Below are positions 1 through 46,046 of a DNA stretch of 46,046 nt, piece by piece. The translations under genes were made by a program, and so were the position numbers. Origin of the DNA: Pseudobdellovibrionaceae bacterium (GTDB lineage: Bacteria > Bdellovibrionota > Bdellovibrionia > Bdellovibrionales > Bdellovibrionaceae); contig JAKFYD010000038.1 in the NCBI GenBank assembly GCA_021731025.1, forward strand, positions 1 through 46,046, read 5' to 3'. Numbering within the stretch: the first letter of the stretch is position 1; each line of letters opens with the position of its first letter. Under the pieces are notes generated by a model. The model did not search any database, was not told the origin of the DNA, and saw nothing but the letters and a program-made list of their open reading frames with translations.

Positions 1-55
1 CTTGGTTCAACAAGTTCCGTAGACTGTTGGTGCGATGGGAAAAGAAGGCAGCCAA

Positions 56-1153
56 TTACGAGGCCTGCCTCCACCTTGTGTCTGCAGTCATTGCTTTTAA
101 AGCAGCCGGTGTTTTCGGATAGGCTCTAAGTCCTGCAAAGCTGTTGAACAATTGTTTTTCTTTAAACTCGGGAGAGCGAACGACAAATCTCCACACGGCG
201 GCAAAGGGATAAACCTGAGCACCTAACCCAAATTCGGTATCAAAGCCAAAGGGGAGCTTAGTGACATGATGAGATTTTCCGAAGGTATTGCCATCCAGAA
301 AAATATTTCGGGCAAAAGCATTTCCGCGGATGCCTCCAAAAATGTAATAGCTTGGGGGATGGGAACTTTTTAAATTTTCTGTAGAAACAAAAGTATCTCC
401 GTCACTGGCAGAAGGCCGACTTGGTCCAAAATCATCTGGCAAATTCACTCCCAGGCGAACCAGTCCTCCCAGATGAGCACCAATTTGAACATTCCCAAAA
501 GCTCCACCGTAATAGGGGATAAATTCTAAAAAGTTTGTGCTGAAGGAGCGAAAACGTTTTTGATAGAAAAGTTGTAAAGTCAGTTCATCACGTAAGCCAT
601 TATCCCAGCCAAGCGCAGGAGAAATGCTGACCATGCGATGATAACCATTTTGCACTTGTCTTCCTAGTGCACTGGGGCCCACCACGCCGATATCAAACTC
701 GAAAAGGTGACTGCGATCATATTCCTTTAGACTCGTTCCGAAACCTAAATAAAGCCAGGCTGCGTAGGGACGATCATTGGTTATGAGCGTTGGTGTTCTG
801 ATGTTGTTGGGTGTGTAAATTTGATGACCTAGGGAAAGCTCAAAATTAATTTTAGCTTTGTTCAGCTGGGGATCAAGCCAATTCAAATTTTTTACGGCTG
901 GGTTTGCCCACTGGGGGACCCGGTCTTTCGCGTAAATGTAGGATGCTTTAAAACCATTGGAATAAGCTTGATCAGAACCAGGGCCGCCAATATGGCGAGA
1001 GTCATTTTCAATGTAAACAGCGAAAGCACTTTTATACTTTTCAACTTCGGTCGAAGGGGATTGAACTTTAGCTTCAATGGCTTTGACGGAGTCAGGAATT
1101 AAAACGCCTAGCTGAAAAACAAGAATAAATAAGAATGCTTTGAAGCGTGAGAT
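56..1153 (-). CDS. lpxR: LpxR-family lipid A deacylase (DUF2219), outer membrane
   Basis: Enzymes of this family are outer-membrane beta-barrels that remove the 3'-acyloxyacyl group from lipid A. The family signatures are visible: a signal peptide (KAFLFILVFQLGVLIP then VKA), YIENDSRHIGG-GSDQAYSNGFK near the N-terminus, NDRPYAAWLYLGFG, and GWDNGLRDELTLQLFYQKR. About 365 aa in all. The frame is open back to a TGA at 1171-1169 but contains no ATG, GTG or TTG before the signal peptide. A Shine-Dalgarno-like GAGG (1164-1161) lies 7 bases before an ATC at 1153, which I use as the start; ATA at 1159 overlaps the stop of the upstream gene. The first canonical candidate is TTG at 886, which would remove the signal peptide and catalytic N-terminus. 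The family call is confident; the start codon is uncertain. Confidence 0.85.
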   Translation of the reverse strand: MSRFKAFLFILVFQLGVLIPDSVKAIEAKVQSPSTEVEKYKSAFAVYIENDSRHIGGPGSDQAYSNGFKASYIYAKDRVPQWANPAVKNLNWLDPQLNKAKINFELSLGHQIYTPNNIRTPTLITNDRPYAAWLYLGFGTSLKEYDRSHLFEFDIGVVGPSALGRQVQNGYHRMVSISPALGWDNGLRDELTLQLFYQKRFRSFSTNFLEFIPYYGGAFGNVQIGAHLGGLVRLGVNLPDDFGPSRPSASDGDTFVSTENLKSSHPPSYYIFGGIRGNAFARNIFLDGNTFGKSHHVTKLPFGFDTEFGLGAQVYPFAAVWRFVVRSPEFKEKQLFNSFAGLRAYPKTPAALKAMTADTRWRQAS

Positions 1154-1155
1154 AC

Positions 1156-1554
1156 TTATTCCTCGTCCTCATTTTCTTCGTCTTGATCGTCGTCGTCATC
1201 ATCGTCTTCTTCTTCATCTTCGTCGTCACTTGGAGAAGAATCTTCGGCTTCGATTCGAATCAACCAGCCTTCATCGTAACAATCTTCTTGGATCAGTGAA
1301 GGATCATCAATGACATTTGAATTTACTTCCAACACAGTTCCATCCACAGGAGCATAAATGTCGAGGGGACCATCATCCGTTTCGATAGTGCCGATGACGA
1401 CATCGGCCTCGACACGGTCACCTTCAGTGGGCAATTCAATAGAGGAAATTTCTTCGAAATCACTGAGTCCCTCTTCATTGATTCCAATGGTCGTTATCCC
1501 ATCTTCTTCAAGAAGCCACATATATCCCATGAAGTTTTTAAGTTCGTTGCTCAT
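1156..1554 (-). CDS. GcvH-like lipoyl-domain protein lacking the lipoyl lysine, acidic tail
   Basis: A 132-aa protein with the glycine cleavage H-protein fold: TIGINEEGLSDFEEISSIELPTEGD, then DIYAPVDGTVLEVN and YDEGWLIRIE. In true GcvH the lipoylated lysine lies four residues before DIYAPV; here that position is Asp61 (ETDDGPLDIYAPV) and no lysine is nearby. The last 28 residues are almost all Asp and Glu. No gcvT or gcvP is adjacent. It therefore probably cannot carry a lipoyl arm and may be a structural or binding relative of GcvH. The ATG at 1554 has a clear GAGGA Shine-Dalgarno. Its stop TAA overlaps the start region of the lpxR-like gene, suggesting translational coupling. Confidence 0.8.
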   Translation of the reverse strand: MSNELKNFMGYMWLLEEDGITTIGINEEGLSDFEEISSIELPTEGDRVEADVVIGTIETDDGPLDIYAPVDGTVLEVNSNVIDDPSLIQEDCYDEGWLIRIEAEDSSPSDDEDEEEDDDDDDDQDEENEDEE

Positions 1555-1743
1555 AAATTTCCTCTTTCACTCACACTCTCTAAGAAGCTGCAATTTTTTT
1601 TTAATTTATTCAAGTCTTGTTATAGCCAATTTTGGCGACTGCATCGCAAAATAATCAGACCTCATGTTGCCGAAGCGGATTGTTTTTGGTAGACCCACCT
1701 ACCACGTTGAAGGGTTTGAGCGTCAAGGATTCGAGGGGGATTG

Positions 1744-2346
1744 ATGACAGCAAAAGACTTTTTTATTTACGGATCGTTGTGCCACGATTTTGTTCATTTT
1801 AATAAGATTCAGTCCTTGGTTCAATCCCATCAGGTTGCACATATTGCAGGCAGCTGCTACCGCACTCCTGTGGGCTTCCCCGTGGTGCTTGATCAGGGAC
1901 AAGATTTAGTTCCTGGAGATTTGGTGAGCCTAAGCCTATCACCCGTTATGGAAGCTTTCCTGGATGAATGGCAGGGACATAATCCCATGGATCCCGATCG
2001 CAGCTTAACTCAAAAAAAGATAATTTCTGTCAGCCTTCAGAATGGTGACTCTATTATGGCGACATCCTATTTTTTAAATCCGCTTAAAAAAACAACTCAG
2101 CTGATTAAAGTTGAAGGTGGAAATTGGCGAGAGGATTTAAAGCAAAACCCTCCTTTACCCGAGCGCCTGAATGAGCGGCAAAGAACTTACGTTGTGAAAT
2201 TAGGTGCTTGTGCAGGACGAGATATCATTCCGATTGATTTGGTTTTATATCGTGAACTGATGAATTTGGAATTAATTGTCGACAAGGGACGACGACTCGC
2301 TTTAAGCAAACTGGGACAAGAGGTTTACCGTTATCTCTGCTCATAA
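1744..2346 (+). CDS. Gamma-glutamylcyclotransferase-like (AIG2/GGCT fold) protein
   Basis: A 200-aa protein that opens with FFIYGSLCHDF, the YGSL substrate loop of the gamma-glutamylcyclotransferase/AIG2-like fold, followed by VAHIAGSCYRTPVGFPVVL and LVPGDLVSLSLSPVMEAFLDEWQGH. In active GGCTs the last of these segments usually reads LDxxEG, with a catalytic Glu; here the aligned residue appears to be Gln (EWQG), so activity is doubtful. The C-terminal 80 residues are not part of the usual fold. ATG at 1744 is preceded by GAGGGGGA at good spacing; TTG at 1741 is the alternative. It overlaps or immediately precedes trmL. Confidence 0.65.
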   Translation: MTAKDFFIYGSLCHDFVHFNKIQSLVQSHQVAHIAGSCYRTPVGFPVVLDQGQDLVPGDLVSLSLSPVMEAFLDEWQGHNPMDPDRSLTQKKIISVSLQNGDSIMATSYFLNPLKKTTQLIKVEGGNWREDLKQNPPLPERLNERQRTYVVKLGACAGRDIIPIDLVLYRELMNLELIVDKGRRLALSKLGQEVYRYLCS

Positions 2347-2818
2347 GTCGCTCTTTAATATCGTCTTGATTGAACCTGAAATTCCACAAAATACGGGGAA
2401 TATTGGTCGGACTTGCGTTGCGACGCGATCAGCATTGCACCTGGTTGGACAAATGGGATTTGAAATTAATGATAAAAATTTAAAGCGGGCGGGGCTGGAT
2501 TATTGGACTCATCTGCAGTGGTTTCAACATTCAAATTATGAAGAGTGGTGGGAAAAAGTCGAAAATAAAAATCGAGTTTTCTTTTTTTCCACCAAGGTTA
2601 AAAAATCCTATACGGAAGAGAAATTTCAAGCTGGAGATTGGCTTGTTTTTGGTCGTGAAACTCGCGGGCTGGACCCCGAAATTTTGAAATCATATCCTGA
2701 TCAGTGTTTACGAATCCCTCAACCTGGTCCCGTGCGCAGTCTTAATTTAGCAACGGCTGCCGCTATTGCTGTCTATGAAGGACTTCGACAAATCGGTTTC
2801 GACGAGGGAACTGTCTAA
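2333..2818 (+). CDS. trmL: tRNA (cytidine(34)-2'-O)-methyltransferase TrmL
   Basis: A SPOUT methyltransferase that 2'-O-methylates the wobble base of tRNA-Leu isoacceptors using SAM. Motifs seen: FNIVLIEPEIPQNTGNIGRTC at the N-terminus, GFEINDKNLKRAGLDYW, WLVFGRETRGL and RIPQPGPVRSLNLATAAAIAVYE, the knot that binds SAM. The N-terminal strand (LFNIV) is conserved in the family, yet the frame has no ATG, GTG or TTG upstream of it. TTG at 2366 would delete the strand. AAGAGG at 2318-2323 lies 9 bases before an ATC at 2333, giving 161 aa, close to the 157 aa I recall for the E. coli enzyme. I annotate from that ATC; the function is secure and the start is not. Confidence 0.88.
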   Translation: MSAHKSLFNIVLIEPEIPQNTGNIGRTCVATRSALHLVGQMGFEINDKNLKRAGLDYWTHLQWFQHSNYEEWWEKVENKNRVFFFSTKVKKSYTEEKFQAGDWLVFGRETRGLDPEILKSYPDQCLRIPQPGPVRSLNLATAAAIAVYEGLRQIGFDEGTV

Positions 2819-2925
2819 AAAACTAAACTTCAGACATGGCACATCTACTAACGTTTAGCGTTAGGTGTTCTCTGGGCTTCGATTACTTGCCGTTTACCCC
2901 TATGAGAGTTTATTCTGTGCGAACT

Positions 2926-5622
2926 ATGGTAACAAAAGTTTTAAGTAAAGTATTTGGCACGAAACACGATCGCGAAATGAAGCGCATTCAACCGATCGTC
3001 AACAAAATCAACTCGCTCGAACCTTCAATCAAAGCATTGAACGATCAGCAATTGAAAGCGAAAACCAACGAGTTTAAAGAGCGATTGTCTCGCGGAGAAT
3101 CCGTCGACAGCATTATGCCTGAAGCTTTCGCCGTTTGTCGTGAAGCCGCCTTTCGAGTTTTAGGCATGCGACATTACGATGTGCAATTGATTGGTGGTTA
3201 TGTTCTTCATCGGGGGTCGATTGCCGAAATGAGAACGGGTGAAGGAAAAACTTTGGTTGCGACCTTGCCGGTTTATCTCAATGGACTTACTGGTAAAGGT
3301 GTCCACGTAGTTACAGTGAATGATTATCTCGCCAAACGGGACGCCGAGTGGATGGGGAAACTCTACGAATGGCTGGGGCTCACAACAGGAATTATTGTTC
3401 ATGGCCTTAATGATCAAGAGCGAAAAAAGTTTTACGCCGCTGATATTACCTATGCGACCAATAATGAATTGGGCTTTGATTATTTGCGCGACAATATGAA
3501 ATTCTCTCTCGAGGATTATGTGCAACGTCCTCATAATTTTGCTATCGTCGATGAGTGTGACTCGATCTTAATCGATGAAGCGCGAACTCCGTTAATCATT
3601 TCGGGCCCTGCTGAAGCTTCAACAGATAAATATTACGCCATCAATAAAATCATTCCGCATTTGAAGCGCGATGTGCATTTTACCATGGAAGAAAAAAGCA
3701 AGACGGCTTCTTTGACCGAAGAAGGAAATGCTCAAGCTGAAAAATTATTGGGAATTACTAATTTATTCGATCCCGAAAATATTGAAGTTCTTCATCACGT
3801 TTATCAAGGTTTGAAAGCTCACTATTTGTACCGCAGAGATGTGGAATACATGGTGAACAACGGTGAAGTCGTTATCGTCGATGAGTTCACAGGGCGATTG
3901 ATGCCGGGACGTCGTTGGAGTGATGGTCTTCACCAAGCGATCGAAGCCAAAGAAGGCGTTGAAGTTAAAAACGAAAATCAAACTTTAGCGACAATCACCT
4001 TCCAAAATTATTTCCGTATGTACAATAAACTTTCGGGCATGACGGGAACGGCTGATACGGAAGCTGTTGAATTCAAAAAAATCTACAACTTGGATGTTTC
4101 AGTCATCCCGACAAATAAATCCATCGCGCGAAAAGACCACGAAGATGTGGTTTACAAAACTGAGACTGCGAAATTTAAGGCGATCACTGAAGACATTAAG
4201 CTACGTGTTCCCAAGGGCCAACCTATCCTGGTTGGTACCGTGAGCATTGAAAAATCAGAGACCCTGAGCTCTTGGCTTAAAAAAGAAGGCATTCGTCACG
4301 ATGTTTTGAATGCTAAACATCACGAGCGTGAAGCTGAAATCGTGGCCTTAGCCGGAAGAAAAGGTGCTATCACTATTGCTACAAATATGGCCGGTCGGGG
4401 AACCGATATCATGTTGGGTGGAAATCCTGAAGTGATGGCAAAAAAATCGACCGGAGAAGAAACTGGTGAAGCTTACATCGCCTCTTTACAGCAATTTAAA
4501 AAGCAGTGCGATGAAGAAAGACAGCACGTGGTGGGGGCCGGTGGGCTTTACATCATCGGAACTGAAAGACATGAGTCTCGTCGTATCGATAATCAGCTGC
4601 GTGGTCGTTCAGGACGTCAAGGGGATCCTGGAGAGTCTAAATTTTATCTTTCATTGGAAGATAATCTGATGAGAATTTTCAATGGCGAACGAATTCAAAA
4701 AGTCATGAGCATGTTGAATATTCCCGAGGACGAACCCATCACCGCACGTATGGTGACAAGTTCTATCGAAGGTGCCCAACGAAAAGTCGAAGGACATCAC
4801 TTTGATGTTCGAAAAAGTCTTTTAGATTATGACAACGTCATGAATATGCAACGAAGTGAAATCTACGGAATGCGCCGACGTATTCTTGAAGGCCAAGATA
4901 TCGAACGCACAATTTTAGATATGTTAGCTGATGTGACGTCGCGAATTTTGGATACCTATGTTCCTTCTGTAGGTCGTAAAGACCAGTGGAATGTTGAAGG
5001 ACTTGTAAATACTTTGCAGCAGCAAATGGGGCTCAAAATTCAACTGGATGGTCAGTTGGCTGAGATGACAGCAGAAAAAATTGAAAAAGTTGTTCAGCAA
5101 GGAATTAAGCAAATCTACGATAATCAAAAAACGGTTATGGGACCTTACTTTGAACAGATTCAAAAGATGGTTCTGCTTCAACAAATTGATCAACGTTGGA
5201 AAGAACATCTTTTAGTGATCGATAAGTTAAAAGAGGGAATCGGGCTTCGCGGTTATTCAGGGAAAGATCCTTTGATCGAATACAAAAAAGAAGCTTTTAA
5301 TGCTTTTAGCACTCTGAAAGACACCATTGAAAGTGATGTCATTGAAAAGATCATGCGCGTGCAGATTGTGGCTCAGCAAGCGGAAGAAGCTTTGGAAAGC
5401 TTCCGTCCTGAAGAAGTTGATTTGGATGAATTGAATTACAAATCACCCGACCTCAGTGAAATGGATTCCTTTGGGGGAATGACTCCATCGCGAAACCCTC
5501 GAGATGGTGATAATTCGGCCTCTGCAAACAAACGAATGACATTTTCAAGCGGCCCTTCAGAGTCGCCAAAAATGAACCGAGCTGATCGAAGACGGATGGA
5601 AAAAAATCAAAAGAAGAGATAG
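2926..5622 (+). CDS. secA: Preprotein translocase ATPase SecA
   Basis: The cytosolic motor that drives unfolded preproteins through SecYEG. It is about 898 aa from ATG 2926 ([20 protein letters not shown]); ATG 2902 is an alternative with nothing conserved before MVTK. Walker A is MRTGEGKT at residues 102-109, with [20 protein letters not shown] for Walker B, MAGRGTDI in the second nucleotide fold, [21 protein letters not shown], and the scaffold and wing domain through the C-terminus. The tail ends in a basic [14 protein letters not shown] and lacks the usual zinc-binding CxCxSGKKYKxCH module. The zinc-ribbon gene starts 2 bases after the stop, so co-translation is likely. There is no strong Shine-Dalgarno at the chosen start. 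Confidence 0.97.
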
Positions 5623-5624
5623 GC

Positions 5625-6203
5625 ATGTCTAGTTGCCCTAGTTGTTCGCGAAATATTAAGATCGACGAATCTCACTACGGCACTTTATACACTTGCCCTG
5701 AATGCCAAAGCGTTTTCTTCGTCGGTTGGGATGGTCAACCCGAAAATGCAGCTGCGCCCGCGATTTCGAACGAAGAAATAAATCCTCAAGCTAATGATTT
5801 TATTTCAACGCCGTCCACTTCGTTTCCTGCCGACGATCTCTTGTCACCCATGACCCCCACGGAACCCGCGGGTTTTGAACTTCCAAGTTATGAACCCACG
5901 GAAACGGCAGAGAAGGAAAATTTCAATGATGTTTTAGAATTTGCGAACGCCGTCGAAGACAAGGGCTTAATTACTTATACCTTAACCATCAAGGGCATTG
6001 ATTTATCACATCTTCATCAGCAACTGACTGATGCTTTGACGGATCCTAAATTTAATTGGCGAGTGGAAGATGTCATGGGACAAATTCAGAATGGGACATT
6101 GATTTTGGAGTCATTGAACGCAGCCAAGACAGTTGTTTTGGTGCAACGTTTGAAATTTCTTCCCCTCGAGATTCACTGGAGACAAAATGTACTTACCTCT
6201 TAA
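5625..6203 (+). CDS. Zinc-ribbon protein of unknown function
   Basis: A 192-aa protein not recognised beyond its N-terminal zinc ribbon: CPSC at residues 4-7 and CPEC about 20 residues later (YTCPECQSVFFVGW), typical of MJ0042-type ribbons. A low-complexity Pro/Thr/Ser-rich linker (about residues 45-100) follows, then a compact domain beginning LEFANAVEDKGLITYTLTIKGIDLSHL. It starts 2 bases after secA and overlaps the next gene by 17 bases, so the three are probably one transcript. No signal peptide; likely cytoplasmic. Confidence 0.7.
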   Translation: MSSCPSCSRNIKIDESHYGTLYTCPECQSVFFVGWDGQPENAAAPAISNEEINPQANDFISTPSTSFPADDLLSPMTPTEPAGFELPSYEPTETAEKENFNDVLEFANAVEDKGLITYTLTIKGIDLSHLHQQLTDALTDPKFNWRVEDVMGQIQNGTLILESLNAAKTVVLVQRLKFLPLEIHWRQNVLTS

Positions 6204-6762
6204 AATTTTACTTTCGTTTTGGATCGCAGCATTTCCAAATTCGAGTTGGGCCAGTGGAGGTGGTGAGGCCGCTAAAGAAGGCGCTAAGCCCGCCGAAATG
6301 AAAAGTCCCGAATGGATGGAGTTGAATAACGTTATTATTTCTTTGCGCTCAAAGATTAAAATGAAAGAAGACTCGATTCAAAAATTAATTGAAGAAAAAA
6401 GTAAAACGAAAAATCCTGCGGAAGCGTCTCGGATCGTCAATCAGATGGTGGCTGATCATAAAGAAATGCAAAAGGCTATTGTGAGCTACGAAGAAAATAG
6501 AAATTTATTAAAATATCGTTTTCCCGAGGCTGGTTTAACAAAACAGCGTGAATACGAACGTATCGAAGAAAAATCTTTGGAAGATATTGAGACCAGCTGG
6601 AATTTGAATACAAAAATTAAAAGCTCGGTGAAAAATGCTAAAACTAAATATGGAGTGAAGTCAGAGAGCGAAGAGAAAAAACCTCATCCGACGAACTCAA
6701 ATCCGGCAGCTGCGGCCAAAGAATCAAATCCTTTAGCCGATCCCATGATCATTTCGAAATAA
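6187..6762 (+). CDS. Exported coiled-coil protein of unknown function
   Basis: A 191-aa protein with a signal peptide (MYLPLKILLSFWIAAFPNSSWAS) followed by a charged helical region with coiled-coil character (residues about 45-150) and an Ala/Asn/Pro-rich tail. Not recognised. ATG 6187 has GGAGA a few bases upstream inside the end of the zinc-ribbon gene, so translation is probably coupled. Predicted periplasmic. Confidence 0.65.
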   Translation: MYLPLKILLSFWIAAFPNSSWASGGGEAAKEGAKPAEMKSPEWMELNNVIISLRSKIKMKEDSIQKLIEEKSKTKNPAEASRIVNQMVADHKEMQKAIVSYEENRNLLKYRFPEAGLTKQREYERIEEKSLEDIETSWNLNTKIKSSVKNAKTKYGVKSESEEKKPHPTNSNPAAAAKESNPLADPMIISK

Positions 6763-6771
6763 TTTTTGAGT

Positions 6772-7218
6772 CTATTGAACCGGTTCAAAAACAGGCATGT
6801 ATTGAACTTTGTCTTCGGATCGAACTTGTTTTTCGTAATCAGAATAGGCTCTTTTTGCAGCTTCTTTATTCTGTTTTTCTTCGGCTTCAAGAGCCAAGTT
6901 AGAAGCCTCATTCTTTTTATCCACAACGTCGGCTTTTTTCTCGGGCTGGGCTTGCCAAGGCTCTCCGATATAAACGGCGTGGCCTTCGCTAAAATGGATT
7001 TCTTTGTTGTAACGAACCTTGTCTTCGTAAAAAACATAAATCCAACGGTCTTTTCCATGAAATCGAGTGCTTGTATTCGGGCTTCCCATCAGTTCAACAA
7101 CGTCATTTTTATCCATGCCGTTTTGAACTTTTGCAAATTGTTTAAGCATATTGGTTTGGCAGCTTGAAAGAAATACGATGGAGAGACTAGCTAAAATGAA
7201 TAGCTTGATTTGAACCAT
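6772..7218 (-). CDS. BamE/SmpA-OmlA-like lipoprotein
   Basis: A 148-aa lipoprotein with a lipobox at FLSSC (Cys20). The BamE-like fold is suggested by GMDKNDVVELMGSPNTSTRFHGKDRWIYVFY, which matches the pattern 'G(M/T)xxxxVxxLxGxP...WxYxY' of SmpA/OmlA proteins, small outer-membrane lipoproteins that assist beta-barrel assembly. A C-terminal Lys/Glu/Ala-rich helix extends beyond the usual domain. ATG 7218 has GAGGT upstream. It converges with the exported coiled-coil gene. Whether it is the true BamE or a paralogue cannot be told here. Confidence 0.7.
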   Translation of the reverse strand: MVQIKLFILASLSIVFLSSCQTNMLKQFAKVQNGMDKNDVVELMGSPNTSTRFHGKDRWIYVFYEDKVRYNKEIHFSEGHAVYIGEPWQAQPEKKADVVDKKNEASNLALEAEEKQNKEAAKRAYSDYEKQVRSEDKVQYMPVFEPVQ

Positions 7219-7560
7219 AGATAGACCTCATTCCCTTAGTATTTAGGATATCGGACTTCGCCAAAAAACGAAAAGACTTCTCAAAACTTAGAGGAGAAAC
7301 GTCCTAAAATGAAACACCAGTTCGGCCTCGAAAAAAGCTCTAGTCCAAAGTCGACGGTTGGTCGCTGATACAATGCAATATTTTTTATCTCGAGGTTAGG
7401 GCTCCATTCTTGCCGAGGCTCATTTTATAAGCTATTACTCAAGTGCATACCTGAATTTATATTCGCAGAGGCAAGTAAAGAGCCTAAAAAAAGAGCCTTA
7501 AATAAGTTCTTTGAATTTGGACGCCCGCAAAAGTAAGAGCGACAACAGGTTGAGGAGCGT
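7219..7560. other. Intergenic region upstream of the oxidase operon
   Basis: 342 bases without a supportable gene between the divergent BamE-like gene and the cytochrome oxidase operon. It must contain promoters for both. The last bases hold a strong Shine-Dalgarno (GAGGAG) for the cytochrome c gene. A 17-codon ORF beginning ATGAAACACCAG near 7308, after TTAGAGGAG, might be a leader peptide but has no other support. I see no clear sigma-70 boxes. Confidence 0.4.
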
Positions 7561-8115
7561 ATGTCAAATAACGATCATAATACGAATAGCAAAGACACTT
7601 ATAACAGTTCAGGAATGAAAGTTTTTATTGTGTCGATGGCCATAGTGCTTGGATTTTTAGCCTATCTTTCCGTGATCCATAATGGGGTTGATTTAGGACA
7701 AAACGAAGTTGATCCGAGAGCTCCTGGTGCTGAAGGAGCCGCTGCTGCATTTGATATTGCTTCTGTGAAAGAGCCTTGGGTCGCAACACCCGAAATTCTT
7801 GCCTACGGCGCAAAGGTTTACAAAACCAACTGTGCTTTGTGCCACGGAAATGAAGGAAAAGGCGATGGGCCTTCTGCGGGGGGCATGAATCCTAAGCCTC
7901 GAAATTTAGTCGAAGGCAAATGGACTCAAGGTAATAACTTAACAGACCATTTTAATGTCGTTACCAACGGGATCAAAGGAACTTCAATGGCTTCATTCGG
8001 CCATTTTAAACCCGCTGATCGTTGGGCGCTCGTTCACTTTATTGAATCCATCACTCAAAATAAATCACAACAAGATGCTGCAGCCATTGCGGAATTTGCT
8101 AAAACAGCAAAGTAA
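7561..8115 (+). CDS. Membrane-anchored mono-haem cytochrome c
   Basis: A 184-aa protein with a polar N-terminus, one transmembrane anchor (about residues 20-40, VFIVSMAIVLGFLAYLSVI) and a periplasmic class I cytochrome c domain. Haem attachment is CALCH at residues 91-95, and Met143 (GTSMASFGHF) is the likely distal ligand. As the first gene of the oxidase operon, it probably shuttles electrons to the caa3 oxidase from a quinol-oxidising complex. Strong GAGGAG Shine-Dalgarno. Confidence 0.9.
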   Translation: MSNNDHNTNSKDTYNSSGMKVFIVSMAIVLGFLAYLSVIHNGVDLGQNEVDPRAPGAEGAAAAFDIASVKEPWVATPEILAYGAKVYKTNCALCHGNEGKGDGPSAGGMNPKPRNLVEGKWTQGNNLTDHFNVVTNGIKGTSMASFGHFKPADRWALVHFIESITQNKSQQDAAAIAEFAKTAK

Positions 8116-8122
8116 GGGCGAG

Positions 8123-8995
8123 ATGAGACAAGGGTTTGCGCGGAAATTCAGAAGAAGCAGCTCGCTAGCGGCGATTGTTTTTCTTTTTTTCACTGTAAAT
8201 TCTTTTGCGAAAACGGGTTACGACGGAACTCCCGAGCCGAAACGTGCTGATGAAAAACCGGCGCAGATGGAAGGCGTGGGAATCGACGAAAAATTAGGGG
8301 CTTCCTTAGATTTAAATATTCCTTTTACGGACGAAACTGGAAAAACAGTAACCCTGGGTCAGTACTTTGATGGAAAAACTCCTGTCATTCTCAGCATGGT
8401 TTATTATTCCTGTCCTGGCTTGTGCAACTATCATTTGAACGGTTTGGTCGAAGGACTGAAGGGCGTCGATTGGGGCATTGGACAAAATTTTAAAATGATC
8501 GAGATTAGCTTTGATCCCAAGGAAAATGCAACTTTGGCTTCGGCTAAAAAGCAAACTTACATGAAAGTTTATGACCGCAGTGGTGCTGAAAAAGGTTGGC
8601 ACTTTCTTACGGGCAGCGCTGAAAGCATCAAAAAAATAACTGAGAACGTGGGATTTAAATACAAATGGATTGAAGCTGATCAAGAGTGGTCCCATGCCTC
8701 TGCGGCGATCGTTGCAACTCCACAGGGAGTTCTTTCGCGATATCTTCCCGGTATTTTTTTCGAAAGCCGTGACTTGAAGTTGGCACTGAATGAAGCGACT
8801 CAAGGTAAAATTGGAAATTTCATCGACTCACTTATTCTTTATTGTTTTCAATATAATCCCCACCAAAGTAAGTACACTTTGGCAGCTTTTAATTTGATGA
8901 AGCTTGGGGGAGCAGTGATGGTTTTATTAATGGCACTTTGGCTGCTGCCTTTTTGGCGCCGCAGTTTAAAGATCAAGGAAAGCGCAAGGAGTTAG
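8123..8995 (+). CDS. SCO1/SenC copper chaperone for cytochrome oxidase
   Basis: A thioredoxin-fold copper-binding assembly factor for the CuA centre of subunit II. It is 290 aa from ATG 8123, which follows the preceding stop by 7 bases and opens a signal or anchor sequence (RKFRRSSSLAAIVFLFFTVNSFA). Copper ligands are CPGLC (Cys97, Cys101) and His191 in EWSHASAAIV. An unusual C-terminal transmembrane helix (LGGAVMVLLMALWLLPFW) follows the domain. The frame is open further upstream, but that part lies within the cytochrome c gene. Confidence 0.92.
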   Translation: MRQGFARKFRRSSSLAAIVFLFFTVNSFAKTGYDGTPEPKRADEKPAQMEGVGIDEKLGASLDLNIPFTDETGKTVTLGQYFDGKTPVILSMVYYSCPGLCNYHLNGLVEGLKGVDWGIGQNFKMIEISFDPKENATLASAKKQTYMKVYDRSGAEKGWHFLTGSAESIKKITENVGFKYKWIEADQEWSHASAAIVATPQGVLSRYLPGIFFESRDLKLALNEATQGKIGNFIDSLILYCFQYNPHQSKYTLAAFNLMKLGGAVMVLLMALWLLPFWRRSLKIKESARS

Positions 8996-8999
8996 TTTC

Positions 9000-9959
9000 A
9001 TGTTCTGGACAAGCGTAGCTCATGCAGGCGGCAAGTTGATGCCCATCCCGGCGACCGACATCGCGGTTGATGTCGATAATCTTTATAACTTTCTACTGAT
9101 CACAAGTTTTATCGCTTGTGCGATTTTGATTGGTGGAATGATTTACTTTGTCTTCAAGTATAAGCGACGAAGTGAACACGATAAAACCGCCTACATCACT
9201 CACAATACTTTTTTAGAATTTCTTTGGTCTTTCATTCCCTTAGTTATTTTCCTAGCGGTGTTTGGTTGGGGCTGGCATGTCTATCATGAAATGCGACAGA
9301 TGCCCGAGAACGCCTTGGAAATTCATGTCAAAGGGAAACAGTGGGCGTGGGAGATGGAATACAAGAGCGGAGTTAAAGCCGCAAACTTGATCGTCGTTCC
9401 TATCGACACCGATGTTAAATTGATCATGACTTCGATCGACGTGCTTCACAGTTTCTTCGTGCCTTCATTCCGTATCAAACAGGACGTCATTCCTGGGCGT
9501 TACACAACCCTATGGTTCCGGGCGAATAAATTTGGTGAATTCCATATTTTCTGTACGGAATTCTGCGGAACTCTTCATTCGAGCATGGTCGGTAAACTCA
9601 AAGTTGTTACTCAAAAAGAATACGAAGCTTGGTTAGAAGAAGAAGCGAATGTCAGCACTTTGCCTTTGGCTCAACGGGGAGAGAAATTATTCCAAGTGAA
9701 AGCCTGTGCAGGTTGCCATGCGACGTCGGATCAAAGTATTAAAGTCGGTCCAGCTCTTTTCCAAAAATTTGGCACACCTCGTGATACCGCCGATGGGCAA
9801 AACATTGTCGCGGATGAAAATTACATTCGAGAATCTATTTTAAATCCCAACGCAAAAATCGCAAAAGGCTTTAACCCGAACGTGATGCCAGCTTTTGCAG
9901 GGCAGTTGAGCGAAGTCGAACTCAGTGCCTTGATCGAGTACATCAAAGGGTTAAAGTAA
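9000..9959 (+). CDS. coxB: Cytochrome c oxidase subunit II with fused cytochrome c domain
   Basis: Takes electrons from cytochrome c through CuA and passes them to subunit I. It is 319 aa with two transmembrane helices (about 29-52 and 75-95), then the cupredoxin domain. CuA ligands visible: His150 (VLHSF), Cys185, Glu187, Cys189, His193 and Met196 in [14 protein letters not shown]-terminal class I cytochrome c follows with CAGCH at 236-240 and MPAF near the end, making this a caa3-type oxidase. It starts 4 bases after the SCO gene. Confidence 0.97.
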
Positions 9960-9969
9960 GGAGAGACCT

Positions 9970-11568
9970 ATGTCAGCATCAACTCATACATCAACTTCAG
10001 GTGTGAATTACATCAATGAATTTAAAGGTATTAAATCTTGGCTGACTTCGCTGGATCATAAGCGAATCGGTTTGTTGTACATGATTTCAGTTTTAACTTA
10101 CTTCTTGTTCGGTGGAATCATGGCCTTGCTCCTTAGACTTGAACTTTTCAAGCCGGGTGCAGATTATTTAACAGCCGATCAGTACAACCAAGTTTTAACT
10201 TACCATGGGGCCGTGATGGTCTTTATGGTGATCATTCCTGGAATTCCCGCGATCTTGGGGAATTTCTTCTTGCCGATTCACATTGGCGCTAAAGACGTGG
10301 CCTTCCCGCGATTAAATTTGGCCAGTTGGTACATCTTTATGGCGGGATCTTTGTTGGCTGTGTCCACACTGTTCACGTCGAAAATTGATACGGGTTGGAC
10401 TTTTTATACTCCTTATTCGATCAAGACAGGAACAGCGGTTATCACCATGGTTTTGGCTGCTTTCATTATGGGGATGTCATCCATTTTAACGGGCTTGAAT
10501 TTCATCGTCACAACTCACAAACTGCGTGCACCCGGAATGACGATGCATCGAATTCCACTTTTTGTTTGGGCTTTGTACTCAACGGCGATTTTGCAAGTTC
10601 TGGCAACTCCGGTTTTAGCCATCACTTTGTTGTTGCTCGTTGTAGAACGCGCTTTCGGGGTTGGAGTTTTCAATCCTGAATTGGGCGGAGATCCCGTTTT
10701 GTTCCAACATTTTTTCTGGTTCTATTCTCATCCTGCGGTTTACATCATGATCTTGCCAGCGATGGGCGTGATCAGTGAATTGATCACGGCTTTTTCACGC
10801 AAAGTGATTTTTGGTTATACGGCTATTGCTTACTCTTCGATTGGTATCGCTGCAGTTTCATTCTTTGTTTGGGGACATCATATGTTTGTCTCGGGACAAT
10901 CAGAAATTGCCGGTGTGTTGTTTTCATTCTTAACGATGCTGGTCGGTGTGCCAACAGCTATAAAGATGTTTAACTGGCTAGCGACTCTTTACAAAGGATC
11001 GATCAGCTTTCAATCGCCAATGCTTTTTGCACTAGGCTTTATGTTTTTATTCGCTATCGGTGGAGTTACGGGAATCATGCTCGCAGTTCTTGGGGTGGAT
11101 GTGCATTTCCATGACACTTACTTTGTGGTGGCGCATTTCCATTACGTGATGGTGGGTGGAACCTTGATGGCCTTGATGGGTGGATTCTACTATTGGTTCC
11201 CAAAAATGTTCGGCAAAATGTACAACGAATCTTTAGCGCAATTAACCTTCGCTTTGATCTTTGTCGGTTTTAACGTGACCTTCTTCCCGCAATTTATTTT
11301 GGGATCGATGGGTATGCCCCGACGTTATTTTGATTACATTCCCGCTTATCATTCTTTGAATTCGATTTCGACGGTGGGGTCTTGGTTTATTGCTTCAGGA
11401 TTTTTCCTTTCCGTCTACGTTTTTGCACAAGGTCTTCGCAGTGGAGCTAAAGCCCCGGCTAATCCTTGGGGAGCAAAAACTTTAGAGTGGCAGATACCTT
11501 CTCCACCTATTCACACCAACTTCGAAGTTGAACCAATTATTAAGGCAGGACCATATGAGTACAGATAG
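9970..11568 (+). CDS. coxA: Cytochrome c oxidase subunit I, A2-type
   Basis: Catalytic subunit that reduces O2 to water and pumps protons. 532 aa, about 12 transmembrane helices. Low-spin haem ligand His79 ([10 protein letters not shown]); CuB ligands His254 (FYSHPAVY), His303 and His304 (WGHH); high-spin and low-spin haem histidines in [16 protein letters not shown]. Where A1-type enzymes have GHPEV with the D-channel Glu, this one reads YSHPAV, the signature of A2-type oxidases. GGAGAG Shine-Dalgarno before ATG 9970. The end overlaps coxC by 14 bases. Confidence 0.97.
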
Positions 11569-12217
11569 CACACACGGGTCGCACGGATCACACGTAGCTC
11601 ATCACTTCCGAGATTCTGAACATCAGTTTGAAAGCGCTAAGCAAGGAATCTGGTTGTTCATGGCGACTGAGATTTTAATGTTTGGTGGTTTGTTCGTCGC
11701 TTACATTATTTTTCACGCCATTTACCCCGAGATGTTTGCTGAAGGTGCGAGCCATCTGAATTGGAAAATGGGATTCTTGAACACTCTCGTGCTGATTTTC
11801 TCTTCTTTGACTATGGCTTTGGGAATTCATTTTATCCAAGTGGGCCAACAGAAAAAAGCAGTTGTGAGTTTGGCGCTAACGATACTTTGTGGCGCGATTT
11901 TCATGGTGGTTAAATATTTCGAATACACACATAAGTTTCACGATGGATTGTTCCCAGGACGATTTCTTAACGTCGAAGCTGTTCATGCGGCTCACCAAAA
12001 TTTGGGAATGTATTTTGGACTTTATTTTTGCATGACAGGTCTTCACGGGACTCACGTTCTGATTGGAATGGGCCTCATCACTTGGGTTATGATTAAAACT
12101 ATGAAGGGTGACTTCAGTCCCGAATATTTTACTCCTGTCGAAGGTGTCGGGATTTTTTGGCATATCGTTGACTTGATCTGGATCTTTTTATTTCCCTTAC
12201 TTTATCTTGTTGGTTGA
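11555..12217 (+). CDS. coxC: Cytochrome c oxidase subunit III
   Basis: Integral membrane subunit with no redox centre, stabilising subunit I. 220 aa from ATG 11555 ([13 protein letters not shown]), preceded by GGCAGGA; the open frame upstream lies within coxA. Family segments include [45 protein letters not shown] and [20 protein letters not shown]. The N-terminus is His-rich. Confidence 0.95.
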
Positions 12218-12231
12218 TCGAGGAGTACAAA

Positions 12232-12558
12232 ATGGCGAATCACAATTCAAATCATGCAAATCACTCACACCACATTATTCCTTTTAAAATTTATGTGATG
12301 ACGGCGGCTGCACTTTTTGTTCTCACTTTCGCAACAGTGGGATTTCATCAAATGCACTTGGGAGCCATGGCTGCTCCGGTGGCCTTCCTAATTGCCAGCA
12401 TTAAAGCCGCATTAGTCATGCTTTTTTTCATGGGCCTTAAATACGACAACATGATGAATCGGGTGATTTTTGGAATCTCCTTTTTCACCTTGATGTTGTT
12501 GTTCGCTATTTCTGCACTTGATATTTGGACTCGGATTGCCGAGAAAAGCACACTGTAG
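12232..12558 (+). CDS. coxD: Cytochrome c oxidase subunit IV (prokaryotic type)
   Basis: A 108-aa small accessory subunit with three transmembrane helices and a His/Asn-rich N-terminus (MANHNSNHANHSHHIIPFKIY). The family pattern is seen in AAPVAFLIASIKAALVMLFFMGLKYD. ATG 12232 follows GAGGAG at ideal spacing; the TTG further upstream is not needed. The last base overlaps the start of ctaB (TAGTG). Confidence 0.9.
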   Translation: MANHNSNHANHSHHIIPFKIYVMTAAALFVLTFATVGFHQMHLGAMAAPVAFLIASIKAALVMLFFMGLKYDNMMNRVIFGISFFTLMLLFAISALDIWTRIAEKSTL

Positions 12559-13436
12559 TGAAAAGCTTTAAGCTCTACACCACGCTCACTAAAATCGGGA
12601 TTGTCATCTTTGTTTTATTTGCAGCTCTTGCGGGTTACGTAACGGGCTTTCCTGCTGAAAACCACTTCAGCCTGAATCATTTATTAATAACATTGCTGGG
12701 TGTGTACTGCTTAAGCTCGGGCAGTTTGGCTTTGAATCAAGTTCAAGAGTACAAACTGGATCAAAAAATGCCGAGGACTTCGAAGCGACCCGTAGCTTCA
12801 GGCAAAGTAACACCGATGGCAGCAGGGATTCTGGCAGTTGGATTGTTAGTTTCGGGAATTTATTTGCTCGCTTTGTCCAGCTCTTTGGCTTTGGGTTTAG
12901 GTTTGCTGACGGTAGCTTTATATAACGGAATTTACACTTACATCTGGAAACCGAAATGGATTTATGCCGCCGTTCCTGGCGCTATTCCTGGAGCTTTGCC
13001 TGTTTCCATTGGTTATGCGGCAGTAAACGATAATTTGTTTAATTCAGAATCAGTTTATTTATTTCTGATTTTGTTTTTGTGGCAGATGCCGCACTTTTGG
13101 GCCCTGGCGATTCGATTTAAAGATGATTACGCGGATGGTGGAGTTCCCACTTTGCCAGTGAAACTGGGAATGGAAAAAACTCTCTTGCAAATGGGAATGT
13201 ACACCATGGTTTATGCCGGTGTTGCATTGGCTTCGCCTTTTTTTCTACACACCAGTTGGATTTACATTCTTTTGGTGATCCCGCTGTCGATGAAGCTGCT
13301 CTTGGAGTTCCGCAAGTATTATAAAGCAGGCGGCGAAGCGGGGTGGTTCCGCTATTTCATGTGGGTGAACGCTAGCGTGCTGATTTATTTGTTTGTGCCC
13401 GCAATGGATAAGTGGAATTTTCTTTTGGTTCGGTAG
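12558..13436 (+). CDS. ctaB: Protohaem IX farnesyltransferase (haem O synthase)
   Basis: A UbiA-family prenyltransferase that adds a farnesyl group to haem b, the first step toward haem A for the oxidase. 292 aa with GTG start at 12558 overlapping the coxD stop. The two Asp-rich motifs are present: NQVQEYKLDQKMPRTSKRPVAS and RFKDDYADGGVPTLPV. About nine transmembrane helices. The next enzyme (CtaA) is not in this window. It ends just before the first 17-base palindrome. Confidence 0.95.
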   Translation: MKSFKLYTTLTKIGIVIFVLFAALAGYVTGFPAENHFSLNHLLITLLGVYCLSSGSLALNQVQEYKLDQKMPRTSKRPVASGKVTPMAAGILAVGLLVSGIYLLALSSSLALGLGLLTVALYNGIYTYIWKPKWIYAAVPGAIPGALPVSIGYAAVNDNLFNSESVYLFLILFLWQMPHFWALAIRFKDDYADGGVPTLPVKLGMEKTLLQMGMYTMVYAGVALASPFFLHTSWIYILLVIPLSMKLLLEFRKYYKAGGEAGWFRYFMWVNASVLIYLFVPAMDKWNFLLVR

Positions 13437-13441
13437 AGTTT

Positions 13442-13458
13442 ACTGCCACTGTGGCAGT
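13442..13458. repeat. 17-base palindrome, copy 1 (left edge of island)
   Basis: ACTGCCACTGTGGCAGT: perfect 8-bp arms around one central base, 5 bases after the ctaB stop. A second copy at 18572-18588 differs only at the centre, and the match extends to 21 positions (two or more flanking T, and G). No T-tract follows, so it is not a standard terminator. Confidence 0.85.
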
Positions 13459-13478
13459 GGGACATAAATCTTACTTAA

Positions 13479-14744
13479 TTATTTGATTCCACCCGGTCCA
13501 GAATTTTTCTTCTTTGGTCTAACATCAAGATCTGCAATGCAACTTGCTCGTTGTCCTCCGGCCATGGAACAACATTTTTCTGCTTTCCCGCCCCAGAATT
13601 CATTTAAATATGTATGCCGAACTGAATCTCTGATCGAACTTCCTTCCCACTCAGAAGCAGCATCAAAACGATTTGCAGTAACACTACGAGATCCTCTCCA
13701 TGCAGGTAACTTATTGTCCCAGGTTACCTTTGTTAAGTCTTTCCATTCTGGATCTTTTGAATATTCTAGCTCAGATGAAATTTTATCGCTGCCTTGATTA
13801 TATGTAACTTTTAGAGTTTTTGTATTTTCGGACTGTTTTCTTTCAAACTGAACAGCGGTACTAAAATTTTTAGATGAAAGAGTATAATTAAGGTCTCCGG
13901 AAGGAGAGCATTTAATATCCCTTACAGAAACATCTTTAAACCACAAATCATTTTGGGCTTGAGTCACGAGTTCGAAATTTAAAGAAACATTTTTGAAATG
14001 ACTACAAAGATATTTGTTACTTTTCAATAATTCTGACTGTTTTTCAGAGGGTAACTTTAAAAATTCTATTTCTTTACTTCCTATCGCTGGAACTGTACTG
14101 CATTTCCCATTTTCTTCCATTGTTGAAACATAGGCCTCTACTTCTTTTGCCAAGCCAGCACATTTTGAAATGGTATCACCTTTAGTTTGGAGTAAGTCAG
14201 TAACACCGAAAAACGCAGTTAACAGTCCTGTTCCACGTAAGACAGCAGCTGAACTTCCTAATTTTTGAATCAAGCGACCACTAAAAGCATCATCAGGTGG
14301 GCCATATTTAGTAGCAGGAGTTATCCATTTAAATTCTACACCACGTTCATTAATACCGCTAGATAGGCCAGGGGATACCTTCCATCCAGATTTTTCTTCT
14401 GCGAAGAGTTTTGCATAAGTTGCACCCAGTTTAGCATAATCAATCTTAATTGCTTTAACCTGATTCATTTTATTTGCCTTGATCTCTGCTTGGCCGGCCA
14501 AAGCCATTGCCGTTCCTGCCGAAGTTACAGCGCAACCTCCTAATTTTGTAATGCTCCAACATTCCAGACTTGAAAAGCTTCGAGAAATTTTATCTTGGAT
14601 TTCTTGGGTAAGAGACTGATCACACTGAACTTCAGGAATATCTAACTTCGGGTTCAAATTAGAAGCATGAGAATATGTTATTAGCTGAATTATTAGCAAT
14701 ACTATCTGCATAAGTGCTCCTTGGATATTCTTAGATAATTTCAT
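13479..14744 (-). CDS. Exported protein of unknown function
   Basis: A 421-aa protein with a signal peptide (LMQIVLLIIQLITYSHA). Not recognised. Features: a Cys-containing N-terminal region, an Ala/Gly-rich hydrophobic stretch (GGCAVTSAGTAMALAGQAEIKA, about residues 70-90), a second one (AVLRGTGLLTAFFGVTDLL), then a polar, probably beta-rich C-terminal half with a CC pair (AEKCCSMAGGQRASC) and a Lys/Pro/Gly tail. It is visibly AT-richer than the flanking oxidase genes and has no clear Shine-Dalgarno. It lies in the palindrome-bounded island. Probably periplasmic or secreted. Confidence 0.6.
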   Translation of the reverse strand: MKLSKNIQGALMQIVLLIIQLITYSHASNLNPKLDIPEVQCDQSLTQEIQDKISRSFSSLECWSITKLGGCAVTSAGTAMALAGQAEIKANKMNQVKAIKIDYAKLGATYAKLFAEEKSGWKVSPGLSSGINERGVEFKWITPATKYGPPDDAFSGRLIQKLGSSAAVLRGTGLLTAFFGVTDLLQTKGDTISKCAGLAKEVEAYVSTMEENGKCSTVPAIGSKEIEFLKLPSEKQSELLKSNKYLCSHFKNVSLNFELVTQAQNDLWFKDVSVRDIKCSPSGDLNYTLSSKNFSTAVQFERKQSENTKTLKVTYNQGSDKISSELEYSKDPEWKDLTKVTWDNKLPAWRGSRSVTANRFDAASEWEGSSIRDSVRHTYLNEFWGGKAEKCCSMAGGQRASCIADLDVRPKKKNSGPGGIK

Positions 14745-14901
14745 AGTTTAATTAAGAAAGCCATTTTTAGAAATCCAACAGGACATAAGTTCCATAACAT
14801 GTGCCTTTAAGGGACCTTTAACCGATTAAAGAGCAAGACTTAAGGTAAGATAAGAATTTTTAAGACACTTCAAAACAAATCTAAAATCTCGGACCAGAAA
14901 A

Positions 14902-14945
14902 TTTACTAGGCAGACCTAGTAAATTTGCTAGGTGGACCTAGTAAA
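14902..14945. promoter_or_regulatory. Tandem double palindrome, probable operator
   Basis: Two directly adjacent 22-base palindromes. Box 1: TTTACTAGG (14902-14910), 4 bases, CCTAGTAAA (14915-14923), perfect 9-bp arms. Box 2: TTTGCTAGG (14924-14932), 4 bases, CCTAGTAAA (14937-14945), one mismatch. The boxes differ at three positions. Box 2 covers the expected -35 region of the promoter at 14952, so a dimeric protein binding here would control the ATPase gene, perhaps the gene's own product. Confidence 0.75.
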
Positions 14946-14951
14946 ATAGGC

Positions 14952-14957
14952 TATAAT
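14952..14957 (+). promoter_or_regulatory. -10 box (TATAAT) giving a leaderless start
   Basis: An exact TATAAT seven bases before the ATG at 14964 (six bases intervene). Transcription would begin at or next to the A of ATG. No Shine-Dalgarno precedes that ATG, which agrees with a leaderless mRNA. Confidence 0.6.
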
Positions 14958-14963
14958 TACAAT

Positions 14964-16115
14964 ATGAAAAAGGATACGGTTCCGGACTTTATTTTAGATC
15001 TTCAGCGACAAATTAGCTTATCAACAAATTTGATCAATGTCGTGCTTGGCCCAAGGCAAGTTGGTAAGACAACAGGTATTTTGAATTATTTGAACTCCTA
15101 TAAAGGTGAAAGCATTTATCTGTCGGCTGATGACGAAATTTCGCCGACCACGAATTGGATCCACGAGCAATGGCAGAAGGCTGTCTTGAAATCGTCTCAA
15201 TGCCTGCTCGTTATTGATGAAATTCAAAAAATACCATTGTGGTCGACCGCGATCAAAAGCTTGTGGGAACAGCAGAAGAAAAATAAAAAGACTGAAATCA
15301 AATTGATTCTTCTAGGCTCAAGCTCATTGCAAATTCAAACAGGCTTAAGCGAAAGTTTAACGGGACGATTTCGCTTAATTCAGGCTTACCATTGGGGGCT
15401 TAAAGAATCGCGCGAGTTAAAAAAATTCAATCTGGATGAGTTTCTTTGTTACGGCGGATATCCCGGAAGTTATGCTCTGCTTAAGCATCAGCGGGATTGG
15501 GAAAATTATATCAGACATTCAATCATAGAAACAGTAATTGGCAAGGACATACTGAACCTAGCCAAGGTAACCAAGCCGGCTCTTTTTCGCCAGGCTTTTA
15601 GTTTACTCATGTCTTATCCTGCGCAGGAAATCAGTTACACTAAATTGCTGGGTCAACTTCAAGATTCCGGTAACACGGATCTGGTAAAATATTACATTGA
15701 ACTGTATGAAGGTGCATTTTTAATTAAAGCTATTCAAAAATATTCTCCCAAAACCTTGGTAACGAGATCTTCTTCGCCTAAACTTATTCCTCTGTGCGGG
15801 GCTTTAATCACCAGGAGTATCTTCAAAGATAAAACTGGATATGGCCGTGCACTGGAAGCAGCTGTGGGAGCGGCTTTAATCAAGGCAGATTTTGAACCTT
15901 TTTACTGGAGGGATGGCAACGCAGAAGTGGATTATGTTTTTGAATTCGACGGAGATCTATTTGCATTTGAAGTTAAATCTGGTGTTGCAAAAAGTTCTAA
16001 AGGACTGAACGAGTTCACAAAAAGATTTAAGCGCGCAAAACCTATCTTTATTTCTGAAAGCAATGTTGAGTCATTTTTACTGGATCCTAAAAAGTTTATA
16101 GAGAAGTTGAAGTGA
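14964..16115 (+). CDS. AAA ATPase with DUF4143 C-terminus
   Basis: A 383-aa protein of the AAA_14/DUF4143 family. Walker A GPRQVGKT (29-36), Walker B CLLVIDEIQK (81-90), sensor LLGSSS (117-122) and LTGRF (133-137) are seen, then a helical linker and a C-terminal PD-(D/E)xK-like core with Glu299, Asp324 (AEVDYVFE) and Glu337-x-Lys339 (FEVKSG). Family biology is poorly known; members are common in accessory DNA. It lies in the island behind a double palindrome and lacks a Shine-Dalgarno. TTG 14925 would extend the frame through the operator and is unlikely. Confidence 0.85.
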   Translation: MKKDTVPDFILDLQRQISLSTNLINVVLGPRQVGKTTGILNYLNSYKGESIYLSADDEISPTTNWIHEQWQKAVLKSSQCLLVIDEIQKIPLWSTAIKSLWEQQKKNKKTEIKLILLGSSSLQIQTGLSESLTGRFRLIQAYHWGLKESRELKKFNLDEFLCYGGYPGSYALLKHQRDWENYIRHSIIETVIGKDILNLAKVTKPALFRQAFSLLMSYPAQEISYTKLLGQLQDSGNTDLVKYYIELYEGAFLIKAIQKYSPKTLVTRSSSPKLIPLCGALITRSIFKDKTGYGRALEAAVGAALIKADFEPFYWRDGNAEVDYVFEFDGDLFAFEVKSGVAKSSKGLNEFTKRFKRAKPIFISESNVESFLLDPKKFIEKLK

Positions 16116-16171
16116 TGCTTAGTAAGAACGCAAAAAAATATTCCTTAGTTTCAATGAGCGGTGAATACTAC

Positions 16172-16184
16172 TGCCAATATGGCA
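16172..16184. repeat. Short palindrome resembling the island-edge repeat
   Basis: TGCCA, 3 bases, TGGCA, preceded by AC as in the two edge copies. It could be a decayed third copy or chance. It lies between the ATPase and the Cys-rich lipoprotein gene. Confidence 0.3.
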
Positions 16185-16239
16185 TTGGAAAATCAAAAAT
16201 CAAATTGAGTTCAGTACCTTCGTTGCTCAAAATTTGATT
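16185..16239 (-). terminator. Possible terminator of the Cys-rich lipoprotein gene
   Basis: Read on the minus strand: AATCAAATTTTGAG, a 16-base loop containing the stop codon, CTCAATTTGATT, then a T-rich tail (TTTGATTTTCC). The stem is AT-rich with a two-base bulge, so strength is doubtful. Confidence 0.35.
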
Positions 16240-16432
16240 CGAACATAGGAGCGCAAGTGCAGCTTTTACACCCTGCCCTTGTATAGCTACACTCATCCTT
16301 CATGCCCATCGCGCCACAACTAGGCATATAGCTTGTGCAGGTTTCACGCTCATTTTTTGTTGAAGTTTCACAAGAGGAAAGAATTAGTATCAAACTAACA
16401 ATGCAGAATTTTTGTAAATTATGTTGTGACAT
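16211..16432 (-). CDS. Small Cys-rich lipoprotein of unknown function
   Basis: A 73-aa protein with a signal peptide and lipobox (LILILSSC, Cys21). The mature part is short and carries six further cysteines (CTSYMPSC, DECSYTRAGCKSCTC), suggesting disulfides or a metal knot. Not recognised. No clear Shine-Dalgarno. It lies in the island next to the HELIH protein, in the same direction. Confidence 0.55.
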   Translation of the reverse strand: MSQHNLQKFCIVSLILILSSCETSTKNERETCTSYMPSCGAMGMKDECSYTRAGCKSCTCAPMFESNFEQRRY

Positions 16433-16534
16433 AGAGAATTTCTTTAAGTTAAAGAGCCGTTAATTAAGTGTATTTATAAAGTTAACAAAAAAGCAACCCG
16501 CACCTAAGTGATGAGGGCTTGCTTAGAACACAAT

Positions 16535-17638
16535 TTAAAATTTTGCCATAGCTTTTAAAGCTTCAATCGATGACATCAATTCATTCTTTGCAGCGGATAT
16601 TTCTTTGACTAAATTCTCTTTAGAATGATCAAGAAGATTGTTGAAGAACACATTCTCTGAAGAAAGACGGTTGGCTCTTTCCACTTCAATTTCTTTCATG
16701 AGAGCATCAGCAGATGTATTAGCGATAGGGAGCTGGAATTCTAACTCAGAAAGTTTGGATTTATTTCCAAAGAAGGCCTTATAATCATCATCGGCCTCGC
16801 AATATCCTTTAGACGCAAGACCGATCCTAGTAATTGCACGACTGTAAACCCAATCTTCTTTTTCGGTTAGAGTAACTCTTTTTCCCCGACCTAGTTCAGA
16901 CGAGATGAGAGACAGCTTTGAACAAATGGATGCATCAGTCGCTTTGCTTGAAGTTATAGCGTTCAAGATCTTATCAAGTTCTCTTACCGATGAATTTGCA
17001 ATGTCTGCAGTGCCGGGTATATTGTAAATGGCATAAACAGAATCATAATCTCCACTACTGGTTCCGGCTATTCTCTGTTGCATTTCTACTGCGTCAGTTT
17101 CATTTCCATCAAGTAAGTGAATTAACTCGTGGAAAAAGAGACCTTTCATGACCCTTCGTAAATGATTGATGTCATCCGAACTTATATTGTATTTTCCAAT
17201 CTCTGACAGTGAAAAGCAGATGTTATTGGGCTTGGTTGCGCTAGCGGCTTTATGATGAACAACCCCTCCGTTGGTGATGTCACAAGGTCGATCTTTAAGT
17301 AAAGTCAGATTGAAGGAATCAATAATATTTCGAGTTTTATCTGGATTTACTAATAATTTTTTTCTTGCTATCATGAACGGATCGGAATCGCAGTTGCGAG
17401 GGTCACAACTATACCAATTTCGAAGGCTGTTTAATTCAGCACGTGCCATTGGCCTTATTTCTGAAATAATTTTTTCAACTTCAGGGAGGTAGGGTTTGTG
17501 ATGAGGTTTTGCCGGAATAGGATTTCCACCGCCGGTACCAACTCCACCGTCAATGCCTGCCCAACATTGAGACAGTGAGCTCAACAAGGTCAGTGCGCTT
17601 ATACTCAAAACTCTTTTAATTTGTTTCCGTGTTTCCAT
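16535..17638 (-). CDS. Exported putative zinc metallopeptidase (HELIH motif)
   Basis: A 367-aa protein with a signal peptide (VLSISALTLLSSLSQCWAG) and then GGVGTGGGN, a Gly-rich start to the mature protein. The motif FFHELIHLLDG gives HExxH at residues 170-174, with Glu180 or Glu185 (NETDAVE) as a candidate third ligand, as in gluzincin-like peptidases. Several cysteines (CDPRNCDSD, RPCDITNGG) could form disulfides. The C-terminal 60 residues are helical. Good AAAGGA Shine-Dalgarno before ATG 17638. It is divergent from the TIGR02147 gene, a likely regulator. Family not identified; peptidase activity is inferred from the motif only. Confidence 0.65.
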   Translation of the reverse strand: METRKQIKRVLSISALTLLSSLSQCWAGIDGGVGTGGGNPIPAKPHHKPYLPEVEKIISEIRPMARAELNSLRNWYSCDPRNCDSDPFMIARKKLLVNPDKTRNIIDSFNLTLLKDRPCDITNGGVVHHKAASATKPNNICFSLSEIGKYNISSDDINHLRRVMKGLFFHELIHLLDGNETDAVEMQQRIAGTSSGDYDSVYAIYNIPGTADIANSSVRELDKILNAITSSKATDASICSKLSLISSELGRGKRVTLTEKEDWVYSRAITRIGLASKGYCEADDDYKAFFGNKSKLSELEFQLPIANTSADALMKEIEVERANRLSSENVFFNNLLDHSKENLVKEISAAKNELMSSIEALKAMAKF

Positions 17639-17675
17639 AATTTTTCCTTTGTTAGGGTTGCAATTCGAAAACCAA

Positions 17676-17681
17676 TATAAT
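17676..17681 (+). promoter_or_regulatory. Candidate -10 box for the TIGR02147 gene
   Basis: An exact TATAAT in the 111-base divergent region, about 69 bases before ATG 17750. No good -35 is seen at the proper distance (TTAGGG at 17652 with an 18-base gap is the best), so support is limited. Confidence 0.35.
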
Positions 17682-17749
17682 GCGTCGCGCTAATGGCCGC
17701 CATAGTATTTTAGTCTAAAGATAATGAAAATAATGTCCGATAGTCATGT

Positions 17750-18565
17750 ATGGATAAACTACTGAATATATTTGAGTTTTCTGACTACAGAGATTACCTA
17801 AACGCCTGGTTGACGACGGCAAAGTCCCAAAAAACTTTTAATCTGACCCGTCTTGCTGAAGTGGCAAACATCCATCCGACCTTTCTTTCTCACATCTTAG
17901 CTGGCACTAAACATCTTAGTCTTGAGCAAGCGACGCTAATAAGCGATCACTTCAAGCACACGAAACTAGAGCAAGATTATTTCATTATATTAATAAATCT
18001 AGATCGCGCCGGAAATGAACCGCTTCGAAAATACTGGCAAGAGAAGAAATCTCAAGTCGAGTTTCAAAAAAATAAACTGAGTCAGCGCTTTGATAAACAT
18101 CGACAGCTCACTCAAGAACAGCGAGCCGAATTTTATTCCAGTTGGATTTACGTAGCCACTTGGGTCAGTACAGCCATCGAAGATCGACAGTCGATACAGC
18201 AAGTGGCCGATCGTTTTAAAATTAGTCGAGAGCAAGCGGAAAAAGTTTTAATCTTTTTAACGGAAGTTGGAATGTGCATTGAGAAAGAAGGATATTTTTC
18301 GATGAACGAATCCCATGTTCACGTTCCTAATGAGTCTTTCTTTGTCATTAAGCACCACATGAATTGGCGGATGAAGGCTATTCAGAGAATGGATACCCGC
18401 ACTGAGAATGAATTATTTTTTACCGCTCCAATGTCGATAGCTAAGAAAGACTTTGAACACTTTCGGGAAAAAGTAACTCACTTGATTAAAGAGATTGTCG
18501 ATAAAGCTAAAGACTCAAAGGCTGAAGAAGTCGTGTGTTTGAATATTGATTTTTTTAAGAATTAA
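17750..18565 (+). CDS. TIGR02147 family protein (DUF4423), putative regulator
   Basis: A 271-aa protein opening with NIFEFSDYRDYLNAWL, the TIGR02147 signature, followed by a helix-turn-helix-like segment (FNLTRLAEVANIHPTFLSHILAGTKHLSLEQATLISDHF) and the family's C-terminal helical region with a second winged-helix-like part (QVADRFKISREQAEKVLIFLTEVGMCIEKEGYFSMNE). The family is common in Bdellovibrio and Fibrobacter and is presumed to be transcriptional regulators. Position next to a divergent exported protein suggests it controls that gene. It ends 6 bases before palindrome copy 2. Confidence 0.85.
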   Translation: MDKLLNIFEFSDYRDYLNAWLTTAKSQKTFNLTRLAEVANIHPTFLSHILAGTKHLSLEQATLISDHFKHTKLEQDYFIILINLDRAGNEPLRKYWQEKKSQVEFQKNKLSQRFDKHRQLTQEQRAEFYSSWIYVATWVSTAIEDRQSIQQVADRFKISREQAEKVLIFLTEVGMCIEKEGYFSMNESHVHVPNESFFVIKHHMNWRMKAIQRMDTRTENELFFTAPMSIAKKDFEHFREKVTHLIKEIVDKAKDSKAEEVVCLNIDFFKN

Positions 18566-18571
18566 CTTTTT

Positions 18572-18588
18572 ACTGCCACGGTGGCAGT
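18572..18588. repeat. 17-base palindrome, copy 2 (right edge of island)
   Basis: ACTGCCACGGTGGCAGT, identical to copy 1 at 13442 except for the central base, in the same orientation. It sits between the TIGR02147 stop and the stop of the convergent maiA gene. Confidence 0.85.
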
Positions 18589-18593
18589 GAAAT

Positions 18594-19259
18594 TCACACA
18601 ATCTTCTCGTTCTCCGGAGTATCCACTTGTCTCAACGGATGCGCTTTCTTAAAAGAATCCAAAGCCAAACAATTCTCGTTGATCTTCGTAATTATCGGAT
18701 AAGCTGACATATCGATTTTAAATCTTTGCGCTGAGAAAACCTGAGGAATCAGAAACAAATCAGCTGCGGTCACTTCATTTCCGAAACAAAAGCTGCCGTA
18801 GGTTTTGCGCAGAAAATTTTCATTGGCTTCAAAACCTTTTTTGGCCCAAACCGAAACCCATTCTTCTTTATCCTGGGCGGTGTATCCATGCTTGGATTCG
18901 AGATACTGCAGGACCTTCAGATTCGTCAGAGGATGCATGAAGGAATTAATATTTTCACAAAACTGTCGAATGCGCGCCCGCTTTTGGGGTTCGCGTGGCA
19001 GTAAGCCTGGGTGAGGGAAAACTTCATCCAGATATTCGATGATGGCCATGGACTGAGAAAGAGTCAGGCCTTCATGAACCAGCGTTGGAACTTCAGCCAT
19101 CGAGTTTAAATTTTTGTAGTCAACCTGATGCTGTTCTCCACCACTATTGATCAGATGAACGGGGTGGTATTTAAAAGATAGATTTTTATAGTGAAGGGCG
19201 ATTCTTACCCGATAAGAAGTGGAACTTCTAAAATAGTTGTAAAGAGTGAGCTCTGTCAT
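18594..19259 (-). CDS. maiA: Maleylacetoacetate isomerase / zeta-class glutathione transferase
   Basis: Isomerises maleylacetoacetate to fumarylacetoacetate with glutathione in tyrosine breakdown. 221 aa with the N-terminal thioredoxin-fold (LYNYFRSSTSYRVRIAL, NSMAEVPTLVHEGLTLSQSMAIIEYLDE) and C-terminal helical domain (GNEVTAADLFLIPQVFSAQRFKIDM). The zeta motif is usually SSCS or SSAS; here it is SSTS, so the Cys is Thr. A fumarylacetoacetase-family gene lies 1.4 kb away. AGGA Shine-Dalgarno before ATG 19259. Confidence 0.9.
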   Translation of the reverse strand: MTELTLYNYFRSSTSYRVRIALHYKNLSFKYHPVHLINSGGEQHQVDYKNLNSMAEVPTLVHEGLTLSQSMAIIEYLDEVFPHPGLLPREPQKRARIRQFCENINSFMHPLTNLKVLQYLESKHGYTAQDKEEWVSVWAKKGFEANENFLRKTYGSFCFGNEVTAADLFLIPQVFSAQRFKIDMSAYPIITKINENCLALDSFKKAHPLRQVDTPENEKIV

Positions 19260-19271
19260 AGAATAATCCTC

Positions 19272-19982
19272 ATGCTAGATAACATCACAGAACAGAATCA
19301 GCTTTTCAGCAAGTTTTTACGGCCTGTGGCCATCATTTTAGTTTTTATGTCGCTGCAACGAGGTCTGTATGAAGTTGTCGCGGGATTAAATGCACAAGTC
19401 CCTTTGCCCTTAGGTCAACACATCGAAATTTATCTGATGGGCCTTCGTTTTGATCTTCTTGTCTGGAGTTTTGCAATTTCACCTTTGTTCCTGTTTTTAC
19501 TAACCAAACTTCAATTCAAATTGAGAAATCAAATGAGCCAAATTTATCTGTCTTTCGTGTGGCTGGCCTTTTCACTGATCAACTTATTGAATCTTCCCTA
19601 TTTCGCCCTCAATCAAAAGCATTTGAATTGGCCCGAGTGGCAAATCTTAAATGCCCTCGAAGTTTTCACCCTGTGGCTTTCGGGACCACAGGTCTTTTTA
19701 AAAACCCTCGTTATAGTTTTTATTCTCTTGTCATGTGCTTTGGGGATTTTTGAAATTCGTCAGAGCTTCCTTAGTTCAGAATTGCCAATTCCACCCACAT
19801 CACAGAATCGCAAAAAAATCCTACTCCAGTTCACAGTTTTCCTTTTGGTGATCGCTTTTTGTGCACGTGGCAAAGTGGGCTCCCACCACCTGCGTCGTGA
19901 AGACAGCCAAGTGACTTCATCTTTGCCTTGGAATGAACTGGCCTTGAACGCGCAGTGGTCCTTCACTAAGGACGACCGATAG
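19272..19982 (+). CDS. Isolated membrane domain of an LTA-synthase/sulfatase-like protein
   Basis: A 236-aa membrane protein with about five transmembrane helices (PVAIILVFMSLQRGLYEVV, GLRFDLLVWSFAISPLFLFLL, and others). The order, the GLRFDLLVW segment and the region after the last helix (ARGKVGSHHLRREDSQVTSSLPWNELALN) match the N-terminal part of LtaS/phosphoglycerol-transferase proteins just before their alkaline-phosphatase-like catalytic domain. Here the protein stops at that point and no catalytic domain follows before the next gene at 20045. It may be a truncated remnant or a working stand-alone membrane part. The start ATG 19272 is only 12 bases from the divergent maiA start. Confidence 0.65.
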   Translation: MLDNITEQNQLFSKFLRPVAIILVFMSLQRGLYEVVAGLNAQVPLPLGQHIEIYLMGLRFDLLVWSFAISPLFLFLLTKLQFKLRNQMSQIYLSFVWLAFSLINLLNLPYFALNQKHLNWPEWQILNALEVFTLWLSGPQVFLKTLVIVFILLSCALGIFEIRQSFLSSELPIPPTSQNRKKILLQFTVFLLVIAFCARGKVGSHHLRREDSQVTSSLPWNELALNAQWSFTKDDR

Positions 19983-20044
19983 CTCGGTGCACCTTGGCTG
20001 CAGGGTTTTTTTTACGCAATTTAGGGGGAACCACAGGAGTTCCT

Positions 20045-20617
20045 ATGAAAAATTCATTCAAAAAATTCGTTCTTATTTTAAGCCTTTTTGCCGCCCCTAC
20101 TGTTTGGGCCTCTGAGTTCAACGCCGAAGTTGGCTTTCGCCAACAATCAGGGGATGGAGGAGCAGGTATTTCAACAAAATCCGAGGTTGGTTATCAGTTA
20201 GGAATGACAGGTCACTTTGAATTAAATGGCCCACTGATGTTGCGAACTGGTTTGCTATACACTCAACGCCCGATTACAATTCAATCAGATACTAACAAAT
20301 CTGACGAAGCAAAAATCAGTTTAACTTACTTCGATATTCCACTGGCTTTAATGTACAAATTTAATGATTTCGGTGGCGCTTATTTGGGAGTCGTTGCTGC
20401 ACTTAATTTAGATAAAACCTATTCAGGAACTGGGGCATTGGCTAGCGGAAAAGTCACTGACGCAAAATCAATGATCACGCCGTTTATTCTGGGCGCTGCT
20501 TTTAAATTTGCGCCAGGAATGGGATTCAACGTGTACTTTGAATCCGGTGGTGATGTGGCTCAAGGTCAAAAAAATTATCGCGCCGTTGGTGTGAATTTCA
20601 TGATGAGCTTCGAATAA
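20045..20617 (+). CDS. Outer-membrane beta-barrel protein
   Basis: 190 aa from ATG 20045 (MKNSFKKFVLILSLFAAPTVWA signal peptide). The mature protein alternates polar and hydrophobic residues in barrel style (FNAEVGFRQQSGDGG, MLRTGLLYTQRPI, LTYFDIPLALMYKF, GAYLGVVAALNL) and ends in VGVNFMMSFE, consistent with an 8-stranded porin-like fold (OMP_b-brl-type). GGAG upstream. Role unknown. Confidence 0.75.
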   Translation: MKNSFKKFVLILSLFAAPTVWASEFNAEVGFRQQSGDGGAGISTKSEVGYQLGMTGHFELNGPLMLRTGLLYTQRPITIQSDTNKSDEAKISLTYFDIPLALMYKFNDFGGAYLGVVAALNLDKTYSGTGALASGKVTDAKSMITPFILGAAFKFAPGMGFNVYFESGGDVAQGQKNYRAVGVNFMMSFE

Positions 20618-20637
20618 AAAATTAAAGGAAGTCATCC

Positions 20638-21624
20638 ATGAAATTAGGAAGCCTTAAAGGCTCAAACAGTCCAGATGGTGATCTTGTTGTCGTTTCTCGC
20701 GATTTGAAAATGGCCGTCAAAGCGACTTCAGTAGCTCCCAACTTACGACAAGCTCTCGAGAGCTGGTCCGAAGCTGAACCGCAACTGCGAAAAATGGCCG
20801 AAGAGTTAGAGTCGGGGAAAGTAAAAAATTCTTTCCCCGTTGAAGAAAAAGATTTTCATTCGGCATTGCCACGAACTTGGTTATTCGCTGACGGATCTTC
20901 CTTCATTTATCACATCAAGTTGGTGCGCAAAGCTCGCAATGCCCCTTTGCCCGAGACCCTAACGACTGTGCCCTTGATGTACCAAGGGGAAGCGGGACGA
21001 TTTCTTGATCCTTTGCAAGATATTCCCCAAATGGACTTTGCTCATGGAACTGATTTCGAAGCCGAAGTCGGCGTCGTAACTGATTTTGTTCCTATGGGAA
21101 TTACTGCAGAAGCGGCCTTGAAATGCATTCGCCTCGTCGTATTGGTTAACGATGTGTCTTTACGTGGTCTTATTCCTGAAGAGCTTGCCCAAGGTTTTGG
21201 TTTTTTTCAAAGTAAACCGGCTTCAGCCTTATCGCCTGTTGCACTGACTCCTGACGAGTTAGGGCCAGCGTGGAAAGAAGGTCGAGTGCATTTGCCTTTG
21301 GATGTTCAATACAATGGAAAATTTTTTGGGAAAGCCAACGCTGGAGAAATGCATTTTCATTTTGGTCAGCTGATTGCTCATGCGGCGCGAACGCGAGATT
21401 TGCAAGCGGGAAGCATCATTGGAAGTGGAACGGTTTCCAATGAAACTCAAGGCGTGGGATCAAGTTGTCTTGCTGAAAAAAGAATGATCGAACAGATTGA
21501 AACCGGAAAAGTTCAAACTCCTTTCATGAAGAGCGGAGACACCATCGAGATCACAATGAAATCAGCTCAAGGTGAAAATTTATTCGGTCGGATTTTTCAA
21601 AAGGTGAAAGCAGTTTCGAGGTGA
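20638..21624 (+). CDS. Fumarylacetoacetate hydrolase family protein
   Basis: A 328-aa FAH-fold enzyme. In tyrosine catabolism FAH cleaves fumarylacetoacetate to fumarate and acetoacetate. Family marks: metal-binding Glu in TDFEAEVGVVTD, VNDVSLRGLIPEE, GFFQSKPASALSPVALTPDELG, and GSGTVSNETQGVGSSCLAEKRM. Proximity to maiA makes fumarylacetoacetase likely, though the FAH superfamily covers many 2-oxo acid hydrolases. AAAGGAAG Shine-Dalgarno. Its stop overlaps the next start (TGATG). Confidence 0.88.
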   Translation: MKLGSLKGSNSPDGDLVVVSRDLKMAVKATSVAPNLRQALESWSEAEPQLRKMAEELESGKVKNSFPVEEKDFHSALPRTWLFADGSSFIYHIKLVRKARNAPLPETLTTVPLMYQGEAGRFLDPLQDIPQMDFAHGTDFEAEVGVVTDFVPMGITAEAALKCIRLVVLVNDVSLRGLIPEELAQGFGFFQSKPASALSPVALTPDELGPAWKEGRVHLPLDVQYNGKFFGKANAGEMHFHFGQLIAHAARTRDLQAGSIIGSGTVSNETQGVGSSCLAEKRMIEQIETGKVQTPFMKSGDTIEITMKSAQGENLFGRIFQKVKAVSR

Positions 21625-22526
21625 TGAAAAATGTTCTGATCACTGATGGCTTTTCGAAATTAGCTCCGCAGATGAGATCCTTCTATGAAAAACAATTTTC
21701 CAATCCCTTAAAAACTCACGAAAAAAGATTTGTTTGGGATTTTTGGAATGTTCCCGATCAGTACCGACACTTACGAACGCCAGCTTATCACTATTTTCCT
21801 AAGAAGATTTATGAAGGGTTTCACTCGCAACTGGTGCAGTGGGGGCGGCAGAACTTAGGTTGTCATGATATTTCTCCACCCTGGTTGTCTTATTATGTGG
21901 AAGGCTGTCGTCAACAGATTCACTCGGATGTTCCCCATGGGCCCTGGGCTTTTGTTTTTAGTCTATCGCCTAAAGATATTCTTTTTAAAGGCGGAGAAAC
22001 TTTTTTATTAAAGCCTGAAGTTCTTAATTACTGGTCCAAAGGGAAAGAAGCCAAAGACCGTTCGCCCGATTCTTTTCTGGATAAAATCAGCCCTCAGTTT
22101 AATCGTTTGGTGGTTTTTGATCCCCGCATTCCTCATGGAGTCACCGAAGTTCGTGGTGTCGAGGATCCCATGGACGCCCGACTAGTCATTCATGGATGGT
22201 TTGTAGAACCTCGTCCTTACGTTGTCGGTGGGCTTTCTGTGGAAGAAGTTGGCGAAACTCTGAATCCATTTCTGCAGGACTTAGGAGAACTTCTGGAACA
22301 GATTTCTGAGCTGTGGGGAACCTTATCTTTGCAATTAAAAATTGAACGCAGTGGTAAAGTCACTTCAGTGAAGTGGTTAACCAATACTTTAGTTTCAACA
22401 TCTCATCAGCACGAAGAAGTAGCGATGCTCGAGAAAAATATTTTCAAAGGCATGAAAAATTTGAAATTCCCTAAATCCAAAAAAAATTCGATCTTAGTTG
22501 TACCGCTGATTTTTAAAGCTTCTTAA
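21624..22526 (+). CDS. 2OG-Fe(II) oxygenase with TonB/AgmX-like C-terminal region
   Basis: 300 aa. Iron ligands His100-x-Asp102 (QQIHSDVPHGPWAFVFSLS) and His171 (RIPHGVTEV), and the 2-oxoglutarate-binding Arg186 (DARLVIHGW), fit the prolyl-4-hydroxylase-like dioxygenase family; GGETFLL lies between. The last 65 residues (LSLQLKIERSGKVTSVKWLTN, then FKGMKNLKFPKSKK and VVPLIF) resemble the C-terminal domain of AgmX/TonB-like proteins, an unusual partner for a dioxygenase. ATG overlaps the upstream stop. Substrate unknown. Convergent with olsA, overlapping by 4 bases. Confidence 0.78.
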   Translation: MKNVLITDGFSKLAPQMRSFYEKQFSNPLKTHEKRFVWDFWNVPDQYRHLRTPAYHYFPKKIYEGFHSQLVQWGRQNLGCHDISPPWLSYYVEGCRQQIHSDVPHGPWAFVFSLSPKDILFKGGETFLLKPEVLNYWSKGKEAKDRSPDSFLDKISPQFNRLVVFDPRIPHGVTEVRGVEDPMDARLVIHGWFVEPRPYVVGGLSVEEVGETLNPFLQDLGELLEQISELWGTLSLQLKIERSGKVTSVKWLTNTLVSTSHQHEEVAMLEKNIFKGMKNLKFPKSKKNSILVVPLIFKAS

Positions 22527-23314
22527 GCCGGTCGAACAGGTCTAAACTTTTTAACGATAAGCTCCCGTACATGATCTGCGACCTTCGCGCGGTCATCTCC
22601 CGGTTTCGTGTGCACAGGTTCAACGAATTCAACATCGACAACAACTTCTTTTAAGCTCGCACAGCTGATAAAACTTTGAGCGAAACTAATAGGACCATAC
22701 CAACAAACAGCATCGCGATATTTTAAATTGAAAGGATCGCCATTGATGGAAGTAAAATTAAAACAATAGGGGCGTATGGGAACTTGTGCGTAAGCGGCTG
22801 CAGTTAAGAGCGTTCGCTTAAAAGGTAAAATTTCTTCACCGTTATGAGAGGTCGCTTCGGGATAAAGAATAACGTTAAAACCTTTTTTTAAATAAGTAAC
22901 GATTTCGTTTAATTCATTGCTGATGTTCATGCGACTTCGTCTTTCAACGAAGAGACATCCGCCCATCTCGCAGAGCAAACCTAAAAAGGGTGTTTCTTTA
23001 ATTTCATTCGAAGTGACAAAGAGGCTAGAAATCAATGAATTCATCACGAGAACATCGATAAAGCCCATATGATTTCCAACAATAAGTCCTGGTTGGTTTT
23101 TAGGAATTTCATTAACGACTTTTATTTTAATATTAAAAAAGCGGCAGACCACACCGGTAAAGTAATGAGCATTTGCAGAAAATCGGTTCATGCGTTCAAC
23201 AGGGTCTTTGGTTTTAAAATGGATACGAAAAGCAGAAATTAAAAAACTGATCGTTAAGACAATAAAACCTAAGAATCGGTAGAGGAATCGGAATCCAGTT
23301 TGTATTTTTTCCAC
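22523..23314 (-). CDS. 1-acylglycerol-phosphate / lyso-ornithine lipid acyltransferase (PlsC family)
   Basis: A 263-aa membrane acyltransferase with an N-terminal transmembrane helix (FIVLTISFLISAF). The NHxxxxD motif is NHMGFID; MGGCLFVERRSR and YPEATSHNGEEILPFK are the later PlsC motifs. The gene overlaps an OlsB-like gene by 46 bases, so OlsA (O-acylation of lyso-ornithine lipid) is more likely than housekeeping PlsC. GTG start at 23314. Confidence 0.85.
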   Translation of the reverse strand: MEKIQTGFRFLYRFLGFIVLTISFLISAFRIHFKTKDPVERMNRFSANAHYFTGVVCRFFNIKIKVVNEIPKNQPGLIVGNHMGFIDVLVMNSLISSLFVTSNEIKETPFLGLLCEMGGCLFVERRSRMNISNELNEIVTYLKKGFNVILYPEATSHNGEEILPFKRTLLTAAAYAQVPIRPYCFNFTSINGDPFNLKYRDAVCWYGPISFAQSFISCASLKEVVVDVEFVEPVHTKPGDDRAKVADHVRELIVKKFRPVRPA

Positions 23315-24160
23315 AGCGACTTATTTAAAGCCTCTTTATTCAGTATGGTCAAGAAGTCTATGCACTGGAACTCTTCGTCCCAAGCGGGTTCGCCGCCAAT
23401 ATAACAACCAACTTTTAAATAAGTTCTGAGCAAGGGGGGAACTAACTTCGAAGCTTCTTCAGTTTCCGCTTCAGTCAGTGGATTTTTAAATTTCTGAATC
23501 CACAAATCCAGCTCGGGCATTGTAAATGCCACAGTGGGTGGACAAAGAAATTCGGGAACGATACGCTTATCATCGAGAAAATATTTATAAAGCAGGGCAG
23601 CCTCGCGGGGATTTGCGGTTTTAATTGTTCCGCATCCAAAAAGATATTGGGCCTTAGAGCTGTTCATGTAATCGGCGATGCCCTTCCAAAGCCAGAGCAA
23701 TCACAGCGCCCCGCCGGAAGTCTTTGTGAATGCAAGCTCGACCCAATTCAAGTTTAATCCCATCATGTTTCATCAAGCGATTGAGATTAAACTCTCGTGA
23801 AGAATAAAAGTGGTCAGTGTAAAGCGAGCAATTGAAACGATAGGTGCCAACAATGCGTGAACTCTGTTTTTCTTGAATGACTAAATGATCACACTGAAAA
23901 TCATATTCATCGACATCGATGCCCCGTTCGGATTTTTTTCCAATCATCTCACGATGAAAAACCTGATAGCGCAATTGCAAGGCCGATTTTAATTCTTTCG
24001 ATGTGGTCAATGTCTTTAAAACAAAAGAGCCCATCTCGTGGTAGATTTCAATTTTTGGTTTAAACCGGTGGATCTTATTGAGTCGAAGTTTGTAAAGAGA
24101 TTTGATCCCTGAAGAAACTCTTCTGATGCTTTTCAGTGACTTCTTCAACTTTTTTTTCAC
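23269..24160 (-). pseudogene. OlsB-like ornithine-ACP N-acyltransferase, frameshifted
   Basis: Two overlapping frames together encode one GNAT-fold acyltransferase of the OlsB/hemolysin-like family (Acetyltransf_5). Frame A (24160-23654) gives ALQLRYQVFHREM, DEYDFQCDHLVI and LELGRACIHKDFRRGAVIAL. Frame B (to 23269) continues with LWKGIADYMNSSKAQYLFGCGT and VPPLLRTYLKVGCYIGGEPAWDEEF. Removing one base in the CTGGC near 23692-23693 restores a single frame of about 296 aa reading GAVIALLWKGIADYM. A true mutation, a sequencing error or recoding are all possible. In ornithine lipid synthesis OlsB attaches the first acyl chain and the downstream OlsA the second. GTG start at 24160. Confidence 0.85.
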
Positions 24161-24223
24161 ATCTCACCCGTTGAATTTTCTTGGACCGCGATGGGGCCAT
24201 CCTACGATGAAGTTTTTGAATCT

Positions 24224-25231
24224 TCAATCATTTAAGATTAGGCTCGCGGCTTTGGCCATTCTGTCGTATAAGGCTTCCCATGGGGCCGGATCAGCCTGGG
24301 TCTCTTTAAAATACACAATGCATTCGCCCCCACTCTTTGCGAGTTTACGAAGTTGACCATAAAATTCACGCGTGGCTAGGCGTGGGTCTTCGGAAAGCTT
24401 TAACTCTAAAATCTGTTGGGGTTCACGAGTCAGCGGAATCATTTTGACTTGTTCAACAATCGGGGGAAGCAAAGAAATTTTTCGATAAATTTCCTGAGCC
24501 AATTGTTTCAAGTCTTTTCGCTTTAAGCAGATGATCAAGGGGATTGCGGGCATATAATGATGTTTCATATGCCCCGGAGAATCTTTAGCGCTGACTGAGT
24601 CAACAAAGCGAACAGAAAAATTATTTAAGGTATTTTTGATCTGACTCTCGGTGATCGAGCCTTTTCGCAAAAGGGCTAATTCAGTTTCATTTTCACTGGG
24701 AAAGATCTTAACGACAGTCGATTCAATTCCAATTTCGCAGGGACCTCCATCCAGAACAAAGACAGGATCATCTTTAAATTCATCTTTAACATGATGAGCT
24801 TCAGTTGGACTGGTGCGACCAAATTTATTTGCGCTGGGAGCAGCCAATGGAATTTTAACCTCATCGAGAACTTTTTGAAACAGTTCCTGTCGGGGCCAGC
24901 GAAGAGCTACAGTATCAAGTCCCGAAGTGATCATAGAATCTACGTGGGCTGCTTTCGGCAGCACCAAAGTTAAAGGACCGGGCCAAAAGGATTCGGCCAA
25001 TTTTTGAGCCTCTGGTGGCCACCATGAAACTAGAGATTGGGCTTGTTCGATAGATCGAACATGAACAATCAGGGGATCAAAAAAGGGTCGTTCCTTTAAT
25101 TTAAAAATAGCCTTAATTGCTTCGGGATTATCAATTCGAGCCGCTAATCCATAAACAGTTTCGGTGGGAAGAGCAACGGGACGGCCATGCAAAACTTCTT
25201 CGATGGCTTTCTTTAAATCATTTTGAAACAT
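24224..25231 (-). CDS. Threonylcarbamoyl-AMP synthase (Sua5/TsaC family)
   Basis: Makes threonylcarbamoyl-AMP from threonine, bicarbonate and ATP for the t6A37 modification of tRNAs. About 335 aa from ATG 25231; GTG 25246 is an alternative. The YrdC domain shows GRPVALPTETVYGLAAR, KERPFFDPLIVHV, WPGPLTLVL, APSANKFGRTSPT and IGIESTVV. A C-terminal Sua5 domain with the SPGHMKHHYMPAIPL linker follows, so it is the long Sua5 type. It lies upstream of olsB with a 63-base gap. Confidence 0.93.
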   Translation of the reverse strand: MFQNDLKKAIEEVLHGRPVALPTETVYGLAARIDNPEAIKAIFKLKERPFFDPLIVHVRSIEQAQSLVSWWPPEAQKLAESFWPGPLTLVLPKAAHVDSMITSGLDTVALRWPRQELFQKVLDEVKIPLAAPSANKFGRTSPTEAHHVKDEFKDDPVFVLDGGPCEIGIESTVVKIFPSENETELALLRKGSITESQIKNTLNNFSVRFVDSVSAKDSPGHMKHHYMPAIPLIICLKRKDLKQLAQEIYRKISLLPPIVEQVKMIPLTREPQQILELKLSEDPRLATREFYGQLRKLAKSGGECIVYFKETQADPAPWEALYDRMAKAASLILND

Positions 25232-25341
25232 AAGGGTTTTTAACACCTAAAATCGGTCTCAGACAAGAACAGAAAAAGACATATTTTTTGAGAAAAAACC
25301 AAAGAGCAATTAGAATGGAATAAAGCACCAAGGAGTTCTAC

Positions 25342-25959
25342 ATAAAGTCCGTCATCTTGCTGGTTTCCCTATTCTGTCCAGGTTCCTTTGTCTGTGCGGC
25401 TGAAGCTTCAAAAACATCGACAAGTAGAATCGTTAAATTTCAAAGCCAGGTGATGGTGGCCGATAACTGTTATTATGTCGACCAAAACAAGCAACGCATT
25501 CCATTTAACTTTTCAAATCAACTCAAATACATTTATTTTCTTGGACCCAAAGGACAAGATTTTGTTCTCGAGTCGAACAGCAGTGGCGATATTAAATTCT
25601 ATGCTTTGTATGTCCGTCGAAAAGGACAACAAATTATGCGTGTGAATGATTTTGTAACTCAGGGTGAACAAAAAGATTTTAATAATCGTAAAGTCGGTTG
25701 GATTGTTGATCTTAACAAAGACGGAATCATGGATATTGTCCAAAGAGAAAAAATACAAATTCACCGAAGTTCCCTTCCTGCCGAAAAAAGCAAACCAATA
25801 AGAACTCAAGCTTCAACTCTTATTTACAAGTCTGACGTTATTAATTTTAGAATGTGGGACACAACCACACAGAGCTATTTAGAAAAGTATTTTCAAACCT
25901 CAAAACAAAAAACCGAATACTACAAAATATACGACTTCAAATTCAACTGGCGCCCATAG
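25342..25959 (+). CDS. Exported protein of unknown function, probable AUA start
   Basis: About 205 aa, predicted exported. The frame contains a good signal peptide only if translation begins at ATA 25342: KSVILLVSLFCPGSFVCAAEA. AAGGAG at 25330-25335 lies 6 bases before that ATA. The first standard codon, TTG 25357, would remove the charged N-terminus of the signal peptide. The mature protein is beta-rich with one DLNKDGIMDIV motif like the calcium-binding loops of FG-GAP/VCBS repeats. Not recognised otherwise. It overlaps the left arm of an inverted repeat at its stop. Confidence 0.6.
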   Translation: MKSVILLVSLFCPGSFVCAAEASKTSTSRIVKFQSQVMVADNCYYVDQNKQRIPFNFSNQLKYIYFLGPKGQDFVLESNSSGDIKFYALYVRRKGQQIMRVNDFVTQGEQKDFNNRKVGWIVDLNKDGIMDIVQREKIQIHRSSLPAEKSKPIRTQASTLIYKSDVINFRMWDTTTQSYLEKYFQTSKQKTEYYKIYDFKFNWRP

Positions 25960-26080
25960 AGCCTTCCATAAACTTTAAATCTCTGCGTTCTCCTCCCTCA
26001 GGCTCCCTGCGACTTGCATGAGCAAGCCTCAGTCGCCTTCAGTCGTGCGGCCTTGATCTTTAAAGTTTCTGGAAGGCTCT
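25958..26080. repeat. 123-base element with 22-bp inverted ends
   Basis: Left arm 25958-25979 (AGAGCCTTCCA, T, AAACTTTAAA) and right arm 26059-26080 pair over 22 positions with one mismatch. The interior contains further dyads: CTTGC-ATGA-GCAAG nested inside GCGAC/GTCGC. It separates two convergent genes, so bidirectional termination is possible, but the length and order suggest a mobile or structured repeat. Confidence 0.7.
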
Positions 26081-26092
26081 TAGATTTTTCGT

Positions 26093-28639
26093 TTAGGTTC
26101 CTTTGAGAAGAACGAGAGCTTTTTCTCGGACGACTTGGCTTGAGGCCCAGGCGGCGATGATGGCGCTGACGATGGATACTCCGACAACCGTTAAGATAAG
26201 GGTTTGCCAGTCGGCTTTGAATTTAATATCAAACATTTGTTGCATCATGATGGCACCCAAGAGAAGGCTAAGAAATGAGCCAAATAGACTTGCGACAAAA
26301 CTGATTAAAGTGAATTCAAAAACTAAAATCCATCGCAGCTGCGAAAAATGAGCGCCAAGGATTTTATACATATTCAGTTCCCAACGTCGGGATTCGACCT
26401 GGGTTTGAATGATGGAAAAAAGCACCACATAGCCAGTGATTAAAGCTAAGGCCGCCATCAATTCTAAAGACCAACTCATTTTCTCTGTGACTTGCAAAAT
26501 TTCTTCGACGGTTCTGCGGACATCCAACGCCGAAACATTGGGAAAGCTTTTTCCTAAAGCATTCATGATGAAATTCTTTTTGACTTCGGGCAGGTGGGGC
26601 AGAATGGCGATGTAGGTTTTAGGTGCATCGTTCAGAACGCCGTCTTGGATTAAAATAAAAAAATTGGGCTGAAAAGTGTTCCACTTCACTTGGCGAAAGG
26701 AAGCCACTTCGGCTTCGATCTCTACACCTTGAATATCGAAAATTAAACGATCCTTCAGGTGTAAGTCCATACGTTCTGCGAATTTTTTCTCTAAAGAAAT
26801 CAATGGCCTTTCTTGTTTTGCTGGATCAAATTTTTTGTCGATAGACGTTCCTTGATCGATTTCTTCGGAAGTTGATAATTGAGTTCGATAGGAAATATTA
26901 ACGCCCCGGTTGCGAGCACGGGCCGCAAGCTCGGCTTCACGAGTTTTAAAATTTTTCGGTTCAAAACTTCGTTCGTAATTTTCGCCATTGACCTTCAGAA
27001 TTCGTGCTCGAACCAAAGGTGAAATATTCAGAAGTGGAATTTGTTCACTCTGCAATTGAGTCTTAAGGGGCTCTAGCTGGTCATCCTGAATGTCGAACAG
27101 AAAAATGGAAGGCAATTTGGATTGAGCTTCGAAAGCAAGGTCGTGATTCAAACTGGTTTTCATCTGGGGAAGTAAATTAATTAATAAACTTCCAACGGCA
27201 ATCGCTAAAAAAACGGCCCAACTTTGGTTGCGTCGACGGGATAAACTTTTTAAACCAATTTGCAAATACCAGCGGGTGTTTTTAGGCCAGCGTCCAATAA
27301 GAGAGAAAAAAGCCCAAGATAAAAGGGTTAAAATCAGCACAAGTCCCACAAGGGACGCAAAGAAAATACTGCCGACCGAAAAGGAATTGCTCTGCCACAC
27401 GGAAAGGACATACAGAAAAATAAAAGCCGGAATAAACGCATAGGGCCTGTTGATTCGCAAATCGCTACTGAACTTTTCTTCGCTGAAAAGTTTTGCGGGT
27501 TTAAGATCATTCAGCTTCAGTAAATAGGGAACAGTGATAAGGATGCTGCTCAATGAGGCGACTAAATAGGTGAGCGCTAATGAGCTCAATGATAGTGTCG
27601 GCTTCATGTCTAAAGATGTCAGGTAAACAATAAAATTAGACACCAAGGGAAGTAAAAGATGAACTGCAACAACGGTGGGAATTAAACTGAGTAAGCCAAG
27701 AATAAAAATTTGAAGTAGATAAATCTTAAAAATAGAATCTCGATCCAGGCCAAGACTGCGATAAATGGCAATGTCTTTGATATGACGTGAAAGATACAAA
27801 CGATAAAGATAGGCTGCACCCAATGCGGAAAGCACAAGAGCAACCAAGGACACTAAAGCTAAAAAATCGGAAAGATAGTTCAGTTGCCGAGACGAATCTT
27901 CCCCGGCAGATGCAGGAGTATCCACGCGAAATGCAGGATCCTGGATTTGAGAATAAATCTGGCTTACCTTTTCAGTTAACTCTATGGGCTTATCGAATTT
28001 AAAGAGAAAGCTGTGAGTATAGGTGCTGCCAAATTTGATAAGACCTGTTTGTTTGAGAAGCTTGCGATCAATAAAAACTCGGGGAGCTAAACTGGTTAGG
28101 CGGAAAATTTGAGTGCTGTCCTTAATGACAAAATCGTCCAGAGTAAATTCGGTGTCACCGACTTTAAGTTTATCGCCGCTTTTTAAGTTCAGTTGATATT
28201 TCAATTCAGGATAAGCCCATACTTTGGCTCCCGTGAAGATAGCTTTTCCTGGAGTGGTTTCTTTTATAGTAAGGCCCGATTCGAGCTCGAGCTCGCCATA
28301 AAAAGGGTAGCTCTCGTCGATAGCCCGGATCGAGACCAGACGTGAACCTTCAGATGTCGAAAGCATAGCAAAAAAATCATAATTCTGAGCTTCTTTAACA
28401 TCGGGCCCAAGTACCTTGCGAACCGTATCGATTTCTTGAGGGCTGACTTCACGACGGACGTAAACGCTCAGATCAGCTGAAAGGATTTTCTTTGAATTTT
28501 CACCAATGTAATTTTGAATGGTCAGCTTGAATGAGTCGACAATAAGAAAACCCACTAAACCCAAACTGAGATTCATAATAAAAAATAAATTTAGTTTCCA
28601 GTTTCGGCGAATTTCACGCCCAGCAAATTTGAGTATCAC
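26093..28639 (-). CDS. ybbP: ABC transporter permease, YbbP/FtsX family
   Basis: An 848-aa membrane protein of the MacB/FtsX permease class. N-terminal transmembrane helix (LNLFFIMNLSLGLVGFLIVDSF), a large periplasmic domain (about 40-250), a group of helices (about 255-440), then a second FtsX-like unit (RRNQSWAVFLAIAVGSLLINLLPQM, a periplasmic region, and LELMAALALITGYVVLFSIIQTQVESRRWELNMYKILGA). This duplicated plan matches E. coli YbbP. GTG start overlaps the ybbA stop. With YbbA it should form a transporter or mechanotransmission complex; the substrate is unknown. Confidence 0.88.
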   Translation of the reverse strand: MILKFAGREIRRNWKLNLFFIMNLSLGLVGFLIVDSFKLTIQNYIGENSKKILSADLSVYVRREVSPQEIDTVRKVLGPDVKEAQNYDFFAMLSTSEGSRLVSIRAIDESYPFYGELELESGLTIKETTPGKAIFTGAKVWAYPELKYQLNLKSGDKLKVGDTEFTLDDFVIKDSTQIFRLTSLAPRVFIDRKLLKQTGLIKFGSTYTHSFLFKFDKPIELTEKVSQIYSQIQDPAFRVDTPASAGEDSSRQLNYLSDFLALVSLVALVLSALGAAYLYRLYLSRHIKDIAIYRSLGLDRDSIFKIYLLQIFILGLLSLIPTVVAVHLLLPLVSNFIVYLTSLDMKPTLSLSSLALTYLVASLSSILITVPYLLKLNDLKPAKLFSEEKFSSDLRINRPYAFIPAFIFLYVLSVWQSNSFSVGSIFFASLVGLVLILTLLSWAFFSLIGRWPKNTRWYLQIGLKSLSRRRNQSWAVFLAIAVGSLLINLLPQMKTSLNHDLAFEAQSKLPSIFLFDIQDDQLEPLKTQLQSEQIPLLNISPLVRARILKVNGENYERSFEPKNFKTREAELAARARNRGVNISYRTQLSTSEEIDQGTSIDKKFDPAKQERPLISLEKKFAERMDLHLKDRLIFDIQGVEIEAEVASFRQVKWNTFQPNFFILIQDGVLNDAPKTYIAILPHLPEVKKNFIMNALGKSFPNVSALDVRRTVEEILQVTEKMSWSLELMAALALITGYVVLFSIIQTQVESRRWELNMYKILGAHFSQLRWILVFEFTLISFVASLFGSFLSLLLGAIMMQQMFDIKFKADWQTLILTVVGVSIVSAIIAAWASSQVVREKALVLLKGT

Positions 28640-29307
28640 AAGGTGGTCTCGACCAAGTGGCCTTCTTTAAGGCGCAAGATGCGCTGGCACTGGCGGGCTA
28701 AATTTTCATTGTGAGTGACGATAAGAGTGGTGGCCCGATGCTGGCGAACGAGGTTTAAGAAAACAGTCATGACTTTTTCCCCAGTCTCGACATCTAAATT
28801 TCCACTGGGCTCATCGGCTAATAAAACTTTGGGTTGAGTCACTAAGGCGCGCGCAATGGCAACACGTTGGCATTCACCGCCGCTGAGTTGGTGAGGAAAA
28901 TGATCCAGGCGATGTCCTAATCCAAGCTCTTTTAATAAATTTTCTGCTCGCGACAAGGATTGGTTTTCGCCGATGATTTCTAAAGGCAGGCTGACATTTT
29001 CTAGTGCCGTCAGGTGCGATACCAAATGGTACTGTTGAAAAACTAAACTTAAATTTTTGGCACGAAATGAGGTTAAAGATTTTTCGTCCATAGGAACGAT
29101 ATCTTTTTTATCCAAATGTATTTCGCCCTCGTTAGGTTTTTCAAGCCCTGCGATCAGCGAGAGCAAAGTTGATTTTCCGCTGCCAGACTGTCCTAGGATA
29201 GCAACAATTTCCCCGGTATCGACTTTGGCATTTAACTGACGAAGAACTTCGATCTTCGCAGTTCCCTGGAAAAAATGCTTGGATAAATTCTTGATTTCTA
29301 AACTCAC
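28636..29307 (-). CDS. ybbA: ABC transporter ATP-binding protein, YbbA/LolD-like
   Basis: A 223-aa ATPase with Walker A GQSGSGKST, Q-loop VFQQYHLV, signature LSGGECQRVAIARAL, Walker B VLLADEPSGNLD and switch His in VTHNE. It energises the downstream FtsX-type permease. GTG start overlaps the tesA stop and its own stop overlaps ybbP, both as GTGA. Confidence 0.93.
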   Translation of the reverse strand: MSLEIKNLSKHFFQGTAKIEVLRQLNAKVDTGEIVAILGQSGSGKSTLLSLIAGLEKPNEGEIHLDKKDIVPMDEKSLTSFRAKNLSLVFQQYHLVSHLTALENVSLPLEIIGENQSLSRAENLLKELGLGHRLDHFPHQLSGGECQRVAIARALVTQPKVLLADEPSGNLDVETGEKVMTVFLNLVRQHRATTLIVTHNENLARQCQRILRLKEGHLVETTL

Positions 29308-29927
29308 AGAAGGTCCTTAATCGCAGAGTAAATGTTTTCAGAGATGATCTTGTGACCCTCTTCGTTGGGATGAATTCCATCCGCAAGATTGAATTTCGAA
29401 TTTCCACCGACCTTATCTAAAATAAATGGAATTAATTTTATTTTATATTTTTGGGACAGCTCGGGATAAATCTTTTTGAATCTTTCTGTGTAGTCCTTGC
29501 CATAATTAGGAGGCATGTAGAGCCCGCCAAGAACAACAGTAATTTTTTCTTCCTGAATCATCTCGATAATCTTAGACAGATTTTTTTTACTCTCTTCCGG
29601 TTTCAACCCGCGAAGTCCATCGTTAGCGCCTAAGATGACCAAAATTATTTTTGGTTTAGATTCAGCTTTCTTTTGATTCAATATCCACTTCAAACGTCCT
29701 GGTCCTGAAGCTGTCGTTGATCCACTTATTCCTGCATTCACTACGGTCCAGGATTTTCCATCAGCTTTAATTTTTTTCTCGAGCAAAGCAGGGAACGCTG
29801 AATCTTTACTAACGCCGTAGCCTTCGGTCAGCGAGTCGCCCATGACAATTAATTTATCTTCGGCCCGCGATTGAATTTGGAAGAAAAAAGTCAGAATAAA
29901 AAAGAGAATGTAAAAACGTTTCATCAT
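29304..29927 (-). CDS. tesA: GDSL/SGNH esterase, TesA-like lysophospholipase
   Basis: A 207-aa periplasmic SGNH hydrolase (acyl-CoA thioesterase I / lysophospholipase L1). Signal peptide FYILFFILTFFFQIQSRA; catalytic Ser in VMGDSLTEGYG, block II Gly in NAGISGST, Asn in ILGANDGLRG, and Asp-x-x-His in LADGIHPNEEG. In E. coli tesA also adjoins ybbA-ybbP, there divergently; here the three form an operon. ATG 29927 or 29924. No clear Shine-Dalgarno. Confidence 0.93.
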   Translation of the reverse strand: MMKRFYILFFILTFFFQIQSRAEDKLIVMGDSLTEGYGVSKDSAFPALLEKKIKADGKSWTVVNAGISGSTTASGPGRLKWILNQKKAESKPKIILVILGANDGLRGLKPEESKKNLSKIIEMIQEEKITVVLGGLYMPPNYGKDYTERFKKIYPELSQKYKIKLIPFILDKVGGNSKFNLADGIHPNEEGHKIISENIYSAIKDLL

Positions 29928-29945
29928 GGAGGAAGCTTAATAAAA

Positions 29946-29970
29946 AAAACCCGTCTTGTGGACGGGTTTT
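29946..29970 (-). terminator. Rho-independent terminator after the RNA-binding protein gene
   Basis: Ten-base stem AAAACCCGTC / GACGGGTTTT with a 5-base loop. On the minus strand it is followed by a run of T (complement of the A-tract at 29942-29949), the standard form. It ends the RRM gene transcript just before tesA. Confidence 0.9.
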
Positions 29971-29996
29971 CTTATATATTTTAATTTTAATAGAGC

Positions 29997-30362
29997 TTAG
30001 TAACGGTTTCCGCCGCCACCACCGCCGCCGAATCCGCCGCGTCGTTGGCCACCGCCGCCGCCGCCACCACCGAAACCACCACGTCGTGGTCCGCCACCGC
30101 CGCCTTCGCGGGGAGCTTGAGGTCGTGCTTCAGAAACATTGATCGCGCGTCCATCAAACTGAGCGCCATTGAGTTTAGAGATCGCTGCTTCAGCTTCGCT
30201 GTCGTCAGCCATTTCAACAAACCCAAAACCTTTGCTTCTTCCAGTGTCACGGTCTGTGATCACTTTTGCAGAATCGACTGCACCAAACTCAGCAAATTTT
30301 GATTGCAATGCTGAATCATCGATACTGAATGGGAGATTTCCCACGTATAACTTCTTACCCAC
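29997..30362 (-). CDS. RRM RNA-binding protein with glycine-rich tail
   Basis: A 121-aa protein with one RRM: RNP2 KLYVGNLPF at the N-terminus, RNP1 GRSKGFGFVEM, and DGRAINVSEARP closing the fold. About 40 residues of Gly/Arg repeats follow (GGFGGGGGGG, QRRGGF). Such proteins act as RNA chaperones, often in cold response. GTG start at 30362 with GAGGAGG Shine-Dalgarno. It has its own strong terminator. Confidence 0.93.
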   Translation of the reverse strand: MGKKLYVGNLPFSIDDSALQSKFAEFGAVDSAKVITDRDTGRSKGFGFVEMADDSEAEAAISKLNGAQFDGRAINVSEARPQAPREGGGGGPRRGGFGGGGGGGGQRRGGFGGGGGGGNRY

Positions 30363-30493
30363 TTTTCCTCCTCGTTTTTGTGGACACCGCGGAAGCCATG
30401 AGTCGGAACAGAACGAACCAGATCCACACGAACACTCACACGGAATAACTCGTCCAAACTAACACAGGGGGTTGAAAAGTAAAGCGGAAAATA

Positions 30494-30979
30494 TTACGAC
30501 CTCATATTATTAAACTGCAAAGGAATATCGAATTGTCCCTTCTTTAAAAGGCCCATGGCCGTTTGCAATTCGTCGATGCTTTTGGAATTGACTCGAACTT
30601 TGTCGTCCACAATTTGGGCCTGGACTTTCAGTTTAGCGTCTTTAAGGTTGGCTATAATCGTTTTTGCGACTTCTTTTTCAATTCCTTGAGCTAGACTGAT
30701 CTTTTGACGTATCAATTTGCCCCCTGCCGGTTCAGCCTTTTCAAACTTTAAGACCTTCATATCGATTCCACGTTTATGAAAGCGAGACTGCAAAATACTT
30801 TTCATGGCTTCCATGCGGTATTCATCATCGCCGATAAGCACAATCTCTTTTCGGTCCCATTTAATTTCTGTTTCAGTGCCTTTGAAATCAAAGCGCCCTT
30901 CAATTTCTTTCCGGGCTTGGTTGATAGCATTATCAGCTTCTTGAATATCAATTTCTGAAACAATATCAAAAGATGGCAT
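30494..30979 (-). CDS. yajQ: YajQ family nucleotide-binding protein
   Basis: 161 aa, full length for the family (UPF0234). Opening MPSFDIVSEIDIQEADNAINQARKEIEGRFDFKGT and closing KSIDELQTAMGLLKKGQFDIPLQFNNMRS are characteristic. Some YajQ proteins bind cyclic di-GMP and act as regulators. Strong AAAGGAGG Shine-Dalgarno. It lies 20 bases after slyD in the same direction, probably one transcript. Confidence 0.95.
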   Translation of the reverse strand: MPSFDIVSEIDIQEADNAINQARKEIEGRFDFKGTETEIKWDRKEIVLIGDDEYRMEAMKSILQSRFHKRGIDMKVLKFEKAEPAGGKLIRQKISLAQGIEKEVAKTIIANLKDAKLKVQAQIVDDKVRVNSKSIDELQTAMGLLKKGQFDIPLQFNNMRS

Positions 30980-30999
30980 TCGTCATCCTCCTTTGTTGT

Positions 31000-31476
31000 T
31001 TAGTGATGACTGTGTCCATGCAAACCGTGCGCATGGCCATGGGCTAATTCTTCCGAAGTTGCTTCACGAACTAAAACCATTTCAACATCAAATTCGAGAG
31101 CCTGACCAGCTAATGGATGATTTCCATCTAAGGTTACAGTTTCATCATTCATCTGAGTGATACGAACAACTTTTGTTTGTTCCCCTAAATCCAAACGCAA
31201 ATAGCCGCCGACTTTGAGATCAGGAATATGGGCCAGCTCTTTTTTAGCCACGTCCATTTTCATTTTTTCTTCGGGCATTCCGTAGGCTTCTTCCGCTGCA
31301 AGTTTTACATTCTTTTTCTGACCTTCAAGCAAATCTTTAATCTGGTCTTCAAGGGCGGGAATGATTTGACCTGCACCTTCAAGAAATGTCAGGGGTTGGT
31401 CTTTCTCGGAAGAGTCAATTAGTTCTCCGTCCTTAGACTTTAGGGTGTACTGAATAGCGAAAACTCGACGTTTCAC
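31000..31476 (-). CDS. slyD: SlyD-like FKBP peptidyl-prolyl isomerase
   Basis: 158 aa. FKBP domain (QYTLKSKDGELIDSS, PLTFLEGAGQIIPALEDQI, GNHPLAGQALEFDVEMV) with an inserted chaperone flap (KLAAEEAYGMPEEKMKMDVAKKEL) and a His-rich nickel-binding tail (HGHAHGLHGHSHH), as in SlyD. GTG at 31476 is preceded by AAAGGAG at ideal spacing; the TTG at 31491 lies before that ribosome-binding site and is rejected. Confidence 0.94.
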   Translation of the reverse strand: MKRRVFAIQYTLKSKDGELIDSSEKDQPLTFLEGAGQIIPALEDQIKDLLEGQKKNVKLAAEEAYGMPEEKMKMDVAKKELAHIPDLKVGGYLRLDLGEQTKVVRITQMNDETVTLDGNHPLAGQALEFDVEMVLVREATSEELAHGHAHGLHGHSHH

Positions 31477-31607
31477 ATTGGCTCCTTTCAAAATTGTTTT
31501 CCCACCCTAATCATTTTTTCAGAGGAAAAACAATATATAACCACAGACCCTCTTGAATTCGTAATGAAGGACACGCTATAATTAGTTTAAGTGCCCGAGG
31601 GGGGTCC

Positions 31608-32141
31608 TTGCACATAAAGACTTCGGTGAGATCTCTATTGCTCAATTCGAGTTACGAACCGATGCGAATCGTGAGTTGGCAGAAAGCCTTGATACTGTGG
31701 TTCCAAGGAAAAGTGGAAATTCTCGAGTATCACAATATCTTTGCTCGTTCCGCTCGAGCTAGTTTCCAATTACCCAGTGTCATTCGCTTGAAAGCCTATG
31801 TTCGGCCTCGAATTTCCGAAGGCGTAAGGTTTTGTCGAGAAAACGTCTACATTCGAGACAGTTTTACATGCCAGTACTGTGGGGACCAATTGCCAGCAAA
31901 GCATTTAACCTTGGATCACGTCATACCGGTCTCCCATAAGGGCAAAAAGAGCTGGACCAATGTCGTATCAGCTTGCCGCGAATGCAATCAGCGGAAGGCC
32001 AATCGGACGCCGAAGCAAGCCGAGATGCCCTTACTCAAAGAGCCTCGAGCTCCGGTTTGGTTACCTGTGATTGAATTTGAAATAAAACCCGGGCAAGTTC
32101 CCGAAGGTTGGTTACAGTATTTGCGGTACAAAGCCGGATGA
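31608..32141 (+). CDS. HNH endonuclease family protein
   Basis: A 177-aa protein of the chromosomal HNH family. N-terminal LLLNSSYEPMRIVSWQKALILWFQGKVEIL precedes the nuclease core FTCQYCGDQLPAKHLTLDHVIPVSHKGKKSWTNVVSACRECNQRKANRTP, with two CxxC zinc pairs, catalytic DH and the N-H of the betabetaalpha-metal fold. TTG start at 31608 after GAGGGGGG. It is the first gene of a four-gene overlapping operon. Role unknown; members are common in single copy in delta-type proteobacteria. Confidence 0.88.
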   Translation: MHIKTSVRSLLLNSSYEPMRIVSWQKALILWFQGKVEILEYHNIFARSARASFQLPSVIRLKAYVRPRISEGVRFCRENVYIRDSFTCQYCGDQLPAKHLTLDHVIPVSHKGKKSWTNVVSACRECNQRKANRTPKQAEMPLLKEPRAPVWLPVIEFEIKPGQVPEGWLQYLRYKAG

Positions 32142-32593
32142 ATACTCAAGGGACAATTCGACAGATCAGTGCGAAAGAAACTTTGTCCCTCCGACATAAA
32201 GTCTTAAAACCCCATGTGAGTCTTGAAGAGTGTATTAATCCCGAAGACAGTGAGCCCAGCACTTTCCACTTGGGATTATTTTTTAAAGATCATTTGGTCA
32301 GCATCGTTTCATTTTCATATCAAGCCTGTCCCTTGATGAGTGCTGGCGCCCCTTATCGCTTGCGAGGAATGGCGACGGACGAAAAATATCGCAGCCAAGG
32401 TTTCGGCAATGAGCTCGTTAACTTTGCTCAAGGTTTATTGAGGTATAAACGCTGTGATCTAATTTGGTGCAACGCTCGTATTAAGGCTACTCCCTTCTAC
32501 GAAAATCTAGGTTTTCGGGGATTAGGAAATCTATTTGAGCTCCCAGGAATTGGTACACATAAAGTCATGTACAAGATCTTGAATCCTCGCTAA
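32138..32593 (+). CDS. GNAT family N-acetyltransferase
   Basis: 151 aa from ATG 32138, overlapping the HNH stop (ATGA). Acetyl-CoA-binding motif A is RLRGMATDEKYRSQGFGNELV; motif B is FYENLGFRGLGNLFELPGIGTHKVMYK. Substrate unknown. Confidence 0.88.
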   Translation: MNTQGTIRQISAKETLSLRHKVLKPHVSLEECINPEDSEPSTFHLGLFFKDHLVSIVSFSYQACPLMSAGAPYRLRGMATDEKYRSQGFGNELVNFAQGLLRYKRCDLIWCNARIKATPFYENLGFRGLGNLFELPGIGTHKVMYKILNPR

Positions 32594-32602
32594 CCTCGAA
32601 GG

Positions 32603-34246
32603 ATGAAACCTGATATTCAAAAGACTTTATTTCAAGTTATCACCAGGATAATCAGCGAAACGAATGGAATTAGTTTAGTCGACACCCTGGACCTTCTGCT
32701 GACCTCGGACCTGCAGCAACAGAGCCCTGAAGCCTATCAGGCCGTTGTAGAATTTCATAAGCTGATTGATCATTTTAAAACCAATAAAGCTCAAATCACT
32801 TTGCTGTTAGAGCACCAAGTTTCAAAAGCCTTTTTTGAGTTTTTTAAAAACTTTCCACTGAAATACAATGAAGAGCATATTCATTTAACGGGGGCTTTAA
32901 CCTCGGAATTTTTATTTCCTCACGTTAAAAAGCTTCTCGAAGGTCCGCAAAAATCAATTTATGAAGAAAAAATCAAACAAGTTTACGGTGAAAAATCGAT
33001 TCCTATTAAAACCGCTCAGGATGTTGATAAATTAATTCGACTGAAAGAGAATGAAGGCTTTTCCACTTACTTAAAAATTCTTTATTTACCCTCTTTGATT
33101 TTTATCTCTAAAGAGATTCACGCCGAAGCAGCTTATCATTTGGCGAAAGAACTTTATACAAAATATAACGTTGGTAAAATCAGATTGAAGTTCTCTTTAT
33201 CTCGTTCGACCTCCAGCCAGAGCGAACAAATCCCAGGTCTGGGACAGATCACCTCGGAAGATGTGGTTCTGGGTTTGTTTGAAGGCTTTCAAAAGTTTCG
33301 AAAAGAAAATCCAGATTTTAATTTTGTTCTTTCGCCTTCGTTCCGCAAAGAGGCTCATCATTTTGATCCTAAGAATTTTAAAACTCGTCGCGAACATTTC
33401 ATGAGTCAGATTAACGAGATCATTCGCATGATCGATAAATATCCAGGGCTTGCAGAGCATATGACTGATGTTGATACAGTCGGGGATGAAAAGGAACTTT
33501 ATCGCAAAGAACATTTCAATGAAATGCAGTCAGGCTTTCGCAAACTGCACTACCGCGGTTTTAAAATTCGTTCGCATCACGGTGAAACTTTTCACACTTT
33601 GAAAAAAGGAATCCAGGCTGTCGATAATGCCATGAATATCTGGCATATCGATACGCTCGAGCACGGAATCAGTTTGGGCATTAATCCCAATTTTTACTTT
33701 CAAAGAGTTTATCAAGAGGCTTTGAAGAAAAATCAGAAATCTCTGCCCATCACCACTGAAGATGCCATTCACCGTGAATTGATCGAATTAGATTGGAGAA
33801 ATTCTTCCTCCGTCTTAGATAAACTTCTATCCGGAAAAATATTGGATGAAAGTGAACATCTGCTTTTCTTGAAGGCCAAGTTTCATACGGCACGAGAAGT
33901 GGAAACCTACCAGCATGATGTGCTGAATCGCCTTATTCAAAAAGATGTCGCTCTGATTTCATTGCCCTCATCGAACAATAAATTAACAGGAAAATTTGAA
34001 GACTATAAAGATCATCCTTTTTCATGGTGGGAAAAGAAGGGTGTTCAATTGGGCGTTGGAACTGATAACTACGTGACTTTAAATACCAACTTTATTCAAG
34101 AAATGCTGATTCTTCTTTATACCGACGCCGACGATTTAAAGATCACAAAATTACTGATGGTGGTGACCGGTGAAACACGGCGACCTTTAATCAGCCATTA
34201 CCTCTGGAAGATGAGAAAGAAAATCGATTCCGAGGTCAAAGGGTGA
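32603..34246 (+). CDS. Adenosine deaminase superfamily protein
   Basis: 547 aa, longer than common adenosine deaminases (about 330-350 aa as I recall). Metal and substrate motifs are all present: HIHLTGAL (first His pair), SHHGETF (His and catalytic Glu), DTLEHGISLG, SLPSSNNKLTG, and GVGTDNYVTLNT (Asp ligand; Asn replaces the usual second Asp). It likely deaminates adenosine or a related purine, useful for scavenging. The N-terminal 90 residues and an internal insertion have no match I know. It lies 9 bases after the GNAT gene and overlaps ampG. Confidence 0.8.
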   Translation: MKPDIQKTLFQVITRIISETNGISLVDTLDLLLTSDLQQQSPEAYQAVVEFHKLIDHFKTNKAQITLLLEHQVSKAFFEFFKNFPLKYNEEHIHLTGALTSEFLFPHVKKLLEGPQKSIYEEKIKQVYGEKSIPIKTAQDVDKLIRLKENEGFSTYLKILYLPSLIFISKEIHAEAAYHLAKELYTKYNVGKIRLKFSLSRSTSSQSEQIPGLGQITSEDVVLGLFEGFQKFRKENPDFNFVLSPSFRKEAHHFDPKNFKTRREHFMSQINEIIRMIDKYPGLAEHMTDVDTVGDEKELYRKEHFNEMQSGFRKLHYRGFKIRSHHGETFHTLKKGIQAVDNAMNIWHIDTLEHGISLGINPNFYFQRVYQEALKKNQKSLPITTEDAIHRELIELDWRNSSSVLDKLLSGKILDESEHLLFLKAKFHTAREVETYQHDVLNRLIQKDVALISLPSSNNKLTGKFEDYKDHPFSWWEKKGVQLGVGTDNYVTLNTNFIQEMLILLYTDADDLKITKLLMVVTGETRRPLISHYLWKMRKKIDSEVKG

Positions 34247-35493
34247 GCGCTAAAACTTTTTTCAAAGACTTCTTTAGTAAAAAAATGCTCATCATTTTTT
34301 TCACGGGTTTTTCCAGTGGATTGCCATTTCTTTTGACGAGCAACACATTGAAAACGTGGTTGGCTCGAGAGCAAGTTGATATCAGCACCATTGGGTATTT
34401 CAGCTGGGTAGGGATGTCTTACTCTTTGAAATTTCTTTGGGCGCCTTTATTGGATCGATTTAGCTTTTTTGGTTTTGGCCGTCGTCGCAGCTGGATGTTG
34501 ATCACTCAGCTGTGTTTGATGGTTCTAATTGGTTCGTTTTCTTTTCTTAACCCAGTTCATTCTTTAAGCGCGATGGCAGCACTTGCCGTGCTTATTGCTT
34601 TTTTCAGTGCGACCCAAGATATCGCTATTGATGCCTTCCGAAGGGAATATCTTAAAGATGAAGAGCTCGGCATGGGCTCCAGCATGAATCAATATGGTTA
34701 CCGCATTGCCATGCTGTTGTCGGGGGGCTTGGGCATTGGGATGGTGGGTTCATCTTGGGCCAACTTAAGTTGGCAGCAGCTTTATTTAATCATGGCAGGA
34801 TTGATGTTGATCGGAATCGCGACCACCCTGTTTGTGCCCGAACCTAATTTTGATCGTGCATTAGAACCGAAAACTTTGCGAGCCGCTGTCGTAGAACCCT
34901 TCAAAGAATTTTTCACTCGGGATAAGGCTTTAGTGATTTTGTCTTTTGTTTTTCTTTTTAAATTAGGGGATGCGCTTTCGGGAGCTATGCTGAATCCCTT
35001 TTATGTGCAGATGGGTTACACCAATGAAGATATTGGACTGATTGCAAAAACCTTCGGATTGATTTCATCCTTGGTGGGATTGTTCATTGGCGGCGCTATC
35101 ATTTATTCCGTCGGAATTTATCGGTCACTGGTTGTTTTTGGAATTCTGCAGGCCCTGTCGACCGCAAGTTTTGCATTGATCACTTACACTGGGCCAGAAC
35201 GCTGGGCCTTGGCTTTTGCGGTTTGCTTTGAAGATATTTCTTCAGGAATGGGATCTGCGGCCTTCATCGCCTTTTTGGCAGCGATCACGAATAAAAAATA
35301 CACCGCAACTCAATATGCTGTGCTCGCAAGTATTGCGACCCTAGGACGAAATTTCTTTTCAGGATTTTCGGGGGAAATGGTGAAAGCCTTGCAATGGACT
35401 AATTTTTTCTACGTTTGCGCTTTAATTGCTATTCCAGGTTTAGTGATGCTGTTTGTACTGAGAGAACAATATCAAAAAAATGATCAATTGTGA
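34243..35493 (+). CDS. ampG: AmpG-like major facilitator permease
   Basis: 416 aa with about 12 transmembrane helices. The N-terminal FFTGFSSGLPFLLTSNTLKTWLAREQVDISTIGYFSWVGMSYSLKFLWAPLLDR is characteristic of AmpG, the inner-membrane importer of anhydro-muropeptides; ATQDIAIDAFRREYL and RRRSWM fit too. Could import cell-wall fragments from growth or from prey. GTG start overlaps the previous stop (GTGA). Confidence 0.85.
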   Translation: MSAKTFFKDFFSKKMLIIFFTGFSSGLPFLLTSNTLKTWLAREQVDISTIGYFSWVGMSYSLKFLWAPLLDRFSFFGFGRRRSWMLITQLCLMVLIGSFSFLNPVHSLSAMAALAVLIAFFSATQDIAIDAFRREYLKDEELGMGSSMNQYGYRIAMLLSGGLGIGMVGSSWANLSWQQLYLIMAGLMLIGIATTLFVPEPNFDRALEPKTLRAAVVEPFKEFFTRDKALVILSFVFLFKLGDALSGAMLNPFYVQMGYTNEDIGLIAKTFGLISSLVGLFIGGAIIYSVGIYRSLVVFGILQALSTASFALITYTGPERWALAFAVCFEDISSGMGSAAFIAFLAAITNKKYTATQYAVLASIATLGRNFFSGFSGEMVKALQWTNFFYVCALIAIPGLVMLFVLREQYQKNDQL

Positions 35494-37055
35494 AAATATA
35501 ATCTTTCTGCCATTTTCTGCGCGCGTTCCTTCGCGCCTGGATCTTTAATTTCTTGTTCAGACTCGAGCAAGGCATAAGCAAATTCCTGATCGGATATTGG
35601 AAAAGATCTTTCATCAGGATGTAACATTTGAATCATGCGTGTGACTTCTTGAGTGTAAGCCTGAACTCTTAATTTTAAAGATTCTCTTAAAATAGTTAAG
35701 TTGCTTTGATTGCGGTAGTTTTCGGGTTGCCGTTTTAGAACAAGGATATCGGCCATCAGTGCTCGAATAGCTTGACCATCCGTGAAGATTGCATGTTTCA
35801 AAGCTTTGGCTCCGCCATCCCATTGATATTTTGCTAATGCGCCAACCCGAGTGCTGGAAAAAGTTTTCCCTGTTGGCCCAGTTTCTTCCGAAACTGTAAT
35901 GCTGGCTGAAAGATCATATCCATATTTCGCATCATTTAATATCACCGTTGCACTCGCATCGGCTCGACCTTTGGTATTGTAGGAAAAAGAATTTTGCAAA
36001 GAGATAGCCAGTGAATCGTTAGCCGTTCTTAATCTTTCATTTCGAATGGTAGAACTAAAACCAATCGAGGTTTCTCCGACATTGTTTGGATTTATTTCAT
36101 CGGAACGAATATTGTTGATGAAAAGGTGGCCGTCAGAAGCCCAGCCCATGGGCTTTATAAGTTCACTGAAAATTTGTGAACCAATATTAAGCTCGATGGC
36201 AGTTTGTTCTTCGGGGCTCAATCTTTTTTTAACTCCAGCTTCGACATTGATGAGTTCACCTTTTAATTTCAGACCTGCTTTGAATTCGGGGCTTCTTAAG
36301 TGCGCACCCAAATTTTTAAAGCCGCCATACCAACCCACTCGAAACTGATCGCCATTAATTTTGAAAAGGTAACCGGAAACTTTGATTTGTCCTTTGTCGA
36401 ACATCAAAGCCATAGTGATGACGGCTAAAATCAGATAAACATCATAGTAGATGATTTTCTTTTTTACGTTTTCCCAGCCAGCCCAATCATTTTCCTTTGG
36501 GAAAAAGGGCTGCTTCGACAAAATAAAGATCGCCAGGTCCACCATTTGCTCTTCAGAAAGAGCCCGTCGCAACTGATCAAGCACCGTCGACTGAACAAGA
36601 TCACGGCTCATTTCTTCGCTGAGAACAAAATCGGCTGAAAGATCATTCCGTGCATTAAGTTGAGGAGCAAGACCGGCTTTGTCGTCGACTCTCATGTTTC
36701 GATCTTGGACTAAAATATTACCGATTCGGCTCGTTAGAAATTGGGCGAGGCCTAACTGCATTTTGATGGGTAGAAATTTAATCGCTCCTTGAGTGTCAGT
36801 TCGCAAAGTCCAGGGATTATCTCCGACAGCGGCGTCGATATCCATTTCATCTTTTAAGAGCTGAAGACCACTTGCCACTAAAGTAAAGCGCGTGCGCAAG
36901 CCCTCGAGCCACCAAGGATATTCTTTTTCTTCAGGGGGACGCTTGTCTGCACTTTTTGTTTTAACTTTTTCGGCTTTGGCAACGGCGAAACTGCAGGGGA
37001 GTTGCAACCCTAAACTGAGAGATAAAAATAAGCTAAACCACTGACGAAAAACCAC
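35484..37055 (-). CDS. Exported envelope protein of unknown function
   Basis: 523 aa from GTG 37055 with AAGGAAG upstream. Signal peptide FSLFLSLSLGLQLPCSFA. A helical region (about 55-200), one strong hydrophobic segment (IIYYDVYLILAVITMALMF, about 210-230), then beta-rich repeats (FRVGWYGGFKNLGAHLRSPEFKAGLKLKGELINVEAGVK, and later SISLQNSFSYNTKGRADASATVIL) and a helical C-terminus. Not recognised. The 3' end overlaps convergent ampG by 10 bases. Confidence 0.65.
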   Translation of the reverse strand: MVFRQWFSLFLSLSLGLQLPCSFAVAKAEKVKTKSADKRPPEEKEYPWWLEGLRTRFTLVASGLQLLKDEMDIDAAVGDNPWTLRTDTQGAIKFLPIKMQLGLAQFLTSRIGNILVQDRNMRVDDKAGLAPQLNARNDLSADFVLSEEMSRDLVQSTVLDQLRRALSEEQMVDLAIFILSKQPFFPKENDWAGWENVKKKIIYYDVYLILAVITMALMFDKGQIKVSGYLFKINGDQFRVGWYGGFKNLGAHLRSPEFKAGLKLKGELINVEAGVKKRLSPEEQTAIELNIGSQIFSELIKPMGWASDGHLFINNIRSDEINPNNVGETSIGFSSTIRNERLRTANDSLAISLQNSFSYNTKGRADASATVILNDAKYGYDLSASITVSEETGPTGKTFSSTRVGALAKYQWDGGAKALKHAIFTDGQAIRALMADILVLKRQPENYRNQSNLTILRESLKLRVQAYTQEVTRMIQMLHPDERSFPISDQEFAYALLESEQEIKDPGAKERAQKMAERLYFHN

Positions 37056-37370
37056 CAAACTTCCTTTTTAAAAAAAACTTTTTGCAGAGGTAGAGTAGGT
37101 GATCTGGAAAGAATTCACGACTGTCAGGAATCTGGTCAGTATTTTTTCCATGGTGAGACTTTTGACTGTCAATTTTTTATACAGTCATCAGCAAATTTTG
37201 AAACGAGGGCTCCCTATTTACGAATCAGGGACTGGCTACCCGATTAAGAACTTTCAGCGTCTATTTTTCAGAAAAATCTTGGTCTAAGCTTTGCTTTGTT
37301 AAATCGAGCGGGTTATAGGAAATCCGTTGATATACAATTTTCCCAGTTTGATACGGGGGATAGGTTGCTC
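37056..37370. other. Divergent intergenic region
   Basis: 315 bases between two divergent envelope genes, presumably holding both promoters. GACTGT (37164-37169) and ACAGTC (37181-37186) form a 6-bp dyad around an AT-rich centre, a possible operator. TATACA near 37331 is a weak -10 candidate for the plus-strand operon. No gene is supported here. Confidence 0.4.
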
Positions 37371-38582
37371 ATGAAAGTCTTCATAAATTCATTCATTATG
37401 ATGACCTTACTTCCTTGGAGTATGGCCCAAGCCATTACCGAGGTCCTTCCTGAAGGTATCAACAGCCCCATGTTTAAATTTGGCGCTGTTCAGGGCCTTA
37501 ATCAAAGGTACACCGAATCAGGTCAGCTGTGGCGCCTGGGTGACCTTCGAGCTATCGAATTTAATGCTCCAACTTTAGCTAAAATTAATCCACAGGCCCA
37601 GGTTCTGATTAATGCCCTAAATAGATTTGGCAATCAGCGTTTGGGTGATGCTTTAAACTTAGGAGTTTTAGAGTTCAAAGTTGAACCCAAGGTGAGTTAT
37701 TTTGCCCCGGTTTATGCCCGTGGGATAACCAATACTTGGACGATGGCTTTGGCTATGCCCGTAGTCACTTACAAAAATTCAATCAGAATATCTCGATCAT
37801 TCTCAAATATTGATTTTTATAAATCAGAGTTTGGTGGAAAGTTTCCAGAACTTGATCAGGCCTTCAATACAGATTTGGGCGTGGAAACAATGAGGTCCAT
37901 CGAGCAGGCTGGCTATAAACCTCTCAATGATAAGGATGAAACTTTCTTTCACGACATGCAGTTGGTGAGCATGAATAAATTTTTTGCTGACGAAAAATTA
38001 TCGTTGATTCATTCCGCTTATTTAACATTACCCACTGGCCCTGAATATGACCCCGATGATATTGCGGCTCTTAATATCTCGCACCAAACTTCTTTAGAAA
38101 ATGCAGCGACGGCTTCCTACAGGCTGAATAGCAATCTTTCGGTCAGCTCAACAATTTCCTATTTATTCAACATGCCTCGAAAATTGGTGAAGCGTGTCCC
38201 AAGAAACGAAGATGATGTTTTACCGGATGCCTCGACCAAAGAAGGCTTAACGATGTTTACAGGAAGTCGGGCTTCGATCCGCAACGAAGTTTCCTATAAG
38301 TTCGGCGACAAGTATGGTATCGGCACAGGCCACACCTACGCCCGCAAAGATGCGGATAGATATACTGGCACGGAAAATCGCCGCTATGATCTCTTAAATT
38401 TGAACAGCTCGAACAACGAACAAAACGTATTTGTGTCTTTGTCCTATGACACCGTTAAAAGTTATTTTAAGAAACAGGCATTGATTCCTATGATTGTTTC
38501 CTACGATGTGTCTGACACGATTGCGGGACAAAATATTGAAAGAAAATTGATTCAAGAAATAAATCTGATTTTATTTTTTTAA
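37371..38582 (+). CDS. Putative outer-membrane protein of unknown function
   Basis: 403 aa from ATG 37371 with signal peptide MKVFINSFIMMTLLPWSMAQA. The mature protein alternates in beta-barrel style (FKVEPKVSYFAPVYARGITNTWTMALAMPVVTY, ASYRLNSNLSVSSTISYLFNMP, RNEVSYKFGDKYGIGTGHTYARK, NVFVSLSYDTVKSYF) and ends near ILFF, with an aromatic last residue as in outer-membrane barrels. No family recognised. First gene of a three-gene operon with two lipoproteins. Confidence 0.7.
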   Translation: MKVFINSFIMMTLLPWSMAQAITEVLPEGINSPMFKFGAVQGLNQRYTESGQLWRLGDLRAIEFNAPTLAKINPQAQVLINALNRFGNQRLGDALNLGVLEFKVEPKVSYFAPVYARGITNTWTMALAMPVVTYKNSIRISRSFSNIDFYKSEFGGKFPELDQAFNTDLGVETMRSIEQAGYKPLNDKDETFFHDMQLVSMNKFFADEKLSLIHSAYLTLPTGPEYDPDDIAALNISHQTSLENAATASYRLNSNLSVSSTISYLFNMPRKLVKRVPRNEDDVLPDASTKEGLTMFTGSRASIRNEVSYKFGDKYGIGTGHTYARKDADRYTGTENRRYDLLNLNSSNNEQNVFVSLSYDTVKSYFKKQALIPMIVSYDVSDTIAGQNIERKLIQEINLILFF

Positions 38583-38594
38583 AGGATGATATCT

Positions 38595-39548
38595 ATGAAA
38601 ACAGGGTCTGAAAAATTGTTTATCTTCAAAAGCCTGATTTTAGCTTCGATGCTGACTCTTTCTGTCGTCGCCTGCCAAAAAGCTGGTGAAAGCGGAGCCC
38701 GAAAAAAGCCAGGAACTGGTCGTAATGATGTTGTTCAAGGAAAAATGCTTAACGAAGGCCTGTTTGAAAAGAATCAAGAAGTCTTTAAAGGCTGCATGAA
38801 AGCCGAAGTGAAGGATCTTTTAACTGAAGAAGGATTCGCTGCGAACACTCTCACAGGAAAAAATTTAGAAACTGTTCTCGCAGAAGTAACCAGTGAGAAG
38901 GACTTGAAATCAGCACTTGTTAAACTGGAAGCCGATCATAAGGATATGCATTTAAAAGTCTCTACACGTTTAAGTCTAATTAAGGATCTCGTCGAAATTA
39001 AAAAAGATTTGTCAGCAAAAGAAAAATTCTTATTTATCGAAGGACTTTCGGAAGCCCTGTTTCCCTTCGAAGATAAAGTTCTTAGCCGCACCGACGCCGC
39101 AACGATTGCAAAAAATTTCGAAAATTCAAAATCGGCATTAGGCGAGGGCGATAAACTGGCCGACGAGTTGAGCGAAACCGTAAAGACCGTAAAAAACGAA
39201 GATGGCAAGTCGAGCGCCAACGCGATTCAAGAAGGTCAAAAAAGACTGAACGAAAAAGTCCAAGAGCTATCTAAGTCCGAAGCTAAAAAGCTCGAGACCA
39301 AAACTGCAAAAGTGAAATCAATTGCTCTGCGTCTGAGTCAAAAAGACAAGAAGCTTAAAGAAGAGTATGAAACCTTATCAAAAGATTTGGTTGTGCTTTC
39401 GGGGACCTTAGAAAAGAAGGCCTGCAGTCAAATGGTCGTCGAAAAATCGGAAAAGAACGGGGAAATTTTAAGGTCTTATTTGCAAGCTTTGAAACTCAAT
39501 ATCGATCTTGAATCTGTTAACGGAAACAAACCCGCACAAGGAAAGTAA
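38595..39548 (+). CDS. Lipoprotein of unknown function
   Basis: 317 aa from ATG 38595 (AAAGGATG upstream); ATG 38586 is an alternative. Lipobox LSVVAC. The mature protein is Lys/Glu-rich and mostly helical with coiled-coil character (LADELSETVKTVKNEDGKSSANAIQEGQKRLNEKVQELSKSEAKKLETK). Not recognised. It lies between the barrel protein and the large lipoprotein. Confidence 0.68.
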   Translation: MKTGSEKLFIFKSLILASMLTLSVVACQKAGESGARKKPGTGRNDVVQGKMLNEGLFEKNQEVFKGCMKAEVKDLLTEEGFAANTLTGKNLETVLAEVTSEKDLKSALVKLEADHKDMHLKVSTRLSLIKDLVEIKKDLSAKEKFLFIEGLSEALFPFEDKVLSRTDAATIAKNFENSKSALGEGDKLADELSETVKTVKNEDGKSSANAIQEGQKRLNEKVQELSKSEAKKLETKTAKVKSIALRLSQKDKKLKEEYETLSKDLVVLSGTLEKKACSQMVVEKSEKNGEILRSYLQALKLNIDLESVNGNKPAQGK

Positions 39549-39558
39549 GGGCGCTGTT

Positions 39559-42114
39559 ATGAAACTGTTTAACCTCGGGCTAATGTCGCTGACTTGCATG
39601 ATGACTTTGAGTTCATGCACGCCCACTTTACAGGAGCCAACGCGAACCCCGCCAAAAACGGAATTTTATCCTGACACTGAAGTTGTCGAAGAAGTTGGCT
39701 TGAATGGAAGTGTCGAAGCTTTCCCAATGGTTTGGAACGGGACTATTAATACGGAAGATTATTTTGAATTAGTAACTAACCTTATCGAGCAATCCAACAT
39801 CTCTCGAAATAGCAAGCTTCGCCTTGTGGCTCTTAACCTGGTGAACAAATTAGAGAGGGTCAATTACTTAACTCCGCAAGTATCTTTTAAGAACACTCCA
39901 TTTTTTGAAATTCTGATCAATAAGGCTGAACCTCAAGTCCGAACTACAATCGAAGATGTATTGGCCAGTTTGCCAGGAGATCTTGAAAAAGTTAAAAACT
40001 TAATAGAAAGTATAAATAAGGAATTTCAATGGCCGACAGAATCTACGATCGATCAGTCTGTCGTGTGGATTCAGAGCTTCATGAACGAATTGGTGAACAG
40101 AATTCCTAGCCTAAAATTGAATGCTCGTATCGAGAGCGCCCTTGTTGAGCAGCTTAAAAAGCAATCTGCTGAAAGTTTGAAAATTTTGCGTGAAAGTTCT
40201 GAAAAATTAAAACAAGAAAAAACACTGAGCGGCGCGATTAGAGTTATCGAAGAGATGGTAACTCAGTTTGAATTTCCAATGGATAAGAAAACCCAGCAAC
40301 TTTTGAAAAGTGGCAAAAGATTAGGGAAGAAAATTGATACTTATAAGGATGCAGATGGGGCCCTGGGAGCTCTATTAGAGATCTGGTTAATGCTCGATAA
40401 AAAGGGCCGTGTTGAAAATATTAAACCCGTATCGCCAGAGTTGTACGATTTTCTGAAGGATAAATCAGATTCGACTGTTCGTTGTATTATTACTCCGGGG
40501 TGCTTTTCGCCATGGCAAGATTTTTTAGCTGATTTTTTTATCAAACCTAAGCTCGAAGATTTTGGATTAGAAAAATTGCGACGGCAGCTGAACGCGGGCA
40601 CTTATACTTACACCGTAACAGCCGTTGAAGCTCAGGTTACAGCGACATTGTCTCAACTGGCAAAACAGATTTCTGATAAAATTGATGAGTCAGTTAATAA
40701 GGAACGAAAAGGTATTGAAGAAATTAATGCCAACGTGCTTGGCTATGTTCAATTAAAAGTTAATAAATGGGGCACAGATCTTTTAGAGAAAAACGCAGCT
40801 CGTTTATCTTCATACGAAAAACCTCGTTTGGAAGTAAAGCTTCTTCCGAATCTTCAATTGGAACTTAATCCTAGCGCCGAAGCTAATGAAAGCGCCAGCG
40901 CGGCGATCGGAGCGGGTTTAGAGACCTATTCCTATATGCTCAGCTTTAATGCTCAAAATGAAAAAGAATACACCCGTATTGTTATTAATCAGTTGAACAG
41001 ACTTTTAGGTTTTGGGGGAATAGAGATCAAACCGAAAGTGATTACCACGGGTATTATGCGAGCCTTTGAAGGTGAAAAAGAAAAATTTGATCTACCAACA
41101 GCACCTCATTCTCCATTTTCTTTTGTTTTGGTTGATACATTGCCATTGAAAGCTCCCTTTTCTTTACAAAACGAAGTTGTCGCTTTGAATATCAGTGCTG
41201 AATCGCAAAGCTTTTTATTGAATGGTCTTTTAGAGTTTATGCATTACATGAAAGACTGGTTGAAGACCGATTTTGATCGAATTTTAGGTGAAAAAGACGC
41301 CGGCGAACTTTTCACTGAAGATGGAAAACCCGTCGAACCTGTAGGGCAAAAACTTTTTCCGAAGGAACAACTTTTTGCCCTATCTTTTGCTCACGTCGGG
41401 AATCTTTTAAAGAATATTACGAAAGAAAAAACACCCTTTATTCTTTTTGCGGAATCAGGACAAAGGCTTTGGGCTAACCAAATGGAATCAGCTACCGCGC
41501 CTGTGACGATGGCGGGAGTTGTTGATATTAAAAACGGTGAACGTTCTGATATTATTCGCAGTCAGAACGTTTCGCGTTGGATTATTTCTTTAGGTAAAGC
41601 TTTGCAAAGAACTCAGGATATTGAAAATACTCGGGCCCCAGAACTGACTCAGCGAGGGGAAGATGGCAGTCGTTCTGCCGTTGAATCTTTGAAAGAGTCC
41701 CGTAAAGACATTATTAATTTGATTATTGCTTTGGGGAATCTGCTTTCGAGCCAAATGATTAAAGAAGGTCTTGTTTCTGAAGCCATTAAGTTGACAGATC
41801 TTAGCGATATCAGCCGTAGACATAGCCTTATGGATCATCTTCTGGCTATTGACGCTTTATTGACAATCCACGAAGTGACAAAAATGAAAACATATTTGTG
41901 GTCAGCTTTAGATATTTACAAGCATTTAAGGAAAGTGATGAATCCTGACACAAACTTTTTCGAATTTGGGAATGAAAAAATTTCGAATCCACTTTTAACA
42001 TCATTTTTAGCGCGTTCAATGTCTCACTTAATTCCTTACCTTAAGCCGGTAGAACAACAAAGCCTGCGTCGACAGATAAAAATTTGGAATGCAAAATTAG
42101 AAAAGCTTCAGTAG
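39559..42114 (+). CDS. Large lipoprotein of unknown function
   Basis: 851 aa from ATG 39559; the open frame upstream lies within the previous gene. Lipobox MTLSSC (Cys20). Mostly helical, no repeats or enzyme motifs recognised. An internal part (RLEVKLLPNLQLELNPSAEANESASAAIGAGLETYSYMLSF, near residue 430) is beta-like. Probably outer-membrane attached and working with the barrel protein two genes upstream. Confidence 0.7.
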   Translation: MKLFNLGLMSLTCMMTLSSCTPTLQEPTRTPPKTEFYPDTEVVEEVGLNGSVEAFPMVWNGTINTEDYFELVTNLIEQSNISRNSKLRLVALNLVNKLERVNYLTPQVSFKNTPFFEILINKAEPQVRTTIEDVLASLPGDLEKVKNLIESINKEFQWPTESTIDQSVVWIQSFMNELVNRIPSLKLNARIESALVEQLKKQSAESLKILRESSEKLKQEKTLSGAIRVIEEMVTQFEFPMDKKTQQLLKSGKRLGKKIDTYKDADGALGALLEIWLMLDKKGRVENIKPVSPELYDFLKDKSDSTVRCIITPGCFSPWQDFLADFFIKPKLEDFGLEKLRRQLNAGTYTYTVTAVEAQVTATLSQLAKQISDKIDESVNKERKGIEEINANVLGYVQLKVNKWGTDLLEKNAARLSSYEKPRLEVKLLPNLQLELNPSAEANESASAAIGAGLETYSYMLSFNAQNEKEYTRIVINQLNRLLGFGGIEIKPKVITTGIMRAFEGEKEKFDLPTAPHSPFSFVLVDTLPLKAPFSLQNEVVALNISAESQSFLLNGLLEFMHYMKDWLKTDFDRILGEKDAGELFTEDGKPVEPVGQKLFPKEQLFALSFAHVGNLLKNITKEKTPFILFAESGQRLWANQMESATAPVTMAGVVDIKNGERSDIIRSQNVSRWIISLGKALQRTQDIENTRAPELTQRGEDGSRSAVESLKESRKDIINLIIALGNLLSSQMIKEGLVSEAIKLTDLSDISRRHSLMDHLLAIDALLTIHEVTKMKTYLWSALDIYKHLRKVMNPDTNFFEFGNEKISNPLLTSFLARSMSHLIPYLKPVEQQSLRRQIKIWNAKLEKLQ

Positions 42115-42118
42115 GTTT

Positions 42119-44380
42119 TTAAGGACGATTCTGCTCGGAAGAAACATTTCTTTTGTTTTGCGGCGGGGTTTGTCTTTGTTTTAATCGAGCTAAATAAAAT
42201 TGGGCTTCACGCTGATGTCCTAATTTTTTATGAATGTGAGCTATATAGCGATAGGTTTCCTCTGAAAATCCAAATCTTAAAAGTCGACTGAAAAGATTTA
42301 AAGCAACAGGCCAACGCTCGAGTTGGTAGTTGGCAACGGCCATATGATAGGTGGTTTCCTCGTCAGGCGAAGTCTCAACTGTGGCTCGACTGAACATGGT
42401 CAGCGCCGATAGAGGATTTTTAGCGCACAAACCGAGGATTTTATAAATGGGTTCTTTCAGTTTGGGCTGCTGAACCAACATATCCGTGTACATTTCTGAC
42501 GGAAAGGCCATAACGGTCGGACAATCACCCGCAGCTTGCAAATAGGCAATGGCTTTGTAAATGTTAAGAGCGTTTCGCTTTTGTTTTAATCCTTCAAGTA
42601 CATTTTTCCCCGCTTCGTTCATGAATGCAGCCGAAGACTTATTTTTGCCAAACATTCTTACTTCTGAAAGATACTGTTCGTCAGCAACACGAGATGCATT
42701 TAAATCTAAATTCAAAGAGTCGCTGGCGACGAGACGCTTTTCCTCGATATCCAAGCTATTAAAGTTTTTATTGTAGTAAACCTGCGCTAAGAAATCGATC
42801 GGGGTTTCGTAACTGTGATTGCGAGAGGCCTCGTCGATCCTGAGCGTCTTTAACGGTTTATCATTAAAGAGATTATTCAAATCAATTTGCATAAAAAAGC
42901 TTCGGTCGGAGTGATGTAAGCATAAACTGAATTCACAATTAATTTCAGTGATGGTTTTTGCCACCTGGGTCACTTTTTCTTTGATTTTGCGCTTCAAGCT
43001 GAATGTTTTATTCTGCAGGGTTACTTCAAGTTCCTGCCGAAGGACCCGGTTTGGATCTTTTAAGAGTTCAGAGAATCGAACATGATCATAGTAATTGAGA
43101 CTGATTTTATTGATGGACCAAGGGATATCGAACCACTGGCGAATCTCGAGATCAGTAATGTTTAAGATGAAAGATTTTTCGTTTTGAAAAAGTCTAAATT
43201 GGCCATTCGCGATTTCGACATTGATAACTGCACTATCGATATCATTGGTATTAATTTCTGCCGATAATGACATAGGCAAATCATGGATTAACTTATGAAA
43301 AAACCCCTTCTTTAAGATAAGTTCGGAAGGATTAATTTTAATTCTCTTGCTGGTCGGGTAGTAGTTGATGTCATGTCCCTCGAAGGAAAAAAGGGGGGCA
43401 AGACTTGTCACTTTTTGAACCTGTATGGTTCCATCATTGCGGATTTTAGTTCCAATTAATTTTAAAGACTTTCCCTCGGCGCCGTTAACAATAAATTTTG
43501 TAAAATCAATTTCGTTAATATCAACGCCGGAAGGAGCCATAAATGAAGCGAATTCATAGGGACTTTTTTCGGTTTCTGGTAAAGCTGGTGGTGATGTCCA
43601 ATTCATAATTTCGAGTGAGCTAACATTAAGACGAGATATTTTTAAATTTTGACGTAACAGAAGCTCTTTGTAATCCAGGGAAATTTCTAGGCCAGACATT
43701 TTAAAGAAGTTACTTTTAAAGTAAAATGTAAGACCTTTAATCTTAAATCCCTTGATGGCATTGCCTTCAATTTTTTCTATGCGTACACCTAAACGGTTAA
43801 GCTCGGAGTTTATCTTTAAAAGTGGGGTTGGAGTCGCTAAACAAAAAATGGCATAGGCGCTGGTCAAAGGAATTAGTAAGGGAAAGAGTGAAAAAAAGGC
43901 GAATCCTTTAAGAGGTCCATCTGTATTCTCGTCGATGACAACAATACGAGTATCAGTGTAGTGATCCTGAAAAGAAATCGAAGCCGAGTCGGATTTAAAG
44001 CGAAAAAAAAGTAAGCCTAGCGAAAGAATAGAAACAGGTTTTAATATGACTTCACGAAAGATGACGGTGGTAAGGCCAGGTTTTTTCGAACTTAGATGTT
44101 GAACTAATTTTAACTTAAATAGCTTCTTACCTTGAGTGGTTCCCGTCTCATAAATGGACCAAATGTAATACAGAAAAAGAAAGACACCAAAGACTATTGC
44201 AACAACCTTTTGATGATCAATTCTTGGCAACTGCGAAATGGCAATTTCTAAAAAAATGAAAAAGGAAAGGACAACCATAAGGTCGTAGATGCCCGCAAAA
44301 AAACGGATGAACAGTGGAGCCGTATTCTCGGTGGGATACTTGGGACTCAAGTCCGAGGGGATCCACTCGTTGCGTTCCAT
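42119..44380 (-). CDS. RDD membrane domain - TamB/AsmA-like - TPR fusion protein
   Basis: 753 aa. N-terminus is an RDD domain (FIRFFAGIYDLMVVLSFF, YYIWSIYETGTTQGKKLFKLKLVQ, FREVILKP; several transmembrane helices to about residue 180). Then a membrane-distal beta-rich region beginning LNRLGVRIEKIEGNAIKGFKIKGLTFYFKSNFFKMSGLEISLDYKELL with the repeat rhythm of TamB/AsmA-type proteins (about 185-480). The C-terminus is TPR-like helices (about 590-740, PIYKILGLCAKNPLSALTMFSRA, YHMAVANYQLERWPVALNLFSRLLR). ATG overlaps the upstream stop (TAATG). Function unknown; the TamB-like call is from pattern and needs structure prediction. Confidence 0.65.
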   Translation of the reverse strand: MERNEWIPSDLSPKYPTENTAPLFIRFFAGIYDLMVVLSFFIFLEIAISQLPRIDHQKVVAIVFGVFLFLYYIWSIYETGTTQGKKLFKLKLVQHLSSKKPGLTTVIFREVILKPVSILSLGLLFFRFKSDSASISFQDHYTDTRIVVIDENTDGPLKGFAFFSLFPLLIPLTSAYAIFCLATPTPLLKINSELNRLGVRIEKIEGNAIKGFKIKGLTFYFKSNFFKMSGLEISLDYKELLLRQNLKISRLNVSSLEIMNWTSPPALPETEKSPYEFASFMAPSGVDINEIDFTKFIVNGAEGKSLKLIGTKIRNDGTIQVQKVTSLAPLFSFEGHDINYYPTSKRIKINPSELILKKGFFHKLIHDLPMSLSAEINTNDIDSAVINVEIANGQFRLFQNEKSFILNITDLEIRQWFDIPWSINKISLNYYDHVRFSELLKDPNRVLRQELEVTLQNKTFSLKRKIKEKVTQVAKTITEINCEFSLCLHHSDRSFFMQIDLNNLFNDKPLKTLRIDEASRNHSYETPIDFLAQVYYNKNFNSLDIEEKRLVASDSLNLDLNASRVADEQYLSEVRMFGKNKSSAAFMNEAGKNVLEGLKQKRNALNIYKAIAYLQAAGDCPTVMAFPSEMYTDMLVQQPKLKEPIYKILGLCAKNPLSALTMFSRATVETSPDEETTYHMAVANYQLERWPVALNLFSRLLRFGFSEETYRYIAHIHKKLGHQREAQFYLARLKQRQTPPQNKRNVSSEQNRP

Positions 44381-45579
44381 TAAGAGGCCTTATCGTCTAC
44401 TGTGATCTTTAAATCGATAGTTGCCTTGATCAAATTGGAGGCGTAGCCATCAGCATGATAAAGAATATATTCACTGAGCCAATCTCGATCTTGCGGTTTT
44501 AATCCAATCCGAGCCAACTCATTTAAGGTCGTTTGAATATTAGCAATAACGATAGCACGAACCTCTTCATCGGCATCTTTGGCCAGATAGGCATCGTAAA
44601 GGCGAATGGCTGTGCGCCATTCTGAAAGATCTAAGAGATCATTCATATAGTCGAGATCGTTTTCAATAATATCGATCAAGCCAATGTCAGATAAATTCCA
44701 ATTGAGTGGCAAGAGTGAAAAATAGTAGATCACCAAGTTCATATCGACTTTGACTGTTTTTTTTATGATGGCTGAAATGAGCTCAGCGATAATATCCTTT
44801 TGCGATTCGGTGAAAAAATGAGAAGGCACTTTCGATTTTGCGATCGAAAGAAATAAATATTCAATGGCCTGTGGGTTCGAAGGATTGATTCGCAAACACT
44901 CGAGAATCCAGTCGATTTTCTTTAAGGGGTCAGCTTCTTTTTTGGCCCGCAATAAGTAAGTGACTTCGATAGGAAATAAAAAGCCTTTCTTCAAAAAGGA
45001 CAGTTCTTTCCAAAGGAGAGCTACCAAGATCCCCGGAGATAAGCCCAACAAAGCTTCAATGGGAAAGGCTGACTGACTTGCATAATGACCACCAATCAGA
45101 AAAAGGTAGACACCTATCAAGAACAGCCAAGAGGGCATAAAGATCGTTTTTTTACTCTTGGGTAAAGTGTAAAAAGAAAATCGATAGGGTGTTTTCCCAA
45201 AGAAAACGCAGAAAGCCCCCGCATAAGCGGTTAAAGAAAAAAGCGGAACAAAACTAGGATCATTAACTTCTAAAATGGGCTGGAGAAATGTTCCTAAGAG
45301 TCCCGTGGCAAAATAAGTGACCAGATAAGGAAACCATCCCATTCGCATTTCCACATAACTTGAAAATGCTAAAAGGATAGAAATCATCGCTGCCAATTGA
45401 AGAGGAGAATGAAAAGTCAGGGTCTGTAAAATAATTTCTTGGAGCCTAAAGTGATTTTCAATTTCAAACTGGTACCACAGGTTGTTGGCGGTGAGTGCTA
45501 AGGACGAGAAAAGAAGAAGCAAAGCTCCCCAAGGGATTCTGAAATTTCGTGCATGTAATCCAATTGGTAGTAAAAACAT
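44380..45579 (-). CDS. Rhomboid-like membrane protein without visible catalytic residues
   Basis: 399 aa. The N-terminal 210 residues have six or so transmembrane helices in a rhomboid-like order: PWGALLLLFSSLALTANNLWY, SPLQLAAMISILLAFSSYVEMRMGWFPYLVTYFATGLLG, where VEMRMG resembles the VExRxG loop of rhomboids. The GxSG serine motif is replaced by LTAYAGAF and no His is seen in the last helices (IEALLGLSPGILVALLW). The rest is a helical soluble domain. Translation is coupled to the RDD protein, so they likely act together. An inactive rhomboid is the best guess. Confidence 0.6.
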   Translation of the reverse strand: MFLLPIGLHARNFRIPWGALLLLFSSLALTANNLWYQFEIENHFRLQEIILQTLTFHSPLQLAAMISILLAFSSYVEMRMGWFPYLVTYFATGLLGTFLQPILEVNDPSFVPLFSLTAYAGAFCVFFGKTPYRFSFYTLPKSKKTIFMPSWLFLIGVYLFLIGGHYASQSAFPIEALLGLSPGILVALLWKELSFLKKGFLFPIEVTYLLRAKKEADPLKKIDWILECLRINPSNPQAIEYLFLSIAKSKVPSHFFTESQKDIIAELISAIIKKTVKVDMNLVIYYFSLLPLNWNLSDIGLIDIIENDLDYMNDLLDLSEWRTAIRLYDAYLAKDADEEVRAIVIANIQTTLNELARIGLKPQDRDWLSEYILYHADGYASNLIKATIDLKITVDDKAS

Positions 45580-45733
45580 AATAATGAATTCGGAAATTCA
45601 TTGGTATCACTTGAACTTTGCGGGCTTTTTAGGGGAAAAATATCGACTCTACACCAGATCTAGATCAGACTTTTGGCTCTAGACACAGAGCGAGCAGAAT
45701 GATATCTATACCTCCGTCTAGAATCTTGAATGC

Positions 45734-45824
45734 GGAGGGTTGGCCGAGTGGCTGAAGGCGCTCGCTTGGAAAGCGAGTTTACACCAAAAGTGTAACGCGA
45801 GTTCGAATCTCGCATCCTCCGCCA
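45734..45824 (+). tRNA. tRNA-Ser(GGA)
   Basis: 91 bases including encoded CCA (45822-45824). Acceptor GGAGGGT pairs with ATCCTCC (one G-T), discriminator G45821. D arm GCCGAGTGGCTGAAGGC, anticodon stem CTCGC/GCGAG with loop TTGGAAA and anticodon GGA at 45768-45770, long variable arm (TTACACCAAAAGTGTAA), T arm GCGAGTTCGAATCTCGC. Reads UCC and UCU codons. Confidence 0.97.
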
Positions 45825-45843
45825 TTTTACTCTCTGGTAAAAT
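45824..45843 (+). terminator. Weak hairpin after tRNA-Ser
   Basis: ATTTTAC, 6-base loop, GTAAAAT directly after (and sharing the last A of) the CCA end. AT-rich stem with no T-tract afterwards, so it may aid 3' processing or be chance. Confidence 0.3.
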
Positions 45844-46046
45844 GAAAAAATGGATCAACCGCAAATGACTTCAGTTTCACCTTCCTAACTCCGCGAAAAG
45901 TAAAAAGAAAACAGCAATTACAAAGAGATAAAGTTTAACGAGCGATTCGGTTCGATTTCGTCCATCGTCACGCGAGAATACGCCAAAATTCCTGAGTTAT
46001 GCTATTTCAGTGCTACTTTTGTGCTACGGAAAAATAGAAAAACTCA

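Follow-up and report, generated by a model that had tools for sequence, protein, structure and literature searches.

Tandem palindromes overlying a promoter and bound by a product of the same locus are typical of toxin-antitoxin and restriction-modification controller operators, and autoregulatory operators as such are already known. In those autorepressing systems a separate antitoxin or C protein is the binder, whereas at the locus described here a single effector-like protein carries the winged helix (wHTH). RptR and BrxR are reported (PMC12255303, PMC9122589) as repressors acting on inverted repeats at phage-defence promoters; they are dedicated repressor genes, whereas the operator described here is presumed to be read by the ATPase-nuclease itself. 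A 2026 survey (PMC12988326) places PDC-S01, an ATPase fused to PD-(D/E)XK, as the fourth most common defence across prokaryotes, with 29,494 bacterial and 9,986 archaeal cases, and gives experimental validation as pending for most PDCs. Like the gene studied here, PDC-S01 (COG1373/PF13635), a PADLOC defence candidate, is a single gene encoding an ATPase plus PD-(D/E)XK; a cognate operator, a leaderless promoter and a recognition code are not described in that survey. The open-access literature searched gave no function or regulation for PDC-S01, and no description was found there of a solitary AAA-nuclease, from a very common family of defence candidates, that recognises by a decipherable code an operator of its own specific to the subfamily. 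In the presence of plasmid DNA, RNA of the Thermus DUF4143 gene TT_P0211 is 6.6-fold higher, an increase seen only with Argonaute (PMC4406477) and therefore a lead rather than support.

The window, meaning the whole stretch of 46,046 nucleotides that was analysed, encodes one such protein, with the following features.

14964..16115, plus strand: AAA_14/DUF4143 ATPase gene (PADLOC PDC-S01), 383 aa, with a putative leaderless start
15030..15404, plus strand: AAA_14 ATPase domain, residues 23-147, with Walker A GPRQVGKTT and Walker B LLVIDE
15576..15791, plus strand: winged helix, residues ~205-276, in AlphaFold model mad093fba9d40 (mean pLDDT 91)
15855..15977, plus strand: PD-(D/E)XK-type residues E298, D323, E336 and K338, from alignment A1

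Pfam AAA_14 and DUF4143 both scored over the cut-off, and the protein (P0001) matched PADLOC PDLC04791 (PDC-S01) at 8.7e-125. The AlphaFold model is consistent with an AAA domain followed by a winged helix and then a C-terminal domain holding the PD-(D/E)XK-type residues. Within the modelled winged helix, helices span residues 205-216, 225-231 and 238-250, the last being the recognition helix, and the wing spans 258-272. In the alignment the catalytic residues of both the ATPase, Walker motifs included, and the PD-(D/E)XK domain are intact: E298, D323 and K338 are invariant and E336 is kept in at least 90% of the sequences, the PD-(D/E)XK assignment being taken from this alignment and not from fold matches. 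A search of solved structures by sequence gave a marginal AAA match only. The best PDB fold match of the model was SSO1545 (2fna; E 3e-7, TM 0.49-0.53), followed by matches that included RuvB/RFC-type AAA proteins and Orc1/Cdc6 proteins such as 2v1u and 2qby (E ~1e-6 to 3e-5, TM about 0.3). SSO1545 and Orc1/Cdc6 share with the window protein the order of an AAA module and then a wHTH, and Orc1/Cdc6 proteins bind origin DNA; identity to the window protein is only 11-15%, however, and the window gene has no origin context.

The region upstream of the gene contains the following elements.

14891..14901, strand not assigned: possible degenerate fifth half-site, the reverse complement of which is TTTTCTGGTCC; a weak, 3-mismatch extension from 14893
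14902..14923, strand not assigned: operator palindrome 1, TTTACTAGGCAGACCTAGTAAA, two inverted 11-bp half-sites in an architecture also found upstream of homologues
14924..14945, strand not assigned: operator palindrome 2, TTTGCTAGGTGGACCTAGTAAA, assigned from its sequence and from homologues
14952..14957, plus strand: -10 element TATAAT, at -12..-7 counting the A of the ATG as +1, coinciding with the family-wide -10 peak

Palindrome 1 is spelled TTTACTAGG-CAGA-CCTAGTAAA and directly abuts palindrome 2, TTTGCTAGG-TGGA-CCTAGTAAA. Positions 14902-14945 are better described as four 11-bp half-sites, alternately inverted and spaced one per helical turn; 14891-14901 matches the consensus half-site at 7/11 positions when compared by eye. 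All three copies of the half-site CCTAGTAAA in the window lie at the array, against 0.18 copies expected, and shuffles gave an expectation of zero matches for the 31-bp array pattern. When the full dyad was searched in the 3.49-Mb genome with at most 3 mismatches, the two array positions were recovered along with two stray 3-mismatch matches, fewer than a reversed-pattern control yields. The dyad is thus private to the ATPase gene within its genome, and a dispersed repeat or a global regulon was rejected on this ground. Downstream of the array an exact TATAAT is followed by six bases and then by the ATG at 14964, which is the homologous start, relatives beginning at the same place. No Shine-Dalgarno sequence was found at -13..-5 of this ATG, an interval chosen since the operator AGG confounds a wider one, and no good -35 hexamer was found 16-18 bp upstream of the TATAAT. 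The initial annotation had reported two abutting 22-base palindromes before an exact TATAAT and no Shine-Dalgarno sequence, all of which is confirmed in the sequence.

Homologues were gathered from the same order and phylum, from plasmids and, by an alignment scan, from many other phyla; a single-protein scan of genome contigs found no close relatives, but the alignment scan did recover homologues. Alternately inverted 11-bp half-sites lie at the start codon of AAA_14/DUF4143 homologues, both inside the phylum and in some 15 or more others, the start codons of homologues being predicted rather than mapped. Among 72 homologues the best tandem-palindrome period was 22 bp in 49, and the mean tandem score was 14.7/20 upstream, compared with 12.1 both downstream and in shuffles and 11.7 far upstream. 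In a second, independent collection of 77 loci, covering about 15 or more phyla, a score of at least 16/20 was reached in 11/77 upstream regions, 1/77 downstream regions and 0/72 far-upstream regions. Moreover, the motif TGAGT[AT]2-6[AG]CTCA was present in 34/77 of these upstream regions and in 0/688 control windows, and the ACTCA version was found across the same range of phyla. In some homologues, L050, L061, L090 and L095 among them, the array is absent or hard to make out.

Although the architecture is shared, the letters are not. Versions in homologues include TTTACTAGGTT, TTTGATAGGTT, AATTATAGGTT, TTTAGTAGGTT and TTTACTCAATA, among others, and they vary between subfamilies and between paralogues of one genome, with paralogues carrying different operators in genomes G059, G058, G044 and G032. 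Sites were private to their own gene in nine genomes. Agreement is higher between the two palindromes within a locus than between palindromes of different loci (0.49 vs 0.17), and compensatory changes are seen within each palindrome. The double operator proposed in the initial annotation recurs, as a tandem dyad just upstream of the ATG in most homologues, each with its own letters, and the proposal thereby withstood the refuting outcome which that annotation had named, a lack of the dyad at related genes. The TTTRCTAGG dyad, which the same annotation had expected upstream of related genes, is only one of several subfamily versions, and because the letters are subfamily-specific, a literal search for it would miss most of the family.

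At 25 class-1 loci in which the array abuts the ATG, a -35-like TTGAnn was centred in palindrome 1 in 23/25 and in palindrome 2 in 0/25, a -10-like TAnnnT was centred in palindrome 2 in 21/25 and in palindrome 1 in 0/25, and the two elements were 17 bp apart. None of the 25 had a Shine-Dalgarno sequence. More broadly, a -35/-10 pair with the -10 ending 6-7 nt before the ATG was found at 29/145 loci, where 0.08 were expected. The -10 thus lies where a start at the ATG would place it, without a Shine-Dalgarno sequence, and a leaderless 5′ end at the ATG is predicted. Across the family, the palindromic site appears to overlap the core of the gene's own promoter. At six loci (L030, L047, L049, L064, L075 and L092) the array lies further from the ATG and is followed by a Shine-Dalgarno sequence. 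In Elusimicrobia-type loci the leaderless spacing is kept and the palindrome precedes the -35; five of them, from Elusimicrobia and related candidate phyla (L164, L172, L214, L222 and L231), read as near-consensus TTGACA/C-17-TAnnnT-6-ATG and have a single palindrome immediately before the -35. The locus in the window is off register: it shares the family's -10 spacing, its -35 is poor, and its array, at -62..-19, is shifted about 18 bp further upstream than in the main group, covering the -35 region and not the -10 and ending 18 bp before the ATG. A leaderless promoter made of two operator palindromes is apparently conserved with this solitary gene across many phyla.

If the protein recognises its own operator, the letters of the site might be expected to follow the residues of the winged helix, and they do. 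Among ~310 protein columns, the top three covarying with half-site position 5 were D239, T238 and T226, and the top columns for position 4 were T226, R268 and T238; half-site position 9 gave no wHTH covariation signal. All of these residues fall in HTH helices or the wing of the model, 226 at the start of HTH helix 2, 238/239 at the start of the recognition helix and 268 in the wing, which are places expected to face DNA. In leave-one-out prediction, the four residues gave the correct position 4 in 33/38 loci and position 5 in 26/32, compared with 24/38 and 15/32 when the nearest phylogenetic neighbour was the predictor, the columns having been picked on the same data that scored them, so that this is not a clean hold-out. 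Where code and neighbour disagreed, the code was right 12 times against 3 at position 4 and 12 against 1 at position 5. The only independent checks of the code are a random-set control, in which 0/500 sets of four columns equalled 226/238/239/268, and three loci outside the phylum, where 3/3 GNTD proteins had CTAG operators.

The pairings that make up the code are [A/G]CTAG with GNTD, [A/G]ATAG with GNVE, T[A/G]TAG mostly with GNID plus N226, AGTAG with N or I at 226, and ACTCA with GNT(T/V)T. Of the GNT(T/V)T proteins outside the phylum whose array could be classified, nearly all are paired with CTCA operators. The code has exceptions: V238 occurs with ACTCA in L168 and L199, and TTDK/TTEK occurs with GATAG in L056-L059. 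Joint switches of operator and residues are scattered over the tree built from the non-wHTH part of the protein. Because the letters of the operator change together with winged-helix residues of the encoded protein, self-binding is favoured, and these comparisons give strong support to a probable recognition by the protein of its own operator. With the cognate site readable beside each gene, the code would offer a first biochemical handle on PDC-S01, one of the commonest suspected anti-virus genes in bacteria: it would define a ligand and a promoter to test, predict mutants with switched specificity and allow the inducing signal to be followed with a reporter.

With the array, its conservation across the family, its register with the -35 and -10 elements and its covariation with the wHTH established by sequence comparison, we infer that the protein binds the operator directly, does so as dimers, and represses rather than activates. 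The ATPase gene very probably controls itself, and we consider it likely that the palindromes are the gene's own operator, through which the protein represses its own leaderless promoter. In such a mechanism, dimers of the AAA ATPase with its winged helix and PD-(D/E)XK nuclease-like domain would bind the 11-bp half-sites and line up along the same face of the DNA, with residues 238-239 of the recognition helix, 226 of the preceding HTH helix and 268 of the wing reading half-site positions 4-5. Protein bound over the core promoter would exclude RNA polymerase, and the gene would thereby repress itself. Were the protein depleted or changed in state, for example by ATP turnover or engagement of foreign DNA, which are speculative as inducing signals, the promoter would open and yield an mRNA that is leaderless, its 5′ end at the ATG or adjacent to it. 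Antiviral action of the ATPase is likewise speculative. It is a doubtful extension that the operator-bound protein is a sensor of invaders, combining repressor, sensor and nuclease in one polypeptide. A single DNA-reading surface would then keep the protein on its private operator, and foreign DNA or lost operator contact would release the protein, open the promoter and free the effector. Of the functional proposals in the initial annotation, the leaderless start is upheld by the recurring -10-to-ATG geometry, and the ATPase as likely binder gains from the covariation; for tight repression by the bound ATPase, self-recognition is similarly supported and the repressive sign stays presumptive.

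The promoter of the window itself makes activation the main rival. Positive or mixed autoregulation would have the protein recruit RNA polymerase from the same operator to a promoter without a -35, and a change of nucleotide state might act as the switch. Such regulation is possible in the window because the array ends 18 bp before the ATG and leaves a perfect TATAAT outside it, with no -35 hexamer, and the palindrome just upstream of a consensus -35 in L164, L172, L214 and L222 would also suit an activator. In the main group, however, the palindromes cover the -35 and -10 themselves, which is the geometry of a repressor, and we regard activation as unlikely.

Since a DNA-binding protein is needed to read a palindromic operator and the majority of such proteins work in trans, another host regulator might bind the palindromes with the ATPase merely one of its target genes; a TIGR02147/HTH gene lies 1.6 kb downstream. 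The privacy of the sites in nine genomes, the different sites of same-genome paralogues, the covariation with the ATPase's own wHTH and the lack of a conserved regulator nearby all speak against such a regulator, which we consider very improbable. Flanking ORFs of 150 loci included no conserved partner apart from occasional further DUF4143 genes, in keeping with a single-gene locus. Regulation by a neighbouring gene was rejected on the same lack of a conserved neighbour. The only recurrent neighbour was another, distant DUF4143 gene or fragment (L023, L043, L062, L070, L168, L212 and others).

The occurrence of the gene is patchy, with horizontal spread, and its nuclease-type residues are conserved, as might be expected if the arrays marked the ends or the targets of a mobile element of one gene and were recognised for its movement, regulation being secondary. 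At L062 and L092, which belong to different phyla, a second cognate pair of 22-bp palindromes follows the stop codon, at 20 and 42 nt, so that the gene is flanked on both sides. A clear downstream array was not found in 53/55 testable loci, however, and the promoter register speaks for regulation; a mobile-element role is accordingly a slim prospect. The genes flanking the ATPase gene, at 13479-14744 and 16535-17638 and both on the minus strand, lack Pfam matches, and orthologues of them are almost absent from the family, which points to a variable stretch next to the cytochrome oxidase/cyoE genes. Because these flanking genes have no orthologues in place in relatives, an empty-site comparison could not define an insertion boundary.

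Scarcely credible are RNA hairpins in the 5′ leader (an attenuator or start-codon masking), for which 9-bp stems with 4-nt loops directly before the ATG and the compensatory changes could be cited, since the palindromes contain promoter hexamers placed at -35 and -10 relative to the ATG, which would leave the array untranscribed, agreement between the two palindromes of a locus is unneeded for pairing, and no terminator was found.

Palindromes of another kind accompany more distant members of the family. The genome of the window holds three further DUF4143 genes, on contigs C33, C39 and C15 of G000 (L148-L150 and L052), and for the gene on C33 the palindrome at the start differs and is centred on TTGAC. 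Distant DUF4143 paralogues at eight loci (L124, L127, L131, L134, L135, L137, L143 and L145) have GGAGTTGACTCC or TGCAGTTGACTGCA-like cores, some repeated at longer spacing, with the -35 TTGAC again central. TTGAC-centred palindromes (GGAGTTGACTCC and the like) with at least 7/9 pairs were present in 9/35 of the distant paralogues, compared with 2.6% of control TTGA sites.
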